Source: Streptantibioticus rubrisoli (lineage in GTDB: Bacteria > Actinomycetota > Actinomycetes > Streptomycetales > Streptomycetaceae). From it: a stretch of DNA of 64,000 nt. The notes under the pieces are model-generated. The model made no database searches, was not told the origin of the DNA, and saw only the letters and a program-made list of their open reading frames with translations. Below, in pieces: positions 1 to 64,000 of the stretch. The position numbers were made by a program, and so were the translations under genes. Within the stretch, counting starts at the first letter, position 1, and each line of letters opens with the position of its first letter. Location of the stretch: NCBI RefSeq assembly GCF_024436055.1, contig NZ_JANFNH010000038.1, positions 1-64,000 of the forward strand. Direction: 5' to 3'.

Positions 1-3
1 CGG

Positions 4-1206
4 CTACCCCACCCCCCGTACCGCCTCGGCGACTCGTGGGGAGGCGAAGGACGTGCCGCACACGAAACGCATCAGGGGGCCGAAGGTGGCCGCCGACGGC
101 AGGCCGGTGAAGTACAGGCCGGGGACGGAGGACTGGAAGCCGCGGTCCAGCCAGGGGGAGCCGCCGGAACGGGTCAGCCGGGCGCGTAGCTCGGGGCTGA
201 GGAAGCCGAGCGCGCCGAGGTCGACGCGGTACCCGGTGGCCGCCAGCACATGGTCCGCGGCGAGCTGACCGGCGCGCCCGCTCGGGCCGCTGGTCGACAG
301 GACGACGCGCCCAGCGTCGTCCACCCGCACCCCGGTGAGCGCCCTGCCCTGCAGCACCGGCACCCGCCCTGCGAACCGTTCCTTCAGCCACCACGCGCCA
401 CGTGGCCCCAACACCTTCCGCACCAGCCACAGCCTGCTCTGCTCCGGCAGGTACCGGAACGCCGCGGGTCCTGGCACATTGCTGAACGCGTACAGCGACC
501 AGGCCCGGCCGACCGGCGAGTCCGGCTTCCACTGCAGGCCGTCCCGCGGCGGCGCGCCGAACCCCACCGCGTGGGCGCGCCGCGCCACTACCCGTACCGA
601 CGCCCCCGCCTCGTGCAGCAGCGCCGCGCTCTCCAGCGCGGACTGCCCGGCGCCGACGACCACCACCTCGCGGTCGGCGAACCGCGCGAAGTCGGTGTGC
701 TGCGAGCTGTGCGAGACCGGGCCGGTGGCGGACGGTCCGTCCGGCGTCGCCTGGCGCAGCAGCGACGGCACGTACGCGAACCCGCTCAGTCCGCTGGCCA
801 CCACCACCGCCCGGGCCGCCAGCTCCTCGCCGGAGTCCAGCTTCAGCCGGAAGTCCCCGGCGCCGCGGTCCACCGAGACCACCTGCACCCGCTCCACCTC
901 GGGCACCAGCCGCTCCTGGAACCACCGCCCGTACCGTACGAAGAAGTCCAGGGTGACCAGGTCCCGGTCGGTGACCAGGCGCGGCTCGCCCACCGCGTCG
1001 CAGAAGTCCTGGATGGTGTGTCCGGGGTGCGGCGCCGAGATGCTCGACGCGCTCGGGGTCGATTTGAGCACCATGCGGGCCGGCATGGTGTCCGTCCAGC
1101 TGGACAGCGGGGTACCGAAGACCCGCACCGTGACGCCGCGCCCCTTCAGGTGCGCGGCGGCTGACAGGCCGTACGGCCCGGCACCGATCACCACCACAGG
1201 CTTCAT
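4..1206 (-). CDS. FAD/NAD(P)-binding monooxygenase-like flavoprotein
   Basis: A 400-residue cytoplasmic flavoprotein. The N-terminus carries a dinucleotide-binding GAGPYG motif (residues 8-13) for FAD, a second Rossmann motif (VVVVGAGQSALESA, near residue 183) suits NAD(P)H, and an ATGY motif lies near residue 325. This order is typical of flavin-containing monooxygenase and lysine/ornithine N-hydroxylase-like enzymes. The substrate cannot be read from the sequence. The ATG overlaps the stop of the upstream ATP-grasp gene by 4 bases, so the two are probably translationally coupled and act in one pathway. The stop lies at the window edge, so any further operon member is out of view. Family assignment is firm; an oxidation step in an unknown pathway is inference. 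Confidence 0.8.
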   Translation of the reverse strand: MKPVVVIGAGPYGLSAAAHLKGRGVTVRVFGTPLSSWTDTMPARMVLKSTPSASSISAPHPGHTIQDFCDAVGEPRLVTDRDLVTLDFFVRYGRWFQERLVPEVERVQVVSVDRGAGDFRLKLDSGEELAARAVVVASGLSGFAYVPSLLRQATPDGPSATGPVSHSSQHTDFARFADREVVVVGAGQSALESAALLHEAGASVRVVARRAHAVGFGAPPRDGLQWKPDSPVGRAWSLYAFSNVPGPAAFRYLPEQSRLWLVRKVLGPRGAWWLKERFAGRVPVLQGRALTGVRVDDAGRVVLSTSGPSGRAGQLAADHVLAATGYRVDLGALGFLSPELRARLTRSGGSPWLDRGFQSSVPGLYFTGLPSAATFGPLMRFVCGTSFASPRVAEAVRGVG

Positions 1207-2462
1207 ATCCGATCCCTCCCGGAAACGTTTGTTCTATGGCCCTGCCACAGCTGGAACAGGTGCTTCACGCCCGGTCGCACGAAGCGGGCGAGCATGGTGA
1301 AGAAGGGCTTGATGTCGTCGGGTGCCAGCCAGGCCAGTTCCGTGCCGCGTGCCCGCCGTGGTGCGTGCGGTGTGGTGTAGCCGCTGCGGCGGTAGGCGAG
1401 CATCGCGGGCAGGTCGATGTTCTCGACCGTGAACCGCCGCCCGTTGAGCTGCTCGCCCTCCGGTATCCGCTGTCCGGTCAGGTCCAGGTGCTGGGCCCGG
1501 ACCACGTCGATCCCGGCGGTGTCCTCGAACAGCCGGAACTGCGCGCCCATCCGGGGATTGAAGTCCAGCAGCTTGTACCGCCCGTCCCGGCGGTCGTACC
1601 GCCAGTCCAGGTCGACGATGCCGGAGAAGCCGATGTGCTTGATGAACTCACCGGCCAGGGTGGCCAGTTCGGGATTGGGCACCACGTACGCGCACGCCGT
1701 CATGCCCGCGTGCGGCGGCCAGGAGCGCACCTTGACGCCGGTGAACAGGGTGCGCGCGGAGTGGTCCGCGTCCACGTAGGCGTGCACGATCCAGTCCTCG
1801 GCCTGCTCGCGCGGCAGGTACTCCTGGAGGACGACCCCGGGCCGTTCACCCCAACCGCGGGCCAGCGCCAGCAGTTCACCGGGACCCGTGATCCGGGTGG
1901 TGCCGGACACCGCGGGCGTGCGGCGGCGCTCGAAGGCCTCCCGGTTCTTGGCCACCACGGGGAACCGCGCGGTGGCGGCGAACTCCTCGATGTCGGCGCG
2001 GGAGTTGGGGAAAGCCGACTTCGGCGCGGGCACCCCGTGCGTCACGCAGAGCTCGTAGAGCCCCTGCTTGCTGGCGAGCCGACGAGGCAACCGCGGGTCG
2101 GTGCGCGGAAAGAGGAACTGCTCGCCCAGCGCGTCGGCGTGCTCGGCGATCAGTACCGCCGCCTCCTCGTCGGTCGGCAGCAGCATGGTGGGTCTGCCGA
2201 TCCGCCGCCCGATCTCCCGTAGCCCCTCGACCAGCCGGTCGGAGCATTCAAGGCCGGTGGTCGGCCAGACGAACGCCTTGGTCAGATAGCGCGAGGACGC
2301 GGCCGGGGTGAACCGGTCCTCGGTGATGGCGTACATGGGTACGCCGAGTCTGCCGAGACTCCGGATGGCGCCGACGCCCCCGTGGTGCAGTGGATAGTTG
2401 CCGATTTTTACGATGAGGCCGGGAACCGACCTATCCAACGCGAACAACGGCATGCTCGCCAC
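1203..2462 (-). CDS. ATP-grasp carboxylate-amine ligase-like protein
   Basis: A 419-residue protein resembling the ATP-grasp ligases grouped with D-aspartate ligase and predicted carboligases (COG3919 type). An N-terminal Rossmann-like part (IGNYPLHHGGVGAIRSLG) precedes the ATP-grasp fold; VVAKNREAF (near residue 169) fits the nucleotide-binding lysine strand and LLDFNPRMGAQF (near 298) the Mg-binding acidic/Asn motif. Such enzymes activate a carboxylate as acyl phosphate and join it to an amine or thiol. The GTG start has a G-rich ribosome site just upstream; an ATG three codons later is an alternative. It is the first gene of a leftward pair with the flavoprotein and is divergent from a tiny peptide gene and an ABC exporter. 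Substrate unknown. Confidence 0.75.
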   Translation of the reverse strand: MASMPLFALDRSVPGLIVKIGNYPLHHGGVGAIRSLGRLGVPMYAITEDRFTPAASSRYLTKAFVWPTTGLECSDRLVEGLREIGRRIGRPTMLLPTDEEAAVLIAEHADALGEQFLFPRTDPRLPRRLASKQGLYELCVTHGVPAPKSAFPNSRADIEEFAATARFPVVAKNREAFERRRTPAVSGTTRITGPGELLALARGWGERPGVVLQEYLPREQAEDWIVHAYVDADHSARTLFTGVKVRSWPPHAGMTACAYVVPNPELATLAGEFIKHIGFSGIVDLDWRYDRRDGRYKLLDFNPRMGAQFRLFEDTAGIDVVRAQHLDLTGQRIPEGEQLNGRRFTVENIDLPAMLAYRRSGYTTPHAPRRARGTELAWLAPDDIKPFFTMLARFVRPGVKHLFQLWQGHRTNVSGRDRI

Positions 2463-2623
2463 TTACCCCCCCCTGGCCACGCAGAGTAAGGGCGTGCTCC
2501 CCCACCGTGGCGGCCCGTCAGGACGCTACTGGCGAATTCACCCTCGCGGCAACCGGTTTCGGGATATTGCGATGGCTTTAGAGATCATTCCGCCAAGTTC
2601 CAGCATGCCGGATTGAACATGAT

Positions 2624-2653
2624 TTGACCGGCTTTCGTATCTCCAAGTACACC
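2624..2653 (+). promoter_or_regulatory. candidate promoter for the small peptide gene
   Basis: TTGACC (2624-2629) and TACACC (2648-2653) are separated by 18 bases, resembling a housekeeping -35/-10 pair; the -10 lacks the final T. A start near 2660 would leave about 50 bases of leader before the ATG at 2712. Sequence-only prediction. Confidence 0.35.
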
Positions 2654-2711
2654 CTCGGAGATGTCCGCGGGACGCGGCACTGACCCACCGAGCGCAGGAA
2701 GGAGGGTCGCC

Positions 2712-2837
2712 ATGAACATCTTCGGATGGTTCGGACGGCGGCACGGTTGCGGCGACGATCGCAGGCACTTCGACCACCGTCATGGCCACGGTCATGACCA
2801 CGGTCGGCGCCGTCGAGGCGGCTACTGGTGGTACTGA
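2712..2837 (+). CDS. 41-residue His/Arg-rich small protein, possible exported peptide precursor
   Basis: A short frame that size cut-offs would miss. It begins with ATG six bases after a near-perfect ribosome site (AAGGAGGG, 2699-2706) and ends with TGA at 2835-2837. The N-terminus is MNIFGWFGRRHGCG; the middle holds seven His within 20 residues, including HGHGHDH; the end is four Arg, then GGYWWY. It has one Cys and no membrane segment. A 12-base direct repeat (CATGRCCACGGT) encodes part of the His run. Third-position GC is about 73%, lower than its neighbours. The next gene is an ABC exporter, separated by a strong hairpin, and an ATP-grasp/flavoprotein pair lies divergently upstream. That layout resembles small modified-peptide or metal-binding peptide loci, but no known precursor family is recognised. 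Role unknown. Confidence 0.55.
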   Translation: MNIFGWFGRRHGCGDDRRHFDHRHGHGHDHGRRRRGGYWWY

Positions 2838-2862
2838 CCGGCATGGCCAAGGGGTTCCTCAC

Positions 2863-2894
2863 CGTGGGGGTGGCGGCGCGCAGCCACCCCCACG
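2863..2894 (+). terminator. GC-rich hairpin between small peptide gene and ABC exporter
   Basis: CGTGGGGGTGGC (2863-2874) pairs perfectly with GCCACCCCCACG (2883-2894) over 12 bp with an 8-base loop and no T-run. It lies 25 bases after the peptide stop and ends 12 bases before the exporter's ribosome site (GGAGG, 2907-2911). It could be a partial terminator that lowers exporter expression relative to the peptide, or an mRNA stabiliser. Confidence 0.5.
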
Positions 2895-2919
2895 CGGTCC
2901 ATGACCGGAGGCGACCGGG

Positions 2920-4665
2920 TTGCACACCACACGGAATCCAGCCGCCACCAGCGCGGACGACCCGCTGGTGGCGCTGGCGCCCGCCGTCGCACCGCGCGAG
3001 GTCTTCCGCCGCTTCTGGCCCTGGGTGCGGCCGGACCGCCGCTGGCTGCTGGCCGCCACACTGCTGCTGGCCGCCGGGGCGGGCGGTGAGGTGGTCACCG
3101 TCTGGCTGTTCAAGGACCTGATCGACCAGGTGCTGGTGCCCAGGCACCTCGCCGCGTTCTGGCCGCTGGCCGGATGGATGGCGGCCGTCGGCACGGCCAC
3201 CGGGCTGCTGACCTTCCTCGGCGACTACACCGCGACCCGGGTCGCGGAGCGTTTCATCCTGCGGCTGCGCACCGCGTGCGTGGCCCATCTGCACACCCTG
3301 CCGCCCGACACGCTGCGCACCCGCTGGCACGGCGACGTGCTGGCCCGGCTGACCTCCGACATCGAACGCATCGAGTCCTTCGTCGCCTCCGGGGTGATCG
3401 ACGTCGCCTCGGCGCTGATCAGCCTGGTGTTCTTCGCCAGTGCGGCGCTCGTCCTGAGCTGGCGGCTGGCGCTCGCGGTGTTCGTGGTCAGCCCGGTGTT
3501 CTGGTTCGCCGCGCGGCACTTCGGCGGCCGGGTGCAGCGGCTGTCGCGGGAGGCACGGCGGCGCGACGGACGGGTCACCGCGGTCGTCGAGGAGAGCCTG
3601 GCCAACGCGCCCGTGACACACGCCTACAACCAGCAGCGGCGCGAGGTCGGCCGGATCCGCCGGGAGGGCGAGGCACTGCTCCGCGCCGAACTGGCCACCG
3701 CGCGGGTGGCCGCCGCGTATCCGGCGCTGCTCGACGTGCTGGAGGTCCTCGGCGGCCTCGTCGTGGTCGGGCTCGGCGCCTTCGAACTCAGCCGGGGCGC
3801 GCTCACCGTCGGCGGACTGCTCGCGTTCGCCGCCTTCCTCGCCCAGTTGTTCGGCCCCATCCAGCGACTCTCCGGCCTGGCAACGGTGTTCGGTGCGGCC
3901 AGCGCCGGCGCGGAGCGCGTCATCGACCTGGCCCGGCTGCGCTCCCCCGTGCTCGACCGCCCGGGCGCGGTGCCGTTGCGCACGGTACGGGGCGAGCTCA
4001 GCTGTACGGGGGTGCGGGCGTCGTACGCCACGGGAGACGGCGCGCCGGTGCTGCGGGACGTGACGTTCCGGGTGGCGCCCGGTGAGGTGCTCGCCGTGAC
4101 GGGGCCGAGCGGGGCCGGGAAGTCCACACTGGCCAAGCTGTTGGTGCGGTTCATGGACCCGGACGCGGGGGCGGTGCGCCTGGACGGCGTCGACCTACGG
4201 GAGACCACGCTGGCGTCCGTACGGCAGGCGGTGACGCTGCTGCCGCAGGCCTCGCAGCTGTTCTCGGCGTCCATCCGCGACAACATCGCCTACGGCCGCC
4301 CGGACGCCACCGACGCCGAGATCGTCCAGGCCGCCAGGGACGCCGACGCGCACGGCTTCATCACCGCGCTACCGGACGGCTACGAGTCCGTACTGGGCGA
4401 GCACGGCCTACAACTGTCCGGCGGCCAGAACCGCCGCATCACCATCGCCCGCGCCTTCCTGCGCGCGACACCCGTGCTGGTACTGGACGAACCCACCGCG
4501 GGCCTGGACCGCGCCGCGGCCCTGCGCGTCATCGCACCGTTGCGCCGCCTGATGGCAGGCCGCACAACGGTGTTGATCACGCACGACCCCCAACTGGCCG
4601 CGCTGGCCGACGCGGTGCTCACCCTGGGCGGGGCCGAACTCAGGACTGGCGCCGAAGCTTGTTGA
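2920..4665 (+). CDS. ABC exporter, fused permease and ATPase
   Basis: A 581-residue half-transporter of the type I exporter family. About six membrane helices occupy roughly residues 35-310, followed by the ATPase: Walker A GPSGAGKST near residue 394, signature LSGGQ near 498, Walker B VLVLDEP near 518, and the switch His in ITHD near 555. The TTG start is chosen because GGAGG lies 8 bases upstream; no ATG or GTG fits better. There is no C39 peptidase domain, so it would not by itself cleave a leader. A half-transporter with no partner in view probably works as a homodimer. Position after the His-rich peptide gene makes that peptide or a product derived from it one candidate cargo (inference); lipids or drugs are equally possible. 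Confidence 0.88.
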   Translation: MHTTRNPAATSADDPLVALAPAVAPREVFRRFWPWVRPDRRWLLAATLLLAAGAGGEVVTVWLFKDLIDQVLVPRHLAAFWPLAGWMAAVGTATGLLTFLGDYTATRVAERFILRLRTACVAHLHTLPPDTLRTRWHGDVLARLTSDIERIESFVASGVIDVASALISLVFFASAALVLSWRLALAVFVVSPVFWFAARHFGGRVQRLSREARRRDGRVTAVVEESLANAPVTHAYNQQRREVGRIRREGEALLRAELATARVAAAYPALLDVLEVLGGLVVVGLGAFELSRGALTVGGLLAFAAFLAQLFGPIQRLSGLATVFGAASAGAERVIDLARLRSPVLDRPGAVPLRTVRGELSCTGVRASYATGDGAPVLRDVTFRVAPGEVLAVTGPSGAGKSTLAKLLVRFMDPDAGAVRLDGVDLRETTLASVRQAVTLLPQASQLFSASIRDNIAYGRPDATDAEIVQAARDADAHGFITALPDGYESVLGEHGLQLSGGQNRRITIARAFLRATPVLVLDEPTAGLDRAAALRVIAPLRRLMAGRTTVLITHDPQLAALADAVLTLGGAELRTGAEAC

Positions 4666-4756
4666 CGGCCAGGGCCAGATGGTTGTCCCCCGAGGCCAAC
4701 ACACCCCAGCGCGCTGCTAACTTGTCGGTCCTGATCGACAAACGGAGGAGAGGGAC

Positions 4757-5218
4757 GTGCGCAACGCGGCACGGATCACGGGGGCGGCGATGGTGGCCGC
4801 CGTGCTGGTGAGTGGATGCAGCAGCAGCAAGAACGACAACAAGCAGTCGAACGCCACGCCTTCGGCGTCGGCGTCGGCGCCCGCGTCGCAGGCCGCACCG
4901 TCGGCCAGCGCCCCGGCGGTCAAGCTCGACGGAACGTGGGCCGGTGACAACGCGGACGGCGTGAAGTCCCTGACCATCGTCGGCGACAAGGCGGCCCTCG
5001 CGGGCAAGACGGTGTGCGCGGGCGCCACGGTGGTGGCCGGAGGCCAGACCCTCCTGCACCTGAAGTGCGCGGACCACAGCACGACCCACACGGACGGCGT
5101 CGTGACACCCGCCCCGGACGGCAAGTCCCTTTCCGTCAACTGGGGCTCCACCACGGACAAGTTCAACCGCACGGCGGCCAAGCCGATCCTTCCGCCGATC
5201 GACAAGCTCAAGCAGTAA
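4757..5218 (+). CDS. small lipoprotein of unknown function
   Basis: A 153-residue protein with a lipoprotein signal: short positive start, hydrophobic stretch, and VSGC lipobox with the acylated Cys near residue 20. A Ser/Ala/Pro-rich linker (to about residue 55) leads to a compact domain with two Cys (VCAG and LKCAD) that could form a disulfide outside the membrane. The GTG start follows a purine-rich site (GGAGGAGAGGG). It is the last rightward gene of the island and converges on nuoN. The domain is not one I recognise; a link to the ABC exporter rests on position alone. Confidence 0.7.
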   Translation: MRNAARITGAAMVAAVLVSGCSSSKNDNKQSNATPSASASAPASQAAPSASAPAVKLDGTWAGDNADGVKSLTIVGDKAALAGKTVCAGATVVAGGQTLLHLKCADHSTTHTDGVVTPAPDGKSLSVNWGSTTDKFNRTAAKPILPPIDKLKQ

Positions 5219-5274
5219 GCCTTCGGTGCCGACGAGCACCACAGGCCGCCTCATCAGCGCACACGAGCTCCGTG

Positions 5275-5299
5275 ACCCGTTCGGAACCACCGAACGGGT
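5275..5299. terminator. symmetric hairpin between lipoprotein gene and nuoN
   Basis: ACCCGTTCGG (5275-5284) pairs perfectly with CCGAACGGGT (5290-5299) around a 5-base loop. It lies between convergent genes and can act in both directions. Confidence 0.6.
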
Positions 5300-5368
5300 C
5301 CACCACCATGCGCTGCCCGCGACTGGGCGCACAGAGAGCCATCAGGGCATAGCAAGCTGTTGCGGCAA

Positions 5369-5390
5369 GCCCCCGCCACGACGCGGGGGC
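5369..5390. terminator. hairpin downstream of nuoN
   Basis: GCCCCCGC (5369-5376) pairs with GCGGGGGC (5383-5390) with a 6-base loop, 26 bases past the nuoN stop. Probable terminator of the long nuo transcript; like many actinomycete terminators it lacks a U-run. Confidence 0.55.
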
Positions 5391-5416
5391 CATCGCCGAT
5401 CGCTGGCCGCGCACCC

Positions 5417-7069
5417 CTACCGCACGAACACGCTCGCCTTCCCCGCCAGGTCGAGGAAGTACTGCGGGGCCACGCCCAGCACCAGCGTCATCACGGCGCC
5501 CGCCGTGATGGCCGTTACCGTCAAGGGGCTTGGGACCGCCACCGATGGGCCGCCGGGTTGGGGTTCGCTGAAGAACATCAACACGATGACCCTGATGTAG
5601 AAGAACGCCGCGACCGCCGACGAGATCACACCGACGATCACCAGCGGTACCGCGCCCGCCTGGGCGGCGGCCTTGAAGACCGCGAACTTCCCCGCGAAGC
5701 CGGACGTCAGCGGGATGCCCGCGAAGGCCAGCAGGAAGACCGCGAAGACCGCGGCCACCAAAGGCGAACGGCGCCCCAGGCCCGCCCAGCGCGACAGGTG
5801 CGTCGCCTCGCCGCCCGCGTCCCGTACCAGCGTCACCACCGCGAACGCGCCCAGCGTCACGAACGAGTACGCGGCCAGGTAGAACAGGACCGAGGAGACG
5901 CCGTCCGGCGAGACCGCGATCACGCCCGCCAGGATGAAGCCCGCGTGGGCGATCGACGAGTACGCCAACAGCCGCTTGACGTCCGTCTGGGTCACCGCCA
6001 CCACGGCACCGATGACCATCGTCGCGATGGCCACCCCCCACATCACCGGGCGCCAGTCCCACCGCAGGCCCGGCAGCACCACGTACAGCAGCCGCAGCAG
6101 CGCGCCGAACGCGGCCACCTTGGTGGCCGCGGCCATGAAACCGGTCACCGGAGTCGGCGCGCCCTGGTAGACGTCCGGCGTCCACATGTGGAACGGCACC
6201 GCCGCGACCTTGAACAGCAGGCCCACCACCACCATCGAACCACCGATCAGCAACAGGGCGTCGTTGGCGGTGGTGTTGGCGAGCGCCGGGGTCATCCTGG
6301 CCGTACCGCTGACCACATCGGCGATACCGCCGTACGAGATGGTCCCCGCGTACCCGTACAGCAGCGCGATGCCGAACAGCAGGATGGCCGAGGAGAACGC
6401 GCCCAGCAAGAAGTACTTGACCGCCGACTCCTGGGAGAGCAGGCGGTGCCGCCGGGCCAGCGCGCACAGCAGGTACAGCGGTAGCGAGAAGACCTCAAGG
6501 GAGACGAACAGCGTCAACAGGTCGTTGGCGGCGGGGAAGATCATCATGCCCGCGACCGCGAACAGCAGCAGCGGGAAGACCTCGGTGGTAGTGAACCCGG
6601 CCCGTACCGCGCGCTGCTCCTGCTCGCTGCCGGGCACCGCGGCGCCCTGCGCGGCGAACGAGTCGACGCGGCGGCCGTGCACCAGCGGGTCCAGCCGCCG
6701 CTCCGCGAAGGTGAACGCGGCGACCAGCGCCACCAGCACGATGGTGCCCTGGAGGAACAGCGCCGGACCGTCCACAGCGACCGCGCCCATCGCCGCGATG
6801 TGCGACTTGGTGCTGGCGTAGCCGTCGGCCGCGAGGGCGACGATCGCCGCGAAGGCGGCGGCGAGCCCGACCACCGAGACGCCCAATTGCGCGACATAGC
6901 GGCCGCGCCGGGGCAGCAGGGCCTCGACGAGGACGCCGAGCACCGCCGCGCCGAAGACGATCAGCACGGGGGAGAGCTGGGCGTACTCGATCTTCGGGGT
7001 CGGGATCCGGTCCAGCGGCAGCGCGGGGTCGGCCGCCGTTGTCCACAGGCTGTGGATGATGCCGGTCAC
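5417..7069 (-). CDS. nuoN: NADH-quinone oxidoreductase subunit N
   Basis: A 550-residue antiporter-like subunit of complex I with about 14 membrane helices, homologous to NuoM and NuoL. Part of the proton-pumping membrane arm. Conserved pieces include the SSIAHAGFIL segment and a charged Lys in the discontinuous helix region (VKYFLLGAFSSAILLFG). Its ATG overlaps the nuoM stop by 4 bases, so it is coupled to nuoM and is the last gene of the operon. Length is slightly above the bacterial norm of about 480-500, from a polar insert near residues 125-160. Confidence 0.96.
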   Translation of the reverse strand: MTGIIHSLWTTAADPALPLDRIPTPKIEYAQLSPVLIVFGAAVLGVLVEALLPRRGRYVAQLGVSVVGLAAAFAAIVALAADGYASTKSHIAAMGAVAVDGPALFLQGTIVLVALVAAFTFAERRLDPLVHGRRVDSFAAQGAAVPGSEQEQRAVRAGFTTTEVFPLLLFAVAGMMIFPAANDLLTLFVSLEVFSLPLYLLCALARRHRLLSQESAVKYFLLGAFSSAILLFGIALLYGYAGTISYGGIADVVSGTARMTPALANTTANDALLLIGGSMVVVGLLFKVAAVPFHMWTPDVYQGAPTPVTGFMAAATKVAAFGALLRLLYVVLPGLRWDWRPVMWGVAIATMVIGAVVAVTQTDVKRLLAYSSIAHAGFILAGVIAVSPDGVSSVLFYLAAYSFVTLGAFAVVTLVRDAGGEATHLSRWAGLGRRSPLVAAVFAVFLLAFAGIPLTSGFAGKFAVFKAAAQAGAVPLVIVGVISSAVAAFFYIRVIVLMFFSEPQPGGPSVAVPSPLTVTAITAGAVMTLVLGVAPQYFLDLAGKASVFVR

Positions 7070-8691
7070 TTCGCGGACTCCTTCGCTGCGGCGGTGAGCG
7101 ACGCGTTGGTCTGCGGCGCGGGATCGGTCCGGTGGACGTCGGAGAGGGTGTCCTTGACCGCCGGGTTGATCATGTCGGTGACCGGCTTCGGATAGACCCC
7201 GAGGAAGATCAGCAAGGCGATCAGCGGTGCCACCACGACCAGTTCACGCGCCCTGAGGTCCCTGATGCCCTCGTTGCCCGCCTTCACCGGGCCGGTCATG
7301 GTGCGCTGGTAGAGCACCAGCACGTACAACGCCGCCAGCACGATGGCCAAGGTGGCGATCACCCCGGCCGCCGGATAGCGGCTGAACGTGCCCACCAGCA
7401 CCAGGAACTCGCTGACGAACGGCGCGAGTCCGGGCAGCGAGAGGGTGGCAAGGCCGCCCACCAGGAACGTGCCCGCCAGCAGCGGAGCGACCTTCTGCAC
7501 CCCGCCGAAGTCGGCGATCAGCCGCGAACCGCGCCGGGTGATCAGGAAACCCGCGACCAGCAGCCACGCCGCGGTGGAGACACCGTGGTTGACCATGTAG
7601 AGGGCGGCGCCGCCCTGGCCCTGGGAGGTCATCGCGAAGATGCCCAGGATGATGAAGCCGAAGTGCGAGATGGACGCGTAGGCGATCAGCCGCTTGATGT
7701 CCCGCTGGCCCACGGCCAGCAACGCGCCGTAGATGATCCCGATCACGGACAGCACCAGGATCACCGGTGCCGCCCACTTCGACGCCTCCGGGAACAACTG
7801 GAGGCAGTACCGCAGCATCGCGAACGTGCCGACCTTGTCCACCACCGCGGTCAGCAACACCGCGACCGGCGCGGTGGCTTCGCCCATCGCGTTGGGCAGC
7901 CAGGTGTGCAGCGGCCACAGCGGCGCCTTGACGGCGAAGGCGAAGAAGAAGCCGAGGAAGATCCACCGCTCGGCGGTGCTGGACAGCCGCAACTGGCCGC
8001 TGGCCCGCGCCTGGAGGATCTGTGGCAGCGAGAACGTGCCGTGGCCGCCGAGTTGGTGCGCGGTGACCGCGTACAGTCCGATCACCGCGGCCAGCATGAT
8101 CAGCCCGCCGGCCAGGTTGTAGAGCAGGAACTTGACCGCGGCGTAGGAGCGCTGTTTGGCCTGTTCTCCCTCGCCCTTGGGGCCCGCGCGGTCTCCGAAG
8201 CCGCCGATGAGGAAGTACATCGGGACCAGCATCGCTTCGAAGAAGATGTAGAAGAGGAAGACGTCGGTGGCCTCGAACGAGATCACCACCATCGCCTCGA
8301 CCAGCAGGATCAGCGCGAAGAACCCTTGGGTGGGACGCCAGTTGCGGCTCGGGGCGTGCCCGTCGAGTACGTCGGCGTCATGCCAGCCCGCCAGCATCAC
8401 GAACGGCACCAGTACCGCCGCCAGCAGCACCAGCACCACCGCGATGCCGTCCACGCCGAGTTGGTAGCGGACCCCGAAGTCCGCGATCCAGGCGTGCGAC
8501 TCGGTGAGCTGGTACCGGGCGCCGCCCGGGGTGAACCGGGCCGCGTCCAGGCCCGCGAACACCAAGGTGGCCAATGAGAAGCCGAGCGCCAGCCACTTGG
8601 CGGCGGTGCGCCGCCCGGCCGGTACCGCGGCGGTGGCGATCGCGCCGACCGCGGGGACCGCGGCGGTAACGGTGAGCAGGGGAAACGCCAT
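7066..8691 (-). CDS. nuoM: NADH-quinone oxidoreductase subunit M
   Basis: A 541-residue multi-spanning antiporter-like subunit of the membrane arm. The segment FYIFFEAMLVPMYFLIG holds the conserved Glu used in proton transfer, and YASISHFGFIILGIFA matches the signature shared by NuoL, M and N. It lies between nuoL (5 bases upstream) and nuoN (4-base overlap). The protein sits in the plasma membrane and couples quinone reduction to proton export. Confidence 0.96.
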   Translation of the reverse strand: MAFPLLTVTAAVPAVGAIATAAVPAGRRTAAKWLALGFSLATLVFAGLDAARFTPGGARYQLTESHAWIADFGVRYQLGVDGIAVVLVLLAAVLVPFVMLAGWHDADVLDGHAPSRNWRPTQGFFALILLVEAMVVISFEATDVFLFYIFFEAMLVPMYFLIGGFGDRAGPKGEGEQAKQRSYAAVKFLLYNLAGGLIMLAAVIGLYAVTAHQLGGHGTFSLPQILQARASGQLRLSSTAERWIFLGFFFAFAVKAPLWPLHTWLPNAMGEATAPVAVLLTAVVDKVGTFAMLRYCLQLFPEASKWAAPVILVLSVIGIIYGALLAVGQRDIKRLIAYASISHFGFIILGIFAMTSQGQGGAALYMVNHGVSTAAWLLVAGFLITRRGSRLIADFGGVQKVAPLLAGTFLVGGLATLSLPGLAPFVSEFLVLVGTFSRYPAAGVIATLAIVLAALYVLVLYQRTMTGPVKAGNEGIRDLRARELVVVAPLIALLIFLGVYPKPVTDMINPAVKDTLSDVHRTDPAPQTNASLTAAAKESAK

Positions 8692-8696
8692 GGGTA

Positions 8697-10637
8697 TCAG
8701 ACCGCCCTCATCAGCAGGGTCGCGGCGACCAGCACCGCCGTACCGCCGAGCATCGAGACCGCGTACGACCGGACGTAGCCGTTCTGTACCTGGCGCAGCC
8801 GGGCGGACAGTCCCCCCACCGAGGCGGCGGTGCCGTTGACCGCGCCGTCCACCAGCGAGTGGTCGAGGTAGACCAGGCTGCGGGTGAGGTGTTCACCACC
8901 GCGTACCAGGACGACGTGGTTGAAGTCGTCCTGGAGCAGATCGCGCCGCGCCGCCCGGGTGAGCAGCGAACCGCGCGGCGCGGTGACCGGCACCGGCGCC
9001 CGTCCGTACTGCGCCCAGGCCAGCGCCACACCGACGGCCAGCACGACCAGGGTGGCCGCGGTGACCTCCCCGGTGGTCACCGGCGAGTGGCCCTCGCTGT
9101 GCCCGGTGACCGGCTGGAGCCACTTCACGAACGCCGAGTTGATGCTGAACAGCCCACCGGCGAACACCGATCCGACGGCCAGCACGATCATGGGGATGGT
9201 CATGACCTTCGGGGACTCGTGCGGATGCGGCAGATCTCCCGGGTGCACCTCGATTCCGGGTTCGACGCTCGGCGCCGTGTCCGGCTCCGGGGCGGGCTGC
9301 CAGCGCCGCTCGCCGAAGAACGTCATCACCATGACCCGGGTCATGTAGTACGCGGTGATGCCCGCGCCCAGCAGCGCGACCCCGCCGAGGATCCAGCCCT
9401 CGGTACCGCCCTTGGCGAACGCCGCCTCGATGATCTTGTCCTTGGACCAGAACCCGGAAAGCCCCGGGAAGCCGATGATCGCCAGGTAGCCGAGGCCGAA
9501 GGTGACGTAGGTGATCGGCATGTAGCCGCGCAGCCCGCCGTACTTGCGCATGTCGACCTCGTCGTTCATCCCGTGCATCACGGAACCGGCGCCGAGGAAC
9601 AGGCCCGCCTTGAAGAAACCGTGGGTGACCAGGTGCATGATGGCGAAGACGTAGCCGATCGGACCGAGCCCGGCGGCCAGCATCATGTAGCCGATCTGCG
9701 ACATGGTCGATCCGGCCAGGGCCTTCTTGATGTCGTCCTTGGCGCAACCGACGATCGCACCGAACATCAGCGTGACCGCGCCGACCACACAGACCGCGAG
9801 CTGCGCGGTGGGCGCCGCGTTGAAGATGACCCCGGAGCGGGTCACCAGATACACGCCCGCGGTCACCATGGTCGCCGCGTGGATCAGCGCGGAGACCGGG
9901 GTCGGACCCTCCATCGCGTCCCCGAGCCAGGACTGCAGCGGCACCTGGGCCGACTTGCCGCACGCGCCGAGCAGCAGCAGAAGCCCGACCACGGTCAGCT
10001 TGGCCTGGCTGGCGCTGGTGGCGTGGGCGAACACCGGGGCGAAGGAGAAGGTGCCGAACGTGGTGAACAGCACCATGATCGCGATCGACAGCCCCATGTC
10101 GCCGACCCGGTTGACGATGAACGCCTTCTTCGCCGCGGTCGCCGCGCTCGGCTTGTGCTGCCAGAAGCCGATCAGCAGGTACGAGGCGAGGCCGACGCCC
10201 TCCCAACCCGCGTACAGCAGCAGGTAGTTGTTGGCGAGCACCAGCAGCAGCATCGCCGCCAGGAACAGGTTGAGGTAGCCGAAGAAGCGGCGGCGGTTCT
10301 CGTCGTGCGCCATGTAGCCGACCGAGTAGATGTGGATCAGCGTGCCCACACCGGTGATCAGCAGCACGAACGTCATGGAGAGCTGGTCGAGTTGGAAGGC
10401 GACGTCCGCCCGGAAGCCGCCGACCGGCACCCAGCTGAACAGGTGGGAGGTGAGGGTGCGCTGGCCGGTGGGCTTGCCCAGCATGTCGGCGAACAGCGCC
10501 GCGCCGAGCGCGAAGGAGACCGCGGCCAGCAGGCAGCCGATCCAGTGGCCTGCCCGGTCGAGCCGACGCCCTCCGGCGAGCAGGACTCCCGCGCCGAGAA
10601 GTGGAGCCCCGACGAGGGCTCCGATGAGGTGATCCAC
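8697..10637 (-). CDS. nuoL: NADH-quinone oxidoreductase subunit L
   Basis: A 646-residue distal membrane-arm subunit. N-terminal antiporter core with [20 protein letters not shown] and [21 protein letters not shown] (the conserved Glu of this family), then [16 protein letters not shown], and a long C-terminal part that in known structures forms the lateral helix over subunits M and N. A hydrophilic loop with [11 protein letters not shown] lies before the last helices. The start is GTG. It follows nuoK after 15 bases. Confidence 0.96.
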
Positions 10638-10652
10638 GTCAACTGCTCCTGT

Positions 10653-10952
10653 CTACAGCTTCATCAGGCTGGCGTCGTCGACCGAGGCCGAGTGGCGGGA
10701 GCGGAAGAACGTCACGATGATCGCCAGGCCGACCACCACCTCGGCGGCCGCGACGACCATCGTGAAGAACGCGAAGATCTGGCCGTCGAGGTTGCCGTGC
10801 AGCCGGGCGAAGGTGACGAAGGCCAGGTTGCAGGCGTTGAGCATCAACTCGACGCACATGAAGACGATGATGGCGTTGCGGCGGAACAGGACTCCGGCGC
10901 CGCCGATGGTGAACAACAGGGCGGACAGATAGAGGTAGTTGATGGGATTCAC
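10653..10952 (-). CDS. nuoK: NADH-quinone oxidoreductase subunit K
   Basis: A 99-residue three-helix subunit. The helix [19 protein letters not shown] carries the conserved membrane Glu, and a second Glu ([13 protein letters not shown]) lies in the third helix; both belong to the proton path next to the quinone chamber. Start overlaps the nuoJ stop by 4 bases. Length and order match the family. Confidence 0.96.
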
Positions 10953-11842
10953 CGGGCGGCTCCGTTCGCCGGGGTGGCCGAGTTGTTCGGGGGCTCCGCC
11001 CCCGTGCCCCCGCTGGGGGCGCCGCGCCCCCCAGACCCTGCGCCAGAATTGGCGGCCCCCTCAGTGCCTTTGCCCTCCGCATGGTCCTCCGCGCGCTGTT
11101 CCAGCGCCTTCAGATCCTCCAGCGCCTCGCCGCTCACGTCGCGGATCTGGCCGCGTGAGCGCAGGGTCTTGTTGACGGACAACTCGGCGGGGGTGCCATC
11201 GGGCAGCAGTCCGGGGATGTCCACCGCGTTGTGCCGGGCGTATACACCGGGCGCGGGCAGCGGTGGCACCTGGGCGCCCTCCCGCACCCGCCGCTCGGCC
11301 AACTCGCGCTGGGTGGCGGCCCGTTCGGTGCGCTCCCGGTGCGTGAGCACCATCGCGCCGACGGCCGCGGTGATCAGCAGGGCGCCGGTGATCTCGAAGG
11401 CCCACACGTACGTGGTGAAGATCAGCTTTGCCAACCCCTCCACGTTGCCACCGGAGTTGGCCTGGCCGAGGCCGGTGAAGGCGTGCACCGAGGCGTTGCC
11501 CAGTCCGGCGATCAGCAGGACACCGAAGCCGAGGCCGACCAGCGCGGCCAGCCAGCGCTGCCCCCTGATGGTCTCCCGGAGGGAGTCCGCGGCGGTGATG
11601 CCAACCACCATCACGACGAACAGGAACAACATCATGATCGCGCCGGTGTAGACCACGATCTGCACGACGCCCAGGAAGTACGCGCCGTTCGCCAGGTAGA
11701 AGACGGCCAGTACGATCATGGTGCCCGCCAGCGACAGCGCGCTGTGCACGGCCTTCCTCATCGCCACGGTGCCAAGCGCGCCGAGCACCGCGACGGTCGC
11801 GAGCAGCCAGAACTCGACGGCTTCGCCGGTGGATGTCGTCAT
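10949..11842 (-). CDS. nuoJ: NADH-quinone oxidoreductase subunit J with long C-terminal tail
   Basis: A 297-residue subunit; the five-helix core (about residues 1-165, including [20 protein letters not shown]) is typical. The remaining ~130 residues form a polar, Gly/Pro/Asn-rich tail (for example [17 protein letters not shown]) that is much longer than in E. coli (about 184 residues in all). Part of this tail is encoded by two adjacent perfect palindromes (10989-11020), suggesting it grew by capture of a repeat. Coupled to nuoK and nuoI by 4-base overlaps. Confidence 0.94.
10989..11020. repeat. two adjacent GC palindromes inside the nuoJ tail
   Basis: GGGGGC-TCC-GCCCCC (10989-11003) is followed after two bases by GCCCCC-GCT-GGGGGC (11006-11020). 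The same GGGGGC/GCCCCC stem with a 2-3 base loop recurs in intergenic sites at 44202, 44283 and 61416 and, as GGGGCGGAGCCCC, near 48.7 kb. Confidence 0.7.
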
Positions 11843-12504
11843 CGGGTCGCCCCCCTCGGGTGCGCCGTGGACTCCGGTCCGGCGCTGCGTGCCTCGTCGG
11901 CCGCCACCTCGTCGGCCCGCTTCTCGCCCTTGGAGGCGGCGGCCTGCGGGACCGTCCCCGGCGCGGCCTCGGTGACCTTGCCCCGGTAGTAGTCCTGCTC
12001 GGTCATCCCGGGGTAGATGGCGTGCGGGGTGTCCACCATTCCGTCCTCAAGTCCCGCGAGCAGCTCCTCCTTGGTGTAGATGAGCGACTCCCGGGTGCGG
12101 TCGGCGAGTTCGTACTCATTGGTCATGGTCAGCGCCCGGGTGGGGCAGGCCTCGATGCACAGGCCGCACAGGATGCAGCGGGCGTAGTTGATCTGGTAGA
12201 CGCGGCCGTAGCGCTCACCGGGCGAGTAGCGCTCCTCGTCGGTGTTGTCCGCGCCCTCGACATAGATGGCGTCGGCCGGGCAGGCCCAGGCGCACAGCTC
12301 GCAGCCGATGCACTTCTCCAGCCCGTCCGGATGCCGGTTGAGCTGGTGGCGGCCGTGGAAGCGGGGCGCGACCGGCTTCTTGTACTCGGGGTACTGCTCG
12401 GTCAGCCGCTTTTTGAACATGGCCTTGAAGGTCACGCCGAACCCGGCCACGGGATTGAGCCAGCGGGGGCGGGACTCCTCGTCCTGGGGTTCGCGATCAG
12501 GCAT
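11839..12504 (-). CDS. nuoI: NADH-quinone oxidoreductase subunit I
   Basis: A 221-residue peripheral-arm subunit with two [4Fe-4S] ferredoxin motifs: Cys65, 68, 71, 75 ([12 protein letters not shown]) and Cys110, 113, 116, 120 ([12 protein letters not shown]). It passes electrons from NuoG to the N2 cluster in NuoB. The C-terminal ~60 residues are an Ala/Glu-rich extension. Start lies 8 bases inside the 3' end of nuoH. Confidence 0.97.
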
Positions 12505-13867
12505 CGTTGCCCTCCTGCTCCTTGTCCGGCGTCTCGGCGGTGTCCGTGGCGCTCACCAACTGCCGTTCGCCGCGCGGCCTTCGGCGCGGTACCGGCGGCA
12601 GGGTCTGTCCGGGCCGCGGCGGTACGGGGAAGCCGCCCGCCATCGGATCGAACCGGTCCCCGGGGGCGCCCGGTTCCGCGGGGGCCTTGCGGCCGCGGTC
12701 GCGCAGCACGTCGGCGACCAGCGTGAGCAGCAGCAGCGCCAGGATCGAGCCGCCCACGTACAGCACGATCCGCTGGTAGTCGTAGTTCTCGTTGCGCAGC
12801 GCGCGCACCGTGGCGACCAGCATCAGCCAGACCAGCGAGACCGGGATCAGCACCTTCCAGCCCAGCTTCATGAACTGGTCGTAGCGCATCCGCGGCAGCG
12901 TGCCGCGCAGCCAGATGAAGAAGAACAGCAGCAGCTGGATCTTGATGGTGACCCACACCAGCGGCCACCAGCCGTGGTTCGCGCCCGCCCAGAAGGTGCT
13001 GATCGGCCACGGCGCCCGCCAGCCGCCGAGGAAGAGCGTGGTCGCGATGGCCGAGACGGTGACCATGTTGACGTACTCGGCCAGCATGAACAGCGCGAAC
13101 TTGATGGACGAATACTCGGTGTTGAACCCGCCGACCAGCTCGCCCTCGGCCTCGGGAAGGTCGAACGGCGCCCGGTTGGTCTCACCGACCATCGACACGA
13201 TGTAGACGAGGAACGAGACCGGCAGCAGTACCACGTACCACTTGTCGTGTTGACCGGCGACGATCTGCGAGGTCGACATCGAGTGCGAGTAGAGGAACAC
13301 CGCGGCGAACGAGATGCCCATGGCGATCTCGTAGGAGATCATCTGCGCCGTCGAACGCAGTCCGCCGAGCAGTGGATACGTCGACCCCGACGACCAACCC
13401 GCCAGCACCACGCCGTAGATGCCCACCGACGCCACGGCGAGGATGTACAGCACACCCACCGGCAGGTCGGTGAGCTGCATGGGGGTGCGGGTGCCGAAGA
13501 TCGAGACCTCGTTGTCCGCGGGGCCGAACGGGATGACCGCGAAGGCCATGAAGGCGGGGATGGTCGCGATGACGGGCGCCAGGACGTAGACCACCTTGTC
13601 GGCGCCCTTGACGACGACGTCCTCCTTGAGCATCAGCTTCACACCGTCGGCGAGGGACTGCAGCATCCCCCACGGGCCGTGCCGGTTGGGGCCGATGCGC
13701 AACTGCATCCAGGCGACGACCTTGCGCTCCCAGACGATGGAGAACAGCACGGTCAGCATCGCGAAGGCGAAGCAGAAGACCGCCTTGAGGACGATCAGCC
13801 ACCACGGGTCGCGGCCGAAGACACCCAGGTTCTCCGCCGCGAGAGCCTGCACCGCTGGAGCGATCAC
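12497..13867 (-). CDS. nuoH: NADH-quinone oxidoreductase subunit H
   Basis: A 456-residue membrane subunit that, in known structures, forms the quinone-binding chamber with NuoB and NuoD. The open frame runs further upstream, but the GTG at 13867 is chosen because it gives a GTGA overlap with the nuoG stop and an N-terminus matching the family. Conserved parts include [22 protein letters not shown] and [25 protein letters not shown]. The C-terminal ~80 residues form a polar, Pro/Arg-rich cytoplasmic tail missing from the 325-residue E. coli protein. Confidence 0.95.
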
Positions 13868-16356
13868 TTGGCCACCTCCCGCACGGCCGGGCCGATCGTG
13901 ACCAACCGGCCGGGCAGCACACCGAGTTCGTCGTACACCCCGGAGCCGGTGGAGTCGAGCGGCAGCCACACCACCCGGTCGGGCATCGCGGTGACCCGCA
14001 GCGGCAACGTCACGCTGCCCGCCGGTCCGGTCACCGTCAGTTCGGCGCCGTCCTTGACCCCGACCTCCTGCGCGGTGGCCGCGGACAGCCGGGCGACCGC
14101 CTCGTGCCGGGTGGCGGCCAGCGCCTCGTCGCCCTCCTGCAACCGGCCCAGGTCCAGCAGCAGCCGGTGCCCGGCCAGCACCGCCTCGCCCGCGCCCGGC
14201 TTGGGCAGCGGACGTGACGACTCCCGCGGGTCGGCGGGGTGCGGGCCGTCCCAGGTGGCGAGTTGACGCAGTTCGCGCCGCGCGGCCTGCACATCGGGCA
14301 GGCCCAGGCCCGCGGTACCGGACATCGCGTCCGCGATCATGTGCAGCACCCGTACGTCGGAGAGCCGGTACCGGCTGGTCGCCTGGTCCGGTTTGATGGC
14401 GGCCTCGAACGGGCGGATCCGGCCCTCCCAGTTGAGATACGTCCCGGCCTTCTCCTCCACCGCAGCAACGGGGAAGACCACATCGGCCCGCCGGGTCACC
14501 TCGCTCGGCCGCTGCTCCAGGCTGACCAGGAACCCGACCTGGTCCAGCGCCTCCCTGGCCCGGGCCGGATCCGGCAGGTCCACCACCTCGACCCCGGCGA
14601 CCAGCAACGCGGACAGCTCACCGCTCGCCGCCGCGGCCACGATCTGGTCCGCGTCCCGGCCGAAGCGGTGCGGCAGTTCGGCGACGCCCCACAGCTGCGC
14701 GACCTCCGCCCTGGCCCGTGGATCGGTCAGTGGCCGCCCGCCGGGCAGCAGCCCCGGCAGCGCACCGGCCTCCAGCGCGCCGCGCTCACCGGCCCGGCGC
14801 GGGATCCAGGCCAGCCGGGCACCGGTCGCGGTGGCCAGTCGGGCGGCCGCGGTCAGCGCGCCCGGCACCCCGGCCAGCCGCTCGCCGACCAGGATCACCG
14901 CACCGTCCTGCCGCAGCGCCTCGGACGCCGCCGCGCCGTCCTCGTCCAGGCCGACCCCGCTGGCCAGTGCGTCCAGCCACTCCGGCTCGGTACCCGAGGC
15001 GCCGAGCAGGAGCGTTCCGCCCGCCTTGGTCAGGCCCGGGGTGGCGAACGGCGCGAGCCCGAAGGTGCGTTGGCCGTGCTTGCGGTGCGCCTTGCGCAGC
15101 CGCAGGAAGACGCCGGGCGCCTCCTCCTCGGCCTCAAGCCCGGCCAGCAGTACGGCGGGGGCCTGCTCAAGCGAGGTGTACGTGACGCCCCCGCCGTCCA
15201 GGTCCCGGCCGCGTCCGGCGACCCGTGCCGCCAGGAAGTCGGCCTCCTCGGCGCTGTGCACCCTCGCCCGGAAGTCCACGTCGTTGGTGTCCAGCACGAG
15301 CCGGGCGAACTTCGCGTACGCGTAGGCGTCCTCGACGGTCAACCGGCCGCCGGTCAGCACCCCGGTCCGGCCGCGCGCCGCCAGCAGTCCGGTGGCGGCG
15401 GCCTGGAGCGCCTCGGGCCAACTGGCCGGGCGCAGCTCGCCGTTCTCCCGCATCAGCGGGTGGGTCAGCCGGTCCGGGCGCTGCGCGTAGCGGAACGCGA
15501 AGCGGCCCTTGTCGCACAGCCACTCCTCGTTGACCTCGGGGTCGTTGGCGGCCAGCCGCCGCATGGTCTTTCCGCGCCGGTGGTCGGTACGGGTGGCGCA
15601 GCCGCCCGCGCAGTGCTCGCACACGCTCGGCGAGGAGACCAGGTCGAACGGCCGGGACCGGAAGCGGTAGGCGACCGAGGTCAGCGCGCCCACCGGGCAG
15701 ATCTGGATGGTGTTGCCGGAGAAGTAGGACTCGAACGGCTCGCCCTCGCCGATACCCACCTGCTCCAGCGCGCCGCGCTCCAGCAGTTCGATCATCGGGT
15801 CCCCGGCGATCTGCTGGGAGAACCGGGTGCACCGCGCGCACAGCACACAGCGCTCCCGGTCCAGCAGGATCTGCGGGGAGATCGGGATCGGCTTGGCGTA
15901 GGTGCGCTTCTTGCCCTCGAAACGGGTGTCGGCCTGGCCCGTGGACATCGCCTGGTTCTGCAGCGGGCACTCACCGCCCTTGTCGCAGACCGGGCAGTCC
16001 AACGGGTGGTTGATCAGCAGCAGTTCCATCACCCCCCGCTGCGCCTTCTCGGCGACCGGCGAGGTGAGTTGGGTCCTGACCACCATGCCGTCGGTGCAGG
16101 TGATGGTGCACGACGCCATCGGCTTGCGCTGGCCCTCCACCTCCACGATGCACTGGCGGCAGGCACCGACCGGGTCGAGCAGTGGATGGTCGCAGAACCG
16201 CGGGATCTCGATGCCGACCATCTCGGCCGCGCGGATCACCAGGGTGCCCTTGGGCACCGACAGTTCGATGCCGTCGATGGTGACGGTCACCAGGTCTTCC
16301 GGCGGCACCGCGGCCTGGTTGCCGCCTCCCAGGGAGGCGCCGGTTGCGAGTGTCAC
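13864..16356 (-). CDS. nuoG: NADH-quinone oxidoreductase subunit G
   Basis: An 830-residue Fe-S subunit. The N-terminal part has a [2Fe-2S] site ([15 protein letters not shown] ... C), a His-Cys3 [4Fe-4S] site ([14 protein letters not shown]) and a further [4Fe-4S] site (CVLCARC ... CPVGAL). The molybdopterin-oxidoreductase-like region begins with CEHCAGGC and a fourth Cys exactly 27 residues later, the spacing of the extra N7 cluster known from E. coli and Thermus. The GTG start overlaps the nuoF stop (GTGA), with GGAGGTG as its ribosome site inside the nuoF end; an upstream in-frame start is not supported. Confidence 0.96.
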
Positions 16357-17705
16357 GCGTTCACCTCCAGGTGCGGCAGGTCGGCCCACGCGGTGGACAG
16401 GGCCGGGTCGAAGGGGCAGCCCTGCTCGGTGATGTGGCGCTCGTACTCGTCGCGGAAGTACTTCAGCGAGGAGAAGATGGGGCTGGCGGCGCCGTCACCG
16501 AGGGCGCAGAACGACTTGCCGTTGACGTTGTCGGCGATGTCCAGCAGCTTGTCCAGGTCCGCCATCCGGCCCTTGCCCGCTTCGAGGTCCCGGAGCAACT
16601 GCACCATCCAGTACGTCCCCTCGCGGCACGGTGTGCACTTGCCGCAGGACTCGTGGGCGTAGAACTCGGTCCACCGGGTGACCGCCCGTACCACGCAGGT
16701 GGTCTCGTCGAAGCACTGCAGCGCCTTGGTGCCGAGCATCGACCCGGCGGCGCCCACGCCCTCGTAGTCCAGCGGTACGTCGAGGTGTTCGTCGGTGAGC
16801 AGCGGGGTGGAGGAGCCGCCGGGCGTCCAGAACTTCAGCCGGTGGCCGGGGCGCATCCCGCCGGAGATGTCGAGGAGTTGGCGCAGTGTGATGCCCAACG
16901 GCCCTTCGTACTGGCCCGGGTTGGCGACATGGCCGGAGAGCGAGTACAGCGTGAAGCCGGGGGACTTCTCGCTGCCCATCGACCGGAACCATTCCTTGCC
17001 CCGGTTGACGATGGCGGGAACCGAGGCGATGGATTCGACGTTGTTCACCACAGTGGGGCAGGCGTACAGACCGGCGACGGCTGGGAAGGGGGGACGCAAC
17101 CGGGGCTGGCCGCGGCGCCCTTCGAGGGAGTCCAGCAGCGCCGTCTCCTCACCGCAGATGTAGGCGCCCGCACCGGCGTGCACGGTCAGCTCCAGGTCGA
17201 AGCCGGAGCCGAGGATGTCGCTGCCGAGGTATCCAACCGAGTACGCCTCGGCCACCGCGTGGTGCAGCCGCCGCAGTACCGGGACGACCTCGCCGCGCAG
17301 GTAGACGAAGGCGTGGTTGGAGCGGATGGCGTGGCAGGCGATGACGATGCCCTCGATGAGGGCGTGCGGACTGGCGAAGAGCAGGGGGATGTCCTTGCAG
17401 GTGCCGGGTTCCGACTCGTCGGCGTTGACCACGAGGTAGTGCGGTTTGCCGTCGCCCTGCGGAATGAACTGCCACTTCATTCCGGTGGGGAAGCCCGCGC
17501 CACCGCGGCCGCGCAGGCCGGAGTCCTTGACGAGGGCGATCAGGTCGTCGGGTGCCATGGCGAGCGCCTTGCGCAGGCCCTGGTAGCCGTCGTGCCGGTG
17601 ATAGGCCTCCAGGGTCCAGGAGTCGGGCTCGTCCCAGAACGCGGAGAGCACCGGGGAGAGCACCTTCTCCGGGCTGGTCTCGTTGATGGCGGCTGCCACG
17701 GTCAT
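16353..17705 (-). CDS. nuoF: NADH-quinone oxidoreductase subunit F, NADH and FMN binding
   Basis: A 450-residue subunit that takes hydride from NADH onto FMN. The Gly-rich NADH/FMN loop [13 protein letters not shown] lies at residues 63-75 and [19 protein letters not shown] at about 178-196. The N3 [4Fe-4S] cluster ligands are Cys354, 357, 360 and 400 (SCGKCTPC ... SFC). Overlaps nuoE and nuoG by 4 bases each. Confidence 0.97.
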
Positions 17706-18463
17706 TCCTCACCCTCCCCGCCGTCGCGTGGCGAGGTCCCGCCCTCACGTGGCGAGACGATCCGCCCCGGCGCCGTCTCGCCCTTGGCCAGCCGCAGCCC
17801 GACCAGGGTGGCCGGACCGGCGCCGCCGGTGGCCTCCACCGCGCCGGGCCGGGTGTCCGGGAAACCGGCGAGCATCCGCGCGGTCTCCCGGAAGGTGCAC
17901 AGCGGCGCGCCCCGGGTCGGCTGGACGGGCCGCCCGGCACGTAGGTCGTCCACCAGGCGCTTGGCCGAGTCGGGGGTCTGGTTGTCGAAGAACTCCCAGT
18001 TGACCATCAGTACCGGGGCGTAGTCGCAGGCCGCGTTGCACTCGATGTGCTGCAGCGTGACCTTGCCGTCCTCGGTGGTCTCGTCGTTGCCGATGCCGAG
18101 GTGCCGCTGGAGTTCCTCGAAGATGGCGTCGCCGCCCATCACCGCGCACAGCGTGTTGGTGCACACCCCGACCTGGTACTCACCGGACGGCTTGCGCCGG
18201 TACATGGTGTAGAAGGTGGACACCGCGGTCACCTCGGCGGTGGTCAGCTCCAGCATGTCCGCGCAGAAGCGGATGCCGGAGCGGCTGACGTACCCCTCCT
18301 GCGCCTGTACCAGGTGCAGCAGCGGCAGCAGGGCGGAGCGGGCGTCCGGGTAGCGGGCGATCACCTCCCGCGCGTCCGCCTCCAGCCGGGCGCGCACCTC
18401 GGCCGGATAGTCGGGTGGCGGCATCTCGGGGATGCCGAGCGATACCGGGGGTTCGGTTGTCAC
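17702..18463 (-). CDS. nuoE: NADH-quinone oxidoreductase subunit E
   Basis: A 253-residue thioredoxin-fold subunit with a [2Fe-2S] cluster (N1a) bound by Cys101, 106, 142 and 146 (VCTNTLC and ECNAAC). It pairs with NuoF. The GTG at 18463 is chosen for its GTGA overlap with the nuoD stop and because the preceding in-frame codons do not look like nuoE. The last ~60 residues (after DDLRAGRPV) are a loosely conserved tail. Confidence 0.96.
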
Positions 18464-19806
18464 CGGTCGACGCCTCCCATGACGGGGTCGATGGACGCCA
18501 CCGCGACGATGACATCGGCGACCATGCCGCCCTCGCACATCGCCGCCATGGTTTGCAGGTTGGTGAAGGACGGGTCGCGGAAGTGCACCCGGTGCGGTCG
18601 GGTGCCGCCGTCGCTGACGACATGGACGCCCAGCTCGCCCTTGGCCGACTCCACCGCGGTGTACGCCTGGCCGGGTGGCACCCTGAAGCCCTCGGTGACC
18701 AGCTTGAAGTGGTGGATCAGGGCCTCCATCGAGGTGCCCATGATCTTCTTGATGTGGTCCAGCGAGTTGCCCAGTCCGTCCGGGCCGAGGGCGAGTTGCG
18801 CGGGCCAGGCGATCTTCTTGTCGGCGACCATCACCGGTCCCGGCTCCAGCCGGTCCAGGCACTGCTCGACGATCCGCAGCGACTGCCGCATCTCCTCCAG
18901 CCGGACCAGGAACCGGCCGTAGGCGTCACAGGTCTCGGCGGTCGGCACATCGAATTCGTAGTTCTCGTAACCGCAGTACGGCTGTGCCTTGCGCAGGTCG
19001 TGCGGGAGTCCGGCGGCGCGCAGAATCGGTCCGGTGGCGCCCAGGGCCATACAGCCGGACAGATCGAGGTAGCCGACGTCCTGCATGCGGCCCTTGAACA
19101 CCGGGTTGCCGGTGGCGAGTGCGTCGTATTCGGGGAGGTTCTTGCGGAACTTCCTGACCAGTTCGCGGACGTGGTCGACGGCACCGGGCGGCAGGTCCTG
19201 GGCGAGGCCGCCGGGGCGGATGTAGGCGTGGTTCATCCGCAGGCCGGTGATCAACTCGAAGGCGTCCAGGATGAGTTCGCGGTCCCGGAACCCGTAGATC
19301 ATGATCGTGGTGGCGCCCAGCTCCATACCGCCGGTGGCGATGGCGACCAGGTGGGAGGAGATCCGGTTGAGCTCCATCATCAGCACCCGGATGACGTTGG
19401 CCCGCTCCGGGATCTGGTCGGTGATGCCCAGCAGCTTCTCCACCGCGAGCGCGTAGGCGGCCTCGTTGAACAGCGGCGTGAGGTAGTCCATGCGGGTCAC
19501 GAACGTCGACCCCTGGGTCCACGTCCGGTACTCCATGTTCTTCTCGATGCCGGTGTGCAGATAGCCGATGCCGCAGCGGGCCTCGGTGACCGTCTCGCCC
19601 TCGATCTCCAGGATCAGCCGGAGCACGCCGTGGGTGGACGGGTGCTGGGGACCCATGTTGACGACGATGTGCTCGTCGTCCGCCTTGCCGACGGTCTCGG
19701 CGAGTTCGTCCCAGTCACCGCCGGTGACGGTGAAGACCCGGCCCTCGGTGGTCTCGCGCTCCGGCGCCTGCTGTGGTGCGTGCGGTTGCTCATACGAAGC
19801 GGTCAC
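18460..19806 (-). CDS. nuoD: NADH-quinone oxidoreductase subunit D
   Basis: A 448-residue 49-kDa-type subunit, related to the large subunit of NiFe hydrogenases but without metal-binding Cys. It lines the quinone site: [15 protein letters not shown] carries the conserved His loop. The GTG start overlaps the nuoC stop (GTGA). Length is normal for a separate NuoD, so nuoC and nuoD are not fused as they are in E. coli. Confidence 0.97.
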
Positions 19807-20552
19807 GAGTACGACCTCCGCTCGTCGGGAGCCGGGATCTGGGCGCCCTTGTACTCGACGGGGATGCCGCCGAGCGGGTAGTCCTTGCGCTGCGGATAGC
19901 CCTGCCAGTCGTCGGGCATCATGATCCGGGTGAGCGCCGGATGGCCGTCGAAGACGATGCCGAAGAAGTCGTAGGTCTCCCGCTCGTGCCAGTCGTTGGT
20001 GGGGTAGACGGAGACGATCGACGGCACATGCGGATCGGCGTCCGGGGCGCTGACCTCAAGCCTGATCAACCGGTTGTGAGTGATTGACCGCAGGTGGTAA
20101 ACGGCGTGCAGTTCGCGGCCCTTGTCGCCGGGGAAGTGCACCCCGCTGACCCCGGTGCACAGTTCGAAGCGCAGCGCCGGGTCGTCACGCAGCGTCCTGG
20201 CCACCCTGGGCAGGTGTTCGCGGGCGATGTGGAAGGTGATCTCGCCGCGGTCCACGACCGTCTTCTCGATCGCGTGCTCCGGGACGAGCCCCTGCTCCTC
20301 CAGGGCGCCTTCGAGTTCATCGGCCACCTCGTCGAACCAACCGCCGTACGGCCGGGACGACGCGCCGGGCAGCCGCACCGGGCGTACCAGCCCACCGTAA
20401 CCGGACGTATCCCCACCGTTGTTGGCGCCGAACATGCCGCGCTGGACGCGGATCGCCTCGCCCTGGTCGCCGCGCTGGCCGGGGAGGTTGCTGGCGTTGA
20501 CGTCCTTGTCGGGGTTGACGCCGTTGGCGCCGTTGGAACCAGAGCCGGTCAC
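19803..20552 (-). CDS. nuoC: NADH-quinone oxidoreductase subunit C
   Basis: A 249-residue 30-kDa-type subunit. The core (about residues 80-225) ends in the family signature [20 protein letters not shown] and a YPLGG segment. The first ~65 residues are a polar Asn/Gly-rich extension. The GTG start forms a GTGA overlap with the nuoB stop; the frame continues upstream inside nuoB but without a supported start. Confidence 0.95.
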
Positions 20553-21103
20553 CGCAACAGCCCCTTCATTTCGATAGTCGGGACCGCCTTGAGCGCCGCT
20601 TCCTCCGCCAGACGCTCCTCTTCCACCCGGTTCACACCGAGCTTCTCGTTCTGGATCTTGCGGTGCAGCTTGATGATCGCGTCGAGCAGCATCTCGGGCC
20701 GTGGCGGACAGCCGGGCAGATAGATGTCGACGGGGACGATGTGGTCGACGCCCTGGACGATGGCGTAGTTGTTGAACATCCCGCCGCTGGAGGCGCACAC
20801 GCCCATGGAGATGACCCACTTGGGGTTCGGCATCTGGTCGTAGACCTGGCGCAGCACCGGGGCCATCTTCTGGCTGACCCGCCCGGCCACGATCATCAGG
20901 TCCGCCTGCCGGGGTGAGCCTCGGAAGACCTCCATGCCGAACCTGGCCATGTCATAGCGACCGGCGCCGGTGGTCATCATCTCGATGGCGCAGCAGGCGA
21001 GACCGAACGTCGCCGGAAAGACCGACGCCTTGCGCACCCAGCCCGCGGCTTGCTCGACAGTCGTGAGCAGAAAGCCGCTCGGCAGCTTCTCCTCGATACC
21101 CAT
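20549..21103 (-). CDS. nuoB: NADH-quinone oxidoreductase subunit B
   Basis: A 184-residue subunit that holds the terminal N2 [4Fe-4S] cluster at the quinone site through Cys37, Cys38 (GLACCAIE), Cys103 ([10 protein letters not shown]) and Cys132 (LPGCPPRPE). Starts with ATG 52 bases after nuoA, the largest internal gap in this operon. Confidence 0.97.
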
Positions 21104-21155
21104 AGCGATTGCCCCTGTCCTAAATGCCCGGGTTCATCCATTGTGACTCGATCGC

Positions 21156-21515
21156 TCAGTCCCACTCCAGGCCCCCGCGCCGCCATACGTAGGCGTAGGC
21201 GACGAGGACAGTGAGGACGAACAGCAGCATTTCGACGAGTCCGAACAGCCCGAGGGCGTCGAAGCTGACCGCCCAGGGATAGAGGAAGACGATCTCGATG
21301 TCGAAGACGATGAACAGCATCGCCGTCAGGTAGTACTTGATCGGGAAGCGCCCGCCCCCGGCCGGCTGCGGCGTCGGCTCGATGCCGCACTCATAGGCGT
21401 CCAGCTTCGCCCGGTTGTATCTCTTCGGCCCGACGCGCGCGGCCATGAAGACGGAGAAGATCGCGAACCCCGCCCCAAGGGTTCCGAGCACGAGGATGGG
21501 GACGTAGGTGTTCAC
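21156..21515 (-). CDS. nuoA: NADH-quinone oxidoreductase subunit A
   Basis: A 119-residue three-helix subunit. The loop after helix 1 (KLDAYECGIEP) carries the conserved Cys region near the quinone tunnel, and helix 2 (YLTAMLFIVFDIEIVFLYPWAV) has the membrane acidic residues. First gene of the operon. The start is GTG, preceded by AAGGAG about 9 bases upstream. A Rex-type palindrome lies 46-61 bases before the start codon. Confidence 0.96.
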   Translation of the reverse strand: MNTYVPILVLGTLGAGFAIFSVFMAARVGPKRYNRAKLDAYECGIEPTPQPAGGGRFPIKYYLTAMLFIVFDIEIVFLYPWAVSFDALGLFGLVEMLLFVLTVLVAYAYVWRRGGLEWD

Positions 21516-21560
21516 CGTCCTCGCTCCTTCCAGTCGGCGTTGACTGACAGATCGTTCCTA

Positions 21561-21576
21561 TGTGAGGCAGTTCACA
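21561..21576. promoter_or_regulatory. Rex-type operator upstream of nuoA
   Basis: TGTGAGGCAGTTCACA matches the Streptomyces Rex operator (TGTGAACGCGTTCACA) at 12 of 16 positions, with both TGTGA and TTCACA arms intact. Rex represses respiratory genes and releases DNA when NADH is high. To my knowledge nuo is a reported Rex target in S. coelicolor, which supports the call. A possible nuoA -10 (TAGGAT on the minus strand, 21593-21598) would place the operator just downstream of the transcription start, consistent with repression. Confidence 0.75.
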
Positions 21577-21611
21577 AGCCCGAACCGCCTGCATCCTATG
21601 CCCGCGAGTCT

Positions 21612-21625
21612 GTGATCTGCGACAC
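21612..21625. promoter_or_regulatory. possible Crp-family binding site in the nuo upstream region
   Basis: GTGATCTGCGACAC fits GTG-N6-GNCAC, the motif I recall for Streptomyces Crp. It lies about 97-110 bases upstream of nuoA. One short motif match; not more than a candidate. Confidence 0.35.
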
Positions 21626-21643
21626 GGCGTACGCCAACAGCTT

Positions 21644-21674
21644 TGTGATCTCTACCACCTGATAGTGGATCACA
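21644..21674. promoter_or_regulatory. TGTGATC inverted repeat upstream of nuoA
   Basis: TGTGATC (21644-21650) and GATCACA (21668-21674) form a perfect 7-bp inverted repeat with a 17-base spacer. A third TGTGATC begins at 21611, exactly 33 bases before the second, about three helical turns. The regulator is not identified. Confidence 0.4.
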
Positions 21675-21912
21675 TGCCTGGAGCGGGGTCGATCTTCATA
21701 CGGGAAGCATCCGGAAGATCACCAAGGGTGACGCGAGCAGGTGTAACCGCAGGTCACTAGGGCCTGTCGCATTATCAAGCCACTGCGGTCAACGCAAAGT
21801 TGGAGCGGAAGCCCACACGTGGTATAGCGCCGCAAGCCCGTTGAGCAGTGCGCACTGTCGGATGAACCGGGACACGCGGCGCTGACCATGCCGAACTTGG
21901 GGTTAGCGCGAT

Positions 21913-21928
21913 TGTGAACGCGGGCACG
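21913..21928. promoter_or_regulatory. asymmetric Rex-like site upstream of the NlpC/P60 gene
   Basis: TGTGAACGCGGGCACG agrees with the Rex consensus at 13 of 16 positions: the left arm and centre are perfect, the right arm keeps only CAC. It lies about 135-150 bases before the chosen NlpC/P60 start and over 350 bases from nuoA. A possible promoter for that gene (TTGGAG, 17 bases, TATAGC; about 21802-21830) lies further upstream. Confidence 0.35.
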
Positions 21929-22062
21929 AGCAAGCGGAGTCGAAGAATCCAGAAAGCCCAACGCAAGATCGAAAACCCGGCATTGCGGCCGGGGCCCGCA
22001 AAACTGTGGCGTACCTTACGTTTTTTGTACGCACCCAAGAATTCCTGATAGCCATATTGGCC

Positions 22063-22887
22063 ATGTCCCCAACGCAGACCCGTGCCCCGCAGTCCGATCC
22101 GCGCATACGCAGCCGGCGGCATGCCCGACATACGCCGCCAAACTGGGTCAAACGCGCCGGAGTTGCCGGTGGTGTGATCGGAGCCGTCGCCCTCACCGGT
22201 GCGGCGTCCCCCGCACAGGCCAGCAACGCCAGCGACCAGTCGCCCAACGAGGTCACCCAGACCCTCGACCTCTCCCAGCTGCGTGCCGCCGACGCCACCG
22301 CTCAGGCCGTCATCACGTACCAGCTCCAGGCCGCCCAGGACCAGGCCGTCTCCACCGCCTCCCAGGTCGCCAAGCAGCACAAGGAAGCCGACGAGCAGAA
22401 GGCCGCCGAGGCCAAGGCCGCTGCCGAGCACGCCGCCCAGCAGGCCGCTTCCCGTGACGCGCAGCGTGCGCCGCTCTCCACCGACTCGAGCAGCTCGTCG
22501 GCCTCCTCTTCTTCGGTGGCCTCGTCCACCAGCGGCAGCATCTCCAGCGTCCTGAGCTTCCTTCAGGCACAGCTCGGCAAGGCGTACGTAATGGGCTCCA
22601 CCGGCCCCAACGCCTACGACTGCTCCGGTCTGGTCCAGGCCGCCTTCCGCACCATCGGCGTCGACCTGCCGCGCGTCTCCGAGGACCAGTCGACCGCGGG
22701 CACCCAGGTCTCCCTCAGCAACCTGCAGCCCGGCGACATCCTCTACTGGGGCAGCGCGGGCAGCGCCTACCACGTCGCCGTCTACGTCGGCAACGGCAAC
22801 TTCATCGGCGCCCAGAACCCGAGCACCGGCGTCGTCGAGCGCCCGCTGTCCTACTCGGAGCCCACGGGCGCGGTACGGGTCGCCTGA
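22063..22887 (+). CDS. secreted NlpC/P60 peptidoglycan hydrolase
   Basis: A 274-residue secreted protein. The signal has twin Arg-rich residues, a hydrophobic stretch (VAGGVIGAVALTGAA) and an Ala-X-Ala site near AQA. A coiled, Ala/Gln/Lys-rich region (about residues 55-130) and a Ser-rich linker lead to the NlpC/P60 domain with catalytic Cys187 (YDCSGL) and His237 (YHVAVYVG). These enzymes usually cut D-Glu-diaminopimelate bonds in wall peptides. The ATG at 22063 is preferred because an in-frame GTG 19 codons earlier would place a second hydrophobic stretch before the signal; neither has a clear ribosome site. Divergent from nuoA. Confidence 0.87.
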   Translation: MSPTQTRAPQSDPRIRSRRHARHTPPNWVKRAGVAGGVIGAVALTGAASPAQASNASDQSPNEVTQTLDLSQLRAADATAQAVITYQLQAAQDQAVSTASQVAKQHKEADEQKAAEAKAAAEHAAQQAASRDAQRAPLSTDSSSSSASSSSVASSTSGSISSVLSFLQAQLGKAYVMGSTGPNAYDCSGLVQAAFRTIGVDLPRVSEDQSTAGTQVSLSNLQPGDILYWGSAGSAYHVAVYVGNGNFIGAQNPSTGVVERPLSYSEPTGAVRVA

Positions 22888-22915
22888 CGGCGGTTCGTTC
22901 CGACATCGTTCGGCC

Positions 22916-22952
22916 GAGGGCCGCTTCTCCCCGCGCGGGGGTGGCGGCCCTC
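22916..22952. terminator. hairpin between convergent NlpC/P60 and lipoprotein genes
   Basis: GAGGGCCGC (22916-22924) pairs with GCGGCCCTC (22944-22952); the loop itself contains a CCCCGCGCGGGG inner palindrome. Placed between two convergent stops, it can serve both. Confidence 0.65.
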
Positions 22953-22981
22953 CGCCGTTGCGCCCGCCGCGACCCGGCGGC

Positions 22982-23650
22982 TCAGCCCGCCGTCACGGCC
23001 CCGATGGTCAGGGAGTGCACCGACGCGCCCGCGCAGTGGTCGTGCTTCCAGGGGATGAAGAGGGCGGCCTTCTGGTTCGGGGGGTAGACCCGCAGGCCCT
23101 CGGCCGAGGAGAGCTGGCACTGGCCGGGGTCGTACCCGCCGACGCCGTTAGCGTCGTGCAGTACCGCGCTCGCCCTGCCGCCGTGCGCGTGCAGGGTGAC
23201 CGTCGTGACGTGGCCACCGGTACGCACCGCCGCGTTGCCGGACTGTACGCCGCCCTGCTTCACGTAGGAGACGCCCGGGAAGCCGGTGAGCGTGCAGGTG
23301 GTGCCGGAGGCGTTGGTGAAGACCAGCTTGGAGTAGTACTGGCCCGCGCCGACGTCCGGGTTCTCCTGGTCCACCTTCAGCTGCCCGGTGGTACAGGCGG
23401 GCACGCCACCGGAACCGTGCGTGGACGTCTGCGAGCCCTGGGCAGAGGCCGAACCGGAACCGGAGGCGGAACCGCCGTTGCTGGCGGCCGTGGACGAGTT
23501 GCCGCCGCCGGTGGCGATGGAGGCGTTGGAGGCGTTGGATGAACCGTTCCCCGACGAACACGCCGTGAGCGCGAGCGCGCCGACGGCGGCGAGGACGGCG
23601 GCCTGGGTCGCGACGGCGGGTATCCGCCGACGGGCGGTCGTGGAACGCAT
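22982..23650 (-). CDS. DUF4232-type lipoprotein
   Basis: A 222-residue lipoprotein. The ATG at 23650 is chosen for the AGAGGAG site 5-6 bases upstream; the frame extends further but without support. Signal ends at LTAC. A Ser/Asn/Gly-rich linker (about residues 30-85) precedes a beta-rich domain starting CTTGQLKV and holding NASGTTCTLTGFPGVSYV, the pattern of DUF4232 domains common in actinomycete lipoproteins. Four Cys in the domain could make disulfides. Function unknown; surface-exposed location is inferred from the lipobox. Confidence 0.8.
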   Translation of the reverse strand: MRSTTARRRIPAVATQAAVLAAVGALALTACSSGNGSSNASNASIATGGGNSSTAASNGGSASGSGSASAQGSQTSTHGSGGVPACTTGQLKVDQENPDVGAGQYYSKLVFTNASGTTCTLTGFPGVSYVKQGGVQSGNAAVRTGGHVTTVTLHAHGGRASAVLHDANGVGGYDPGQCQLSSAEGLRVYPPNQKAALFIPWKHDHCAGASVHSLTIGAVTAG

Positions 23651-24126
23651 CGTTTCTCCTCTTGGGTGTCTGGCGGCCCGTGTCCCTGAACGGCACCTAC
23701 CCATTGCCGCTTCCACGACGCTCCCACCCGAAAAGGGATAAGTCAGTAGCTGTTACGCGGCTGTAGCGGAAGCCGACCAGCTTCGGAACACTGCGCCCGC
23801 CCCTCCCCGGACGGGTGAGGTGCGCGCCGCGGCTGACATCGGGCACACAGCCCGCCTCGCGCACCGTGCGGACCAGCCGTGGGCGGCCGCCCGGCTCGCC
23901 CTCGCGACGCGGGAACCTCACCCGGGCGCCCAGCGCGCTGATGGCCGCCCCGCTCGCGCGGCGAACGGTTTGCTCGGATACGCCAGAAATGGCGCCAATG
24001 GCGGTAACTCGATACGCATTAGATGGAGTTCGCCCCCGCCCGGGTGGCGGTGCGGGACGCTACGCGCATCCGCAAACCGCCGTAGGCCAGCACAGCGCCC
24101 CACGGCGCGGCGGGGCCGCAAGCCCG
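23651..24126. other. 476-base region without a convincing gene; possible HTH remnant
   Basis: No gene with a supported start is seen. On the minus strand one frame (about 24020 down to 23697) reads GAISGVSEQTVRRAS followed by an Arg-rich stretch, which resembles a helix-turn-helix segment but has no start and no recognisable full domain; it may be a decayed regulator or chance. The promoter of the lipoprotein gene should lie in the first ~100 bases. Confidence 0.35.
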
Positions 24127-25416
24127 TCAGGCCCGGGGGGCCACCTTGCTCAGACCGTTGATGATGCGGTCCATCGCGTCGCCACCGGTCGGGTCGGTGA
24201 GGTTGGCCAGCAGCTTCAGCGTGAACTTCATCAGCAGCGGGTGGGTCAGCCCGCGCTCGGTGGCCAGCTTCATGATCTTCGGGTTGCCGATGAGCTTCAC
24301 GAACGCGCGACCCAGCGTGTAGTAGCCGCCGTAGGTGTCCTTCAGCACCTTCGGGTAGTGCTGAAGTGCCAGCTCGCGCTGGGCGGTTGTGGACCGCGCG
24401 GCGGCCTGGACGATGACGTCGGCGGCGATCTGGCCGGACTCCATCGCGTACGCGATGCCCTCGCCGTTGAACGGGTTGACGAGCCCGCCCGCGTCGCCGA
24501 CCAGCAGCAGACCGCGGGTGTAGTGCGGCTGGCGGTTGAACGCCATGGGCAGCGCCGCGCCCCGGATCGGGCCGGTCATGTTCTCCGGGGTGTACCCCCA
24601 GTCCTCCGGCATCGAGGCGCACCACGCCTTGAGCACCTCGCGCCAGTCCAACTCCTTGAACGCGGCGGAGGTGTTGAGCACGCCGAGCCCCACGTTGCTC
24701 GTCCCGTCGCCCATGCCGAAGATCCAGCCGTAGCCGGGCAGCAGCCGGTCCTGCGGACCGCGCCGGTCCCACAGCTCCAGCCAGGACTCCAGGTAGTCGT
24801 CATCGTGCCGCGGGCTGCTGAAGTACGTGCGCACCGCGACGCCCATCGGGCGGTCCTCACGGCGGTGCAGCCCCATGGCCAGGGAGAGCCGGGTGGAGTT
24901 GCCGTCGGCGGCGACCACCAGCGGGGCATGGAAGGTGACCGGCGCCTTCTCCTCGCCCAACTTGGCCTCAACGCCGGTGATCCGGCCGGTACGGGCGTCG
25001 ATGACTGGCGCGCCGACATTGCAGCGCTCATACAGCCGGGCGCCCGCCTTCTGCGCCTGCCGGGCCAACTGCTCGTCGAAGTCGTCGCGCTTGCGCACCA
25101 GCCCGTAGTCCGGGTACGAGGCCAGCTCCGGCCAGTCGAGCTGCATGCGCACCCCGCCGCCGATGATCCGCAGGCCCTTGTTGCGCAGCCAGCCCGCTTC
25201 CTCGGAGATGTCGATCCCCATGCCGACCAGCTGCTTGACCGCGCGGGGCGTCAGCCCGTCGCCGCACACCTTCTCGCGCGGGAACGCGGTCTTCTCCAAC
25301 AGCAGCACGTCGAGCCCGGACTTGGCGAGGTGGTACGCGGTCGCGGAACCGGCCGGACCGGCACCGACCACGATCACATCGGCGGTGCGCTCGGACGTGG
25401 CGGTGGTCTCGCTCAC
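24127..25416 (-). CDS. geranylgeranyl reductase family flavoprotein, likely menaquinone side-chain reductase
   Basis: A 429-residue FAD enzyme. N-terminal VVGAGPAGSATAYHLA (about 16-31) binds FAD; CGDGLTPRAV and DAGGLVNPFNGEGIAYAMESG are signatures of the geranylgeranyl reductase family. Its neighbour is menG, as in mycobacteria, where the homologue MenJ saturates one isoprene unit of menaquinone; by that analogy this enzyme probably partly hydrogenates the menaquinone tail. Gap to menG is 105 bases. Other polyprenyl substrates are possible. Confidence 0.85.
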   Translation of the reverse strand: MSETTATSERTADVIVVGAGPAGSATAYHLAKSGLDVLLLEKTAFPREKVCGDGLTPRAVKQLVGMGIDISEEAGWLRNKGLRIIGGGVRMQLDWPELASYPDYGLVRKRDDFDEQLARQAQKAGARLYERCNVGAPVIDARTGRITGVEAKLGEEKAPVTFHAPLVVAADGNSTRLSLAMGLHRREDRPMGVAVRTYFSSPRHDDDYLESWLELWDRRGPQDRLLPGYGWIFGMGDGTSNVGLGVLNTSAAFKELDWREVLKAWCASMPEDWGYTPENMTGPIRGAALPMAFNRQPHYTRGLLLVGDAGGLVNPFNGEGIAYAMESGQIAADVIVQAAARSTTAQRELALQHYPKVLKDTYGGYYTLGRAFVKLIGNPKIMKLATERGLTHPLLMKFTLKLLANLTDPTGGDAMDRIINGLSKVAPRA

Positions 25417-25521
25417 GGCGGATCTCCCGATGGCTCGGTTACGACGTGCCGGGCGCGCCGGACACTGAACATGTGCGGCAAGTCTATTCAGGGCGCCTTG
25501 GCGCCCTCGGTACCGGGCGGG

Positions 25522-26223
25522 CTACGGCTTGACGCCCCGGTGCAGCGCCACCACCCCGCCCGTCAGGTTGCGCCAGGCGACCTTCGCCCAGCCCGCCTCG
25601 CGCAGCCGGGCGGCCAGGCCCGGCTGGTTGGGCCAGGCGCGGATGGATTCGGCGAGGTAGACGTAGGCGTCGGGGTTGCTGCTGACGGCGGTGGCGACCG
25701 GGGGCAGGGCGCGCATCAGGTACTCGGTGTAGACGGTGCGGAACGGGGCCCAGGTGGGGTGGCTGAACTCGCAGATCACCACCCGGCCGCCGGAGCGGGT
25801 GACCCGCAGCATCTCGGCGAGGGCGGCACCGGTGTCCTGGACGTTGCGCAGGCCGAAGGAGATGGTGACCGCGTCGAAGGTGCCGTCCTTGAACGGCAGC
25901 TTCGTCGCGTCGCCCGCGGTCAGCGGCAGCCGTGGGTGGCGGCGCTTGCCCTCGCGCAGCATGCCGAGGGAGAAGTCGCACGGCACGACCTGGGCGCCCG
26001 CCTCGGCGAACGGCAGTGAGGAGGTGCCGGTACCGGCGGCGAGGTCCAGCACCCGCTCGCCGGGGCGGGCGTCGACGGCTCGGGCGACCGCCTTGCGCCA
26101 CAGCCGGGCCTGCCCGAGCGACAGCACGTCGTTGGTCAGGTCGTACTTGGCGGCCACGTCGTCGAACATCGACGCGACTTCCGATGGCTGCTTGTCCAGG
26201 GTGGCTCGGGTCACGGTGCCCAT
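25522..26223 (-). CDS. menG: demethylmenaquinone methyltransferase
   Basis: A 233-residue SAM-dependent methyltransferase of the UbiE/MenG family, the last step of menaquinone synthesis. SAM motif [12 protein letters not shown] lies near residues 60-71; [22 protein letters not shown] near the N-terminus and [20 protein letters not shown] are family signatures. ATG 26223 or GTG 26214 are both possible starts; neither has a clear ribosome site because the upstream DNA is a 16-bp tandem repeat. The frame open upstream simply runs through that repeat and is not taken as coding. Confidence 0.92.
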
Positions 26224-26230
26224 TGTCCAC

Positions 26231-26323
26231 GGTGGGTGGGGTCCACGGTGGGTGGGGTCCGCGGTGGGTGGGGTCCGCGGTGGGTGGGCGTCCACCGTGG
26301 GTGGGGGCCACCGTGAGTGGGGG
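26231..26323. repeat. 16-bp G-rich tandem repeat immediately upstream of menG
   Basis: Nearly six head-to-tail copies of GGTGGGTGGGGTCCRC: units start at 26231, 26247, 26263, 26279 (17 bp), 26296 and 26312 (partial). The first three copies differ by one base. The plus strand has many GGG runs that could form G-quadruplexes; the menG transcript would be C-rich here. The array ends 8 bases from the menG start and separates it from the upstream membrane protein gene. Confidence 0.9.
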
Positions 26324-26365
26324 CTTTCGCACCGCCCACCCGGTTGTGCTTTCGCCGGGTGGGTG

Positions 26366-27889
26366 TCAGCGGAACTCGCGGAGCCGTAGTCGTACGCCCA
26401 CGGCGGCCAGGGCCAGTGCGACGGCCGTGCCCGAGATGATCAGGACCAGCGATGAGTCGAGCTCCGACCGGCCGCTGGCGACCGCGTCGGAGAACGCGTG
26501 GTCGTTGATCGCGATGTCGTCCCGCATCGCGTTGTCCCACTGCTGGAAGGTGTGGTTCGAACCGCCCTTCGCCCAGCTGGTGTTGAGGTGGATCGCCTGG
26601 TCAAGCCGTCCGGCGGCGAGGTACTCGCGGGTGGTGTGGTCGGTGTGCTCGTAGTCCGCCCACGCGGCCAGCGCGCGCTCGGCGGCCGAACGCTCACCGC
26701 TGAACGTGATGTTGCGGAACTCGGCACCCAGGTACCCGCCGAAGCGCACGTCGCCGTGGTCGGCGAGGTAGGCCCGCCGCGCGGCGTCGAGGTCCGAGGA
26801 GTACGTCGGCAGACTGGAGCCGTCGATCCGGGCGATCTGCTGGGACTTGCCGAAGAACGCGTCCGAGTACTGGCCGCCGCGCTCCGGGTCCAGCAGGTCG
26901 CGGCTCTCGTCGGCGTTGGCGTCGTAGCCCACCGCACGGGCGGCGGACAGCGCCACCACCGAGTCGAAGGCGTCATGCCGGGCGATGCCCAGCTGGTGCT
27001 GTTCGTCGCCGGACATGGACACGGCCGTGCCGATGACCGTCACACACAGCAGGGTCGCGGCGGCCAGCGCGGGATTGATCACTCGGCGGAAGCGCCGGGT
27101 GATCAACAGTTGCAGCGCGACGAGCGCGCCGACGGTGAGCAGGCCCAGGCCGAGCGCGGCCCAGCGCAGGTCGGACAGCAGTGAGCGCTCGTCGTCGTAA
27201 GTGGCCGTGAACGAGGTGTTGTTGGTGTCGATCAACTTGTCCGCCGCCGGAAGCAGTGAATCCCGCATCAGGTCGGTGGCCTGCCGGTACGCGGTCAGGG
27301 CGGCCGGGGCCGGGTGCCCCGCGGGGGCGTTGGCCTGGTCGTTGAGCGAGGTGGCGCGGGAGGCGAGCTCCTCGTACTGGCCCAGCCCGTTGAGCACCCC
27401 CACCAGCGCGTTCTGCGCGGCGGCGTCGTTTCCGGCGGAAACGGTGGCGCCCTGCAGTTCGGTGCTGACCGAGGCGCGGTCTTGGGCGTAGAGCTTCTGC
27501 GCCTGCGCGCGGTCTCCCACGAGGTCCCTGGCGTTGCCGAAGACCAGGATGTTCGCGATCTCGGCGTCCATGTCGGTCAGGGCCAGGGACAGACCGGAGG
27601 CGTGCCGCACCTGGGGGGCCAGGTTCTGCTGGATGCGCGTCCAACTGCCGGTGGCGTGGGCGGTGATGGCGGCGCACAGGGCGCCCAGCGCCAGGGTCAG
27701 GGCGAGGGTCGCCGTCAGTGCGGCGCGCAGGATCGTCGGCACGCTGCGACGGCGCGGGCGGGCTGCGCCCGGGGGCGGGGTGGGTGTGCGGTGCGCGGGC
27801 GGCGCCGGTACCGCTGCCTTCGACCGCGTTGCGGCTCGCGCCTGTGCCTCTGTTGGGCGTTCGCCCGCAGTCGTGATGGTCTCCGCCAC
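26366..27889 (-). CDS. membrane protein with two extracytoplasmic helical domains
   Basis: A 507-residue protein with a Pro/Arg-rich cytoplasmic start and four membrane segments at about 51-77, 238-262, 268-288 and 478-500. This gives an apparent internal duplication: TM, ~160-residue outside domain, TM; TM, ~190-residue outside domain, TM. The outside parts are largely helical with Ala-, Asp- and Gln-rich stretches, like ligand-sensing four-helix domains of chemoreceptors and kinases, but there is no HAMP, kinase or signalling domain. GTG start with GGAGG 10 bases upstream. Lies between the mqnC group and menG on the same strand. Function unknown. Confidence 0.7.
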
Positions 27890-27901
27890 CGCGCCGCACC
27901 T

Positions 27902-27930
27902 CCCCCGTCAGGAGATCACCCTGACGGGGG
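27902..27930. promoter_or_regulatory. 11-bp hairpin just before the membrane protein start
   Basis: CCCCCGTCAGG (27902-27912) pairs perfectly with CCTGACGGGGG (27920-27930). On the minus strand the 3' arm runs into the GGGGGAGG ribosome site of the gene starting at 27889, so it could be a terminator of upstream transcription or limit ribosome access. Confidence 0.5.
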
Positions 27931-28037
27931 GATACGGCTTGGGACGGCTCCTTAACGCCTCCCTGGCGTCGAACGCGCTTGCATTTACGCCACGTTGACG
28001 GTCGGCATGTGCGCGCCGGTACGCGAAGGGTGCCCGA

Positions 28038-28110
28038 AGGGGCGCGGGGCTGTGTTCATGTGCGGCTCCGCCGCGTGGGCGCGAGCAGCCACGACGGCGC
28101 CGCAGACGAC
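28038..28110. repeat. Streptomyces-type dispersed intergenic repeat
   Basis: A ~73-base element containing GGGGCGCGGGGCTGTG, the palindrome GCGGCTCCGCCGC and GGGCGCGAGCAGCCACGACG. I recognise this as one of the recurrent non-coding sequences of Streptomyces genomes (from memory; not searched). It lies between the stop of the amidohydrolase-like gene and the upstream region of the membrane protein. Confidence 0.6.
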
Positions 28111-28155
28111 CGACGGCACCTCGCCGCACCCCCAGCGGAGCGCCCCGCGGAGCGC

Positions 28156-28602
28156 TCAGGCCCGGCGGTGCAGGACGCGGCCCGCGAGGATCGTCGCCAC
28201 GCATGTGCCGTCCGCGTCGAAGACGGCCAGGTCCGCGCGGGCGGACGGGGCGAGGGCGGGCTGGCGGGGAACGTCCAGCACCGCGACCCCCGTGCGACCC
28301 GCGGCCGCCAACAGCTCAGGCTCCGTGACCCGATCCGCCAGGACCGCCGTCGCCCCCAACCGCAGTACCGCGTGGACCCGCTCCCGTGGCGTGGGAGCGG
28401 CTGGCACGGCGCCCTCGTGCACCAGGGCGGGCCCCAGCGTGCCCGGCCACCGCCGCACCCGCGCCCCCGGATACCGCTCCAGCAACTCCTCCAGCGGCCC
28501 GACGGCGGCGACCCGGTCGCCGGAGACCGCCACCGCGTCCCCCGGCACCGGCTCACCGCAGGTGGTGCGCCGCAGCGCGGCGGCGGCGTGAATCGTCAGC
28601 AT
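28156..28602 (-). CDS. barrel-less amidohydrolase-like protein
   Basis: A 148-residue protein that looks like an amidohydrolase from which the catalytic barrel has been removed. The first ~60 residues (GDAVAVSGDRVAAVGPLEEL ... GTLGPALVHEGAV) resemble the N-terminal beta-sandwich strand set, but the metal-binding HxH that normally follows this point is absent. The last ~30 residues (SARADLAVFDADG ... ILAGRVLHRR) match the usual C-terminal strands. It starts 8 bases after mqnC, so it is almost certainly co-transcribed. Some bacteria use a true amidohydrolase (MqnX) in this pathway; this protein lacks the residues for such catalysis. A binding or stabilising role is inference. Confidence 0.7.
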   Translation of the reverse strand: MLTIHAAAALRRTTCGEPVPGDAVAVSGDRVAAVGPLEELLERYPGARVRRWPGTLGPALVHEGAVPAAPTPRERVHAVLRLGATAVLADRVTEPELLAAAGRTGVAVLDVPRQPALAPSARADLAVFDADGTCVATILAGRVLHRRA

Positions 28603-28610
28603 CCCGGCGG

Positions 28611-29789
28611 CTACGAGGCGTCGATCAGCTTCAACTCGGGGTGCGCCGTGCCCCCTTCGAGCGCGGTGGACGAAAGATGCGACACGACATGGTCGTTGAC
28701 CGGGTCGTTCGCCGGATCGTCATGCACGACCAAGTGCTCGTAGGTCGTCGAGCGCTGCGCCGGAACCCGTCCCGCGGTGCGGATGAGGTGGATCAACTCG
28801 GCGAGGTTGGAGCGGTGCTTGGCCCCGGCCGAGGAGACCACGTTCTCCTCCAGCATCACGGATCCGAGGTCGTCCGCCCCGTAGTGCAGGGAGAGTTGGC
28901 CCGCCTCCTTGCCGGTGGTCAGCCAGGAGCCCTGGATGTGCGCGACGTTGTCGAGGAACAGCCGCGCGACCGCGATCATCCGCAGGTACTCGAAGACCGT
29001 CGCCTGGGTCTGGCCCTTGAGGTGGTTGTTCTCCGGCTGGTACGTGTACGGGATGAACGCCCGGAAGCCACCGGTGCGGTCCTGCACGTCACGGATCATG
29101 CGCAGGTGCTCGATGCGTTCGGCGTTGGTCTCGCCGGTGCCCATCAGCATGGTGGAGGTGGACTCCACGCCCAGGTTGTGCGCGGTCTCCATGATCTCCA
29201 GCCACCGCTCACCGGACTCCTTGAGCGGCGCGATCGCCTTGCGCGGCCGCTCGGGCAGGAGCTCCGCGCCCGCGCCCGCGAAGGAGTCCAGGCCCGCGGT
29301 GTGGATCCGCCGAATCGCCTCTTCGACGCTCACCCCGGAGATCCGCGCCATGTGCTCCACCTCGGAGGCACCGAGGGAGTGGATCACCAGCTGCGGGAAC
29401 TCCTTCTTGATCGCCGCGAAGTGCTTCTCGTAGTACTCCACGCCGAAGTCCGGGTGGTGCCCGCCCTGGAACATGATCTGCGTACCGCCCAGCTCGACGG
29501 TCTCCGCGCAGCGCCGCAGGATGTCGTCGAGGTCACGGGTCCAGCCCTTGTCGCTCTTGGGCGGCGCGTAGAACGCGCAGAACTTGCACGCGGTGACGCA
29601 CACGTTCGTGTAGTTGATGTTCCGCTCGATGATGTACGTGGCGATGTGCGCCGTATCGGCGTAGCGACGGCGACGGGCGGCGTCGGCGGCCTGGCCGAGT
29701 GCGTGCAGCGGAGCGTTCCGGTAGAGGTCCAGTGCCTCCTCGGGGGTGATCCGTCCCCCGGCGGCGGCGCGGTCCAGTACGGATTGCAT
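28611..29789 (-). CDS. mqnC: cyclic dehypoxanthinyl futalosine synthase
   Basis: A 392-residue radical-SAM enzyme of the futalosine menaquinone pathway; it cyclises dehypoxanthinyl futalosine. The [4Fe-4S] ligands are Cys64, 68 and 71 (CVTACKFC). The start ATG 29789 has GGAGGAAC directly upstream; the longer open frame lacks a ribosome site. Conserved features of the MqnC/MqnE/CofH group include GGHHPDFGVEYYE and GAGAELL. It is paralogous to mqnE at 36 kb. Confidence 0.95.
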   Translation of the reverse strand: MQSVLDRAAAGGRITPEEALDLYRNAPLHALGQAADAARRRRYADTAHIATYIIERNINYTNVCVTACKFCAFYAPPKSDKGWTRDLDDILRRCAETVELGGTQIMFQGGHHPDFGVEYYEKHFAAIKKEFPQLVIHSLGASEVEHMARISGVSVEEAIRRIHTAGLDSFAGAGAELLPERPRKAIAPLKESGERWLEIMETAHNLGVESTSTMLMGTGETNAERIEHLRMIRDVQDRTGGFRAFIPYTYQPENNHLKGQTQATVFEYLRMIAVARLFLDNVAHIQGSWLTTGKEAGQLSLHYGADDLGSVMLEENVVSSAGAKHRSNLAELIHLIRTAGRVPAQRSTTYEHLVVHDDPANDPVNDHVVSHLSSTALEGGTAHPELKLIDAS

Positions 29790-29867
29790 GGTTCCTCCGG
29801 AGGCGATGCGATGTGGCCTTCGGCCAGGGTATCGTCCGGGATTTCCCGCCCGGCCGCCCACCCGGGC

Positions 29868-30704
29868 TCAGCCCCGGGCGGCCCGCCCGGCGCGCACCAC
29901 CGCCGTACCGGCCGCCAGGACCACCAGCAGCAGCCCGGCCGCGGCGAAGCCCATGTCCCGCCCGAGGCCGAGACCGGCCTTGGTGCCGGAGACCGGAAGG
30001 ACCCCTTCCGAAGGGTCGTAGACCACCAGGACCGGCCGTGCGTCGGAGCCGCCGAGGTCCGCGCAGGTGTGGTCGTCGGTGAGCAGTTCCCTGACCTGGC
30101 CGTCCGGCAGCCGCACGTAGCAGGTGGGCGACGACGCGGCGCCCCCGGCGTGCGTCCAGGTCTGGCTGTACGCGGTCGCCGTGGCCTGCCGGCCCCAGAC
30201 ATAGAGGTAGGCGCGCGGGCCGCCGTACACCACGCCGAGCAGCAGCACCGGCAGCCCGGCCCAGGCGAGGGCCACGGCGGTCCTCCGGCCGGGCGCGTCC
30301 GGCATGCCGCGCACCACAAACACCCCGTGCACCATCAGCAGCACGAGCACCACGGCAAGGGTGGTCGCCCGGCTGCCCGACAGCGTCATCGGCCAGCACA
30401 GCGCCCCGGCCGCCAGGTCGAACAGCAGCACGAGCGTCCAGCGCCGCACCACCCGGCGGATCAGCGGCGTGCTGTCGGCGGGGCGCGGCAGCCGGTCCGG
30501 CGGCCAGGTGGTGCGCACCATCCGCTGAGGGTCGTCGGTGGTGAACTCCGCGACGATGGCGTGCACCCGGTCGTCGCCGTCCTCGCCCTTGGCCATCTCC
30601 CGCAGCCGGGGCAGACCGAACCCGGCGCGCCGCAGTGCCCGGATGGCCTTGACGTTCAGCGCCTCCAGCAGTTCATCAGCGGAGTAACGCTTCTTCTCGC
30701 TCAC
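29868..30704 (-). CDS. membrane protein of unknown function
   Basis: A 278-residue protein. The GTG at 30704 is used because GGGAG lies 8 bases upstream; an ATG eight codons earlier (30728) is the alternative. The cytoplasmic N-terminus ([34 protein letters not shown]) is helical and charged; about four membrane helices follow, with a ~90-residue extracytoplasmic loop between the third and last that holds two Cys ([15 protein letters not shown]). Between mqnA and mqnC on the same strand, so possibly part of the same transcript. No recognised family. Confidence 0.65.
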
Positions 30705-30873
30705 CGGCCACGCTCCCGCCTCGCCCATGTCGGTTACCGCGTACGTTCCACGGCACCAGTCTGGCAACCCGTCAGCATCCAGCGCGGCGGGCTCGGTTAC
30801 GCCGTGCGGGTCCCGCGCCGCCGACGAGGCGGCGGCGCGCGACCGCGACGGCACGGCCCGCCGGTGTGCGGCG

Positions 30874-31809
<936 letters not shown>

Positions 31810-31957
31810 CTAGCCGTGGCCCCTCCCGACCTTGTCGGGGGGCGGTGCCGAAGCGGCCGCTCGGGCGGTTTTGCCGGGTGTCAAGCCGGACGTCAAGAGC
31901 CGGGACACACCGGGGACAAAGATCTACGACCTCTTCCCCGGTTCAGTTGCCCCGTGC

Positions 31958-32040
31958 TACGCTCGACGCAAGTTGCAGTTTGGTTTCCCTTGCAGTACAG
32001 AGCCTGCGGAGCATGTGACGCCGCAGGCTTTTGTAGTTTT
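31958..32040 (+). promoter_or_regulatory. cold-shock gene promoter and terminator-like leader hairpin
   Basis: TACGCT (31958-31963) fits a -10 box, giving a leader of ~125 bases. In the leader AGCCTGCGG (32001-32009) pairs perfectly with CCGCAGGCT (32021-32029), followed by TTTTGTAGTTTT. This is an intrinsic-terminator layout inside a leader, 65 bases before the start codon, and suggests attenuation or temperature-dependent folding. No clear -35 is seen. Confidence 0.55.
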
Positions 32041-32094
32041 CAGACTTCTTTGCAGGTTCTGGAGCAGGGCGACCCTTGGCCCAAGGAGGGCTTT

Positions 32095-32298
32095 ATGGCT
32101 ACCGGAACCGTGAAGTGGTTCAACGCTGAAAAGGGCTTCGGCTTCATCGCCCAGGACGGCGGTGGCCCCGATGTCTTCGTCCACTACTCCGCGATCAACG
32201 CCTCTGGTTTCCGCTCCCTGGAGGAGAACCAGACCGTGACCTTCGACGTTACGCAGGGCCCGAAGGGCCCGCAGGCCGAGAACGTCACCCCGGCCTAA
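32095..32298 (+). CDS. CspA-family cold-shock protein
   Basis: A 67-residue single cold-shock domain. RNP1 (KGFGFI) and RNP2 (DVFVHYSAI) aromatic motifs for single-stranded nucleic acid binding are both intact. The ATG follows AAGGAGGG (32082-32089). It acts as an RNA chaperone in the cytoplasm. Codon use is less GC-biased than its neighbours, as is common for very highly expressed genes. Its long structured leader and strong terminator make it a stand-alone unit. Confidence 0.96.
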
Positions 32299-32321
32299 TC
32301 GCGCCAGATACGCAGTACCCA

Positions 32322-32356
32322 AGGAGCCCCGCGCCCCGCGCGGGGCTCCTGCCTTT
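32322..32356 (+). terminator. intrinsic terminator of the cold-shock gene
   Basis: AGGAGCCCCGCGC (32322-32334) and GCGCGGGGCTCCT (32338-32350) form a perfect 13-bp stem with a CCC loop, followed by GCCTTTT. Confidence 0.9.
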
Positions 32357-32370
32357 TCCGTGCCCGCACG

Positions 32371-32470
32371 CGTCCGGGGAGGACGGGGAGTGCGCGGGAC
32401 GGGTTCGGGAGTACGCGGGATGCGTCTGGAGGACGCGGGACGCCTTCGGGAGGACGCGGGCTCGACCGGT
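32371..32470. repeat. degenerate ~21-bp tandem repeat
   Basis: Three to five imperfect copies of CGCGGGAYGCNTYCGGGAGGA, with units starting near 32393, 32414, 32434 and 32455. No function seen; it follows directly on the cold-shock terminator. Confidence 0.65.
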
Positions 32471-32506
32471 TGCGGTCGGGTCGGCACCCGGGGGGTCTGG
32501 TGGCTC

Positions 32507-32587
32507 GCGCCCCAGAAAGCCCGCCGCGGCGGCGAGCAGCCGCAACGAGCGCCGACCGGCGGTACCCACCGGCCGCAACCCGAACGG
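32507..32587. repeat. dispersed repeat, copy 1
   Basis: About 80 bases containing CCGCCGCGGCGGCG, CGGCGGTACC and CCGGCCGCAACCCGA. A diverged copy lies at 61447-61525. Both lie 45-65 bases past the stop of a leftward gene. Confidence 0.6.
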
Positions 32588-32631
32588 ACCCCTGCGGCAT
32601 GGGGAGTTCGGCGAGCCGAGCTCCCGGCGGC

Positions 32632-33024
32632 TCAGCCGAAGAACGCGTTCATCCCCTCGACATCCGACAGATACGTCTCGATCGCCGAGACCTTTCCATC
32701 CCGTAGGAAACACACGGTAGCCAGGTATTCGTCCAGCACCACACCGTCCCGTTCCGCGGTGTTGTGCAGCGACAGGGCCAGGTTGTCGCGGCTGACCAGC
32801 ACCCGCTGGAACTCGAAATTCACGCCGTACCCCGCGATCTGCCGGACGCGTTCCACCACCGCGTCCGCACCGACCACCCGGCCGGAAATTCGGTTGTCAC
32901 CGGGCAACGTCCAGGTGGCGTCGTCGGTGAGCAGTGAACGGATCAATTCCCAGTCGGCGGTGACAAGGCCGGTGTGGAACGCGGTGGCCAGCGCGACTTT
33001 CTCGTCAGAAGTGAGCATGCACAC
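32632..33024 (-). CDS. NTF2-like (SnoaL-type) small enzyme
   Basis: A 130-residue single-domain protein of the NTF2/SnoaL/limonene-epoxide-hydrolase-like fold: ATWTLPGDNRISGRVVGADAVVERVRQ and LATVCFLRDGKVSAIETYLSD are typical. Such proteins are often hydrolases, isomerases or cyclases for small hydrophobic molecules. The GTG at 33024 has GGAAGGGAG 8 bases upstream; the ATG two codons later is the alternative. Divergent from a LysR regulator that probably controls it. Confidence 0.8.
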   Translation of the reverse strand: MCMLTSDEKVALATAFHTGLVTADWELIRSLLTDDATWTLPGDNRISGRVVGADAVVERVRQIAGYGVNFEFQRVLVSRDNLALSLHNTAERDGVVLDEYLATVCFLRDGKVSAIETYLSDVEGMNAFFG

Positions 33025-33033
33025 AGCATCAAC

Positions 33034-33052
33034 TCCCTTCCGCCAAAAGGGA
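33034..33052. promoter_or_regulatory. inverted repeat between LysR gene and its likely target
   Basis: TCCCTT-N7-AAGGGA (33034-33039 and 33047-33052). It overlaps the ribosome site of the NTF2-like gene, so occupancy by a regulator, or RNA folding, could block expression. It is not a classic T-N11-A LysR box. Confidence 0.4.
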
Positions 33053-33117
33053 AATACCGGAATTGCCGCTGGTCCATGCACCCCGCGCATAACCCCGGGG
33101 AGCGGGACAATCTCCGG

Positions 33118-34011
33118 GTGACCATCGACGAACTGCGCTGGTTCCTCACCCTGGCCGAGACCGAGCACGTGACCGAGGCGGCGGCCCGGCTGCGGATAGC
33201 CCAGCCGACGCTGTCCCGCGCGCTGCTGCGGTTGGAACAGCGGCTCGGCACCCGGCTGTTCGACCGCGATCGGCACCGTCTGCGGCTCAATGACCACGGC
33301 CGGATCTTCCGACGGCACGCGCAGCGGGCGCTGGACGAGCTGGACGCCGCGCAGGACCGGATCGCCGCCATGCTCGCTCCACCGCGGGAGGCGCTCGGCC
33401 TGGCGTTCGTGCACTCACTAGGCGGCTGGCTGGTGCCGCGGCTGCTCGGCGCGTACGCCCAGGACTCCCCCGGCGCGCGCTTCACGCTGCACCAGGGCTC
33501 CGCGGCCACCGTGCTGGAACTGCTGCGGGACGGCACCGTCGAGGCCGCGCTCACCAGTCCACGGCCGTCCGACCCGCAGGTGGGCTGGTTGCCGTTGCGC
33601 GACGAGCGGTTGGGGCTCGCGGTACCCGCCGAGCACCGGCTCGCCGACCGCGCCCTGGTACGGCTGGACGAGCTGGCGGACGAGCGGCTCATCATCATGC
33701 GCCCGTCACTGGGACTGCGGCAGATCACCTGCGAGCTGTTCCACCGTGCCGGGATGACCCCTGACGTGGTGTCCGAGTGCGCCGAGGTCTCCACCATCCA
33801 CGGCCTGGTCGCCTCCGGCCTCGGTGTCGCCGTGGTCCCGGCGGGCGACGGCGGGCCGCCGCCCGCCGGGGTCCGGCTGGTACCGATCGCCGACCACGAC
33901 GCGTACCGCACCATCGGCCTGGTCTGGCACCGGGGCCGACCAGGCAGCACCGCGAGCCGCCGGTTCCGGGAGTTCGCCGCCCGCTACGCCCGGGACACCG
34001 AGCCGGTGTGA
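33118..34011 (+). CDS. LysR-family transcriptional regulator
   Basis: A 297-residue regulator. The winged HTH is at residues 1-60 (LAETEHVTEAAARLRIAQPTLSRALLRLEQRLGTRLFDR), then an effector-binding domain in two lobes. GTG 33118 matches the usual LysR N-terminus; an ATG at 33076 would add 14 residues. Divergent from the NTF2-like gene with only 93 bases between, the standard layout for a LysR and its target. Effector unknown. Confidence 0.9.
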   Translation: MTIDELRWFLTLAETEHVTEAAARLRIAQPTLSRALLRLEQRLGTRLFDRDRHRLRLNDHGRIFRRHAQRALDELDAAQDRIAAMLAPPREALGLAFVHSLGGWLVPRLLGAYAQDSPGARFTLHQGSAATVLELLRDGTVEAALTSPRPSDPQVGWLPLRDERLGLAVPAEHRLADRALVRLDELADERLIIMRPSLGLRQITCELFHRAGMTPDVVSECAEVSTIHGLVASGLGVAVVPAGDGGPPPAGVRLVPIADHDAYRTIGLVWHRGRPGSTASRRFREFAARYARDTEPV

Positions 34012-34432
34012 CGGTTGGCCCTCGGTGGCTGGATCCCCGGCGGCGTTGCGGGAACGGATGTCGGTGAGGGGCCCGGTGCTGGGGGGCGGGGCGCCGGGGT
34101 GACGGCTTCCCCGCACGACGGGGCCGGTCGCAGGGCCAACTCCGGTTCCGGCGGGCGGGGTTGGGGTGGCACACCATGCGGCACGGGCGGCTCCTGTACA
34201 GCCAGATCGAGGTTACCGACGGTAAGCCCACCGCCGGTGGGAAGCACGCCAACGAGTCGTCGCCGCCGACCCCGAACCGGCATATGACGCAAGAGCGTGA
34301 ACCCGTACCACCGTCCGGGGGATTGGCCGTGTCTCCCCCTGCCACCTCAGGGTTTCCGACGGCCGGTCCGCGCATGCTGGGCGCACCCCTTCGCACACGA
34401 GCGCACGCTCACGCACGAGAACTGAGGTCCCT
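34012..34432. other. 421-base region without a gene
   Basis: No frame here has both a ribosome site and protein-like composition. A short palindrome TTACC-GAC-GGTAA (near 34215) is the only symmetric element noted. The promoter of the SH3 gene should lie in the last ~120 bases. Confidence 0.5.
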
Positions 34433-35026
34433 ATGCGCCGCCTCGCCGTAGCAATCGGAGTCGCCGGACTCCTGTGTGTACCCGCCGTTTCCGCCCAGGC
34501 CGACAGCGACACCGGCATGCCGGCCGGCCGCGGCCACCACACGATGCTCATGCCGGACGCCAAGGGCCGCGTGGTCGCCCGGCACAGCGTGGTGGTCAGA
34601 AGCGGGCCGAGCACCCGGTACCGGGCCGTCGGCCATCTGAACGGCGGCCGGATCGTCCGGATCGTCTGCAAGGTCCGCGGCCAGCGGGTTCGCGGCAACG
34701 CGATCTGGTACAAGCTGGACACCCGCCAGCGCGAGTGGGTGAGCGCCAGCTACGTCAAGAACATGGGCAGGGTGCCGCGCTGGTGCCGCAACACCACCAC
34801 GCTGCCCAGCCTCCCGGGTCGCGACCAGCACCTGCGCCCCGGCCACCGCCCGTCGCGGCCGATGCCCGGCCAGCGCCCGCAGGCGACGCCCAGCCAGAGC
34901 CCCAGCATCCTGCCGGGCAACGTCTCCGCCACTTCCGCCCCGCAGGCCTCGGTCAGCGTGATGCCCGGCGCCACCGCGCAGAGCTCCACCGTCACCCACC
35001 GCGCCCGTACCCACCGGGTCGACTGA
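34433..35026 (+). CDS. secreted SH3-domain protein
   Basis: A 197-residue protein with a signal peptide (RRLAVAIGVAGLLCVPAVSAQA, cleavage near residue 23) and a bacterial SH3 domain at about 45-115 (VVRSGPSTRYRAVGHLNGG ... WVSASYVKNMGRV). The last ~75 residues are a Pro/Ser/Gln-rich tail. Such proteins usually bind cell-wall peptides or act as wall-associated adaptors. Followed by a hairpin terminator. Confidence 0.82.
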   Translation: MRRLAVAIGVAGLLCVPAVSAQADSDTGMPAGRGHHTMLMPDAKGRVVARHSVVVRSGPSTRYRAVGHLNGGRIVRIVCKVRGQRVRGNAIWYKLDTRQREWVSASYVKNMGRVPRWCRNTTTLPSLPGRDQHLRPGHRPSRPMPGQRPQATPSQSPSILPGNVSATSAPQASVSVMPGATAQSSTVTHRARTHRVD

Positions 35027-35043
35027 CACGCGCTGACGAACGT

Positions 35044-35070
35044 GCCCCTGCCGCGGCTCGCGGCGGGGGC
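35044..35070. terminator. hairpin between convergent SH3 and methyltransferase genes
   Basis: GCCCCTGCCGC (35044-35054) pairs with GCGGCGGGGGC (35060-35070), 11 bp with one G-T pair and a 5-base loop. Confidence 0.7.
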
Positions 35071-35080
35071 ACCGGCGCGT

Positions 35081-35680
35081 TCAGCGGCGCCGGGCGTGAA
35101 CCCGCAGCCAATCGCGGTGCGTTGACTCCCGCGCGTGGTCGACCACCTCGAACCCCGCCTCGTCGAGCAGCCCGGCCAGCGCCTCGTACCGGTGCAGTAC
35201 GTACCAGCGACGGTGCGACGGCCCATAGGCCCGCTCGTCCCACCCCTCGCCGTCGCCCTCGGCGACGGCGAGCAGCAGCTCACCGCCCGGCCGCAGCGCC
35301 CGCCCGAACTCCCGCAGCACGACGGGAACTTCGGGCCGTGGGACGTGCAGCAGCGCGGCCACGCACCACACCGCGTCCAACGCCCCCGCCGCCACCGGCA
35401 GCGCCCGCATGTCGGCACGCACCAGCCCCGGCACCCCGGCGGCGGTGAGCATCGGGTGCGACAGGTCGAACCCGGTGACGGCGAACCCGCGCTCCCGCAG
35501 CGCCTGGGTGTGCCAGCCGGGTCCACACCCGATGTCGGCTATCCGCGCCCCGGCGGGCAGCAGCCCCGTCAGCCGCTCCAACTCGGCGTTCATCCAGGCC
35601 GGGGGCGTGCTCCACTGCCGCGCGTACTCCTCCGCGATGCGGTCATATGCGGCGCGCGTCACCGCGATGGGGTCGGTCAC
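35081..35680 (-). CDS. SAM-dependent methyltransferase
   Basis: A 199-residue class I methyltransferase. SAM motif I IADIGCGPGWHTQALRERG lies near residues 45-63, followed by GFDLSHPML and LLHVPRPEVPVVLREFGRALRPGG. The GTG at 35680 is chosen because the product then begins with the common MTDPIAVTRAAYDRIAEEY; the ribosome site is weak. Substrate unknown. Confidence 0.82.
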   Translation of the reverse strand: MTDPIAVTRAAYDRIAEEYARQWSTPPAWMNAELERLTGLLPAGARIADIGCGPGWHTQALRERGFAVTGFDLSHPMLTAAGVPGLVRADMRALPVAAGALDAVWCVAALLHVPRPEVPVVLREFGRALRPGGELLLAVAEGDGEGWDERAYGPSHRRWYVLHRYEALAGLLDEAGFEVVDHARESTHRDWLRVHARRR

Positions 35681-35762
35681 GCCAACACCAACGCCCCGCA
35701 GGGGAAGGGTGGTTCCGCTGCGGGGCGCGACGAAGTATGTGACGACCGCCACATGGCGGGGC

Positions 35763-36077
35763 TCAGCTCTGGGCGCTGCGCGCCGCGTCGTCAGCGGCGT
35801 CCTCGTCACCGGCCTTGGCCTCGAAGGCCCTACGGGTGCGGTCCACCCGCTGCGAGATCTGCACCGACGCCTGATCACGCACGTTGCGCAGCAGCGCGTA
35901 GCTGAGCGCCCCGGAGATGAGCATCGCGAGCAGCAGCACCCACAGCAGGTTGGAGCTGCCGAGCCCGGACGGCAGGACGCGCAGATAGACCAGGCCCCAG
36001 ATGACGGCGAAGCTCGCCACGAACAGGCCAAGGCGCATCGCGGTATAGCGAAGCATGGGGCTCGGCTTCCAGCTCAC
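35763..36077 (-). CDS. DUF4229-type small membrane protein
   Basis: A 104-residue protein with two membrane helices (about 15-35 and 43-62) and a charged cytoplasmic C-terminus. LRYTAMRLGLFVASFAVIW and the QISQRVDRTRRAFEAKA tail fit the DUF4229 family as I know it. It lies 88 bases downstream of mqnE on the same strand. Start may be the GTG at 36077 or the ATG seven codons later. Function unknown. Confidence 0.75.
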   Translation of the reverse strand: MSWKPSPMLRYTAMRLGLFVASFAVIWGLVYLRVLPSGLGSSNLLWVLLLAMLISGALSYALLRNVRDQASVQISQRVDRTRRAFEAKAGDEDAADDAARSAQS

Positions 36078-36165
36078 GACGTTTCCACTCTTTCCTCATC
36101 CGTACGGTGCATACCCCCACCAGTGAAACACGCCTTCCGGACGATCACCTCGGGGGGCGGCGGCC

Positions 36166-37329
36166 TCACACCCGCATGGGCTGCGGCGACTCCCGGCGGT
36201 CGGCGTCCGGACCCGGGTACTCGCGGATCACCTCGTACCGGGTGTTCCGCTCGACCGGACGGAAGCCCGCGTCCCGGATCAGCTCCAGCAGGTCCTCGCG
36301 GGTGAGCTTGTTCGGCGTGCCGAAGTCGTCCGCGTCGTGGGTGATCTTGTACTCGACCACCGAGCCGTCCATGTCGTCCGCGCCGTGGTTCAGGGCGAGT
36401 TGGGCGGTGGACAGGCCGTGCATCACCCAGAACACCTTCACGTGCGGCACGTTGTCGAACAGCAGCCGGGAGACCGCGAAGGTCTTCAGCGCCTCGGCGC
36501 CGGAGGCCATCGTGGTGCGGGCCTGAAGGCGGTTGCGGATCTTGCCGTCCTTCATGTCCACGAAGTCGTGCTGGTAGCGCAGTGGGATGAAGACCTGGAA
36601 ACCGCCGGTCTCGTCCTGGAGTTCACGCAGCCGCAGCACGTGGTCGACGCGGTGGCGCGGCTCCTCGATGTGGCCGTAGAGCATGGTGCTCGGCGTCTTC
36701 AGGCCCTTGGAGTGCGCCAGCCGGTGGATCCGGGACCAGTCCTCCCAGTGGGTGCGGTGGTCCACGATGTGCTGGCGGACGTCCCAGTCGAAGATCTCGG
36801 CGCCACCGCCGGTCAGCGACTCCAGACCGGCGTCGATCAGCTCGTCCAGGATCTCCGACGCGTCCAATCCGGAGATCGTCTCGAAGTGGTGGATCTCGGT
36901 GGCGGTGAACGCCTTCAGCGCCACCTGCGGCAGCGCCTCCTTGAGCGCGCGCAGCGAACGCGGGTAGTAGCGCCAAGGCAGCGTCGGATGCAGGCCGTTG
37001 ACGATGTGCAGCTCGGTGAGGTTCTCACCCTCCATCGCCTTGGCGAGCCGGACGGCCTCCTCGATGCGCATGGTGTACGCGTCCTTCTCGCCCGGCTTGC
37101 GCTGGAACGAGCAGTAAGCGCACGAGGCCGTGCACACGTTCGTCATGTTCAGGTGGCGGTTGACGTTGAAGTGGACGACGTCGCCGTTCTTCCGCGTGCG
37201 GACGTGGTGCGCGAGACCGCCGAGCCAGGCGAGGTCGTCGGACTCGTAGAGGGCGATCCCGTCCTCGCGGGTGAGCCGCTCCCCCGCGTAGACCTTCTCC
37301 TCCAGCTCACGCTTGAGCCCAGCGTCCAT
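36166..37329 (-). CDS. mqnE: aminodeoxyfutalosine synthase
   Basis: A 387-residue radical-SAM enzyme that joins enolpyruvyl-benzoate to the SAM-derived nucleoside, the second futalosine step. Cluster ligands Cys66, 70, 73 (CTASCAYC). HIVNGLHPTLPW and TATEIHHFETISG are typical of MqnE. ATG with AAGGAGG 6-7 bases upstream. The 3' end extends 20 residues past the conserved core (PGPDADRRESPQPMRV). Confidence 0.96.
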   Translation of the reverse strand: MDAGLKRELEEKVYAGERLTREDGIALYESDDLAWLGGLAHHVRTRKNGDVVHFNVNRHLNMTNVCTASCAYCSFQRKPGEKDAYTMRIEEAVRLAKAMEGENLTELHIVNGLHPTLPWRYYPRSLRALKEALPQVALKAFTATEIHHFETISGLDASEILDELIDAGLESLTGGGAEIFDWDVRQHIVDHRTHWEDWSRIHRLAHSKGLKTPSTMLYGHIEEPRHRVDHVLRLRELQDETGGFQVFIPLRYQHDFVDMKDGKIRNRLQARTTMASGAEALKTFAVSRLLFDNVPHVKVFWVMHGLSTAQLALNHGADDMDGSVVEYKITHDADDFGTPNKLTREDLLELIRDAGFRPVERNTRYEVIREYPGPDADRRESPQPMRV

Positions 37330-37400
37330 GCCGCCTCCTTCTCACCTAGACCCGATCGAGACTACGCCCCGCCTCCGACAGCCCAAGGATCGGGCACCGC

Positions 37401-37874
37401 TCAGACGTCGTCCGGCAGCTCGCCGACCCGGTTCTCCCACTTCGTGGAGAGCACCACGGTGGTACGGGTACGGGCCACACCGCGGATGCCGGACAGCCGC
37501 CGGATGGTGTGTTCGAGCCCGTCCACGTCGGGCACCCGGACCTTGAGCATGAACGAGTCGTCGCCCGCGATGAACCAGCAGTCCTCGATCTCGTCCAGCT
37601 CCTGCATCCGGCGCGCCACGTCCTCGTGGTCGGCGGCGTCGCTGAGCTGGATGCCGACCAGCGCGGTGGCGCCCAGCCCGAGTGCGGCGGGGGCCACGGT
37701 GGCGCGGTACCCGGTGATCACACCGGCCTGCTCAAGCCGGTTGATGCGGTCCGTGACGCTGGGGCCGGACAGCCCCACGAGCCTGCCCAGCTCGGCATAG
37801 GACGCCCTGCCGTTCTCACGCAGGGCCTGGATGAGCTGCCTGTCCACCGCGTCCATGTACCTGGAGCCTTCCAT
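37401..37874 (-). CDS. Lrp/AsnC-family transcriptional regulator
   Basis: A 157-residue regulator: HTH at about 8-60 (DRQLIQALRENGRASYAELGRLVGLSGPSVTDRINRLEQAGVI) and RAM effector domain at 70-145. An ATG six codons downstream is an alternative start. It lies between mqnE and the ubiX-like gene on the same strand (71 and 86 bases), so it may respond to an amino acid and act on the menaquinone genes; that is inference only. Confidence 0.92.
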   Translation of the reverse strand: MEGSRYMDAVDRQLIQALRENGRASYAELGRLVGLSGPSVTDRINRLEQAGVITGYRATVAPAALGLGATALVGIQLSDAADHEDVARRMQELDEIEDCWFIAGDDSFMLKVRVPDVDGLEHTIRRLSGIRGVARTRTTVVLSTKWENRVGELPDDV

Positions 37875-37960
37875 TCCTACTTCGGTCCCGCGCTTACGGA
37901 TTGAATCTAAGGCACACGGCGCCCAGAACCTGACGCCAGGACCCGACCCTCAGTTCCCCC

Positions 37961-38731
37961 TCAGTCCCCGGCGTCCGCCGAGGCACCGCTGTCTCCCACC
38001 CGGCGCCCGCCACCACCCTCAATGGGGATGTGCTTCGCACCGCTGTCTCCCTGCCCGCCGCCCAGCTCGCCCGTCCACCTGCGGTAGAGCTTGTGCGGTA
38101 CGCCGACCGCGTCCAGCGCCCGCCCGGCCACGAAGTCCACCAGGTCCTGGGCGCTGACGGCACCCGCGTAGAAGGCGGGCGAGGCGGGCAGCACCACGGC
38201 GCCAGCCTCGTCGAGGGCGACCAGTTGCCTGAGCGTCGGACCGCTGAGCGGGGTCTCGCGCACCACGACCACCAACGGCCGCCGTTCCTTGAGCGTCACG
38301 CTCGCCGCCCGCTGCAACAGGTCCTTCGACAGCCCGAGCGCCACCCCCGCCACGCAGGCCGTGCTGGCCGGAACGATCAGCATGCCCTTCGCCGGGTACG
38401 AGCCGGAGGACGGCCCGGCCGCCAGGTCGCCCGCGGGCCAGCAGCGCACCGCGCCCAGGTCGACGTCGTAGGCGTCCGGCGTGCCGTCGGCGCCGCGTGC
38501 CAGCAGCCGGGCGAGGTCCTCGCGCCAGTGCGCGTCCCGGAACGGGTGACCGGTCTCGTCCAGCACCGTGAGCCGGGCGGCCCGGCTGACCACCAGGTCG
38601 ACGGCCTCCCCGGCGTGCAGCAGCGCCCGGACGACGGCTGCCGCGAACGGGGTGCCGGACGCCCCTGAGACGCCGACCACCCAGGGACGTCGCCGGTCGC
38701 CCGGTATCGATGAGGTGTGTCGCGGCTCCAC
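37961..38731 (-). CDS. UbiX-family flavin prenyltransferase
   Basis: A 256-residue protein. GVSGASGTPFAAAVVRAL (about 20-37) is the FMN-binding loop, PASTACVAGVALGLSKDLLQRAA and LVVVVRETPLS are UbiX signatures. UbiX enzymes make prenyl-FMN for UbiD decarboxylases, and a UbiD homologue lies 1.8 kb away, so it probably supports late menaquinone decarboxylation (sometimes called mqnM). The last ~35 residues (GGGQGDSG ...) are a low-complexity tail. GTG start. Confidence 0.88.
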   Translation of the reverse strand: MEPRHTSSIPGDRRRPWVVGVSGASGTPFAAAVVRALLHAGEAVDLVVSRAARLTVLDETGHPFRDAHWREDLARLLARGADGTPDAYDVDLGAVRCWPAGDLAAGPSSGSYPAKGMLIVPASTACVAGVALGLSKDLLQRAASVTLKERRPLVVVVRETPLSGPTLRQLVALDEAGAVVLPASPAFYAGAVSAQDLVDFVAGRALDAVGVPHKLYRRWTGELGGGQGDSGAKHIPIEGGGGRRVGDSGASADAGD

Positions 38732-38845
38732 ACCGCGAGCCTATCCGGCCGACGGGCCGCGATCGGCCCGGATGCCCGCAGAACCCCCACCCCCGGAACC
38801 GGGGCGGTTGTCAGACCCGTTGTCTACCGTGGAAGCACATCTCCC

Positions 38846-38868
38846 GACCGGGGACGGAGTCCCCGGTC
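38846..38868. promoter_or_regulatory. perfect hairpin in the rhomboid gene leader
   Basis: GACCGGGGAC (38846-38855) and GTCCCCGGTC (38859-38868) form a 10-bp stem with a GGA loop, flanked by outer CTCCC/GGGAG arms. It lies 77 bases before the rhomboid ATG and just after a possible -10 (TACCGT, 38825-38830). Confidence 0.5.
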
Positions 38869-38944
38869 GCGGCCCGGGAGCACACGGAACCGGGCCGGGG
38901 CGCAGGAGATGACGGGGCTGCGGGGGGACCAAGGGGGCGGCGAG

Positions 38945-39565
38945 ATGGTGACGTATACGAAGGCGGTGCGCCCGCGGGGCGGCGGGTTGACGAACGTCGT
39001 CGCGGCGGGCGCGCTCATGGCGGGCTGGGTGGCGCTGCTGTGGGTGCTGGAGGCCGTGGACGCGGTGTCGCACGGCGCGCTGGACCACTTCGGGATCGTG
39101 CCCCGGCAGGCCCGCGGTCTTGTCGACATCATCCCGGCGGCGTTCGTGCACTTCGGCTTCGGGCACGTGGCGGCGAACAGCCTGCCGCTGCTGGTCCTCG
39201 GCTTCCTCGCCGCGCTGCGCGGCATAGGCCGGTTCCTCGCAATATCCCTGCTGATCATCGTCGTCAGCGGGCTGGGCGTGTGGCTGGTGGCACCGTCCGG
39301 CACCAATACGGCGGGGGCGTCCGGCCTGATCTTCGGGCTGTTCGCGTATCTGGTGGTGCGCGGGTTCGTGGACCGGCGGCCGCTGGACATCGCGCTGGGC
39401 GTGGTGGTGGCGGTGCTCTACGGCTCGATCCTGTGGGGCGTGCTGCCGAACGCGGCCGGGATGTCCTGGCAGGGGCATCTGTTCGGGCTGGTGGGCGGTG
39501 TGGTCGCGGCGTTCCTGTTCCGGGAGCGCCGGTCCGGCGAGCTCATACCGTCCGCCCGAATCTGA
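38945..39565 (+). CDS. rhomboid-family intramembrane serine protease
   Basis: A 206-residue six-helix membrane protein. The catalytic Ser126 sits in GASG and His178 in WQGH; the supporting His74 and Asn78 (HVAANS) are also present, so the active site looks complete. Rhomboids cut single-pass membrane proteins. Start ATG 38945 follows GGGGGCGGCGAG. It converges on the UbiA-type gene with 7 bases between stops. Substrate unknown. Confidence 0.9.
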   Translation: MVTYTKAVRPRGGGLTNVVAAGALMAGWVALLWVLEAVDAVSHGALDHFGIVPRQARGLVDIIPAAFVHFGFGHVAANSLPLLVLGFLAALRGIGRFLAISLLIIVVSGLGVWLVAPSGTNTAGASGLIFGLFAYLVVRGFVDRRPLDIALGVVVAVLYGSILWGVLPNAAGMSWQGHLFGLVGGVVAAFLFRERRSGELIPSARI

Positions 39566-39572
39566 CGGTGCG

Positions 39573-40496
39573 TCAGGCGGCGAGCCCGCGGGTCAGCAGG
39601 TCGAGCAGCGCGCAGAAGAACAGCGCGATGCCGATGAACCCGTTGACCGTGAAGAACGCCCGGTTCAGCCTGGACAGGTCGCCCGGCTTGACGATCGAGT
39701 GCTCGTAGCAGAACGCGACGGCGACGATCAGCAGGCCGATCCACCAGAACGTCCCGGCACCGGAGGCGGCCCCGTACCAGGCGAGCAGGGCCGTGGTCAC
39801 CACATGGCAGACCCGGGCGCCGTACAGCGCGGCCGCGATGCCGAACCGGGCCGGTACCGACTTCACACCGTGCGCCCGGTCGGCCGCCACGTCCTGGCAG
39901 CCGAAGATCAGGTCGAAGCCGCCGATCCACACGCCCACCGCGAGCCCCAGGATCACCGCGTCCCAGGACCACCTGCCGGTCACCGCGAGCCATGCGCCGA
40001 TCGGGCCGATCGCCTGGGCGAGACCGAGGATGGCGTGCGGGAAGTTGGTGAACCGCTTCCCGTACGGATAGACCACCATCGGCACCACGGCCAGCGGCGC
40101 CAGGTACAGGCACAGCGTGTTCAGCGACGCGGCGGCGCCCAGGAAGACCACCAGGGCGATCAGCGCGCCGGTCCACGCCGAGCGCACCGAGACCACGCCG
40201 GTGACCAGTTCCCGGCCCGCGGTGCGCGGATTGCGGGCGTCGATCTCCCGGTCGATGATCCGGTTGCAGGCCATCGCGAAGGTACGCAGCCCCACCATGG
40301 CGGCGGTCACCAGGAACAGCTGCCACCAGTGGATGGAGGCGGTCCGCGCCTGCATGGCGGTGAGCGCGGCGATGTAGGCGAACGGCAGGGCGAAGACCGA
40401 GTGCTCGATCATCACCAGCCGCAGGAACGCCTTGACCTTGCCGGGCGGCGCGGGCTCCGGTCCGAACAGATCCGGGGCCGCCGACTCAACGCTCAC
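39573..40496 (-). CDS. mqnP: UbiA-type polyprenyltransferase of the futalosine pathway
   Basis: A 307-residue membrane enzyme with about eight helices. The first Asp-rich motif is N78xxxD82xxxD86 (NRIIDREID), the second DVAADRAHGVKSVPARFG. It attaches the polyprenyl chain to the dihydroxynaphthoate ring. The GTG start overlaps the UbiD stop (GTGA) with GGAAGGAG upstream, showing coupling. mqnP is assigned from family plus position between UbiD- and UbiX-type genes. Confidence 0.9.
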   Translation of the reverse strand: MSVESAAPDLFGPEPAPPGKVKAFLRLVMIEHSVFALPFAYIAALTAMQARTASIHWWQLFLVTAAMVGLRTFAMACNRIIDREIDARNPRTAGRELVTGVVSVRSAWTGALIALVVFLGAAASLNTLCLYLAPLAVVPMVVYPYGKRFTNFPHAILGLAQAIGPIGAWLAVTGRWSWDAVILGLAVGVWIGGFDLIFGCQDVAADRAHGVKSVPARFGIAAALYGARVCHVVTTALLAWYGAASGAGTFWWIGLLIVAVAFCYEHSIVKPGDLSRLNRAFFTVNGFIGIALFFCALLDLLTRGLAA

Positions 40497-41950
40497 AGCC
40501 CGTACTCCTTCCATCGCCGGGTCACCCGCGCCGCGGTCTCCGGGTCGGAGACGACCATCTCCGGCCAGCCACCGTCGCGGGTGTAGCCCTCCTCGGGCAG
40601 CTTCCGGGTCGCGTCGATGCCCGCCTTGCCGCCCCAGAACTGCTGGTAGGAGGCGTGGTCAAGGTGGTCGACGGGACCTTCGACCACGGTCAGGTCGCGG
40701 CTGTAGTCGGTGTTGCCGAACGCCCGCCAGGCGACCTCGTGGTAGTCGTGCACATCGCAGTCCGAGTCGACCACGATGATCAGCTTGGTGAGCGACATCA
40801 TGTGCGCTCCCCAGATGGCGTGCATCACCTTCTGCGCGTGCTTGGGGTACTTCTTGTCGATCGAGACGATCGCGCAGTTGTGGAAGCCGCCCGCCTCGGG
40901 CAGGTCGTAGTCGACGATGTCCGGGACGATGACCTTCAGCAGCGGCAGGAAGAAACGTTCGGTGGCCTTGCCCAGTGGACCGTCCTCGGTCGGCGGGCGG
41001 CCCACCACGATCGACTGCAGCAGCGGTCGCCGACGCATCGTCACACAGTCGATGGTCAGCGCCGGGAACGGCTCCTGCGGGGTGTAGAAGCCGGTGTGGT
41101 CGCCGAACGGCCCCTCGGGCAGCGTCCTTCCGGGCTCCAGCCAGCCCTCCAGCACCACCTCGGCGGCGGCCGGGACCTGGAGCGGGACCGTCTTGCAGTC
41201 CACCATCTCCACCCGCTTGCCCTGGACGAACCCGGCGAAGAGGTACTCGTCGATGTCACCGGGCAGCGGCGCGGTGGCCGCGTACGTCACCGCGGGCGGA
41301 CAGCCGAACGCGATGGCCACCGGCAGTCGTTCGCCGCGCCGCTGGGCGACCTGGTAGTGGTTGCGGCTGTCCTTGTGGATCTGCCAGTGCATGCCGATGG
41401 TCCGCGCGTCATGCCGCTGCAACCGGTACAGGCCCAGGTTGCGCACCCCGGTCTCCGGGTCCTTGGTGTGGGTGAGACCCAGGTTGAAGAACGAGCCGCC
41501 GTCCTGCGGCCAGGTGAACAGCGCGGGCAGCCGTTCCAGGTCCACCTGGTCGCCGGTGAGCACGACCTCCTGCACCGGCGCGTCGCCCGGCTTGACCTTC
41601 CTCGGCGGTACGTGCGTCATCCCGGCGAGCTTGCCGAACGCCTCGCGCACACCGGTGAAGCCGTGCGGCAGTTCGGGCTTGAGCAGGCCCGCGATCTTCT
41701 CGCTGATGTCGTCGTACGACTTCAGCCCGAGCGCCTTGAGCAGTCGGCGGTCGGTGCCGTAGACGTTCATCGCCAACGGCATGGCGCAGCCGCGCACGTT
41801 CTCGAACAGCAGGGCCGGGCCGCCCGCCTTGTTCACCCGATCGACGATCTCGCCGACCTCCAGATGGGGGTCCACCTCGACCTTGACGCGCTTGAGGTCA
41901 CCGTCCCGCTCCAGCGCCCGCAGGAACGAGCGGAGATCGTCGTAAGCCAT
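40493..41950 (-). CDS. UbiD-family decarboxylase of menaquinone synthesis
   Basis: A 485-residue prenyl-FMN-dependent decarboxylase. NLGLYRLQRHDARTIGMHWQIHKDS and EGPFGDHTGFYTPQEPFP hold the conserved Arg/Glu residues of UbiD. It most likely removes the carboxylate from the prenylated naphthoate (sometimes called mqnL), using cofactor from the UbiX-type protein. The ATG at 41950 gives the usual MAYDDLRSFLRALE start; the longer open frame upstream is not supported. Confidence 0.9.
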   Translation of the reverse strand: MAYDDLRSFLRALERDGDLKRVKVEVDPHLEVGEIVDRVNKAGGPALLFENVRGCAMPLAMNVYGTDRRLLKALGLKSYDDISEKIAGLLKPELPHGFTGVREAFGKLAGMTHVPPRKVKPGDAPVQEVVLTGDQVDLERLPALFTWPQDGGSFFNLGLTHTKDPETGVRNLGLYRLQRHDARTIGMHWQIHKDSRNHYQVAQRRGERLPVAIAFGCPPAVTYAATAPLPGDIDEYLFAGFVQGKRVEMVDCKTVPLQVPAAAEVVLEGWLEPGRTLPEGPFGDHTGFYTPQEPFPALTIDCVTMRRRPLLQSIVVGRPPTEDGPLGKATERFFLPLLKVIVPDIVDYDLPEAGGFHNCAIVSIDKKYPKHAQKVMHAIWGAHMMSLTKLIIVVDSDCDVHDYHEVAWRAFGNTDYSRDLTVVEGPVDHLDHASYQQFWGGKAGIDATRKLPEEGYTRDGGWPEMVVSDPETAARVTRRWKEYGL

Positions 41951-42127
41951 GCGTTCCAGTATCCGCCATGGGGTCCGGCCGCTTGCCGCCGGGCGCACGG
42001 CACGGCGTTCAGCGCGCTGATCGGCACGTGCGCCATGGACGGCGCGAGGGCGGCCCGCGAGGTCTACCCTTGATCCGTCACTGGGCCGTCCGCGGCCCAT
42101 CGCCGTACTCAGGGGGACCGCGTCGGC

Positions 42128-42556
42128 ATGATCAGGTATCTGCCCGTCCTGCTGCTGCTCGCGCTGTGGATCTTCGCGTTCGTCGACTGCCTGAACACAC
42201 CGGAGCAGCAGGTGCGCAACCTGCCCAAGGTGGTGTGGGTGCTCATCATCCTGCTGTTCGGGGAGGTGCTGATCGGGCCGATCGCCTGGCTGGCCGCCGG
42301 GCGCCCGCGCGCGGGGCTGCGACACGGTGGCCCGATGGCGGACGGCGCGGGCTTCGGTACGGCTGCCGCCGAGGAGGCGCACTGGGTCGCGCCGGACGAC
42401 AACCCCGAGTTCCTGCGCTCGTTGAGCCTGGCGAACAAGCGGGACGAGGCCATGCTCAAGGAGTGGGAGGCCGACCTGCGCCGCCGCGAGGAGGAGCTGC
42501 GCCGCAAGCAGAACGGCGGCTCCGGACCTGACGACGCCTCACCCGCCGCTCCCTGA
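42128..42556 (+). CDS. small membrane protein with phospholipase D nuclease N-terminal (PLDc_N) domain
   Basis: A 142-residue protein. Two membrane helices (about 3-20 and 34-56) with WIFAFVDCL and PKVVWVLIILLFGEVLIGPIAWL match the PLDc_N domain. The cytoplasmic C-terminus ends in a coiled, Glu/Arg-rich stretch (DEAMLKEWEADLRRREEELRRKQ). Divergent from the UbiD-type gene. Role unknown, possibly a membrane anchor. Confidence 0.82.
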   Translation: MIRYLPVLLLLALWIFAFVDCLNTPEQQVRNLPKVVWVLIILLFGEVLIGPIAWLAAGRPRAGLRHGGPMADGAGFGTAAAEEAHWVAPDDNPEFLRSLSLANKRDEAMLKEWEADLRRREEELRRKQNGGSGPDDASPAAP

Positions 42557-42757
42557 CGTCCAGCACACCACTGGTGCCCGCGCACCGCCGGTCGCCGTGG
42601 TGCCCATGCGACACGCCGAGCCATGCCCAAAGCCTCATCCGTACACGGTCAATTGCTGCATAGTTAACGCAACTGCTCCTCCCTCCGATCCGATCGGCGC
42701 AGGAGAGTCGGCGAAGGCCCGGAGAGGGCGTACGCGATTCGAGGGAGAGGGATACCC

Positions 42758-44185
42758 ATGCCCGACATCACCCGACGCAGACTCCTCGGCTCGGCGGCGG
42801 GCGCACTCGGCGGCGCCGCGGCGCTGTCCCTACTGCCGCCGAGCGTCCAGCGGGCGGTCGCTGCCGGACCGGCCCGGCACGGCTCGCTGGCGGACATCGA
42901 ACACGTCGTCCTGCTGATGCAGGAGAACCGGTCCTTCGACCACTACTTCGGCACCCTCAAGGGCGTACGGGGGTTCGCGGACCCCGACGCGCTGCGGCTG
43001 AGCACCGGCCGTTCGGTGTTCTACCAGCCGGACGCGGAGAACCCCGACGGATATCTGCTCCCCTTCCACCTCAACACCCACAAGTCCAGCGCCCAGGCGA
43101 TCCCGTCCACCTCGCACGCCTGGGAGGTGCAGCACCGGGCGTGGCACCACGGCCGGATGGACAGGTGGCTGCCCGCGCACCGCGCGGCGGACGGCGCCAA
43201 CGGCCCGTATGTGATGGGCTACCACACCCGCGAGGACATCCCGTTCCAGTTCGCCCTCGCGGAGACGTTCACCATCTGCGACAACTACTTCTGCTCGGTG
43301 TTCGGCCCGACCTGGCCCAACCGGCTGTACTGGATGACCGGCACCAACGACCCCAACGGCACCCACGGCGGCCCGATCATCACCAACGACGCGCCGTCGC
43401 CGTACCGCTGGACCACCTACGCGGAGCGGCTGGAGGACGCCGGGATCAGCTGGCAGGTGTACCAGGAGCTGGACAACTACGGCTGCAACATGCTGGAGAA
43501 CTTCCAGGTCTTCCAGGACGCCAAGCCCGGTGACCCGCTCTACGAGCGCGGCATGCGGTTCCGACCCGCGGGCACGTTCGAGGAGGACGCGCGCGCCGAC
43601 CAGTTGCCCGCGGTCTCCTGGATCATTCCGACCAGCTACCAGTCCGAGCATCCGGACTACCTGCCCGCGGCGGGCGCGGACTTCGTCGCCTCGAAGATCG
43701 AGGCGATCGCCTCGAACCCGAAGGTGTGGGCGAAGACCGCGTTCATCCTCAACTACGACGAGAACGACGGCCTGTTCGACCACGTTCCGCCGCCCACGCC
43801 GAAGCCCGGCACACCGGACGAGTTCATCGACGGGCTGCCCGTCGGTGCGGGCTTCCGGGTGCCGTGCATCATCATCTCGCCCTGGACGGTGGGGGGTTGG
43901 GCGGCCGGTGAGGCGTTCGACCACACCTCGGTGCTGCGGTTCCTTGAGCGGTTCACCGGGGTGACCGAGCCCAACATCAGCCGGTGGCGGCGCCGTACGT
44001 TCGGCGATCTGACGTCCGCGTTCGGCTTCGACTCCGCGGCCTCCCGGCCGCCGCGCCTGCCCACGAACACGGCGGAGCAACTCGCCGAGGCGGAATGGGA
44101 GGTGGCCCATCTCCCCAAGCCAGCGCTGCCGGGCGCGAGCCAGACCCCACCCCACCAGGAACCGGGCCACCGGCACCGGCGGTAG
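42758..44185 (+). CDS. Tat-exported phospholipase C / phosphoesterase
   Basis: A 475-residue phosphoesterase of the acid phosphatase/phospholipase C family. Twin-arginine signal RRRLLGSAAGALGG at residues 6-19; core begins HVVLLMQENRSFDHYFGTLKG with the metal/catalytic Glu56, Asn57, Asp61, His62 region; later NYDENDGLFDHV supplies further metal ligands. These enzymes release phosphate or head groups from lipids outside the cell. ATG follows GAGGGAGAGG. The His/Pro-rich end (PHQEPGHRHRR) is unusual. Confidence 0.9.
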   Translation: MPDITRRRLLGSAAGALGGAAALSLLPPSVQRAVAAGPARHGSLADIEHVVLLMQENRSFDHYFGTLKGVRGFADPDALRLSTGRSVFYQPDAENPDGYLLPFHLNTHKSSAQAIPSTSHAWEVQHRAWHHGRMDRWLPAHRAADGANGPYVMGYHTREDIPFQFALAETFTICDNYFCSVFGPTWPNRLYWMTGTNDPNGTHGGPIITNDAPSPYRWTTYAERLEDAGISWQVYQELDNYGCNMLENFQVFQDAKPGDPLYERGMRFRPAGTFEEDARADQLPAVSWIIPTSYQSEHPDYLPAAGADFVASKIEAIASNPKVWAKTAFILNYDENDGLFDHVPPPTPKPGTPDEFIDGLPVGAGFRVPCIIISPWTVGGWAAGEAFDHTSVLRFLERFTGVTEPNISRWRRRTFGDLTSAFGFDSAASRPPRLPTNTAEQLAEAEWEVAHLPKPALPGASQTPPHQEPGHRHRR

Positions 44186-44201
44186 GGATTTCTTTTCCGT
44201 C

Positions 44202-44303
44202 GGGGGCTTCGCCCCCAAGCCCCCTCCGGGGAAACGGGGGCTGGGCGCGGAGCCCCGGCTACTCGTGCCCCCACCGGGGTCCGGGGGCTTCGCCCCCGGA
44301 CCC
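44202..44303. terminator. cluster of three GC hairpins between convergent genes
   Basis: GGGGGC-TTC-GCCCCC (44202-44216); AGCCCCC/GGGGGCT (about 44218-44242); and GGGTCCGGGGGC-TTC-GCCCCCGGACCC (44277-44303, perfect 12-bp stem). They separate the phospholipase gene from ccsB and can stop transcription from both sides. Confidence 0.8.
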
Positions 44304-44316
44304 TTGCGAGCCGGGC

Positions 44317-45393
44317 TTACAGCCCGGCGTAGCTGTGCTTGCCGACGATGAAGATGTTGACGCAGTAGTAGTTGAACAGGAAGCAGCCGAAGGCGATCAG
44401 GCAGAGGTAGGCCGCCTTGCGGCCCTTCCAGCCCGCGGTGGCCCGGGCGTGCAGGTAGCACGCGTACGCGACCCAGGTGATGAACGACCAGGTCTCCGTG
44501 GGGTCCCAACCCCAGTACCGGCCCCATGCCGACTCGGCCCAGATCGATCCCGCGATGATGGTGAACGTCCACAGCGGGAAGATCGCCGCGTTGATCCGGT
44601 ACGCGAACTTGTCCAGCGTCGCCGCGGCGGGCAGCCGCTCCAGCATGGAGTCCAGCCTGCCGACCCGCCCCTGCGCCTGCCGCACCTCGTACCCGTCACG
44701 GAACAGGTAGAGGAAGGTGGCCAGCGCGCCCAGGTGGAACGCGGCGCCGCAGATGATCGCGCAACTGACGTGGATCCACAGCCAGTACGAGTGCAGCGCG
44801 GGCACCAGCTGGTCGGAGTCGGCGTACAGCACGGTGACCGCAAGGCCCAGGTCCAGCAGCACCGTGGTGGTCAGGAACAGACCCACCCAGCGCACGTTCT
44901 TGCCGAGCGCCAGCAGCAACAGGTAGAGGCCGACCGCGACCAGGCCCAACGTCGTGGAGAACTCGTACATGTTGCCCCACGGCGCCCGCTGCACGGACAG
45001 CGCGCGGGCCACCACCCCGCCGAAGTGCAGCAGCCAGGCCAGCACGGTCAGCGAGATCGCGATCCGCCCATACAGGTCGCCCTGCTCGCTGCCGCCCGCG
45101 GCGCCCGGACCGTCGATCGCGCCCCGGTCCTCGGAACCGTCCCGGGTCACCACCTGCGGACGCTCCAGCACGGTCGTACCGCCGCCGCGCCGCGCCACCC
45201 GTACCGCCGGAGCGGCGGGCGCGGCGGCCGACTCGGTGACCGCCCGGGCGGTGCGCGCCACCCGGCTGCGGCTACCGAAGGTCCACTCGGCGATATGGGC
45301 GAGGAAGGCCAGGGTGTAGACGGTGATCGCCGAATACACCAGGTAGTTGCTGATACTGGCCAAGCTCTCGTTGACCCCGGCAGCGATGGTCAC
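44317..45393 (-). CDS. ccsB: cytochrome c synthase subunit CcsB/ResC
   Basis: A 358-residue membrane protein with about eight helices. The heme-handling WWD signature is WGRYWGWDPTETWSFITW near residue 305. A polar insert at 40-105 separates the first helix from the rest. With ResB it forms the System II heme lyase that joins heme to CXXCH apocytochromes outside the membrane. ATG overlaps the resB stop by 4 bases. Confidence 0.94.
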   Translation of the reverse strand: MTIAAGVNESLASISNYLVYSAITVYTLAFLAHIAEWTFGSRSRVARTARAVTESAAAPAAPAVRVARRGGGTTVLERPQVVTRDGSEDRGAIDGPGAAGGSEQGDLYGRIAISLTVLAWLLHFGGVVARALSVQRAPWGNMYEFSTTLGLVAVGLYLLLLALGKNVRWVGLFLTTTVLLDLGLAVTVLYADSDQLVPALHSYWLWIHVSCAIICGAAFHLGALATFLYLFRDGYEVRQAQGRVGRLDSMLERLPAAATLDKFAYRINAAIFPLWTFTIIAGSIWAESAWGRYWGWDPTETWSFITWVAYACYLHARATAGWKGRKAAYLCLIAFGCFLFNYYCVNIFIVGKHSYAGL

Positions 45394-47108
45394 GACTGCT
45401 CCTTGTCCGAGTGGTCCCCATCTGACAGGGAATCCGGCTGGGATTCTTGCGGTTCTTCGGCCGCGGTGGGCGCCTTGGCGTGTACCGCCGACACCAGCAC
45501 CGCCAGTTCCTCGGCGACCTTCGGCGACTCGCTACGGCCGAGCCCGGCCAGTTCGACGAGGGTGCGGCCGTCGTCCGTGCGCCGGGCCCGTACCCACACC
45601 CGGCGGCGCTGGATGAACAGCGAACCGGCGAGCCCGAGCAGCATGCACACGGCGCTGCCGAGGGCGAGCGAGTTGCCCGGCTGGTGGACGACCTCGAAGT
45701 TGGCCCACTGGTCGATGCGGTTGAAGGTGATCGACCCGGCGCCGTTCGGCAGCGTCCAGGTGTCGCCGGGCACCATCAGCTTGCGGACCGGATTGCCCTT
45801 GTCGTCCGTGAACTGCTTGAGGTTCTTGTTGGTCGTGTCGAGCGTGTAGACGTTCTGCGCCAGACCGCTGTCCATGCCCAGGTCACCGTGGTAGCCGGTG
45901 ATGAACAGGGCGGGGCGCTCCAGCGCCGGGAAGACCGAGTGCGGACCGTTCACCGGATCGATCACCGTGGTGGGGGTGAACAGTCCGGCGAAGCCCAGCT
46001 GGTCGCGCTTGCCGTCCTTGCCCACCGCGTCCGGCACCTTGACGACGCCCTGCGAGGTGACGTTCCCGTCCAGCGGCAGGAACGGCACCGGGCCGCTGTA
46101 GGCCACGTTGCCCTGGCCGTCCCGGACCGTCACCACCATCGAGTAGCCGTGCGAGGTCAGATAGACCTTGTTGCCCGCCACGTTCAGCGGGTCGTTGACG
46201 TGGATGGTCCGCTGGTGGCTCTTGCCGTCCGGGCCGAAGTACGTCACGTCGGCGGCGTAGCTGCGCGGAGTGCCCTTCTGCGGTCCGGACTCCTCGTACG
46301 TGGCGTGGAACGCGTTCAGCGTGAAGCCGAACGGGGCCATGTTGTCCGGTTCGAAGAACGCGCCGTGCCTGAGGTCGTCGTACTGCGTCTGGTTGTTGGT
46401 GAAGCCACCGCCGGTGACGACCAGCTTGTTGCCGTCCGACTTGTACAGCGTGCCGACGGCGAACGCGATCAGCAGCCCGAACAGGGCGATATGGAAGATC
46501 AGGTTCCCGGCCTCGCGCAGATAGCCCTTCTCGGCGGCCACCGAGTCGCCGCCGGGCGCCGTCCGGTAGCGGCGTGCGCGCAGCGTCTCACGGGCCGAGG
46601 CGAGCACCTCCTCGGGCGCGGCGTCGGTGCGCCACGTCGCGTAGGCGGGCATCCGGTCCAACTTGCGCGGGGCGTGCGGCGGTTGGGAGCGCAGTTGGCC
46701 GACGAACTGCCAACTGCGCGGGATGATGCAGCCCGCCAGCGAGATGAACAGCAGGATGTAGACCGCGGAGAACCACACCGAGCTGTAGACGTGGAACAGC
46801 CCCAGCTTGGTGTAGATCGGGCCGAGGGAGGTGTGGTTCTTCAGGAACTCGGAGACCTTGACCGGGTCGCTGCCCTCCTGCGGTACGAGCGAGCCGGGGA
46901 TGGCCGCCAGCGACAGCAGGAACAGCAGGAGCAGCGCGACCCGCATCGACGTCAACTGCCGCCAGAACCAGCGCAGCCAGCCAGTGACGCCGAGCTTGGG
47001 CAGGTTCGGGGCGTCGCCGGTGGAGCCGCCGTCCTCCCGCGGCGCGGTGCTCAGCGCCTCGGCGGCGCCGTCCGCACCGGTGCCGGTGCTGGTCTCCGTC
47101 GTGCTCAT
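45390..47108 (-). CDS. resB: cytochrome c biogenesis protein ResB
   Basis: A 572-residue Ccs1/ResB protein: three helices in the first ~220 residues, a large extracytoplasmic domain (about 230-475), and one last helix near 480-500. Partner of CcsB in System II heme attachment. The first ~45 residues are a polar, Ala/Thr-rich cytoplasmic lead. Starts 3 bases after the ccdA stop. Confidence 0.94.
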   Translation of the reverse strand: MSTTETSTGTGADGAAEALSTAPREDGGSTGDAPNLPKLGVTGWLRWFWRQLTSMRVALLLLFLLSLAAIPGSLVPQEGSDPVKVSEFLKNHTSLGPIYTKLGLFHVYSSVWFSAVYILLFISLAGCIIPRSWQFVGQLRSQPPHAPRKLDRMPAYATWRTDAAPEEVLASARETLRARRYRTAPGGDSVAAEKGYLREAGNLIFHIALFGLLIAFAVGTLYKSDGNKLVVTGGGFTNNQTQYDDLRHGAFFEPDNMAPFGFTLNAFHATYEESGPQKGTPRSYAADVTYFGPDGKSHQRTIHVNDPLNVAGNKVYLTSHGYSMVVTVRDGQGNVAYSGPVPFLPLDGNVTSQGVVKVPDAVGKDGKRDQLGFAGLFTPTTVIDPVNGPHSVFPALERPALFITGYHGDLGMDSGLAQNVYTLDTTNKNLKQFTDDKGNPVRKLMVPGDTWTLPNGAGSITFNRIDQWANFEVVHQPGNSLALGSAVCMLLGLAGSLFIQRRRVWVRARRTDDGRTLVELAGLGRSESPKVAEELAVLVSAVHAKAPTAAEEPQESQPDSLSDGDHSDKEQS

Positions 47109-47111
47109 CAG

Positions 47112-47879
47112 TCAGATCCCCACATTGAAGCCGGTGGCCCAGGTCTGCATCTGGGAGACGATCCGGTCCCACGCTCCGGTCACCAGCAGCACGCCGACCA
47201 CCACCAGCATGCCGCCGCCGATCCGCATCACCCAGGCGTAGTGCCGTTTGACGAACGCGAAGGCGCCGAGCGCCCTTCGGAACGCTATCGCGGCGAGGAT
47301 GAACGGCAGCCCGAGGCCCACGCAGTACACGGCGGTGAGCAGGGCGCCGCGGGCCGCGCTCGCCTGGTTGAAGGAGAGCGCCTGCACCGCGGCGAGCGTC
47401 GGCCCCAGGCACGGGGTCCAGCCAAGCCCGAACAGCACACCGAGCACCGGCGCTCCGGCGAGTCCGATCGACGGGCGCTTGTGCAGCCGGAACTCGCGCT
47501 GGAACACGCCCGGCAGCACCCCCATGAAGGCCACGCCCAGCAGGATGGTCAGCGCGCCGAGCACGACGGTGATGGTGCCCTTGTACTCCTGCAGCGTGTA
47601 CCCGAAGCCGCCGAACAGCGTGCCGCCGGAGACGAAGACGGCGGTGAAGCCCAGTACGAACAGCGAGGCACCGGCGGCCATCCGGCCGCGCTTGGCGTTG
47701 CCCAGGTCGGCTCCGGAGACGCCGGTCACATAGGAGAGGTAGCCGGGCACCAGCGGCAGCACGCACGGCGAGAAGAACGAGACCAGGCCGCCGATGAGCG
47801 CCACCGGGACGGCCAGCAGCAGCGCCCCGGTCATCACCGTCTGGTTGGGCGCGTCGATGGCGGCGGCCAGGAGCGTCAC
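47112..47879 (-). CDS. ccdA: CcdA-type thiol-disulfide membrane transporter
   Basis: A 255-residue six-helix protein related to the centre of DsbD. SFFSPCVLPLVPGYLSYV holds the first redox Cys, GLGWTPCLGPTLAAV the second. It moves reducing equivalents across the membrane to ResA, keeping apocytochrome Cys reduced. GTG start one base after the resA stop. Confidence 0.94.
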   Translation of the reverse strand: MTLLAAAIDAPNQTVMTGALLLAVPVALIGGLVSFFSPCVLPLVPGYLSYVTGVSGADLGNAKRGRMAAGASLFVLGFTAVFVSGGTLFGGFGYTLQEYKGTITVVLGALTILLGVAFMGVLPGVFQREFRLHKRPSIGLAGAPVLGVLFGLGWTPCLGPTLAAVQALSFNQASAARGALLTAVYCVGLGLPFILAAIAFRRALGAFAFVKRHYAWVMRIGGGMLVVVGVLLVTGAWDRIVSQMQTWATGFNVGI

Positions 47880-47880
47880 G

Positions 47881-48501
47881 TCACTTCTCCGCGACGATCG
47901 GGTCGAGCGCCTTGCGCAGTTGGTCGGTGGTGAGCGCGGTGAGCATGCGGACCGCGATCTTCTGGTCGCGGTCGATGATCAGGGTGGTGGGAATGGACTG
48001 CGGGGGCAGGCTGCCGCGGGGGAACTTCACCAGCAGGTTGCCGTCCGGGTCGTAGAAGCTCGGGTACGTGATGCCGAAGCTGCGCTCGAAGCTCTTGGAT
48101 TGCGCGGTGCTGTAGTCGCGGATGTTGATGCCGACGAACTGCACGCCCTTGCTGGCGGTGTCCTTGGCGACCTGGGCGAGGTTGGGCGCCTCGGCGCGGC
48201 ACGGGTCGCACCACGATCCCCAGACGTTCAGCACGACGACCTTGCCCTTGAACTGGGAGAGCGACAGTTGCTGACCGTCGACCGACTTGCCGGAGATGTC
48301 AGGGGCGGCGGGGCGCTCGCCCTTGGGCACGGTGGTGATCTGGCCGTTGCCCTGGACGAACTTGGTGTCCGACGAGCCCGAGGAGGAGCCCCCGGAGACC
48401 GAGCCGCACCCGGCCAGTGCCAGCACAAGAGCGGCTCCCGTGGCCAGCGCGGCGGCGGCGCGGCGACGGGGGCCCGATTGCGGGAGGCGCGTCAGACTCA
48501 T
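47881..48501 (-). CDS. resA: thioredoxin-like lipoprotein ResA
   Basis: A 206-residue lipoprotein (lipobox LAGC near residue 32) with a thioredoxin fold; the redox pair is in WCDPC near residue 97. It reduces the CXXCH Cys of apocytochrome c before heme attachment. First gene of the resA-ccdA-resB-ccsB operon, all within a few bases of each other. Confidence 0.93.
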   Translation of the reverse strand: MSLTRLPQSGPRRRAAAALATGAALVLALAGCGSVSGGSSSGSSDTKFVQGNGQITTVPKGERPAAPDISGKSVDGQQLSLSQFKGKVVVLNVWGSWCDPCRAEAPNLAQVAKDTASKGVQFVGINIRDYSTAQSKSFERSFGITYPSFYDPDGNLLVKFPRGSLPPQSIPTTLIIDRDQKIAVRMLTALTTDQLRKALDPIVAEK

Positions 48502-48694
48502 GTGAAAAGTTTCGCATGCCCCTCCCCTCGCCCCTTAGCACCCCCCGCCATTCCCCTTCAACCCCCACCCCACCAGCAAGGACACCAGACCATCGGGGCT
48601 CCACTCCCAAGCCCCCAGCGGGGACTGCGCCCACGCGCACCCCTTCACGAGCACGGGAACGAACACCCAAGAACCCGGACATAAACCAACAAGG

Positions 48695-48796
48695 CCCCCA
48701 AAGAGAACTCCCTGGGGTGCAGGGGCGGAGCCCCGCCAGGGGCCTGGGGGCGGAGCCCCAAAGAAAACTCCCCCGGGGTGCGGGGGCGGAGCCCCT
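48695..48796. repeat. ~41-bp direct repeat with internal palindromes
   Basis: Two copies (about 48695-48735 and 48756-48796) of CCCCAAAGARAACTCC(C)CNGGGGTGC followed by RGGGGCGGAGCCCCNG. Each contains the GGGGCGGAGCCCC palindrome; a third such palindrome lies between them (48746-48759). Located just past the stop of the deacetylase-like gene and before the resA promoter, so probably terminators for the former. Confidence 0.75.
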
Positions 48797-48801
48797 GCGG
48801 G

Positions 48802-50028
48802 TCAGACGGTCTTGGTGTAGGCCTGCCAGCCTTCCTTCGGCGCCTCGCCCACGTTCAACATCCGAAGCTTCGCCAGAAGCTTCGGATCCTGCGCGTCAAG
48901 CCAGTTCACATACTGCTTGAACGACACCAACCGCACATCCGACCGCTTCTCGTCCGCGATCTGCTTGAGCGCCTCCTCGACGGCGTCCATGTATATCCCG
49001 CCGTTCCACTGCTCGAAGTGGTTGCCGATGTAGAACGGCGCGCGGTTCGTCTCGTACGCCCGCTTGAACCCCTGCACATACGCCTCCGTCGCCTGCTGGC
49101 GCCAGCCGGGGTAGTTGCGCGGGTCGCTCTTGGTGGCGTTCTTCGACTGGTTGTAGAGCATGTTGAAGTCCATCGAGAGGACCTCGAACTTCCGCCCGGG
49201 GAAGGGTATGGCCTGAAGCGGCAGGTCCCAGATGCCGTGCTTCTTCGTCGGCCATATCTGCAGTCCGCCGGGCGAGCTGGCGTCGTAGCGGAAGCCGAGC
49301 TTCTTCGCCGTCGGCAACCAGTTGTCCTGACCGAGCAGGCACGGCGTCCGGCCGCCGACCATCTCCTTGCGGTAGTCGAACGGCAGCGACTGCACATCGG
49401 TGAAGCCGGTGTTCGTCTTCCACTTGGTGACGAAGTCGACCGCCTGCTGGATCTCGCTCTCCCACTGCGCCGGAGTCCAGCGCGCGACCGAACCGTGACC
49501 GTCGCAGAAGTGTCCGTTGAAGTGGGTGCCTATCTCGTGCCCTTCGAGCCACGCCGACCGCACCTGCTCAAGGGTCATCTTGATGTGCTCGTCGCTGAAG
49601 TACCCGATCGCGGACGCGCCCACCGGGTTGTTCGGCGGCCGGTAAAGGTGCTTCTTCGACTCCGGCAGGCAGTACAGGCCGGACAGGAAGAACGTCATCT
49701 TCGCGTTGTGGTCCCGCGCCAGCTTGCGGAACCGCTGGAACAGCCCGTTGTCCAGCTCGCCCGCGCCGTCCCAGGAGAAGATCACGAACTGCGGCGGCGT
49801 CTGGCCGGGTTCCAGCCGCTCGACGGTCGGCTGGTTCGGCTGCGGCCCGGTGTCGGAGGTCGAGCCGTCACCGATCGGCGTGCCCGCGGGCTGGCTGGGG
49901 TCGGCGGCCCCGCCCTGCGGCCCGGCGGCGTTGGGTTTGGAACCACTGGTGCTGGAGCAACCGACGGCCGCGCCCATCGCAGCCCCCGCGGTCAAAGTGA
50001 GCAAGCCCCTTCGGGTCATCGAACGCAT
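48802..50028 (-). CDS. polysaccharide-deacetylase-like Tat lipoprotein
   Basis: A 408-residue exported protein. Signal MTRRGLLTLTAGAAMGAAVGC combines twin Arg with a lipobox. After a Pro/Gly/Ser-rich linker (about 20-70) the domain starts VIFSWDGAGELDNG (the Asp motif), continues KMTFFLSGLYCL, and HEIGTHFNGHF supplies the HxxxH metal pair of NodB-like deacetylases. Start 50028 is favoured by a GCGGGA site; an ATG 5 codons earlier is possible. Likely acts on wall or surface polysaccharide; substrate unknown. Confidence 0.78.
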   Translation of the reverse strand: MRSMTRRGLLTLTAGAAMGAAVGCSSTSGSKPNAAGPQGGAADPSQPAGTPIGDGSTSDTGPQPNQPTVERLEPGQTPPQFVIFSWDGAGELDNGLFQRFRKLARDHNAKMTFFLSGLYCLPESKKHLYRPPNNPVGASAIGYFSDEHIKMTLEQVRSAWLEGHEIGTHFNGHFCDGHGSVARWTPAQWESEIQQAVDFVTKWKTNTGFTDVQSLPFDYRKEMVGGRTPCLLGQDNWLPTAKKLGFRYDASSPGGLQIWPTKKHGIWDLPLQAIPFPGRKFEVLSMDFNMLYNQSKNATKSDPRNYPGWRQQATEAYVQGFKRAYETNRAPFYIGNHFEQWNGGIYMDAVEEALKQIADEKRSDVRLVSFKQYVNWLDAQDPKLLAKLRMLNVGEAPKEGWQAYTKTV

Positions 50029-50223
50029 GCTGTTTCCCGCCATCCGCGGTCGTGTTCCTACTGCCGTCGCCACGTCTGTGTGGGTGCGCTTTGCCCACGC
50101 ACACGGAATAAGACGGCACCCCTCGGCCCACGGTTCCTGGCCAGTTGGCGGAAAATCACACAGCGGCCGGATGGCGGGAAACCGCCATCCGGCCGCTACA
50201 CGTTCTTCAGGGAACCGCTACCG

Positions 50224-50904
50224 CTAGGCCCCGTACCCCTTCGTGCCGCCCTTCGCCCTGGCGCCCGGCAGCAGATGCGCGGGGACCAGGTCGCGGGCGG
50301 GCTCGCTGTAGCCCACCGACACGATCTTGTCGCCACGGTAGGTGAAGCTGGTCAGACTCGCCAGCGTGCACTGCCGCTTGCGCGGGTCGTGCCACAACCG
50401 TCGGCGCTCCACGAAGCTGCGCACCACCCAGATCGGCAACTGGTGGCTGACGCACACCGCTTCGTGCCCACGGGCCGCGTCCCGCGCCGCGCCGAGCGCC
50501 GCCATCATCCGTACGACCTGCTCGATGTACGGCTCACCCCAGCTCGGCTTGAACGGGTTTGTCAGGTGCTTCCAGTTCGCCGGTCTCCTCAGCGCGCCGT
50601 CGCCGACGCCGAAGGTCTTGCCCTGGAAGACGTTGTCCGCCTCGATCAGCCGCTCGTCGGTGGCGACGGTCAGCTCGTGGGCGGCGGCGATCGGCGCCGC
50701 CGTCTCCTGCGCCCGCTCCAGCGGCGAGGCCACGACATACCGGATGTCCCGGTCCGCGAGGTGCTCGGCGACCCGGTCGGCCATCTTCCGGCCGAGTTCG
50801 GACAGGTGGTACCCGGCCAGCCGCCCGTACAGCACGCCGTCCGGGTTGTGCACCTCGCCGTGCCGCATCAGGTGGACGACGGTGATGTCCTGGTCGCCGC
50901 TCAC
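50224..50904 (-). CDS. histidine phosphatase (phosphoglycerate mutase-like)
   Basis: A 226-residue enzyme with the LMRHGE motif (catalytic His15) and the second His in CVSHQLPIW. The GTG start overlaps the hemL stop (GTGAG), with GGAGG 7 bases upstream, so it is coupled to hemL. Not a glycolytic mutase by context; substrate unknown, a phosphorylated metabolite is likely. Confidence 0.85.
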
Positions 50905-52232
50905 TGGGTGGCCTCCTCGGTGGCCTTCGCGGCCGCCGTCGCCGCGGCCGGAAGCGCCGCCGCGATCCGCTCGACCGCCGCGTCGTCGTGCGACGCGGAG
51001 ACGAACCACGACTCGAACGCCGACGGCGGCAGGTACACGCCCTGCGCCAGCATCGAGTGGAAGAACGCGGTGAACCGGAACGCCTCCTGCGCCTTGGCCT
51101 CGGCGTAGTTGGTCACCGGCCGCTCGGTGAAGAAGACCGAGAACATGTTCCCCGCGGTCTGCACCCGGTGCGGCACACCCGCCTTGTCCAGCGCCTCGCC
51201 GACCACCCCCGCCACCTGGCTCGCCACCGCGTCCACCCGCTGGTACACCGCGTCGTCCAGCAGCCGCAGCTGCGCCAGGCCCGCCGCCGTCGCCACCGGG
51301 TTACCGGACAGCGTGCCCGCCTGGTAGACCGGCCCGGCCGGGGCGAGGTGCGCCATCACATCCGCCCGGCCGCCGAACGCCGCCGCCGGGAAGCCGCCGC
51401 CCATCACCTTTCCGAAGGTCATCAGGTCAGGGGCGACCCCGTCGATGCCGTACCAGCCCGCCTTGGAGACCCTAAAGCCGGTCATCACCTCGTCGGAGAT
51501 GTACAACGCGCCATTGTTGCGGCACAGATCGGCCAAACCCTGGTTGAAGCCGGGCAGTGGCGGGACCACGCCCATGTTGCCCGGCGAGGCCTCGGTGATC
51601 ACGCAGGCGATCTCGCCCGGGTGCGCCGCGAACGCCGCCCGGACCGCGTCCAGGTCGTTGTACGGCAGCACGACCGTGTCGCCCGCCTGGGCGCCGGTCA
51701 CGCCCGGGGTGTCCGGCAGGCCGAAAGTCGCCACGCCGGAACCCGCCGCCGCCAGCAGCGCGTCCACATGACCGTGGTAGCAGCCCGCGAACTTGATGAC
51801 CTTCGCCCGGCCGGTGAACCCGCGGGCCAGCCTGATCGCCGACATCGTCGCCTCGGTGCCGGACGAGACCAGCCGCACCTGCTCGACCGGCGCCACCCGG
51901 GCCACGATCTCCTCGGCCAGCTCGACCTCGCCCTGCCCGGGCGTGCCGAAGGACGTGCCGCGGGCCACCGCGTTCTGTACCGCCTCGGTCACGGTCGGGT
52001 GTGCGTGGCCGAGGATCATCGGCCCCCATGAGCACACCAGGTCCACATATTCCCGGCCATCGGCGTCAGTGAGGTATGGACCGGTACCGGACACCATGAA
52101 ACGGGGCGTACCACCCACGGCCCGGAAAGCGCGGACCGGAGAGTTCACGCCACCAGGCGTCACAGCGGCAGCCCGGTCGAAGAGGGTCTGCGAGACTGGT
52201 GCTTCGTACGCGTAGGGAATGCTCACATACAC
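50901..52232 (-). CDS. hemL: glutamate-1-semialdehyde 2,1-aminomutase
   Basis: A 443-residue PLP enzyme converting glutamate-1-semialdehyde to 5-aminolevulinate, the heme precursor. PLP Lys275 lies in [34 protein letters not shown] is the phosphate-binding region. Start may be ATG 52232 or the GTG two codons later. First gene of a two-gene unit with the histidine phosphatase. Confidence 0.95.
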
Positions 52233-52492
52233 ATGGTCTCAGAGGCTTGAACCGTTTCGCCGGGGAGGGCGTTTCATCATCAGGTCTCGGACTCGTATCT
52301 GAGACGATGATCGGGTTGCGCGGTTGGGCTTGCGAATGGTCGGGTAGTGAAATGCAGCCAGGTGGCGAACTGGGCGAGGGGACGGGTGACCGTGAACCCC
52401 AGCACGCCCGCCCCACCGGCAAACGGCGCCGACCCACCGGAACGGGGCGCCAGCGAGCCGCGGAGGGTGGAAACAGGGGTGGCCGAGTGGGG

Positions 52493-52921
52493 GTGACCTA
52501 CAAGTATTTCGGCGCGCCCGACGGCGCCACGGCGGCCCGGGTGCCGATCTCGATGCGCCCCGAGGAACTCGGTGGCGATGAGCTCGGCAATGGCATGTTC
52601 ACCAAGGTCAAGCCGGAAACGATGGCGGCGATGGTGCTCACCGGCATCGAGGGCATACCCCTGGCCAAGGTGCCGCCGCTGGAACTCGTGGTTCTTCACC
52701 CCGATTACGCCGTGGTGAAACTTCCCGTCAATGTCGTCGAACCGCTCCGCAAGGCTGGCGAGGAACAACTGGGCGCCGCCGCCTTCATCTGGTCCACCGT
52801 CCCCGACCGCCGCGGCCCCCGCGACGCGTTCGTGATCTACCAAATGCTCCACGAATGGCAGGACTTCGCCCAACGCTGCCACGAGACGGGGCATCAGATG
52901 TACTGCCTGGTGTGGCCGTAA
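52493..52921 (+). CDS. conserved small protein of unknown function
   Basis: A 142-residue soluble protein. GTG 52493 gives a start VTYKYFGAPDGATAARVPISMRPEELGGDELGN, which looks like a conserved N-terminus; the frame is open for ~290 bases upstream with Arg/Gly-rich translation unlike the rest, so longer starts are doubted. The end EWQDFAQRCHETGHQMYCLVWP has two Cys and two His. I do not recognise the family. Divergent from hemL. Confidence 0.6.
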   Translation: MTYKYFGAPDGATAARVPISMRPEELGGDELGNGMFTKVKPETMAAMVLTGIEGIPLAKVPPLELVVLHPDYAVVKLPVNVVEPLRKAGEEQLGAAAFIWSTVPDRRGPRDAFVIYQMLHEWQDFAQRCHETGHQMYCLVWP

Positions 52922-52923
52922 CT

Positions 52924-52952
52924 CCCCCGCCCGCCTCCTGCCGGGGCGGGGG
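52924..52952 (+). terminator. hairpin after the 142-residue protein gene
   Basis: CCCCCGCCC (52924-52932) pairs with GGGCGGGGG (52944-52952), starting three bases after the stop. Confidence 0.65.
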
Positions 52953-52985
52953 CGGTTGTCAGTGGGGTCTGCCACCATTCGGGCC

Positions 52986-53552
52986 ATGGACATCAACACG
53001 TTGCTGCGACAACTGGCCGACGAGTACAAGCCGTACTCTGGCCTGTCTCCCAAGGAGTTCCTGCGCGCCGGCGATCTCGCCGTCGCCGGGAGCGTGATCT
53101 TCAGTGAGCCCGACCCGGCGGAGTGGTCGATGTGCGACGGGGTACCGCACGGCAGATGGCCGGTGTACGTGGGCGTGTCGGAAAGTGGACACGTCACCTT
53201 GGCCGCGTTGCTGCTGGCGGAGCCCGAAGTCATCGCGGAGGCGGAGTTCGAGGACGCCTACGAGGACCACCAGCCGCTCAGCGAGGACATCGGACTGCTG
53301 TGGGACGAGACCGCCATGCACTCGCTGCGGTTCGGCGGGCCGCGGTCGGCCGACTTCCCCGATCTCGACGCCTTCGTGAAGCACGCCGAGGCCGCACTGG
53401 CCGCCGCGCCGGTGCCCTGGGTGGAGATACCCGCGAACCCGGAGACCGGATCCAACGTGCTGGCCTTCCCAGTCTGCGCGGACAGCGCGAACTGCTGGGC
53501 GGGGCGGGACGCGGACGGCAAGTTGGTCTGCGTGCTGTGCGTCAGCGACTGA
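52986..53552 (+). CDS. acidic protein of unknown function
   Basis: A 188-residue acidic soluble protein from ATG 52986 (an ATG-less 10-codon extension is open upstream but unsupported). It has YVGVSESGHVTLAALLLAEPEVIAEAEFEDAY in the middle and four Cys near the C-terminus (FPVCADSANCW ... LVCVLCVSD), which could bind a metal. No family recognised with certainty. It is read rightward and converges on the HTH gene 6 bases away. Confidence 0.6.
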   Translation: MDINTLLRQLADEYKPYSGLSPKEFLRAGDLAVAGSVIFSEPDPAEWSMCDGVPHGRWPVYVGVSESGHVTLAALLLAEPEVIAEAEFEDAYEDHQPLSEDIGLLWDETAMHSLRFGGPRSADFPDLDAFVKHAEAALAAAPVPWVEIPANPETGSNVLAFPVCADSANCWAGRDADGKLVCVLCVSD

Positions 53553-53558
53553 GCCGTC

Positions 53559-54301
53559 TCACGGCCCGCCCGTGTGGCAGGCGCCGTGGTAGCGCTGGAT
53601 CCAGTTGCCCTGCCCGATCCAGCCCTGGGCCGTCTTCATCATGCCGTTGACGACGACCGGTGGTTCCGGGGCGTAGAACACCTCGCTGGGTGAGTAGCGG
53701 GCGATGATGCTGTCGCGGTGCGGCGTGTCGAAGACCCGGACGTCGTTGTTGTTGCCGTCGGTCACCACGTACTTCCACGGGCAGAAAGTGCTGGTGGCCG
53801 CCGGGCTCGGCGCCACGCTGACCGGGCCGGGCGGCGGCTTCGCCGTGCCGGTACCGGAGTTGGAGGCCGCGGTGAGCGTGGCGCCCAGCGCGAAGCCGAC
53901 GAGCAGCCCGACCGCCAGCCACATCCAGCCGCTGCGCCCCGGCGCCGAGGGCCGCCAGCGCCGACCCGCGGCCGGTCCTGGGCACCGGCCGCCGGGTCCG
54001 GCTCGGGACCGGCGGACGCGTCCGTGTCGAACGCCGTACCGCTCTTCTCCGCCATCGCGGCGGCCCACAACTCCCGTACCGACTCCGGGTCTGCGCCCAG
54101 CGCGGCGCAGATCTTCTCCACCGTCGGCCAGGCGGGTACCGCCTTCCCGCGGAAGTAGCGCGACAGGGTGGAGTCGCTGATCGAGATGTCCCGTTCCACG
54201 GCCCGTAGCGTGCGCCCCGACAACTGGTGCATGCCGCGCAGCGCCTGGCCCAGTGCCTGGCGCGCCTGATGGTCCGACGGGTCCGTCCGCGGCTGCTTCA
54301 T
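53559..54301 (-). pseudogene. HTH-TM-SH3-like protein gene split by a frameshift
   Basis: Two minus-strand frames together make one protein. Frame A from ATG 54301 encodes an XRE-like HTH (LRGMHQLSGRTLRAVERDISISDSTLSRYFRGKAVP) and an acidic linker to about DTDASAGPEPDPAAG. It then becomes Arg/Pro/Gly-rich nonsense to 53762. Frame B, shifted by -1, continues from about 53985 with GRRWRPSAPGRSGW, one membrane helix (MWLAVGLLVGFALGATLTAA) and an extracytoplasmic SH3-like domain ending HGACHTGGP at 53559. The switch lies around 53960-54010. Real frameshift mutation, sequencing error in GC-rich DNA, or programmed shift cannot be told apart here. Confidence 0.65.
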
Positions 54302-54531
54302 GGCTGTCCCATGGTGTGCTTCACCTTGTCCCGCCTGGATGTCCCCGCAGCTCACGAACCTAGTTCGTGTCGAAAAATCCCGTCAACGCCGTACCGGGTT
54401 GCCTCACCGTTCCTCCACCCGGAACCCTCATTAACGCGGCGTACGGCCGCTGCCCTCGCGCGGCCCGTCGTCGTCTTCGCCCGCGGGGGAGCCGAAGACG
54501 ACGGCGGGACCGTCACGGGGGGCGGTACGTC

Positions 54532-54930
54532 TCAAACCCGCAGTCCCGGCAACACCTCGTCGGTCAGCAGCCGCAGTTGACGCTCGGCGTCCAACGAGCC
54601 GATCCGCGGCACCAGTTGGCGCGCACCCGCCTCGGTGTACGCACGCAGCCAGCACAGGCAGTCATCCGGCGAGCCACCGTAGAACGGCTGAAACATGCGC
54701 ATTTCGTCCAGCCCGCGGTCGTAGTACGCGCGGGTATACGCCTCCAACTCCCCCCGCGCACCAGCCGGATCGGCGTTCAGGTTGACCGTGGCGCAGAAGG
54801 CCGGGGTGATGCTGCCGGGCGCCCGGCCCGCGGCGACGGCCAGTTCGCCGATCCGCCGCCAGGCGAGCTGGGCACCGGCGGCGCACCGCCGAATCAGTCG
54901 GGCATAGGTATGTCGATCACGGCGTTACGC
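54532..54930 (-). pseudogene. C-terminal fragment of a luciferase-like flavin monooxygenase
   Basis: One minus-strand frame is open from a stop near 54930 to TGA at 54532 and has no usable ATG or GTG. Its translation (LAVAAGRAPGSITPAFCATV, then LEAYTRAYYDRG and FQPFYGGSPDDCLCWLRAYT) resembles the C-terminal ~130 residues of LLM-class F420/FMN monooxygenases, which are normally about 300 residues. The barrel's N-terminal half is missing. Probably a 5'-truncated relic. Confidence 0.55.
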
Positions 54931-54972
54931 TGGCCGAACGAAGATCCGGACCGCATGAGGGAGACGCGCAGT

Positions 54973-55728
54973 ATGAGCCGCCGCACCGCAGTAGTCACCG
55001 GAGCCAGCAGCGGCATCGGTGCCGCCACCGCCCGTCGGCTGGCCGCCTCCGGCTACCGGGTGGTACTGGCAGCGCGCCGCGCCGACCGCGTCGAGGAACT
55101 CGCCACCGAACTGGTCGAGGAGGGCCGGGACGCGGTGGCGTACGCGCTGGACGTGACCGACCGGGCGGCGGTCGACGCCTTCGCGGCGAGCCTGGACCGC
55201 TGTGACGTGCTGGTCAACAACGCGGGCGGCGCGCTCGGCGCCGACCGGGTCGAGGCGGCGGACCCCGCGGACTGGCGCCGGATGTACGAGGTCAACGTGC
55301 TCGGCGTGCTGCACCTCACCCAGGCCCTGCTGCCCGCCCTGCGGGCCAGCGGCGACGGCACGATCGTGGTGCTGTCCTCCACCGCGGGCCTGGCCACCTA
55401 CGAGGGCGGTGGCGGCTACGTCGCGGCCAAGCACGGCGCCCATGTGATCGCCGAGACGCTGCGGCTGGAACTGTGCGGTGAGCCGGTGCGGGTGATCGAG
55501 ATCGCCCCGGGCATGGTCAAGACCGAGGAGTTCGCGAAGAAGCGTTTCGGTGGCGACGAGGAGAAGGCCGCCGCCGTCTACGCGGGCGTCGCGGAACCGC
55601 TCACCGCACAGGACATCGCCGACACGGTGGACTGGGCGGTCACCCGTCCCTCGCACGTCAACATCGACCTCCTGGTGGTGCGCCCGCGAGCGCAGGCGTC
55701 CAACTACAAGGTGCACCGCGAAGGCTGA
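54973..55728 (+). CDS. short-chain dehydrogenase/reductase
   Basis: A 251-residue classical SDR. Cofactor loop TGASSGIG (residues 9-16), NNAGG near 84, and catalytic Ser / Tyr-x3-Lys (SSTAG ... GGYVAAK). ATG 54973 has GAGGGAG 9 bases upstream; an ATG six codons earlier (54955) is possible. The sequence after the active site (EIAPGMVKTEEFAKKRFGGDEEKA) fits NADP-dependent serine/3-hydroxy acid dehydrogenases of the YdfG type, but substrate is not established. Confidence 0.9.
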   Translation: MSRRTAVVTGASSGIGAATARRLAASGYRVVLAARRADRVEELATELVEEGRDAVAYALDVTDRAAVDAFAASLDRCDVLVNNAGGALGADRVEAADPADWRRMYEVNVLGVLHLTQALLPALRASGDGTIVVLSSTAGLATYEGGGGYVAAKHGAHVIAETLRLELCGEPVRVIEIAPGMVKTEEFAKKRFGGDEEKAAAVYAGVAEPLTAQDIADTVDWAVTRPSHVNIDLLVVRPRAQASNYKVHREG

Positions 55729-55813
55729 CCCGCCCGGCCCGGAAGGCCGTCCGACGGTTCTCCACTGTCCAAGGGGACACTCACTCCAAGCCCGGCCGTT
55801 GCGCGGCCAACTA

Positions 55814-55838
55814 CCGCCACCGGCAAGCTCGGTGGCGG
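55814..55838 (+). terminator. hairpin after the SDR gene
   Basis: CCGCCACCG (55814-55822) pairs perfectly with CGGTGGCGG (55830-55838) with a 7-base loop. Confidence 0.6.
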
Positions 55839-55966
55839 GCCATCAGGGTTGCGCCGTGGAGCGACCAGGGCCGGTGGGGCCGCGAGGCGGCACACGCGCG
55901 CCTGTCCGATCGACCCAACTGGGCGCGAAGACGGGCACCTTCAGTGCGCGTGAAACGATCAGCAGC

Positions 55967-56278
55967 ATGAACACCATGCGCCCCCGCCGAGCGATGGACA
56001 CTCCATGTGCCGTCCTGGTCGGCCTTCTCAGCGTGCTGGTCTGGGCTGTTCTCGCCTACAGCGCGATGATGAGCACCCTGTCCTTCGGCGCGCCCTCCGA
56101 GCAGGACCTCGCCCAGCAAGCCCAGGACGCGGCCGAGATCGCCTGGACGGCCACCGCCATCCTCGGCTGCGGGAGCGCGCTGGCCGCGCTACTGCGGCTG
56201 TGGCGCACCCTGACCGTTCACCTCGTCCTGTTCGGCACGGGGACGGCCGTTCTGTGGGCCGCGGCGCTCTCCCGGTGA
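55967..56278 (+). CDS. small two-helix or three-helix membrane protein
   Basis: A 103-residue protein with hydrophobic segments at about 15-38, 62-80 and 85-101, and a short acidic outside loop (GAPSEQDLAQQAQDAAE). Weak ribosome site. No family recognised; supported by composition and length only. Confidence 0.5.
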   Translation: MNTMRPRRAMDTPCAVLVGLLSVLVWAVLAYSAMMSTLSFGAPSEQDLAQQAQDAAEIAWTATAILGCGSALAALLRLWRTLTVHLVLFGTGTAVLWAAALSR

Positions 56279-56764
56279 ACGGGCGGTACGTGGCGGGGAA
56301 ATGACCGACCCTACCGCCGAGTGGGTCAGGCTGCACGGTCCACGCGGGCATTTGCCCCGCGGTGCGCGCCGCGAACGGCTGCGTGCGATCTCCCGAGAAG
56401 GTTCCGCTTCGCCTGCCGGAACATCCCGAAGCGCACGCCGACAGCGGCAATGGCGAGCAGGGCTGGTCACAGGCGTGGTGAAGCGGTCATCAGGCAGCTT
56501 GCGCAGCCACACCGTGAACCGGATGGCAGGGGGCACCGGGCTCGCGACGCGGAGGAACCGGCGAAGCCACACCGATGCGCCCCGTCAGACGATCAAGACC
56601 GCGGACTGCCGCCCACGACCAGCACGAGCACCCCGACCGAGCCCCCCGACCGAGCCTCACGCCAGGTCCCCTCACCAGCGCGTTCGAAGACGGCGAGGGT
56701 TCACTGATCTTCCCGGACCCGAACCACAGAACCTCGCGGGACCGCCCCGGGAACAAGACGTCCG
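56279..56764. other. 486-base region without a recognisable gene
   Basis: Several frames are open on both strands but all translate to Arg/Pro/Ser-rich sequence with no ribosome site or known motif. No tRNA, repeat array or strong hairpin was noticed. Confidence 0.5.
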
Positions 56765-57958
56765 TCAGCCCTTCACGCAGATGATCTGCTTGAGCTTGGC
56801 GACGACCTCCACCAGGTCCCGCTGCTGGTCGATGACCTGCTCGATCGGCTTGTAGGCGGCCGGGATCTCGTCGACCACGCCGGAGTCCTTGCGGCACTCC
56901 ACGCCCCGGGTCTGCTCCTCCAGGTCCCGTGTGGAGAAGCGCTTCTTCGCCGCGTTGCGGCTCATCCGCCGACCGGCGCCGTGGGAGGCCGAGTTGAAGG
57001 ACGCCTCGTTGCCCAGTCCGCGCACGATGTAGGAACCGGTGCCCATGGAGCCGGGGATGATGCCGTAGTCGCCGCCGCCCGCCCTGATCGCGCCCTTGCG
57101 GGTGACCAGCAGGTCCACGCCCTCGTAGCGCTCCTCGCTGACGTAGTTGTGGTGGCAGGAGATCACCTCGTCGAAGGTCACGTTGGCCTTCTTGAACTCC
57201 TTGCGGATCACGTCCTGCGACAGCGCCATCATGATCGCGCGGTTGTGCTTCGCGTACTCCTGGGCCCAGAACAGATCGCGCCGGTAGGCGGCCATCTGCG
57301 GGGTGTCCGCGATGAACACCGCGAGGTCGCGGTCGATCAGGCCCTGGTTGTGCGGCAGCTTCTGGGCCTCGCCGATGTGGTACTCGGCCAGCTCCTTGCC
57401 GATGTTCCGGGACCCGGAGTGCAGCATGATCCACACCGCGCCGTCGGTGTCCAGGCACAGCTCCCAGAAGTGGTTGCCGGACCCGAGCGTCCCCATCTGC
57501 TTGCCCGCCCGCTCCTCGCGGAACCGGACCGCCTCCGCCAGCCGCCCGAACCCGGACCAGAACCCGTCCCAGTCCGCCGTGCGGAACCCGTGCAGCCGGG
57601 CCGGGTTCACCGGCTCGTCGTGCATGCCGCGGCCCACCGGAATGGCCTGCTCGATCTTGGAGCGCAACCGGGAGAGGTCACCGGGCAGATCGTTGGCGGT
57701 CAGCGAGGTGCGCACCGCGCTCATCCCGCAGCCGATGTCCACTCCGACCGCGGCCGGGCAGACGGCGCCCTGCATGGCGATGACCGAACCGACGGTCGCG
57801 CCCTTTCCGTAGTGCACGTCCGGCATCACGGCCAGGCCCTTGATCCACGGCAGCGTGGTGACGTTGCGCAGCTGCCGCATCGCCACGTCCTCGACACCGG
57901 CCGGATCGGTCCACATGCGGATCGGCACCCGGACGCCGGGCACCTCGGTGTACGTCAT
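56765..57958 (-). CDS. rtcB: RNA-splicing ligase RtcB
   Basis: A 397-residue RNA ligase that joins 2',3'-cyclic phosphate or 3'-phosphate ends to 5'-OH ends using GTP and Mn. Metal-binding Cys in GVDIGCGMSAV (near residue 77), GSGNHFWE, HSGSRNIG and the guanylylated His in SHGAGRRMSR are all present. ATG 57958 gives the usual start MTYTEVPGVRVPIRMW; the longer frame begins within a Ser/Glu-rich segment. No rtcA, rtcR or archease gene is adjacent. Confidence 0.94.
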   Translation of the reverse strand: MTYTEVPGVRVPIRMWTDPAGVEDVAMRQLRNVTTLPWIKGLAVMPDVHYGKGATVGSVIAMQGAVCPAAVGVDIGCGMSAVRTSLTANDLPGDLSRLRSKIEQAIPVGRGMHDEPVNPARLHGFRTADWDGFWSGFGRLAEAVRFREERAGKQMGTLGSGNHFWELCLDTDGAVWIMLHSGSRNIGKELAEYHIGEAQKLPHNQGLIDRDLAVFIADTPQMAAYRRDLFWAQEYAKHNRAIMMALSQDVIRKEFKKANVTFDEVISCHHNYVSEERYEGVDLLVTRKGAIRAGGGDYGIIPGSMGTGSYIVRGLGNEASFNSASHGAGRRMSRNAAKKRFSTRDLEEQTRGVECRKDSGVVDEIPAAYKPIEQVIDQQRDLVEVVAKLKQIICVKG

Positions 57959-58178
57959 CTCTCCCCCTGGGTTGGACTCACTGCTCTCGGTGTTCGACTC
58001 ACCGACTGACATCAACGAAAAAACAGGCAAACCTAGCGCTTCTTAGTCGAAACAAGATTTGAGGGCGAAACGACCCAATCAACACCCGCGACCGGCGGCG
58101 CTGGCGATCTCTGCGGTAGACATTGTGTTCACGGGCCGCCCCGCAGCGGCAACGCGTTTTCGAAAGGGGGCCAGGCCA

Positions 58179-59024
58179 GTGACGCAAAGGGGAGCGACCG
58201 GCGAAGGACTGACCGGCAACACGCCCAGGGCGCGCCGCACCGGTGCCATAGCGGGCGTCCTCTCGCTCACCGCACTCGCCGCGCTCACCGCCTGCTCGGG
58301 TCCCGGCGGCCACGGCGGCTCCAGCGACAACTCGGGCATCAGCAGCCGAAGCGACTCCGCGAGCGCCGCCCCGCCCGGCAAGTACCGCACCCTTCCAGAG
58401 CCGTGCGGCGCCGTGAGCTCCACCACGCTGCACCAGTTGCTGCCCAACTCCCAGGACTACGACGGCGAGGCCGCCGCCACGTTCGACACCGACCGCCGGG
58501 TCGGCTGCAAGTGGAGCGGCTCGGTCGCCGGTGGCAACCGCTATCTGCACATCGACTTCGAACGCGTGGTCAGCTACGACCCGGCCGTCAGCGATGAGGA
58601 CAAGGCCGCCCAGGAGTACGAGCGGATGGCGGCCGCGGCCCACATCCCCGCCGCGTCACCCGCGCCCAGCGCAACCGCCGCGCGGAGCCCGGCACCGAGC
58701 CAGCCTCCGACCGCCAGCGCCAGCGCGCCCTCCCCAGCACAGCCGTCGTCCGCCGCGAGCGCCTCCGCCTCCGCCGCCGCGTCCGACACCGCGCCGCGCC
58801 GGGTCGGCGGCATCGGCGACGAGGCGTACCTCAACGACGCGGTGATGACCCAGGACTCCGGGGTGCACCGCGATGTGACCGTGGTGTTCCGCACCGCCAA
58901 CGTGCTGGTCACCATCGAGTTCTCGCAGTGGTCCACCAACGCGTCGGTGATCCCGCCGAGCGTCGACCTGCAACTCGGCGCGCACGGCCTGGCGCAGGAA
59001 CTGGCCAGGAAAATCGAAGAGTAA
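58179..59024 (+). CDS. DUF3558-like lipoprotein, first of a tandem pair
   Basis: A 281-residue lipoprotein (lipobox LTAC, Cys near residue 39). After a Gly/Ser linker comes PGKYRTLPEPCGAVSSTTLHQLLP, then GCKWSG and a C-terminal VTVVFRTANVLVTIEFSQ, the DUF3558 pattern. A long Ala/Ser/Pro-rich insert (about residues 160-208) splits the domain. GTG 58179 preceded by AAAGGGGG. It is a paralogue of the next gene. Confidence 0.78.
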   Translation: MTQRGATGEGLTGNTPRARRTGAIAGVLSLTALAALTACSGPGGHGGSSDNSGISSRSDSASAAPPGKYRTLPEPCGAVSSTTLHQLLPNSQDYDGEAAATFDTDRRVGCKWSGSVAGGNRYLHIDFERVVSYDPAVSDEDKAAQEYERMAAAAHIPAASPAPSATAARSPAPSQPPTASASAPSPAQPSSAASASASAAASDTAPRRVGGIGDEAYLNDAVMTQDSGVHRDVTVVFRTANVLVTIEFSQWSTNASVIPPSVDLQLGAHGLAQELARKIEE

Positions 59025-59173
59025 GGCCGCCACGGGGCAGCGGCGAGACGAATAGCACATTGAGTGCGTGGAAGGACAACACGCCACGCCGAGCACGTAT
59101 CGTGTCGGTTTACGGCTGCGGCCGGGACGGTCGCGCGTCACGCAACAACCGCCCCACAACGACAGAAGGACCC

Positions 59174-59863
59174 ATGCACAGACCAGCTGCTCCGCACCTC
59201 GCCCGACTGATCGCGTGTGCCGCTGTGCCGGTGATGTTGCTCGCCGGCTGCTCCTCGGGCTCCGGCTCAAGCGCCAAGAGCCAGCAGGGGCAGGCCGGAT
59301 CATCGGCCTCCGGTTCCTCCTCGTCCGCCGCCTCGTCCTCGCTCGCCCCGGCGAAGTACAAGACGCTTCCCGACTCCTGCAAGGCCATGTCGCAGGACAC
59401 CGTCAACCACCTGGTGCAGAGCGCGAAGAACCCGGACGGCACGGCGGCCAACTCCAACGACCCCAAGGACCGCGGCGGCTGCTCCTGGAACGGTCTGGAG
59501 GGGTACCAGTTCCGCTACCTGGACGACTCGTTCCAGCGGTTCGACTCGATCCCCACCACATCCGCGGAGAACCAGGCGAAGTCCGCGTTCCAGCAGGCCG
59601 TACAGACCACCACCGGCAAGGCGACCAGCCCCAAGACCACCCAGCTCAGCGGGCTCGGCGACAGCGCCACCCTGATCACCTGGGACGACAAGAAGGGCGA
59701 CGACCCCTACCACAACGCCACCGTGGTGGCCCGGTCCGCCAACGTCGTGCTGGTGGTCGACTTCAACGGCGCGGGCATGCAGGGCGACGACAAGCCCAAG
59801 GCCGACGAAATGGACAAGGACACCCAGCAGGCGGCCAAGGAAGCGCTGGCCTCGCTGAAGTAA
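59174..59863 (+). CDS. DUF3558-like lipoprotein, second of a tandem pair
   Basis: A 229-residue lipoprotein (LAGC, Cys near 26) with AKYKTLPDSCKAMSQDTVNHLV, GGCSWNGLEGYQFRYLDDSFQRFDS, LSGLGDSATLI and ATVVARSANVVLVVDFNG. Each block aligns with the upstream gene, but the Ala/Ser/Pro insert is absent. ATG follows AAGGA. Function unknown; a surface location is expected. Confidence 0.8.
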   Translation: MHRPAAPHLARLIACAAVPVMLLAGCSSGSGSSAKSQQGQAGSSASGSSSSAASSSLAPAKYKTLPDSCKAMSQDTVNHLVQSAKNPDGTAANSNDPKDRGGCSWNGLEGYQFRYLDDSFQRFDSIPTTSAENQAKSAFQQAVQTTTGKATSPKTTQLSGLGDSATLITWDDKKGDDPYHNATVVARSANVVLVVDFNGAGMQGDDKPKADEMDKDTQQAAKEALASLK

Positions 59864-60164
59864 CGGTTGGGTCCTCCCGCGCTGCGCGCCCGCCGCGTAT
59901 GGCAGGCTGTGCCGCGCCAGTTGGCGAGCGCGGGAGGGCCGCGGGATGTCCGCGATACGGATGAGCCGTACGCACCGGCTGTCGGCCGGTGCGGGCACCG
60001 GGATCGTCGATCACCGTGTGTAGCGTCCGCGCGGAGCGCGCCCCGAGCCAGCGACGACTTCCCGCTCGGGGGGCCGCCCCGGCTCGTCCAGACCAGCCCA
60101 CGCCCTCCCGTACACATGTGCCAGGCTGTCGCTGGCAACGGACCGAGCAGGGAGGGGTTTGCGA
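59864..60164. other. 301-base region upstream of the DUF2637 gene
   Basis: No gene seen. It contains GC-rich short palindromes (for example around GGCTGTCGGCC) but no perfect stem of 9 bp or more was noticed. It should hold the terminator of the lipoprotein pair and the promoter of the next gene. Confidence 0.4.
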
Positions 60165-61394
60165 GTGGCCGCGCCACTGAAGCTCACACGCACGCACCGG
60201 ATGCTGATCGGGGTGGTCGTCGCTGGTGCGGTGGTCATCGCCGGTATCGGCTTCACCGGTTCGTACGCGGCCGTGCGCGAGCTGGCCATCAAGAAGGGGT
60301 TCGGCACCTTCGCCTACTTCTTCCCCATCGGCATCGACGCGGGCATCTGCGTCCTGCTGGCTCTCGACCTGCTGCTGACCTGGATCCGCATGCCGTTCCC
60401 GCTGCTGCGGCAGACGGCGTGGTTGCTGACCATCGCGACCGTGGCGTTCAACGCCGCCGCGGCCTCCGACCCGCTGGGCATGGGGATGCACGCCGTCATC
60501 CCGGTGCTGTTCGTCGTCACCGTCGAGGCCGCCCGGCACGCTGTCGGGCGGATCGCGGACATCACCGCCGACAAGCACATGGAGGGCGTCCGCCTCACCC
60601 GCTGGCTGCTGGCGCCGGTCCCGACGTTCCTGCTGTGGCGGCGGATGAAGCTGTGGGAGCTTCGCTCGTACGACCAGGTCATCAAGTTGGAGCAGGAGCG
60701 GCTGGTGTATCAGGCGCGGCTGCGGTCCCGCTTCGGGCGGGGCTGGCGGCGCAAGGCTCCGGTGGAGTCCCTGATGCCGCTGCGCCTCGCGCGGTACGGG
60801 GTGCCGCTGGCGCAGACCGCTCCCGCCGGTCTCGCGGCGGCGGGGATCGAGCCCCAACTGCTGCCCGCGGCACCGCAGCTGGAGCCCAAGGCCACCCAGG
60901 CGGCGGGGCCCGCCGTGGTCGCCGAGGAGGCGCCGAGCCAGTGGTTCGCCCCGACCCAGCATGTGCGGTACCAAGGTGACTACGACCCGAACTTCGAGCC
61001 GCCCACGTACGGCCCCCCGCAGGAGTACGAGCCCTGGTACCACGAGCAGCAGCAGGTCGCGGTGCCGCAGCCGCGCGCGGCGGAGCCCGAGCCGGTGCCG
61101 GTGCCCGAGCCGGAGCAGGCCCAGGCGCCGGAGCCGCAGTTCCAGGTGCCCAACGGGGCAGGCGGTACACGGCCGTTGGGCAAGGGCGTACAGGGGGCGG
61201 CGCCGTCGGAGCAGGATCTGTACCAGGTGTTCCGTCGCTCGATACAGGGCGAGGGCATGCCGACGCCCGGCGCGTTCGCCGACAACGTCAAGGCCGAGTA
61301 CGGGGTGCTCCTGCAGGGCCGCGAACTCACTCAGTACATGGACGAGTTCACGGCCCGGCTCAACGGTGAACTAATGGAAGACCACATCGCGTAG
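60165..61394 (+). CDS. DUF2637 (SpdB-like) membrane protein
   Basis: A 409-residue protein. Four membrane helices in the first ~130 residues (HRMLIGVVVAGAVVIAGIGFTGSYAAVREL ... GIDAGICVLLALDLLLTW ... VIPVLFVVTVEAARHAV) match DUF2637, the domain found in plasmid-spread proteins SpdB and in chromosomal Streptomyces relatives. A linker (about 200-330) rich in Pro, Glu and Gln leads to a helical end (SEQDLYQVFRRSIQGEGMPTPGAFADNV) resembling a DNA- or protein-binding tail. GTG 60165 fits GGAGGGG 7 bases upstream better than TTG 60159. No conjugation genes are near. Confidence 0.82.
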   Translation: MAAPLKLTRTHRMLIGVVVAGAVVIAGIGFTGSYAAVRELAIKKGFGTFAYFFPIGIDAGICVLLALDLLLTWIRMPFPLLRQTAWLLTIATVAFNAAAASDPLGMGMHAVIPVLFVVTVEAARHAVGRIADITADKHMEGVRLTRWLLAPVPTFLLWRRMKLWELRSYDQVIKLEQERLVYQARLRSRFGRGWRRKAPVESLMPLRLARYGVPLAQTAPAGLAAAGIEPQLLPAAPQLEPKATQAAGPAVVAEEAPSQWFAPTQHVRYQGDYDPNFEPPTYGPPQEYEPWYHEQQQVAVPQPRAAEPEPVPVPEPEQAQAPEPQFQVPNGAGGTRPLGKGVQGAAPSEQDLYQVFRRSIQGEGMPTPGAFADNVKAEYGVLLQGRELTQYMDEFTARLNGELMEDHIA

Positions 61395-61415
61395 GTTCTC
61401 CGCCGCCGGGGGCTT

Positions 61416-61429
61416 GGGGGCTTGCCCCC
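61416..61429. terminator. GC hairpin after the DUF2637 gene
   Basis: GGGGG-CTTG-CCCCC, same family as the hairpins at 44.2 kb and in nuoJ; 22 bases past the stop and between convergent genes. Confidence 0.6.
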
Positions 61430-61446
61430 GACAAAGAACCACCCCT

Positions 61447-61525
61447 GCGCCCACCAAAGAACCGCCGCGGCGGCGGGCAACCACAGCGGCGCAGCCCGGC
61501 GGTGCCGCACCGTCCGCAAGCCGAC
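61447..61525. repeat. dispersed repeat, copy 2
   Basis: About 79 bases, CCGCCGCGGCGGCG followed by CCCGGCGGTGCC and CACCGTCCGCAAGCCGA; diverged copy of 32507-32587. It lies 64 bases downstream of the lysS stop. Confidence 0.6.
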
Positions 61526-61589
61526 TCCGCCGGGACCGACAGCCATACGGCCACCGCGCCCCGGCGAAGGAATCGGCGAAGCCCAACCG

Positions 61590-63260
61590 CTAGCTGGCCG
61601 CCAGCAGCTCGCGCACCCGGTCGGCGCCGACCGCGAGCAGCAGGGTGGGCAGCCGCGGACCGGTGTCCCGTCCGACCAGCAGCTTGTACAGCAGGGCGAA
61701 GAACTGCCGCTGTGCGACCTTGAGTTCGGGGGTGGGCTTGGCGTCCGCCGCCAACCCCGCCTGCAGCTTGGGCACCGCGTACACCAGCGTGGTCAGACCG
61801 TCCAGCGACCAGTGGTCGTCAAGACCGTCCACCAGCAGCTTGAGCGCCTCGCGGTCCGCGTCGCCGAGAGTGGCGAGCGTCTCGCGGTCCGGCTCGGTGC
61901 GCACCCGGGTGCGCTGGTCCTCGTCGACGTGCGTGGACACCCACGTCTCCGCCTTGTCCAGCCGCGGCCGCGTCTCGTCCAGCGAGGAGATGGGGTCCTC
62001 GATGGTGAAGTCGCGCAGGATCCGCAGGGTCTGCTCCTCGTGGCCGGTGGTGATGTCGACCACCGAGGCAAGGGTGCGGAACGGCACCTTCCGCGGGGTG
62101 GTGGGCAGTTCACCGGCGGCGGTACGGGCGGCGCGCGAGTGGATCGCGATGTCCACCGGCGCGGCGGTGCCCGAGACGATCTTGCGCTCCAGCGCGTCCC
62201 ACTCGTCGTAGGTGCGGCTGATCTCCTGGTCGAAGGAGATGTTGAAGGCCTGCTTGGGCTGGCGGCGGGCGTACAGCCAGCGCAGCAGCTGCGGCTCCAT
62301 GATGCGCAGCGCGTCACCGGCGGTCGGCACACCGCCCTTGGAGCTGGACATCTTCGCCATGCCGCTGATGCCGACGAAGGAGTACGGCAGGTACACCGGC
62401 GGCAGCCCGTCGAACACCTCGCGCACCAGCTGGCCGCCGACGGTGAACGAGGAGCCCGGCGAGGAGTGGTCGACGCCACCGGACTCGAAGGTCACGCCCT
62501 CGTAGGCCCAGCGCATCGGCCAGTCGACCTTCCACACCAGCTTGCCCTGGTCGTGGCTGTCCAGCCGGAACGACTCTGCGTGGCCGCAGGCGGTGCAGGT
62601 GTAGGAGATCTCGGTGGTCTCGTCGTCGTACGAGGTGACGGTCGTCAGGTCGCGCCCGCACGCGCCGCAGTACGGCTTGTACGGGTAGTACGCGGTGCCC
62701 GTGCCGCCCTCGTCGTCCTCGGCGGCGCCCTCCGAGCCCTCGTCCGTCTTGGCCTTCTTGGTGCGGTACCGGCCGAGCACCGCGTCGATCCGCTGCCGCT
62801 CGCGCATGGCGTGCAGGATCTGCTCGCGGTAGGCGCCCGAGGTGTACATCTCGGTCTGGCTGATCTCCCGCACCTCGACGCCCAGTTGCTCCAGTGCGGC
62901 CCGGAACGGCGCCTTGAAGTGGTCGGACCAGCTGGCGTGTTCACCGGTCGGGTCCGGGACGGAGGTCAGCGGGCGGCCGATGTGCTCGGCGAAGGAGGCA
63001 GGCTGACCGGCCGGGACCTTGCGCAACCGGTCGTAGTCGTCCCAGGACAGGATGTGCTCGCAGTCGACGCCGCGCCGCTTGATCTCGTCGGCGACCAGGT
63101 GCGGCACCATGATCTCGCGCAGGTTGCCCAGGTGGATGGGGCCCGACGGGCTGATGCCGGAGGCGCAGACGATCTTTTTACCCGGAGCCCGCCGCTCGGC
63201 TTCCGCGATGACGTCGTCCGCAGCGCGGGCGACCCAGTCGGCTTCGGTGCTCTGAGCCAC
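61590..63260 (-). CDS. lysS: lysyl-tRNA synthetase, class I
   Basis: A 556-residue class I lysyl-tRNA synthetase, the type common in archaea and some bacteria. HIGH-like motif PSGPIHLGN near residue 38-46 and KMSSSKGG near 310. A Cys-rich zinc segment (CGACG ... CTACGH) lies near residues 200-235. The GTG 63260 gives [15 protein letters not shown]; the longer frame upstream is not needed. Divergent from argS. Confidence 0.94.
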
Positions 63261-63443
63261 TGTCTGTGCTTCCTTCCGGTTGATCCGCGTCAATCCACAT
63301 CAATCCAGGGGTGCGGGGCCTTGGCGGCTACATGTCCCCACTCGATTGTCCCATCCCCGAAGGAGAGCCCTTCGCCATGGCGGCCATGGGATACTCGGAA
63401 CGATTCGAACCGTGTCACCCATACAAGGAACGGCATCCATCCC

Positions 63444-64000
63444 ATGGCTTCGGTCCCATCCCTCTCCGCCACGATCCAGCAGCGCGTCTCCGCGGCCCTG
63501 GCCGCCGCGGTGCCGTCGGCCGCCGACGCCGATCCGCTGCTGCGACGTAGCGACCGGGCGGACTTCCAGGCCAACGGGGTGCTGGGCCTGGCCAAGCGGA
63601 ACAAGGCCAACCCGCGCGAGCTGGCCGCCCAGGTCGTCGAGCACCTGCCCGCCGACGACGTGCTGGCCGGGATCGAGGTGTCGGGCCCCGGCTTCCTGAA
63701 CCTGACCGTCACCGACACGGCGATCATCAACACGCTCGCCGCCCGCGCCGCCGACGACCGGCTCGGCGTGCCGTACACCGAGCGGCCCGGCCGTACCGTG
63801 ATCGACTACTCGCAGCCCAACGTGGCCAAGGAGATGCACGTCGGCCATCTGCGCTCGACGGTGATCGGCGACGCCCTCGTGCGGATCCTGGAGTTCTCGG
63901 GCGAGACGGTGATCCGGCGCCACCACATCGGCGACTGGGGCACCCAGTTCGGCATGCTCATCCAGTACCTGATCGAGCACCCGCACGAGCTGGACCACCC
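63444..64000 (+). CDS. argS: arginyl-tRNA synthetase, 5' part
   Basis: The first 185 residues of arginyl-tRNA synthetase. The N-terminal tRNA-binding Add-1 domain (about 1-110, with [14 protein letters not shown] and [12 protein letters not shown]) is followed by [31 protein letters not shown], holding the HVGH signature, and [14 protein letters not shown]. Continues beyond the window. Start ATG 63444 is supported by homology; AAGGAA lies a little far (about 14 bases) upstream. Confidence 0.94.

Follow-up and report, generated by a model that had tools for sequence, protein, structure and literature searches.

A split gene on the minus strand of a 64,000-nucleotide stretch of the Streptantibioticus rubrisoli genome (the window) is, in the reading that we favor on balance, a freshly broken one-component, membrane-tethered regulator whose intact relatives probably bind a wall or sugar ligand and act on their own promoter. 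In the ancestral protein, a flexible linker would have connected a cytoplasmic HTH_31 domain to one transmembrane (TM) helix, followed outside the cell by a small two-cysteine domain, and a frame-changing length difference in the linker would now separate the HTH from the TM helix and the outside domain. In intact relatives, the outside domain would be the part that probably binds the wall or sugar ligand, and the HTH would act on the promoter of its own gene. Topology, ligand, DNA binding, and self-regulation are all inferred here; for outside sensing joined to DNA binding, as proposed in the initial annotation, the swapped outside domains of the relatives and their conserved promoter element provide indirect support. 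The split gene itself is ordinary, and its relatives are the more useful subject.

A gene divided between two frames

The HTH_31 domain and the segment comprising the TM helix and the two-cysteine domain lie in minus-strand frames that are one base apart, with the following parts.

53979 to 54301, minus strand: N part, from ATG 54301 to the linker, holding HTH_31 (translation, Pfam, and codon usage)
54068 to 54256, minus strand: HTH_31 (XRE-type) domain (Pfam; the model of the sister HTH matches XRE regulators)
53931 to 54040, minus strand: low-complexity linker with the frame change (likeliest switch at 53949-53975)
53874 to 53930, minus strand: TM helix GWMWLAVGLLVGFALGATL in the C frame (hydropathy 1.76; coordinates counted from the ORF)
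53562 to 53786, minus strand: small outside domain bounded by two cysteines, in the C frame (fold unconfirmed)

The frame that opens at ATG 54301 encodes HTH_31 at residues 16-78 (50.2 bits against a Pfam cut-off of 27), and the TM segment and two-cysteine domain occupy the frame of ORF 53559-54068, at offset 2, or -1 relative to the HTH frame. By a crude hydropathy scan, the mean hydropathy of the TM segment is 1.76, and that of its counterpart in the sister genome described below is 1.82. The C frame is free of stops from 54301 to 53561; because the DNA is GC-rich, open frames are weak evidence, and the case therefore rests on codon usage and homology. In a codon-usage likelihood comparison, a single switch from the N to the C frame outscored the N frame alone by 137 log units and the C frame alone by 81, with the best switch point at 53959 and those within 2 log units of it at 53949-53975. 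Pfam, hydropathy, and codon usage thus confirm the assignment of the HTH to one frame and of the TM segment and following domain to the -1 frame that had been made from the letters alone. The junction that had been placed at 53960-54010 holds in part, in that it overlaps the interval 53949-53975, with the best point falling at its low edge. A second frameshift was considered and rejected: the linker of the window favors a third frame at about 53980-53921, and the intact sister suffers the same loss of frame, its true frame also losing in scanning windows that start at codons 96-111, plus one at codon 71. Since the intact sister shows a weak frame signal there too, the third-frame signal is attributed to composition. 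As sequenced, the window copy would yield a soluble, unanchored HTH that ends in an out-of-frame tail.

The sister species Streptomyces sp. RPT161 (G001) carries the gene at the same place, with 89% DNA identity over 850 alignment columns, and here the HTH, TM helix, and outside domain form one 246-aa ORF that begins at the conserved ATG. This bears out the original proposal of a single protein with both parts. The outside domain itself is rare, being found in three of 394 family genomes (E 0.001), namely those of the window and the sister and a third genome (G009), and only one of these three carriers, the sister, has an intact gene. Among 391 sampled genomes of the order, strong matches were confined to the window and the sister; six weak matches in the same sample (E 0.003-0.01) were set aside, as their frames look unrelated on reading. 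In G009, contig C7 encodes the HTH, the TM helix, and about half of the outside domain in one frame, and contig C34 holds a separate outside-domain fragment that looks like a remnant, because its first half is missing and a stop lies inside the aligned stretch. The gene is therefore damaged in G009 as well, and its loss recurs within a small set of carriers. The fused form, sought among relatives, is thus present in full in the sister and through half of the outside domain in C7; neither encodes the parts as separate genes, and the C34 fragment is the nearest approach to such an arrangement. The fused sister ORF, G009, and the single-frame relatives described below together indicate that the one-protein form is probably ancestral. 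In G009, the HTH-TM-half-domain frame (L046:3237-4370, minus strand) continues in-frame into a tail that, on reading, resembles an alpha/beta-hydrolase and has no Pfam match, and this locus is possibly a rearranged fusion.

Causes of the break

The break, seen only in the window, reflects either recent mutation or an error of assembly. A recent loss-of-function mutation would be the more likely of the two, given that the gene is also damaged in G009. Sequencing or assembly error, in which case the living strain would have an intact fused gene and make the regulator, is the lesser but still serious possibility. The assembly is a draft (7.26 Mb, 103 contigs, completeness 100, contamination 2), codon usage keeps its signal on either side of the switch, and both halves of the gene look to be under purifying selection, with dN/dS (NG86) between window and sister of 0.29 for the N part and 0.28 for the outside domain (0.79 for the TM segment plus stalk). 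However, the only run of at least four equal bases at 53930-54040 is GGGG from 53940, which lies outside the best switch interval, and damage to the gene in G009 also speaks against an error. So does a comparison of neighboring genes: among 53 sister ORFs that were queried, 35 had a match of at least 70% identity in the window, and one of the 35, this gene, was split, indicating that errors of this kind are not frequent in the assembly.

In the reverse comparison, 52 window ORFs were queried, 30 had a match of at least 70% identity in the sister, and three were flagged: this gene, ORF 40493-42382, and the tail of ORF 63290-63778. ORF 40493-42382 was rejected as a split gene because its Pfam UbiD matches begin only at residue 155, meaning that its 5' end is over-extended. 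The tail of ORF 63290-63778 (minus strand) matches the sister in another frame, possibly through a small frameshift or a shifted gene end. Counting indels at the DNA level gave more net shifts, at 29868-30953, 37961-38731, 38717-39565, and 56765-58030, and none of these four regions was flagged by the ORF-level split count.

It is quite improbable that the gene has been newly split, with the second half translated alone from ATG 53924, so that a membrane protein and a soluble HTH would be made separately. This ATG is in-frame at the start of the TM helix, where the aligned sister codon is TTG, but the 20 bases before it have no clear ribosome site, the first frame continues beyond it to a stop at 53764, and no relative uses this start. 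A programmed -1 frameshift, whereby one mRNA would yield a soluble HTH and, by slippage, a membrane-bound form, can be dismissed almost entirely: codon bias and constraint are kept in both halves and no stop interrupts the C frame in the overlap, but the sister and contig C7 of G009 need no shift, no in-phase X_XXY_YYZ heptamer occurs anywhere in the gene, and the RNA fold at the junction is ordinary among pseudoknot-free structures (z -0.69, with 45 of 200 shuffles folding as well). Of the three causes that the initial annotation had allowed for, mutation and error thus both stand and the programmed shift drops out.

Relatives and domains of the intact protein

When the HTH-linker-TM part was used as the query, 52 of 345 family genomes matched at E 1e-10, and 30 loci were listed, comprising the sister, the window, and 28 others (L098-L125, where L098 is that of G009). 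At 14 of these 28 loci (among the matches listed and by a crude TM scan), HTH_31, a TM helix, and an outside domain follow one another in one frame, and 11 of these loci have a ricin-type lectin outside, scoring above Pfam cut-offs (L099-L101, L104-L110, and L113). The outside domains of L102 and L103 have no Pfam match, and that of L125 is SLT-like, below the cut-off. The remaining 13 of the 28 loci showed no TM segment by the same crude test (11 are long multi-domain frames and two are short). The genome of the window itself has 64 HTH_31 matches, 61 of them above the cut-off, and a TM segment lies behind the HTH in three of the 30 HTH_31 loci that were examined there (1500 bases on each side), such that the HTH_31-TM layout appears to be uncommon in this genome.

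Among the matches listed, the HTH_31-TM-ricin lectin proteins of Streptomycetaceae are the closest HTH relatives outside of the genus of the window and G009. They have the same order of parts and a related promoter layout, but they carry a lectin instead of the small two-cysteine domain and have a full GGGAC-N6-GTCCCGGGAC element that is absent in the window. A literature search returned no paper on HTH-TM-ricin or HTH-TM-SH3 proteins among the matches listed. We tentatively suggest, at a little less than even confidence, that these genes form a modular Streptomycetaceae family of membrane-tethered XRE-type self-regulators, with interchangeable outside domains (ricin lectin, SLT-like, or small and cysteine-bearing) on an HTH_31-linker-TM chassis, each acting mainly on its own gene by way of a private operator, GGGAC-N6-GTCCCGGGAC, close to the transcription start, and that the window lineage exchanged its outside domain, saw its operator drift, and now has a gene that is breaking. 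The varied outside domains on one chassis would then be a natural series for what Streptomyces senses outside the cell.

In a model of the sister protein, the HTH is of fair quality (pLDDT about 72-84 over residues 11-80), and its best structural match is the XRE regulator 2ofy (Z 12.7, rmsd 2.2, 81 aligned residues). ClgR (3f52) and BldD (2ewt) share the HTH fold (Z 12.2 and 9.9), and ClgR is also a weak sequence match (E 0.0079); neither of these regulators is known to have a TM segment or an outside domain. RodZ has the layout of an HTH, a TM segment, and an outside domain, which is the same order as in the intact protein, raising the question of whether that protein might be RodZ-like instead of a transcription factor, its HTH being the module with which a wall or cytoskeleton protein binds other proteins. 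The fold matches of the sister HTH model include RodZ (2wus_R; Z 10.0, rmsd 2.9, 80 aligned residues), and the lectin and SLT-like outside domains of relatives would suit wall binding. However, the XRE regulators 2ofy, 5woq, and 3f52 outscore it (Z 12.2-12.7), Pfam assigns HTH_31, HTH_3, HTH_26, and HTH_19 to the domain and not HTH_25, which we take to be the RodZ-type HTH, and in the genomes searched the promoter element of the relatives has no copy away from these genes except one in G189. RodZ therefore differs in its Pfam HTH, a cytoskeletal role for the intact protein is not supported here, and we regard a RodZ-like protein as unlikely.

The label 'SH3-like' that had been given to the outside domain is unconfirmed: the domain had no Pfam match at E 10, no NCBIfam match, and no credible fold match. 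A profile search for relatives in the PDB returned none (best E 0.19). A model of the domain alone (mean pLDDT 69.6) is mostly beta with one helix; it had no Foldseek match below E 2.4, and the best structural Z, 3.8, was to an entry other than SH3. A profile comparison with the outside domain of L102 and L103 gave a probability of 1.4.

Promoter elements and place among known regulators

The lectin-type genes share an upstream stretch of about 76 bases that aligns gap-free (17 regions aligned), in the layout TTGCTT, eighteen bases, TA...T, then GACCTGCTGGGAC-N6-GTCCCGGGAC. Mean pairwise identity of this promoter stretch is 80% (55 pairs from 11 genes), a value that is somewhat inflated because 13 of the 76 columns are the anchor. 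By comparison, the HTH coding sequence of the same pairs is 58% identical at third codon positions and 82% identical over the first two positions together; this set omits L103, L110, and L125, which are near-duplicates or diverged. With at most one mismatch, GGGAC-N6-GTCCCGGGAC was found just upstream of the gene in all 10 searched genomes that carry a lectin-type or L102-type gene and in none of the 30 genomes without a detected gene, and matches with two or three mismatches were mostly as numerous as those of a control pattern. This distribution fits an operator through which the HTH would control its own gene, although the element may instead be the site of another factor or a leader retained through descent. 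G189 carries the promoter stretch twice; the second copy (L135:1500-1620) lies 18 kb from the first, with no recognized HTH gene behind it and a small secreted-looking ORF nearby at 1761-2156.

The upstream region of the gene in the window contains the following features.

54357 to 54386, minus strand: putative promoter (TTGACG, an 18-base spacer, TAGGTT) that lines up with those of lectin-type relatives
54345-54341, 54332-54328, and 54310-54306, minus strand: three GGGAC boxes, diverged counterpart of the GGGAC-N6-GTCCCGGGAC of the relatives
54353 to 54369, minus strand: palindrome CACGAAC-TAG-GTTCGTG over the putative -10, with one exact match each in the window's own genome and the sister genome, both at this place

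The window, the sister, and G009 each retain the TTG and TA register and the three GGGAC boxes, the last of which (54310-54306) may be the ribosome site. A scan for consensus promoters did not report the putative promoter of the window. The full element is absent from all three carriers, and the best matches elsewhere in their genomes have two or three mismatches. Compared with the lectin group, promoter identity is 0.38 for the window, 0.40 for the sister, and 0.44 for G009, against a shuffle mean of 0.26 and a best of 500 shuffles of 0.40, 0.38, and 0.39, respectively; the resemblance of the window promoter, taken alone, is thus not beyond all shuffles. The palindrome is, from its letters, a candidate operator. 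An inverted repeat as long as this one arises in 9% of simple shuffles, no counterpart was found upstream of 15 relatives other than the sister, and copies with one mismatch occur in G009 (between genes read as atpH and atpA), in the sister, and in G002.

Transmembrane transcription regulators (TTRs) are single polypeptides that have both a TM region and a DNA-binding domain, and about 56% of them are single-pass according to the paper that describes them (PMC10269533). By its layout, and by analogy, the intact protein would work like a TTR: the sister also joins a DNA-binding domain and a single TM segment in one polypeptide. Both parts are present in the window (HTH_31 at 50.2 bits, with XRE fold matches for the sister model and predicted DNA binding, and a TM region), but as sequenced they do not form the single polypeptide that the sister has, and the window copy is therefore filed as a broken relative of TTRs and not as a member. 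It differs from them in being broken and in having an outside domain without a Pfam family; a term search of the main text found no mention of HTH_31, XRE, SH3, or Actinobacteria. A tethered regulator whose one likely target lies next to its own gene would allow the question of how a membrane-bound factor reaches its operator to be tested on a single promoter.

Two further observations concern the DNA on either side of the gene. Downstream, about 630 bases (52921-53550, plus strand) hold a 198-aa ORF (52956-53552) that has no Pfam match at E 0.001, and the sister has only some 50 bases at this position. Upstream, in the stretch 54532-54886 (minus strand), ORF 54532-54747, which has no Pfam match, reads like the end of a luciferase-like monooxygenase and is possibly a remnant.
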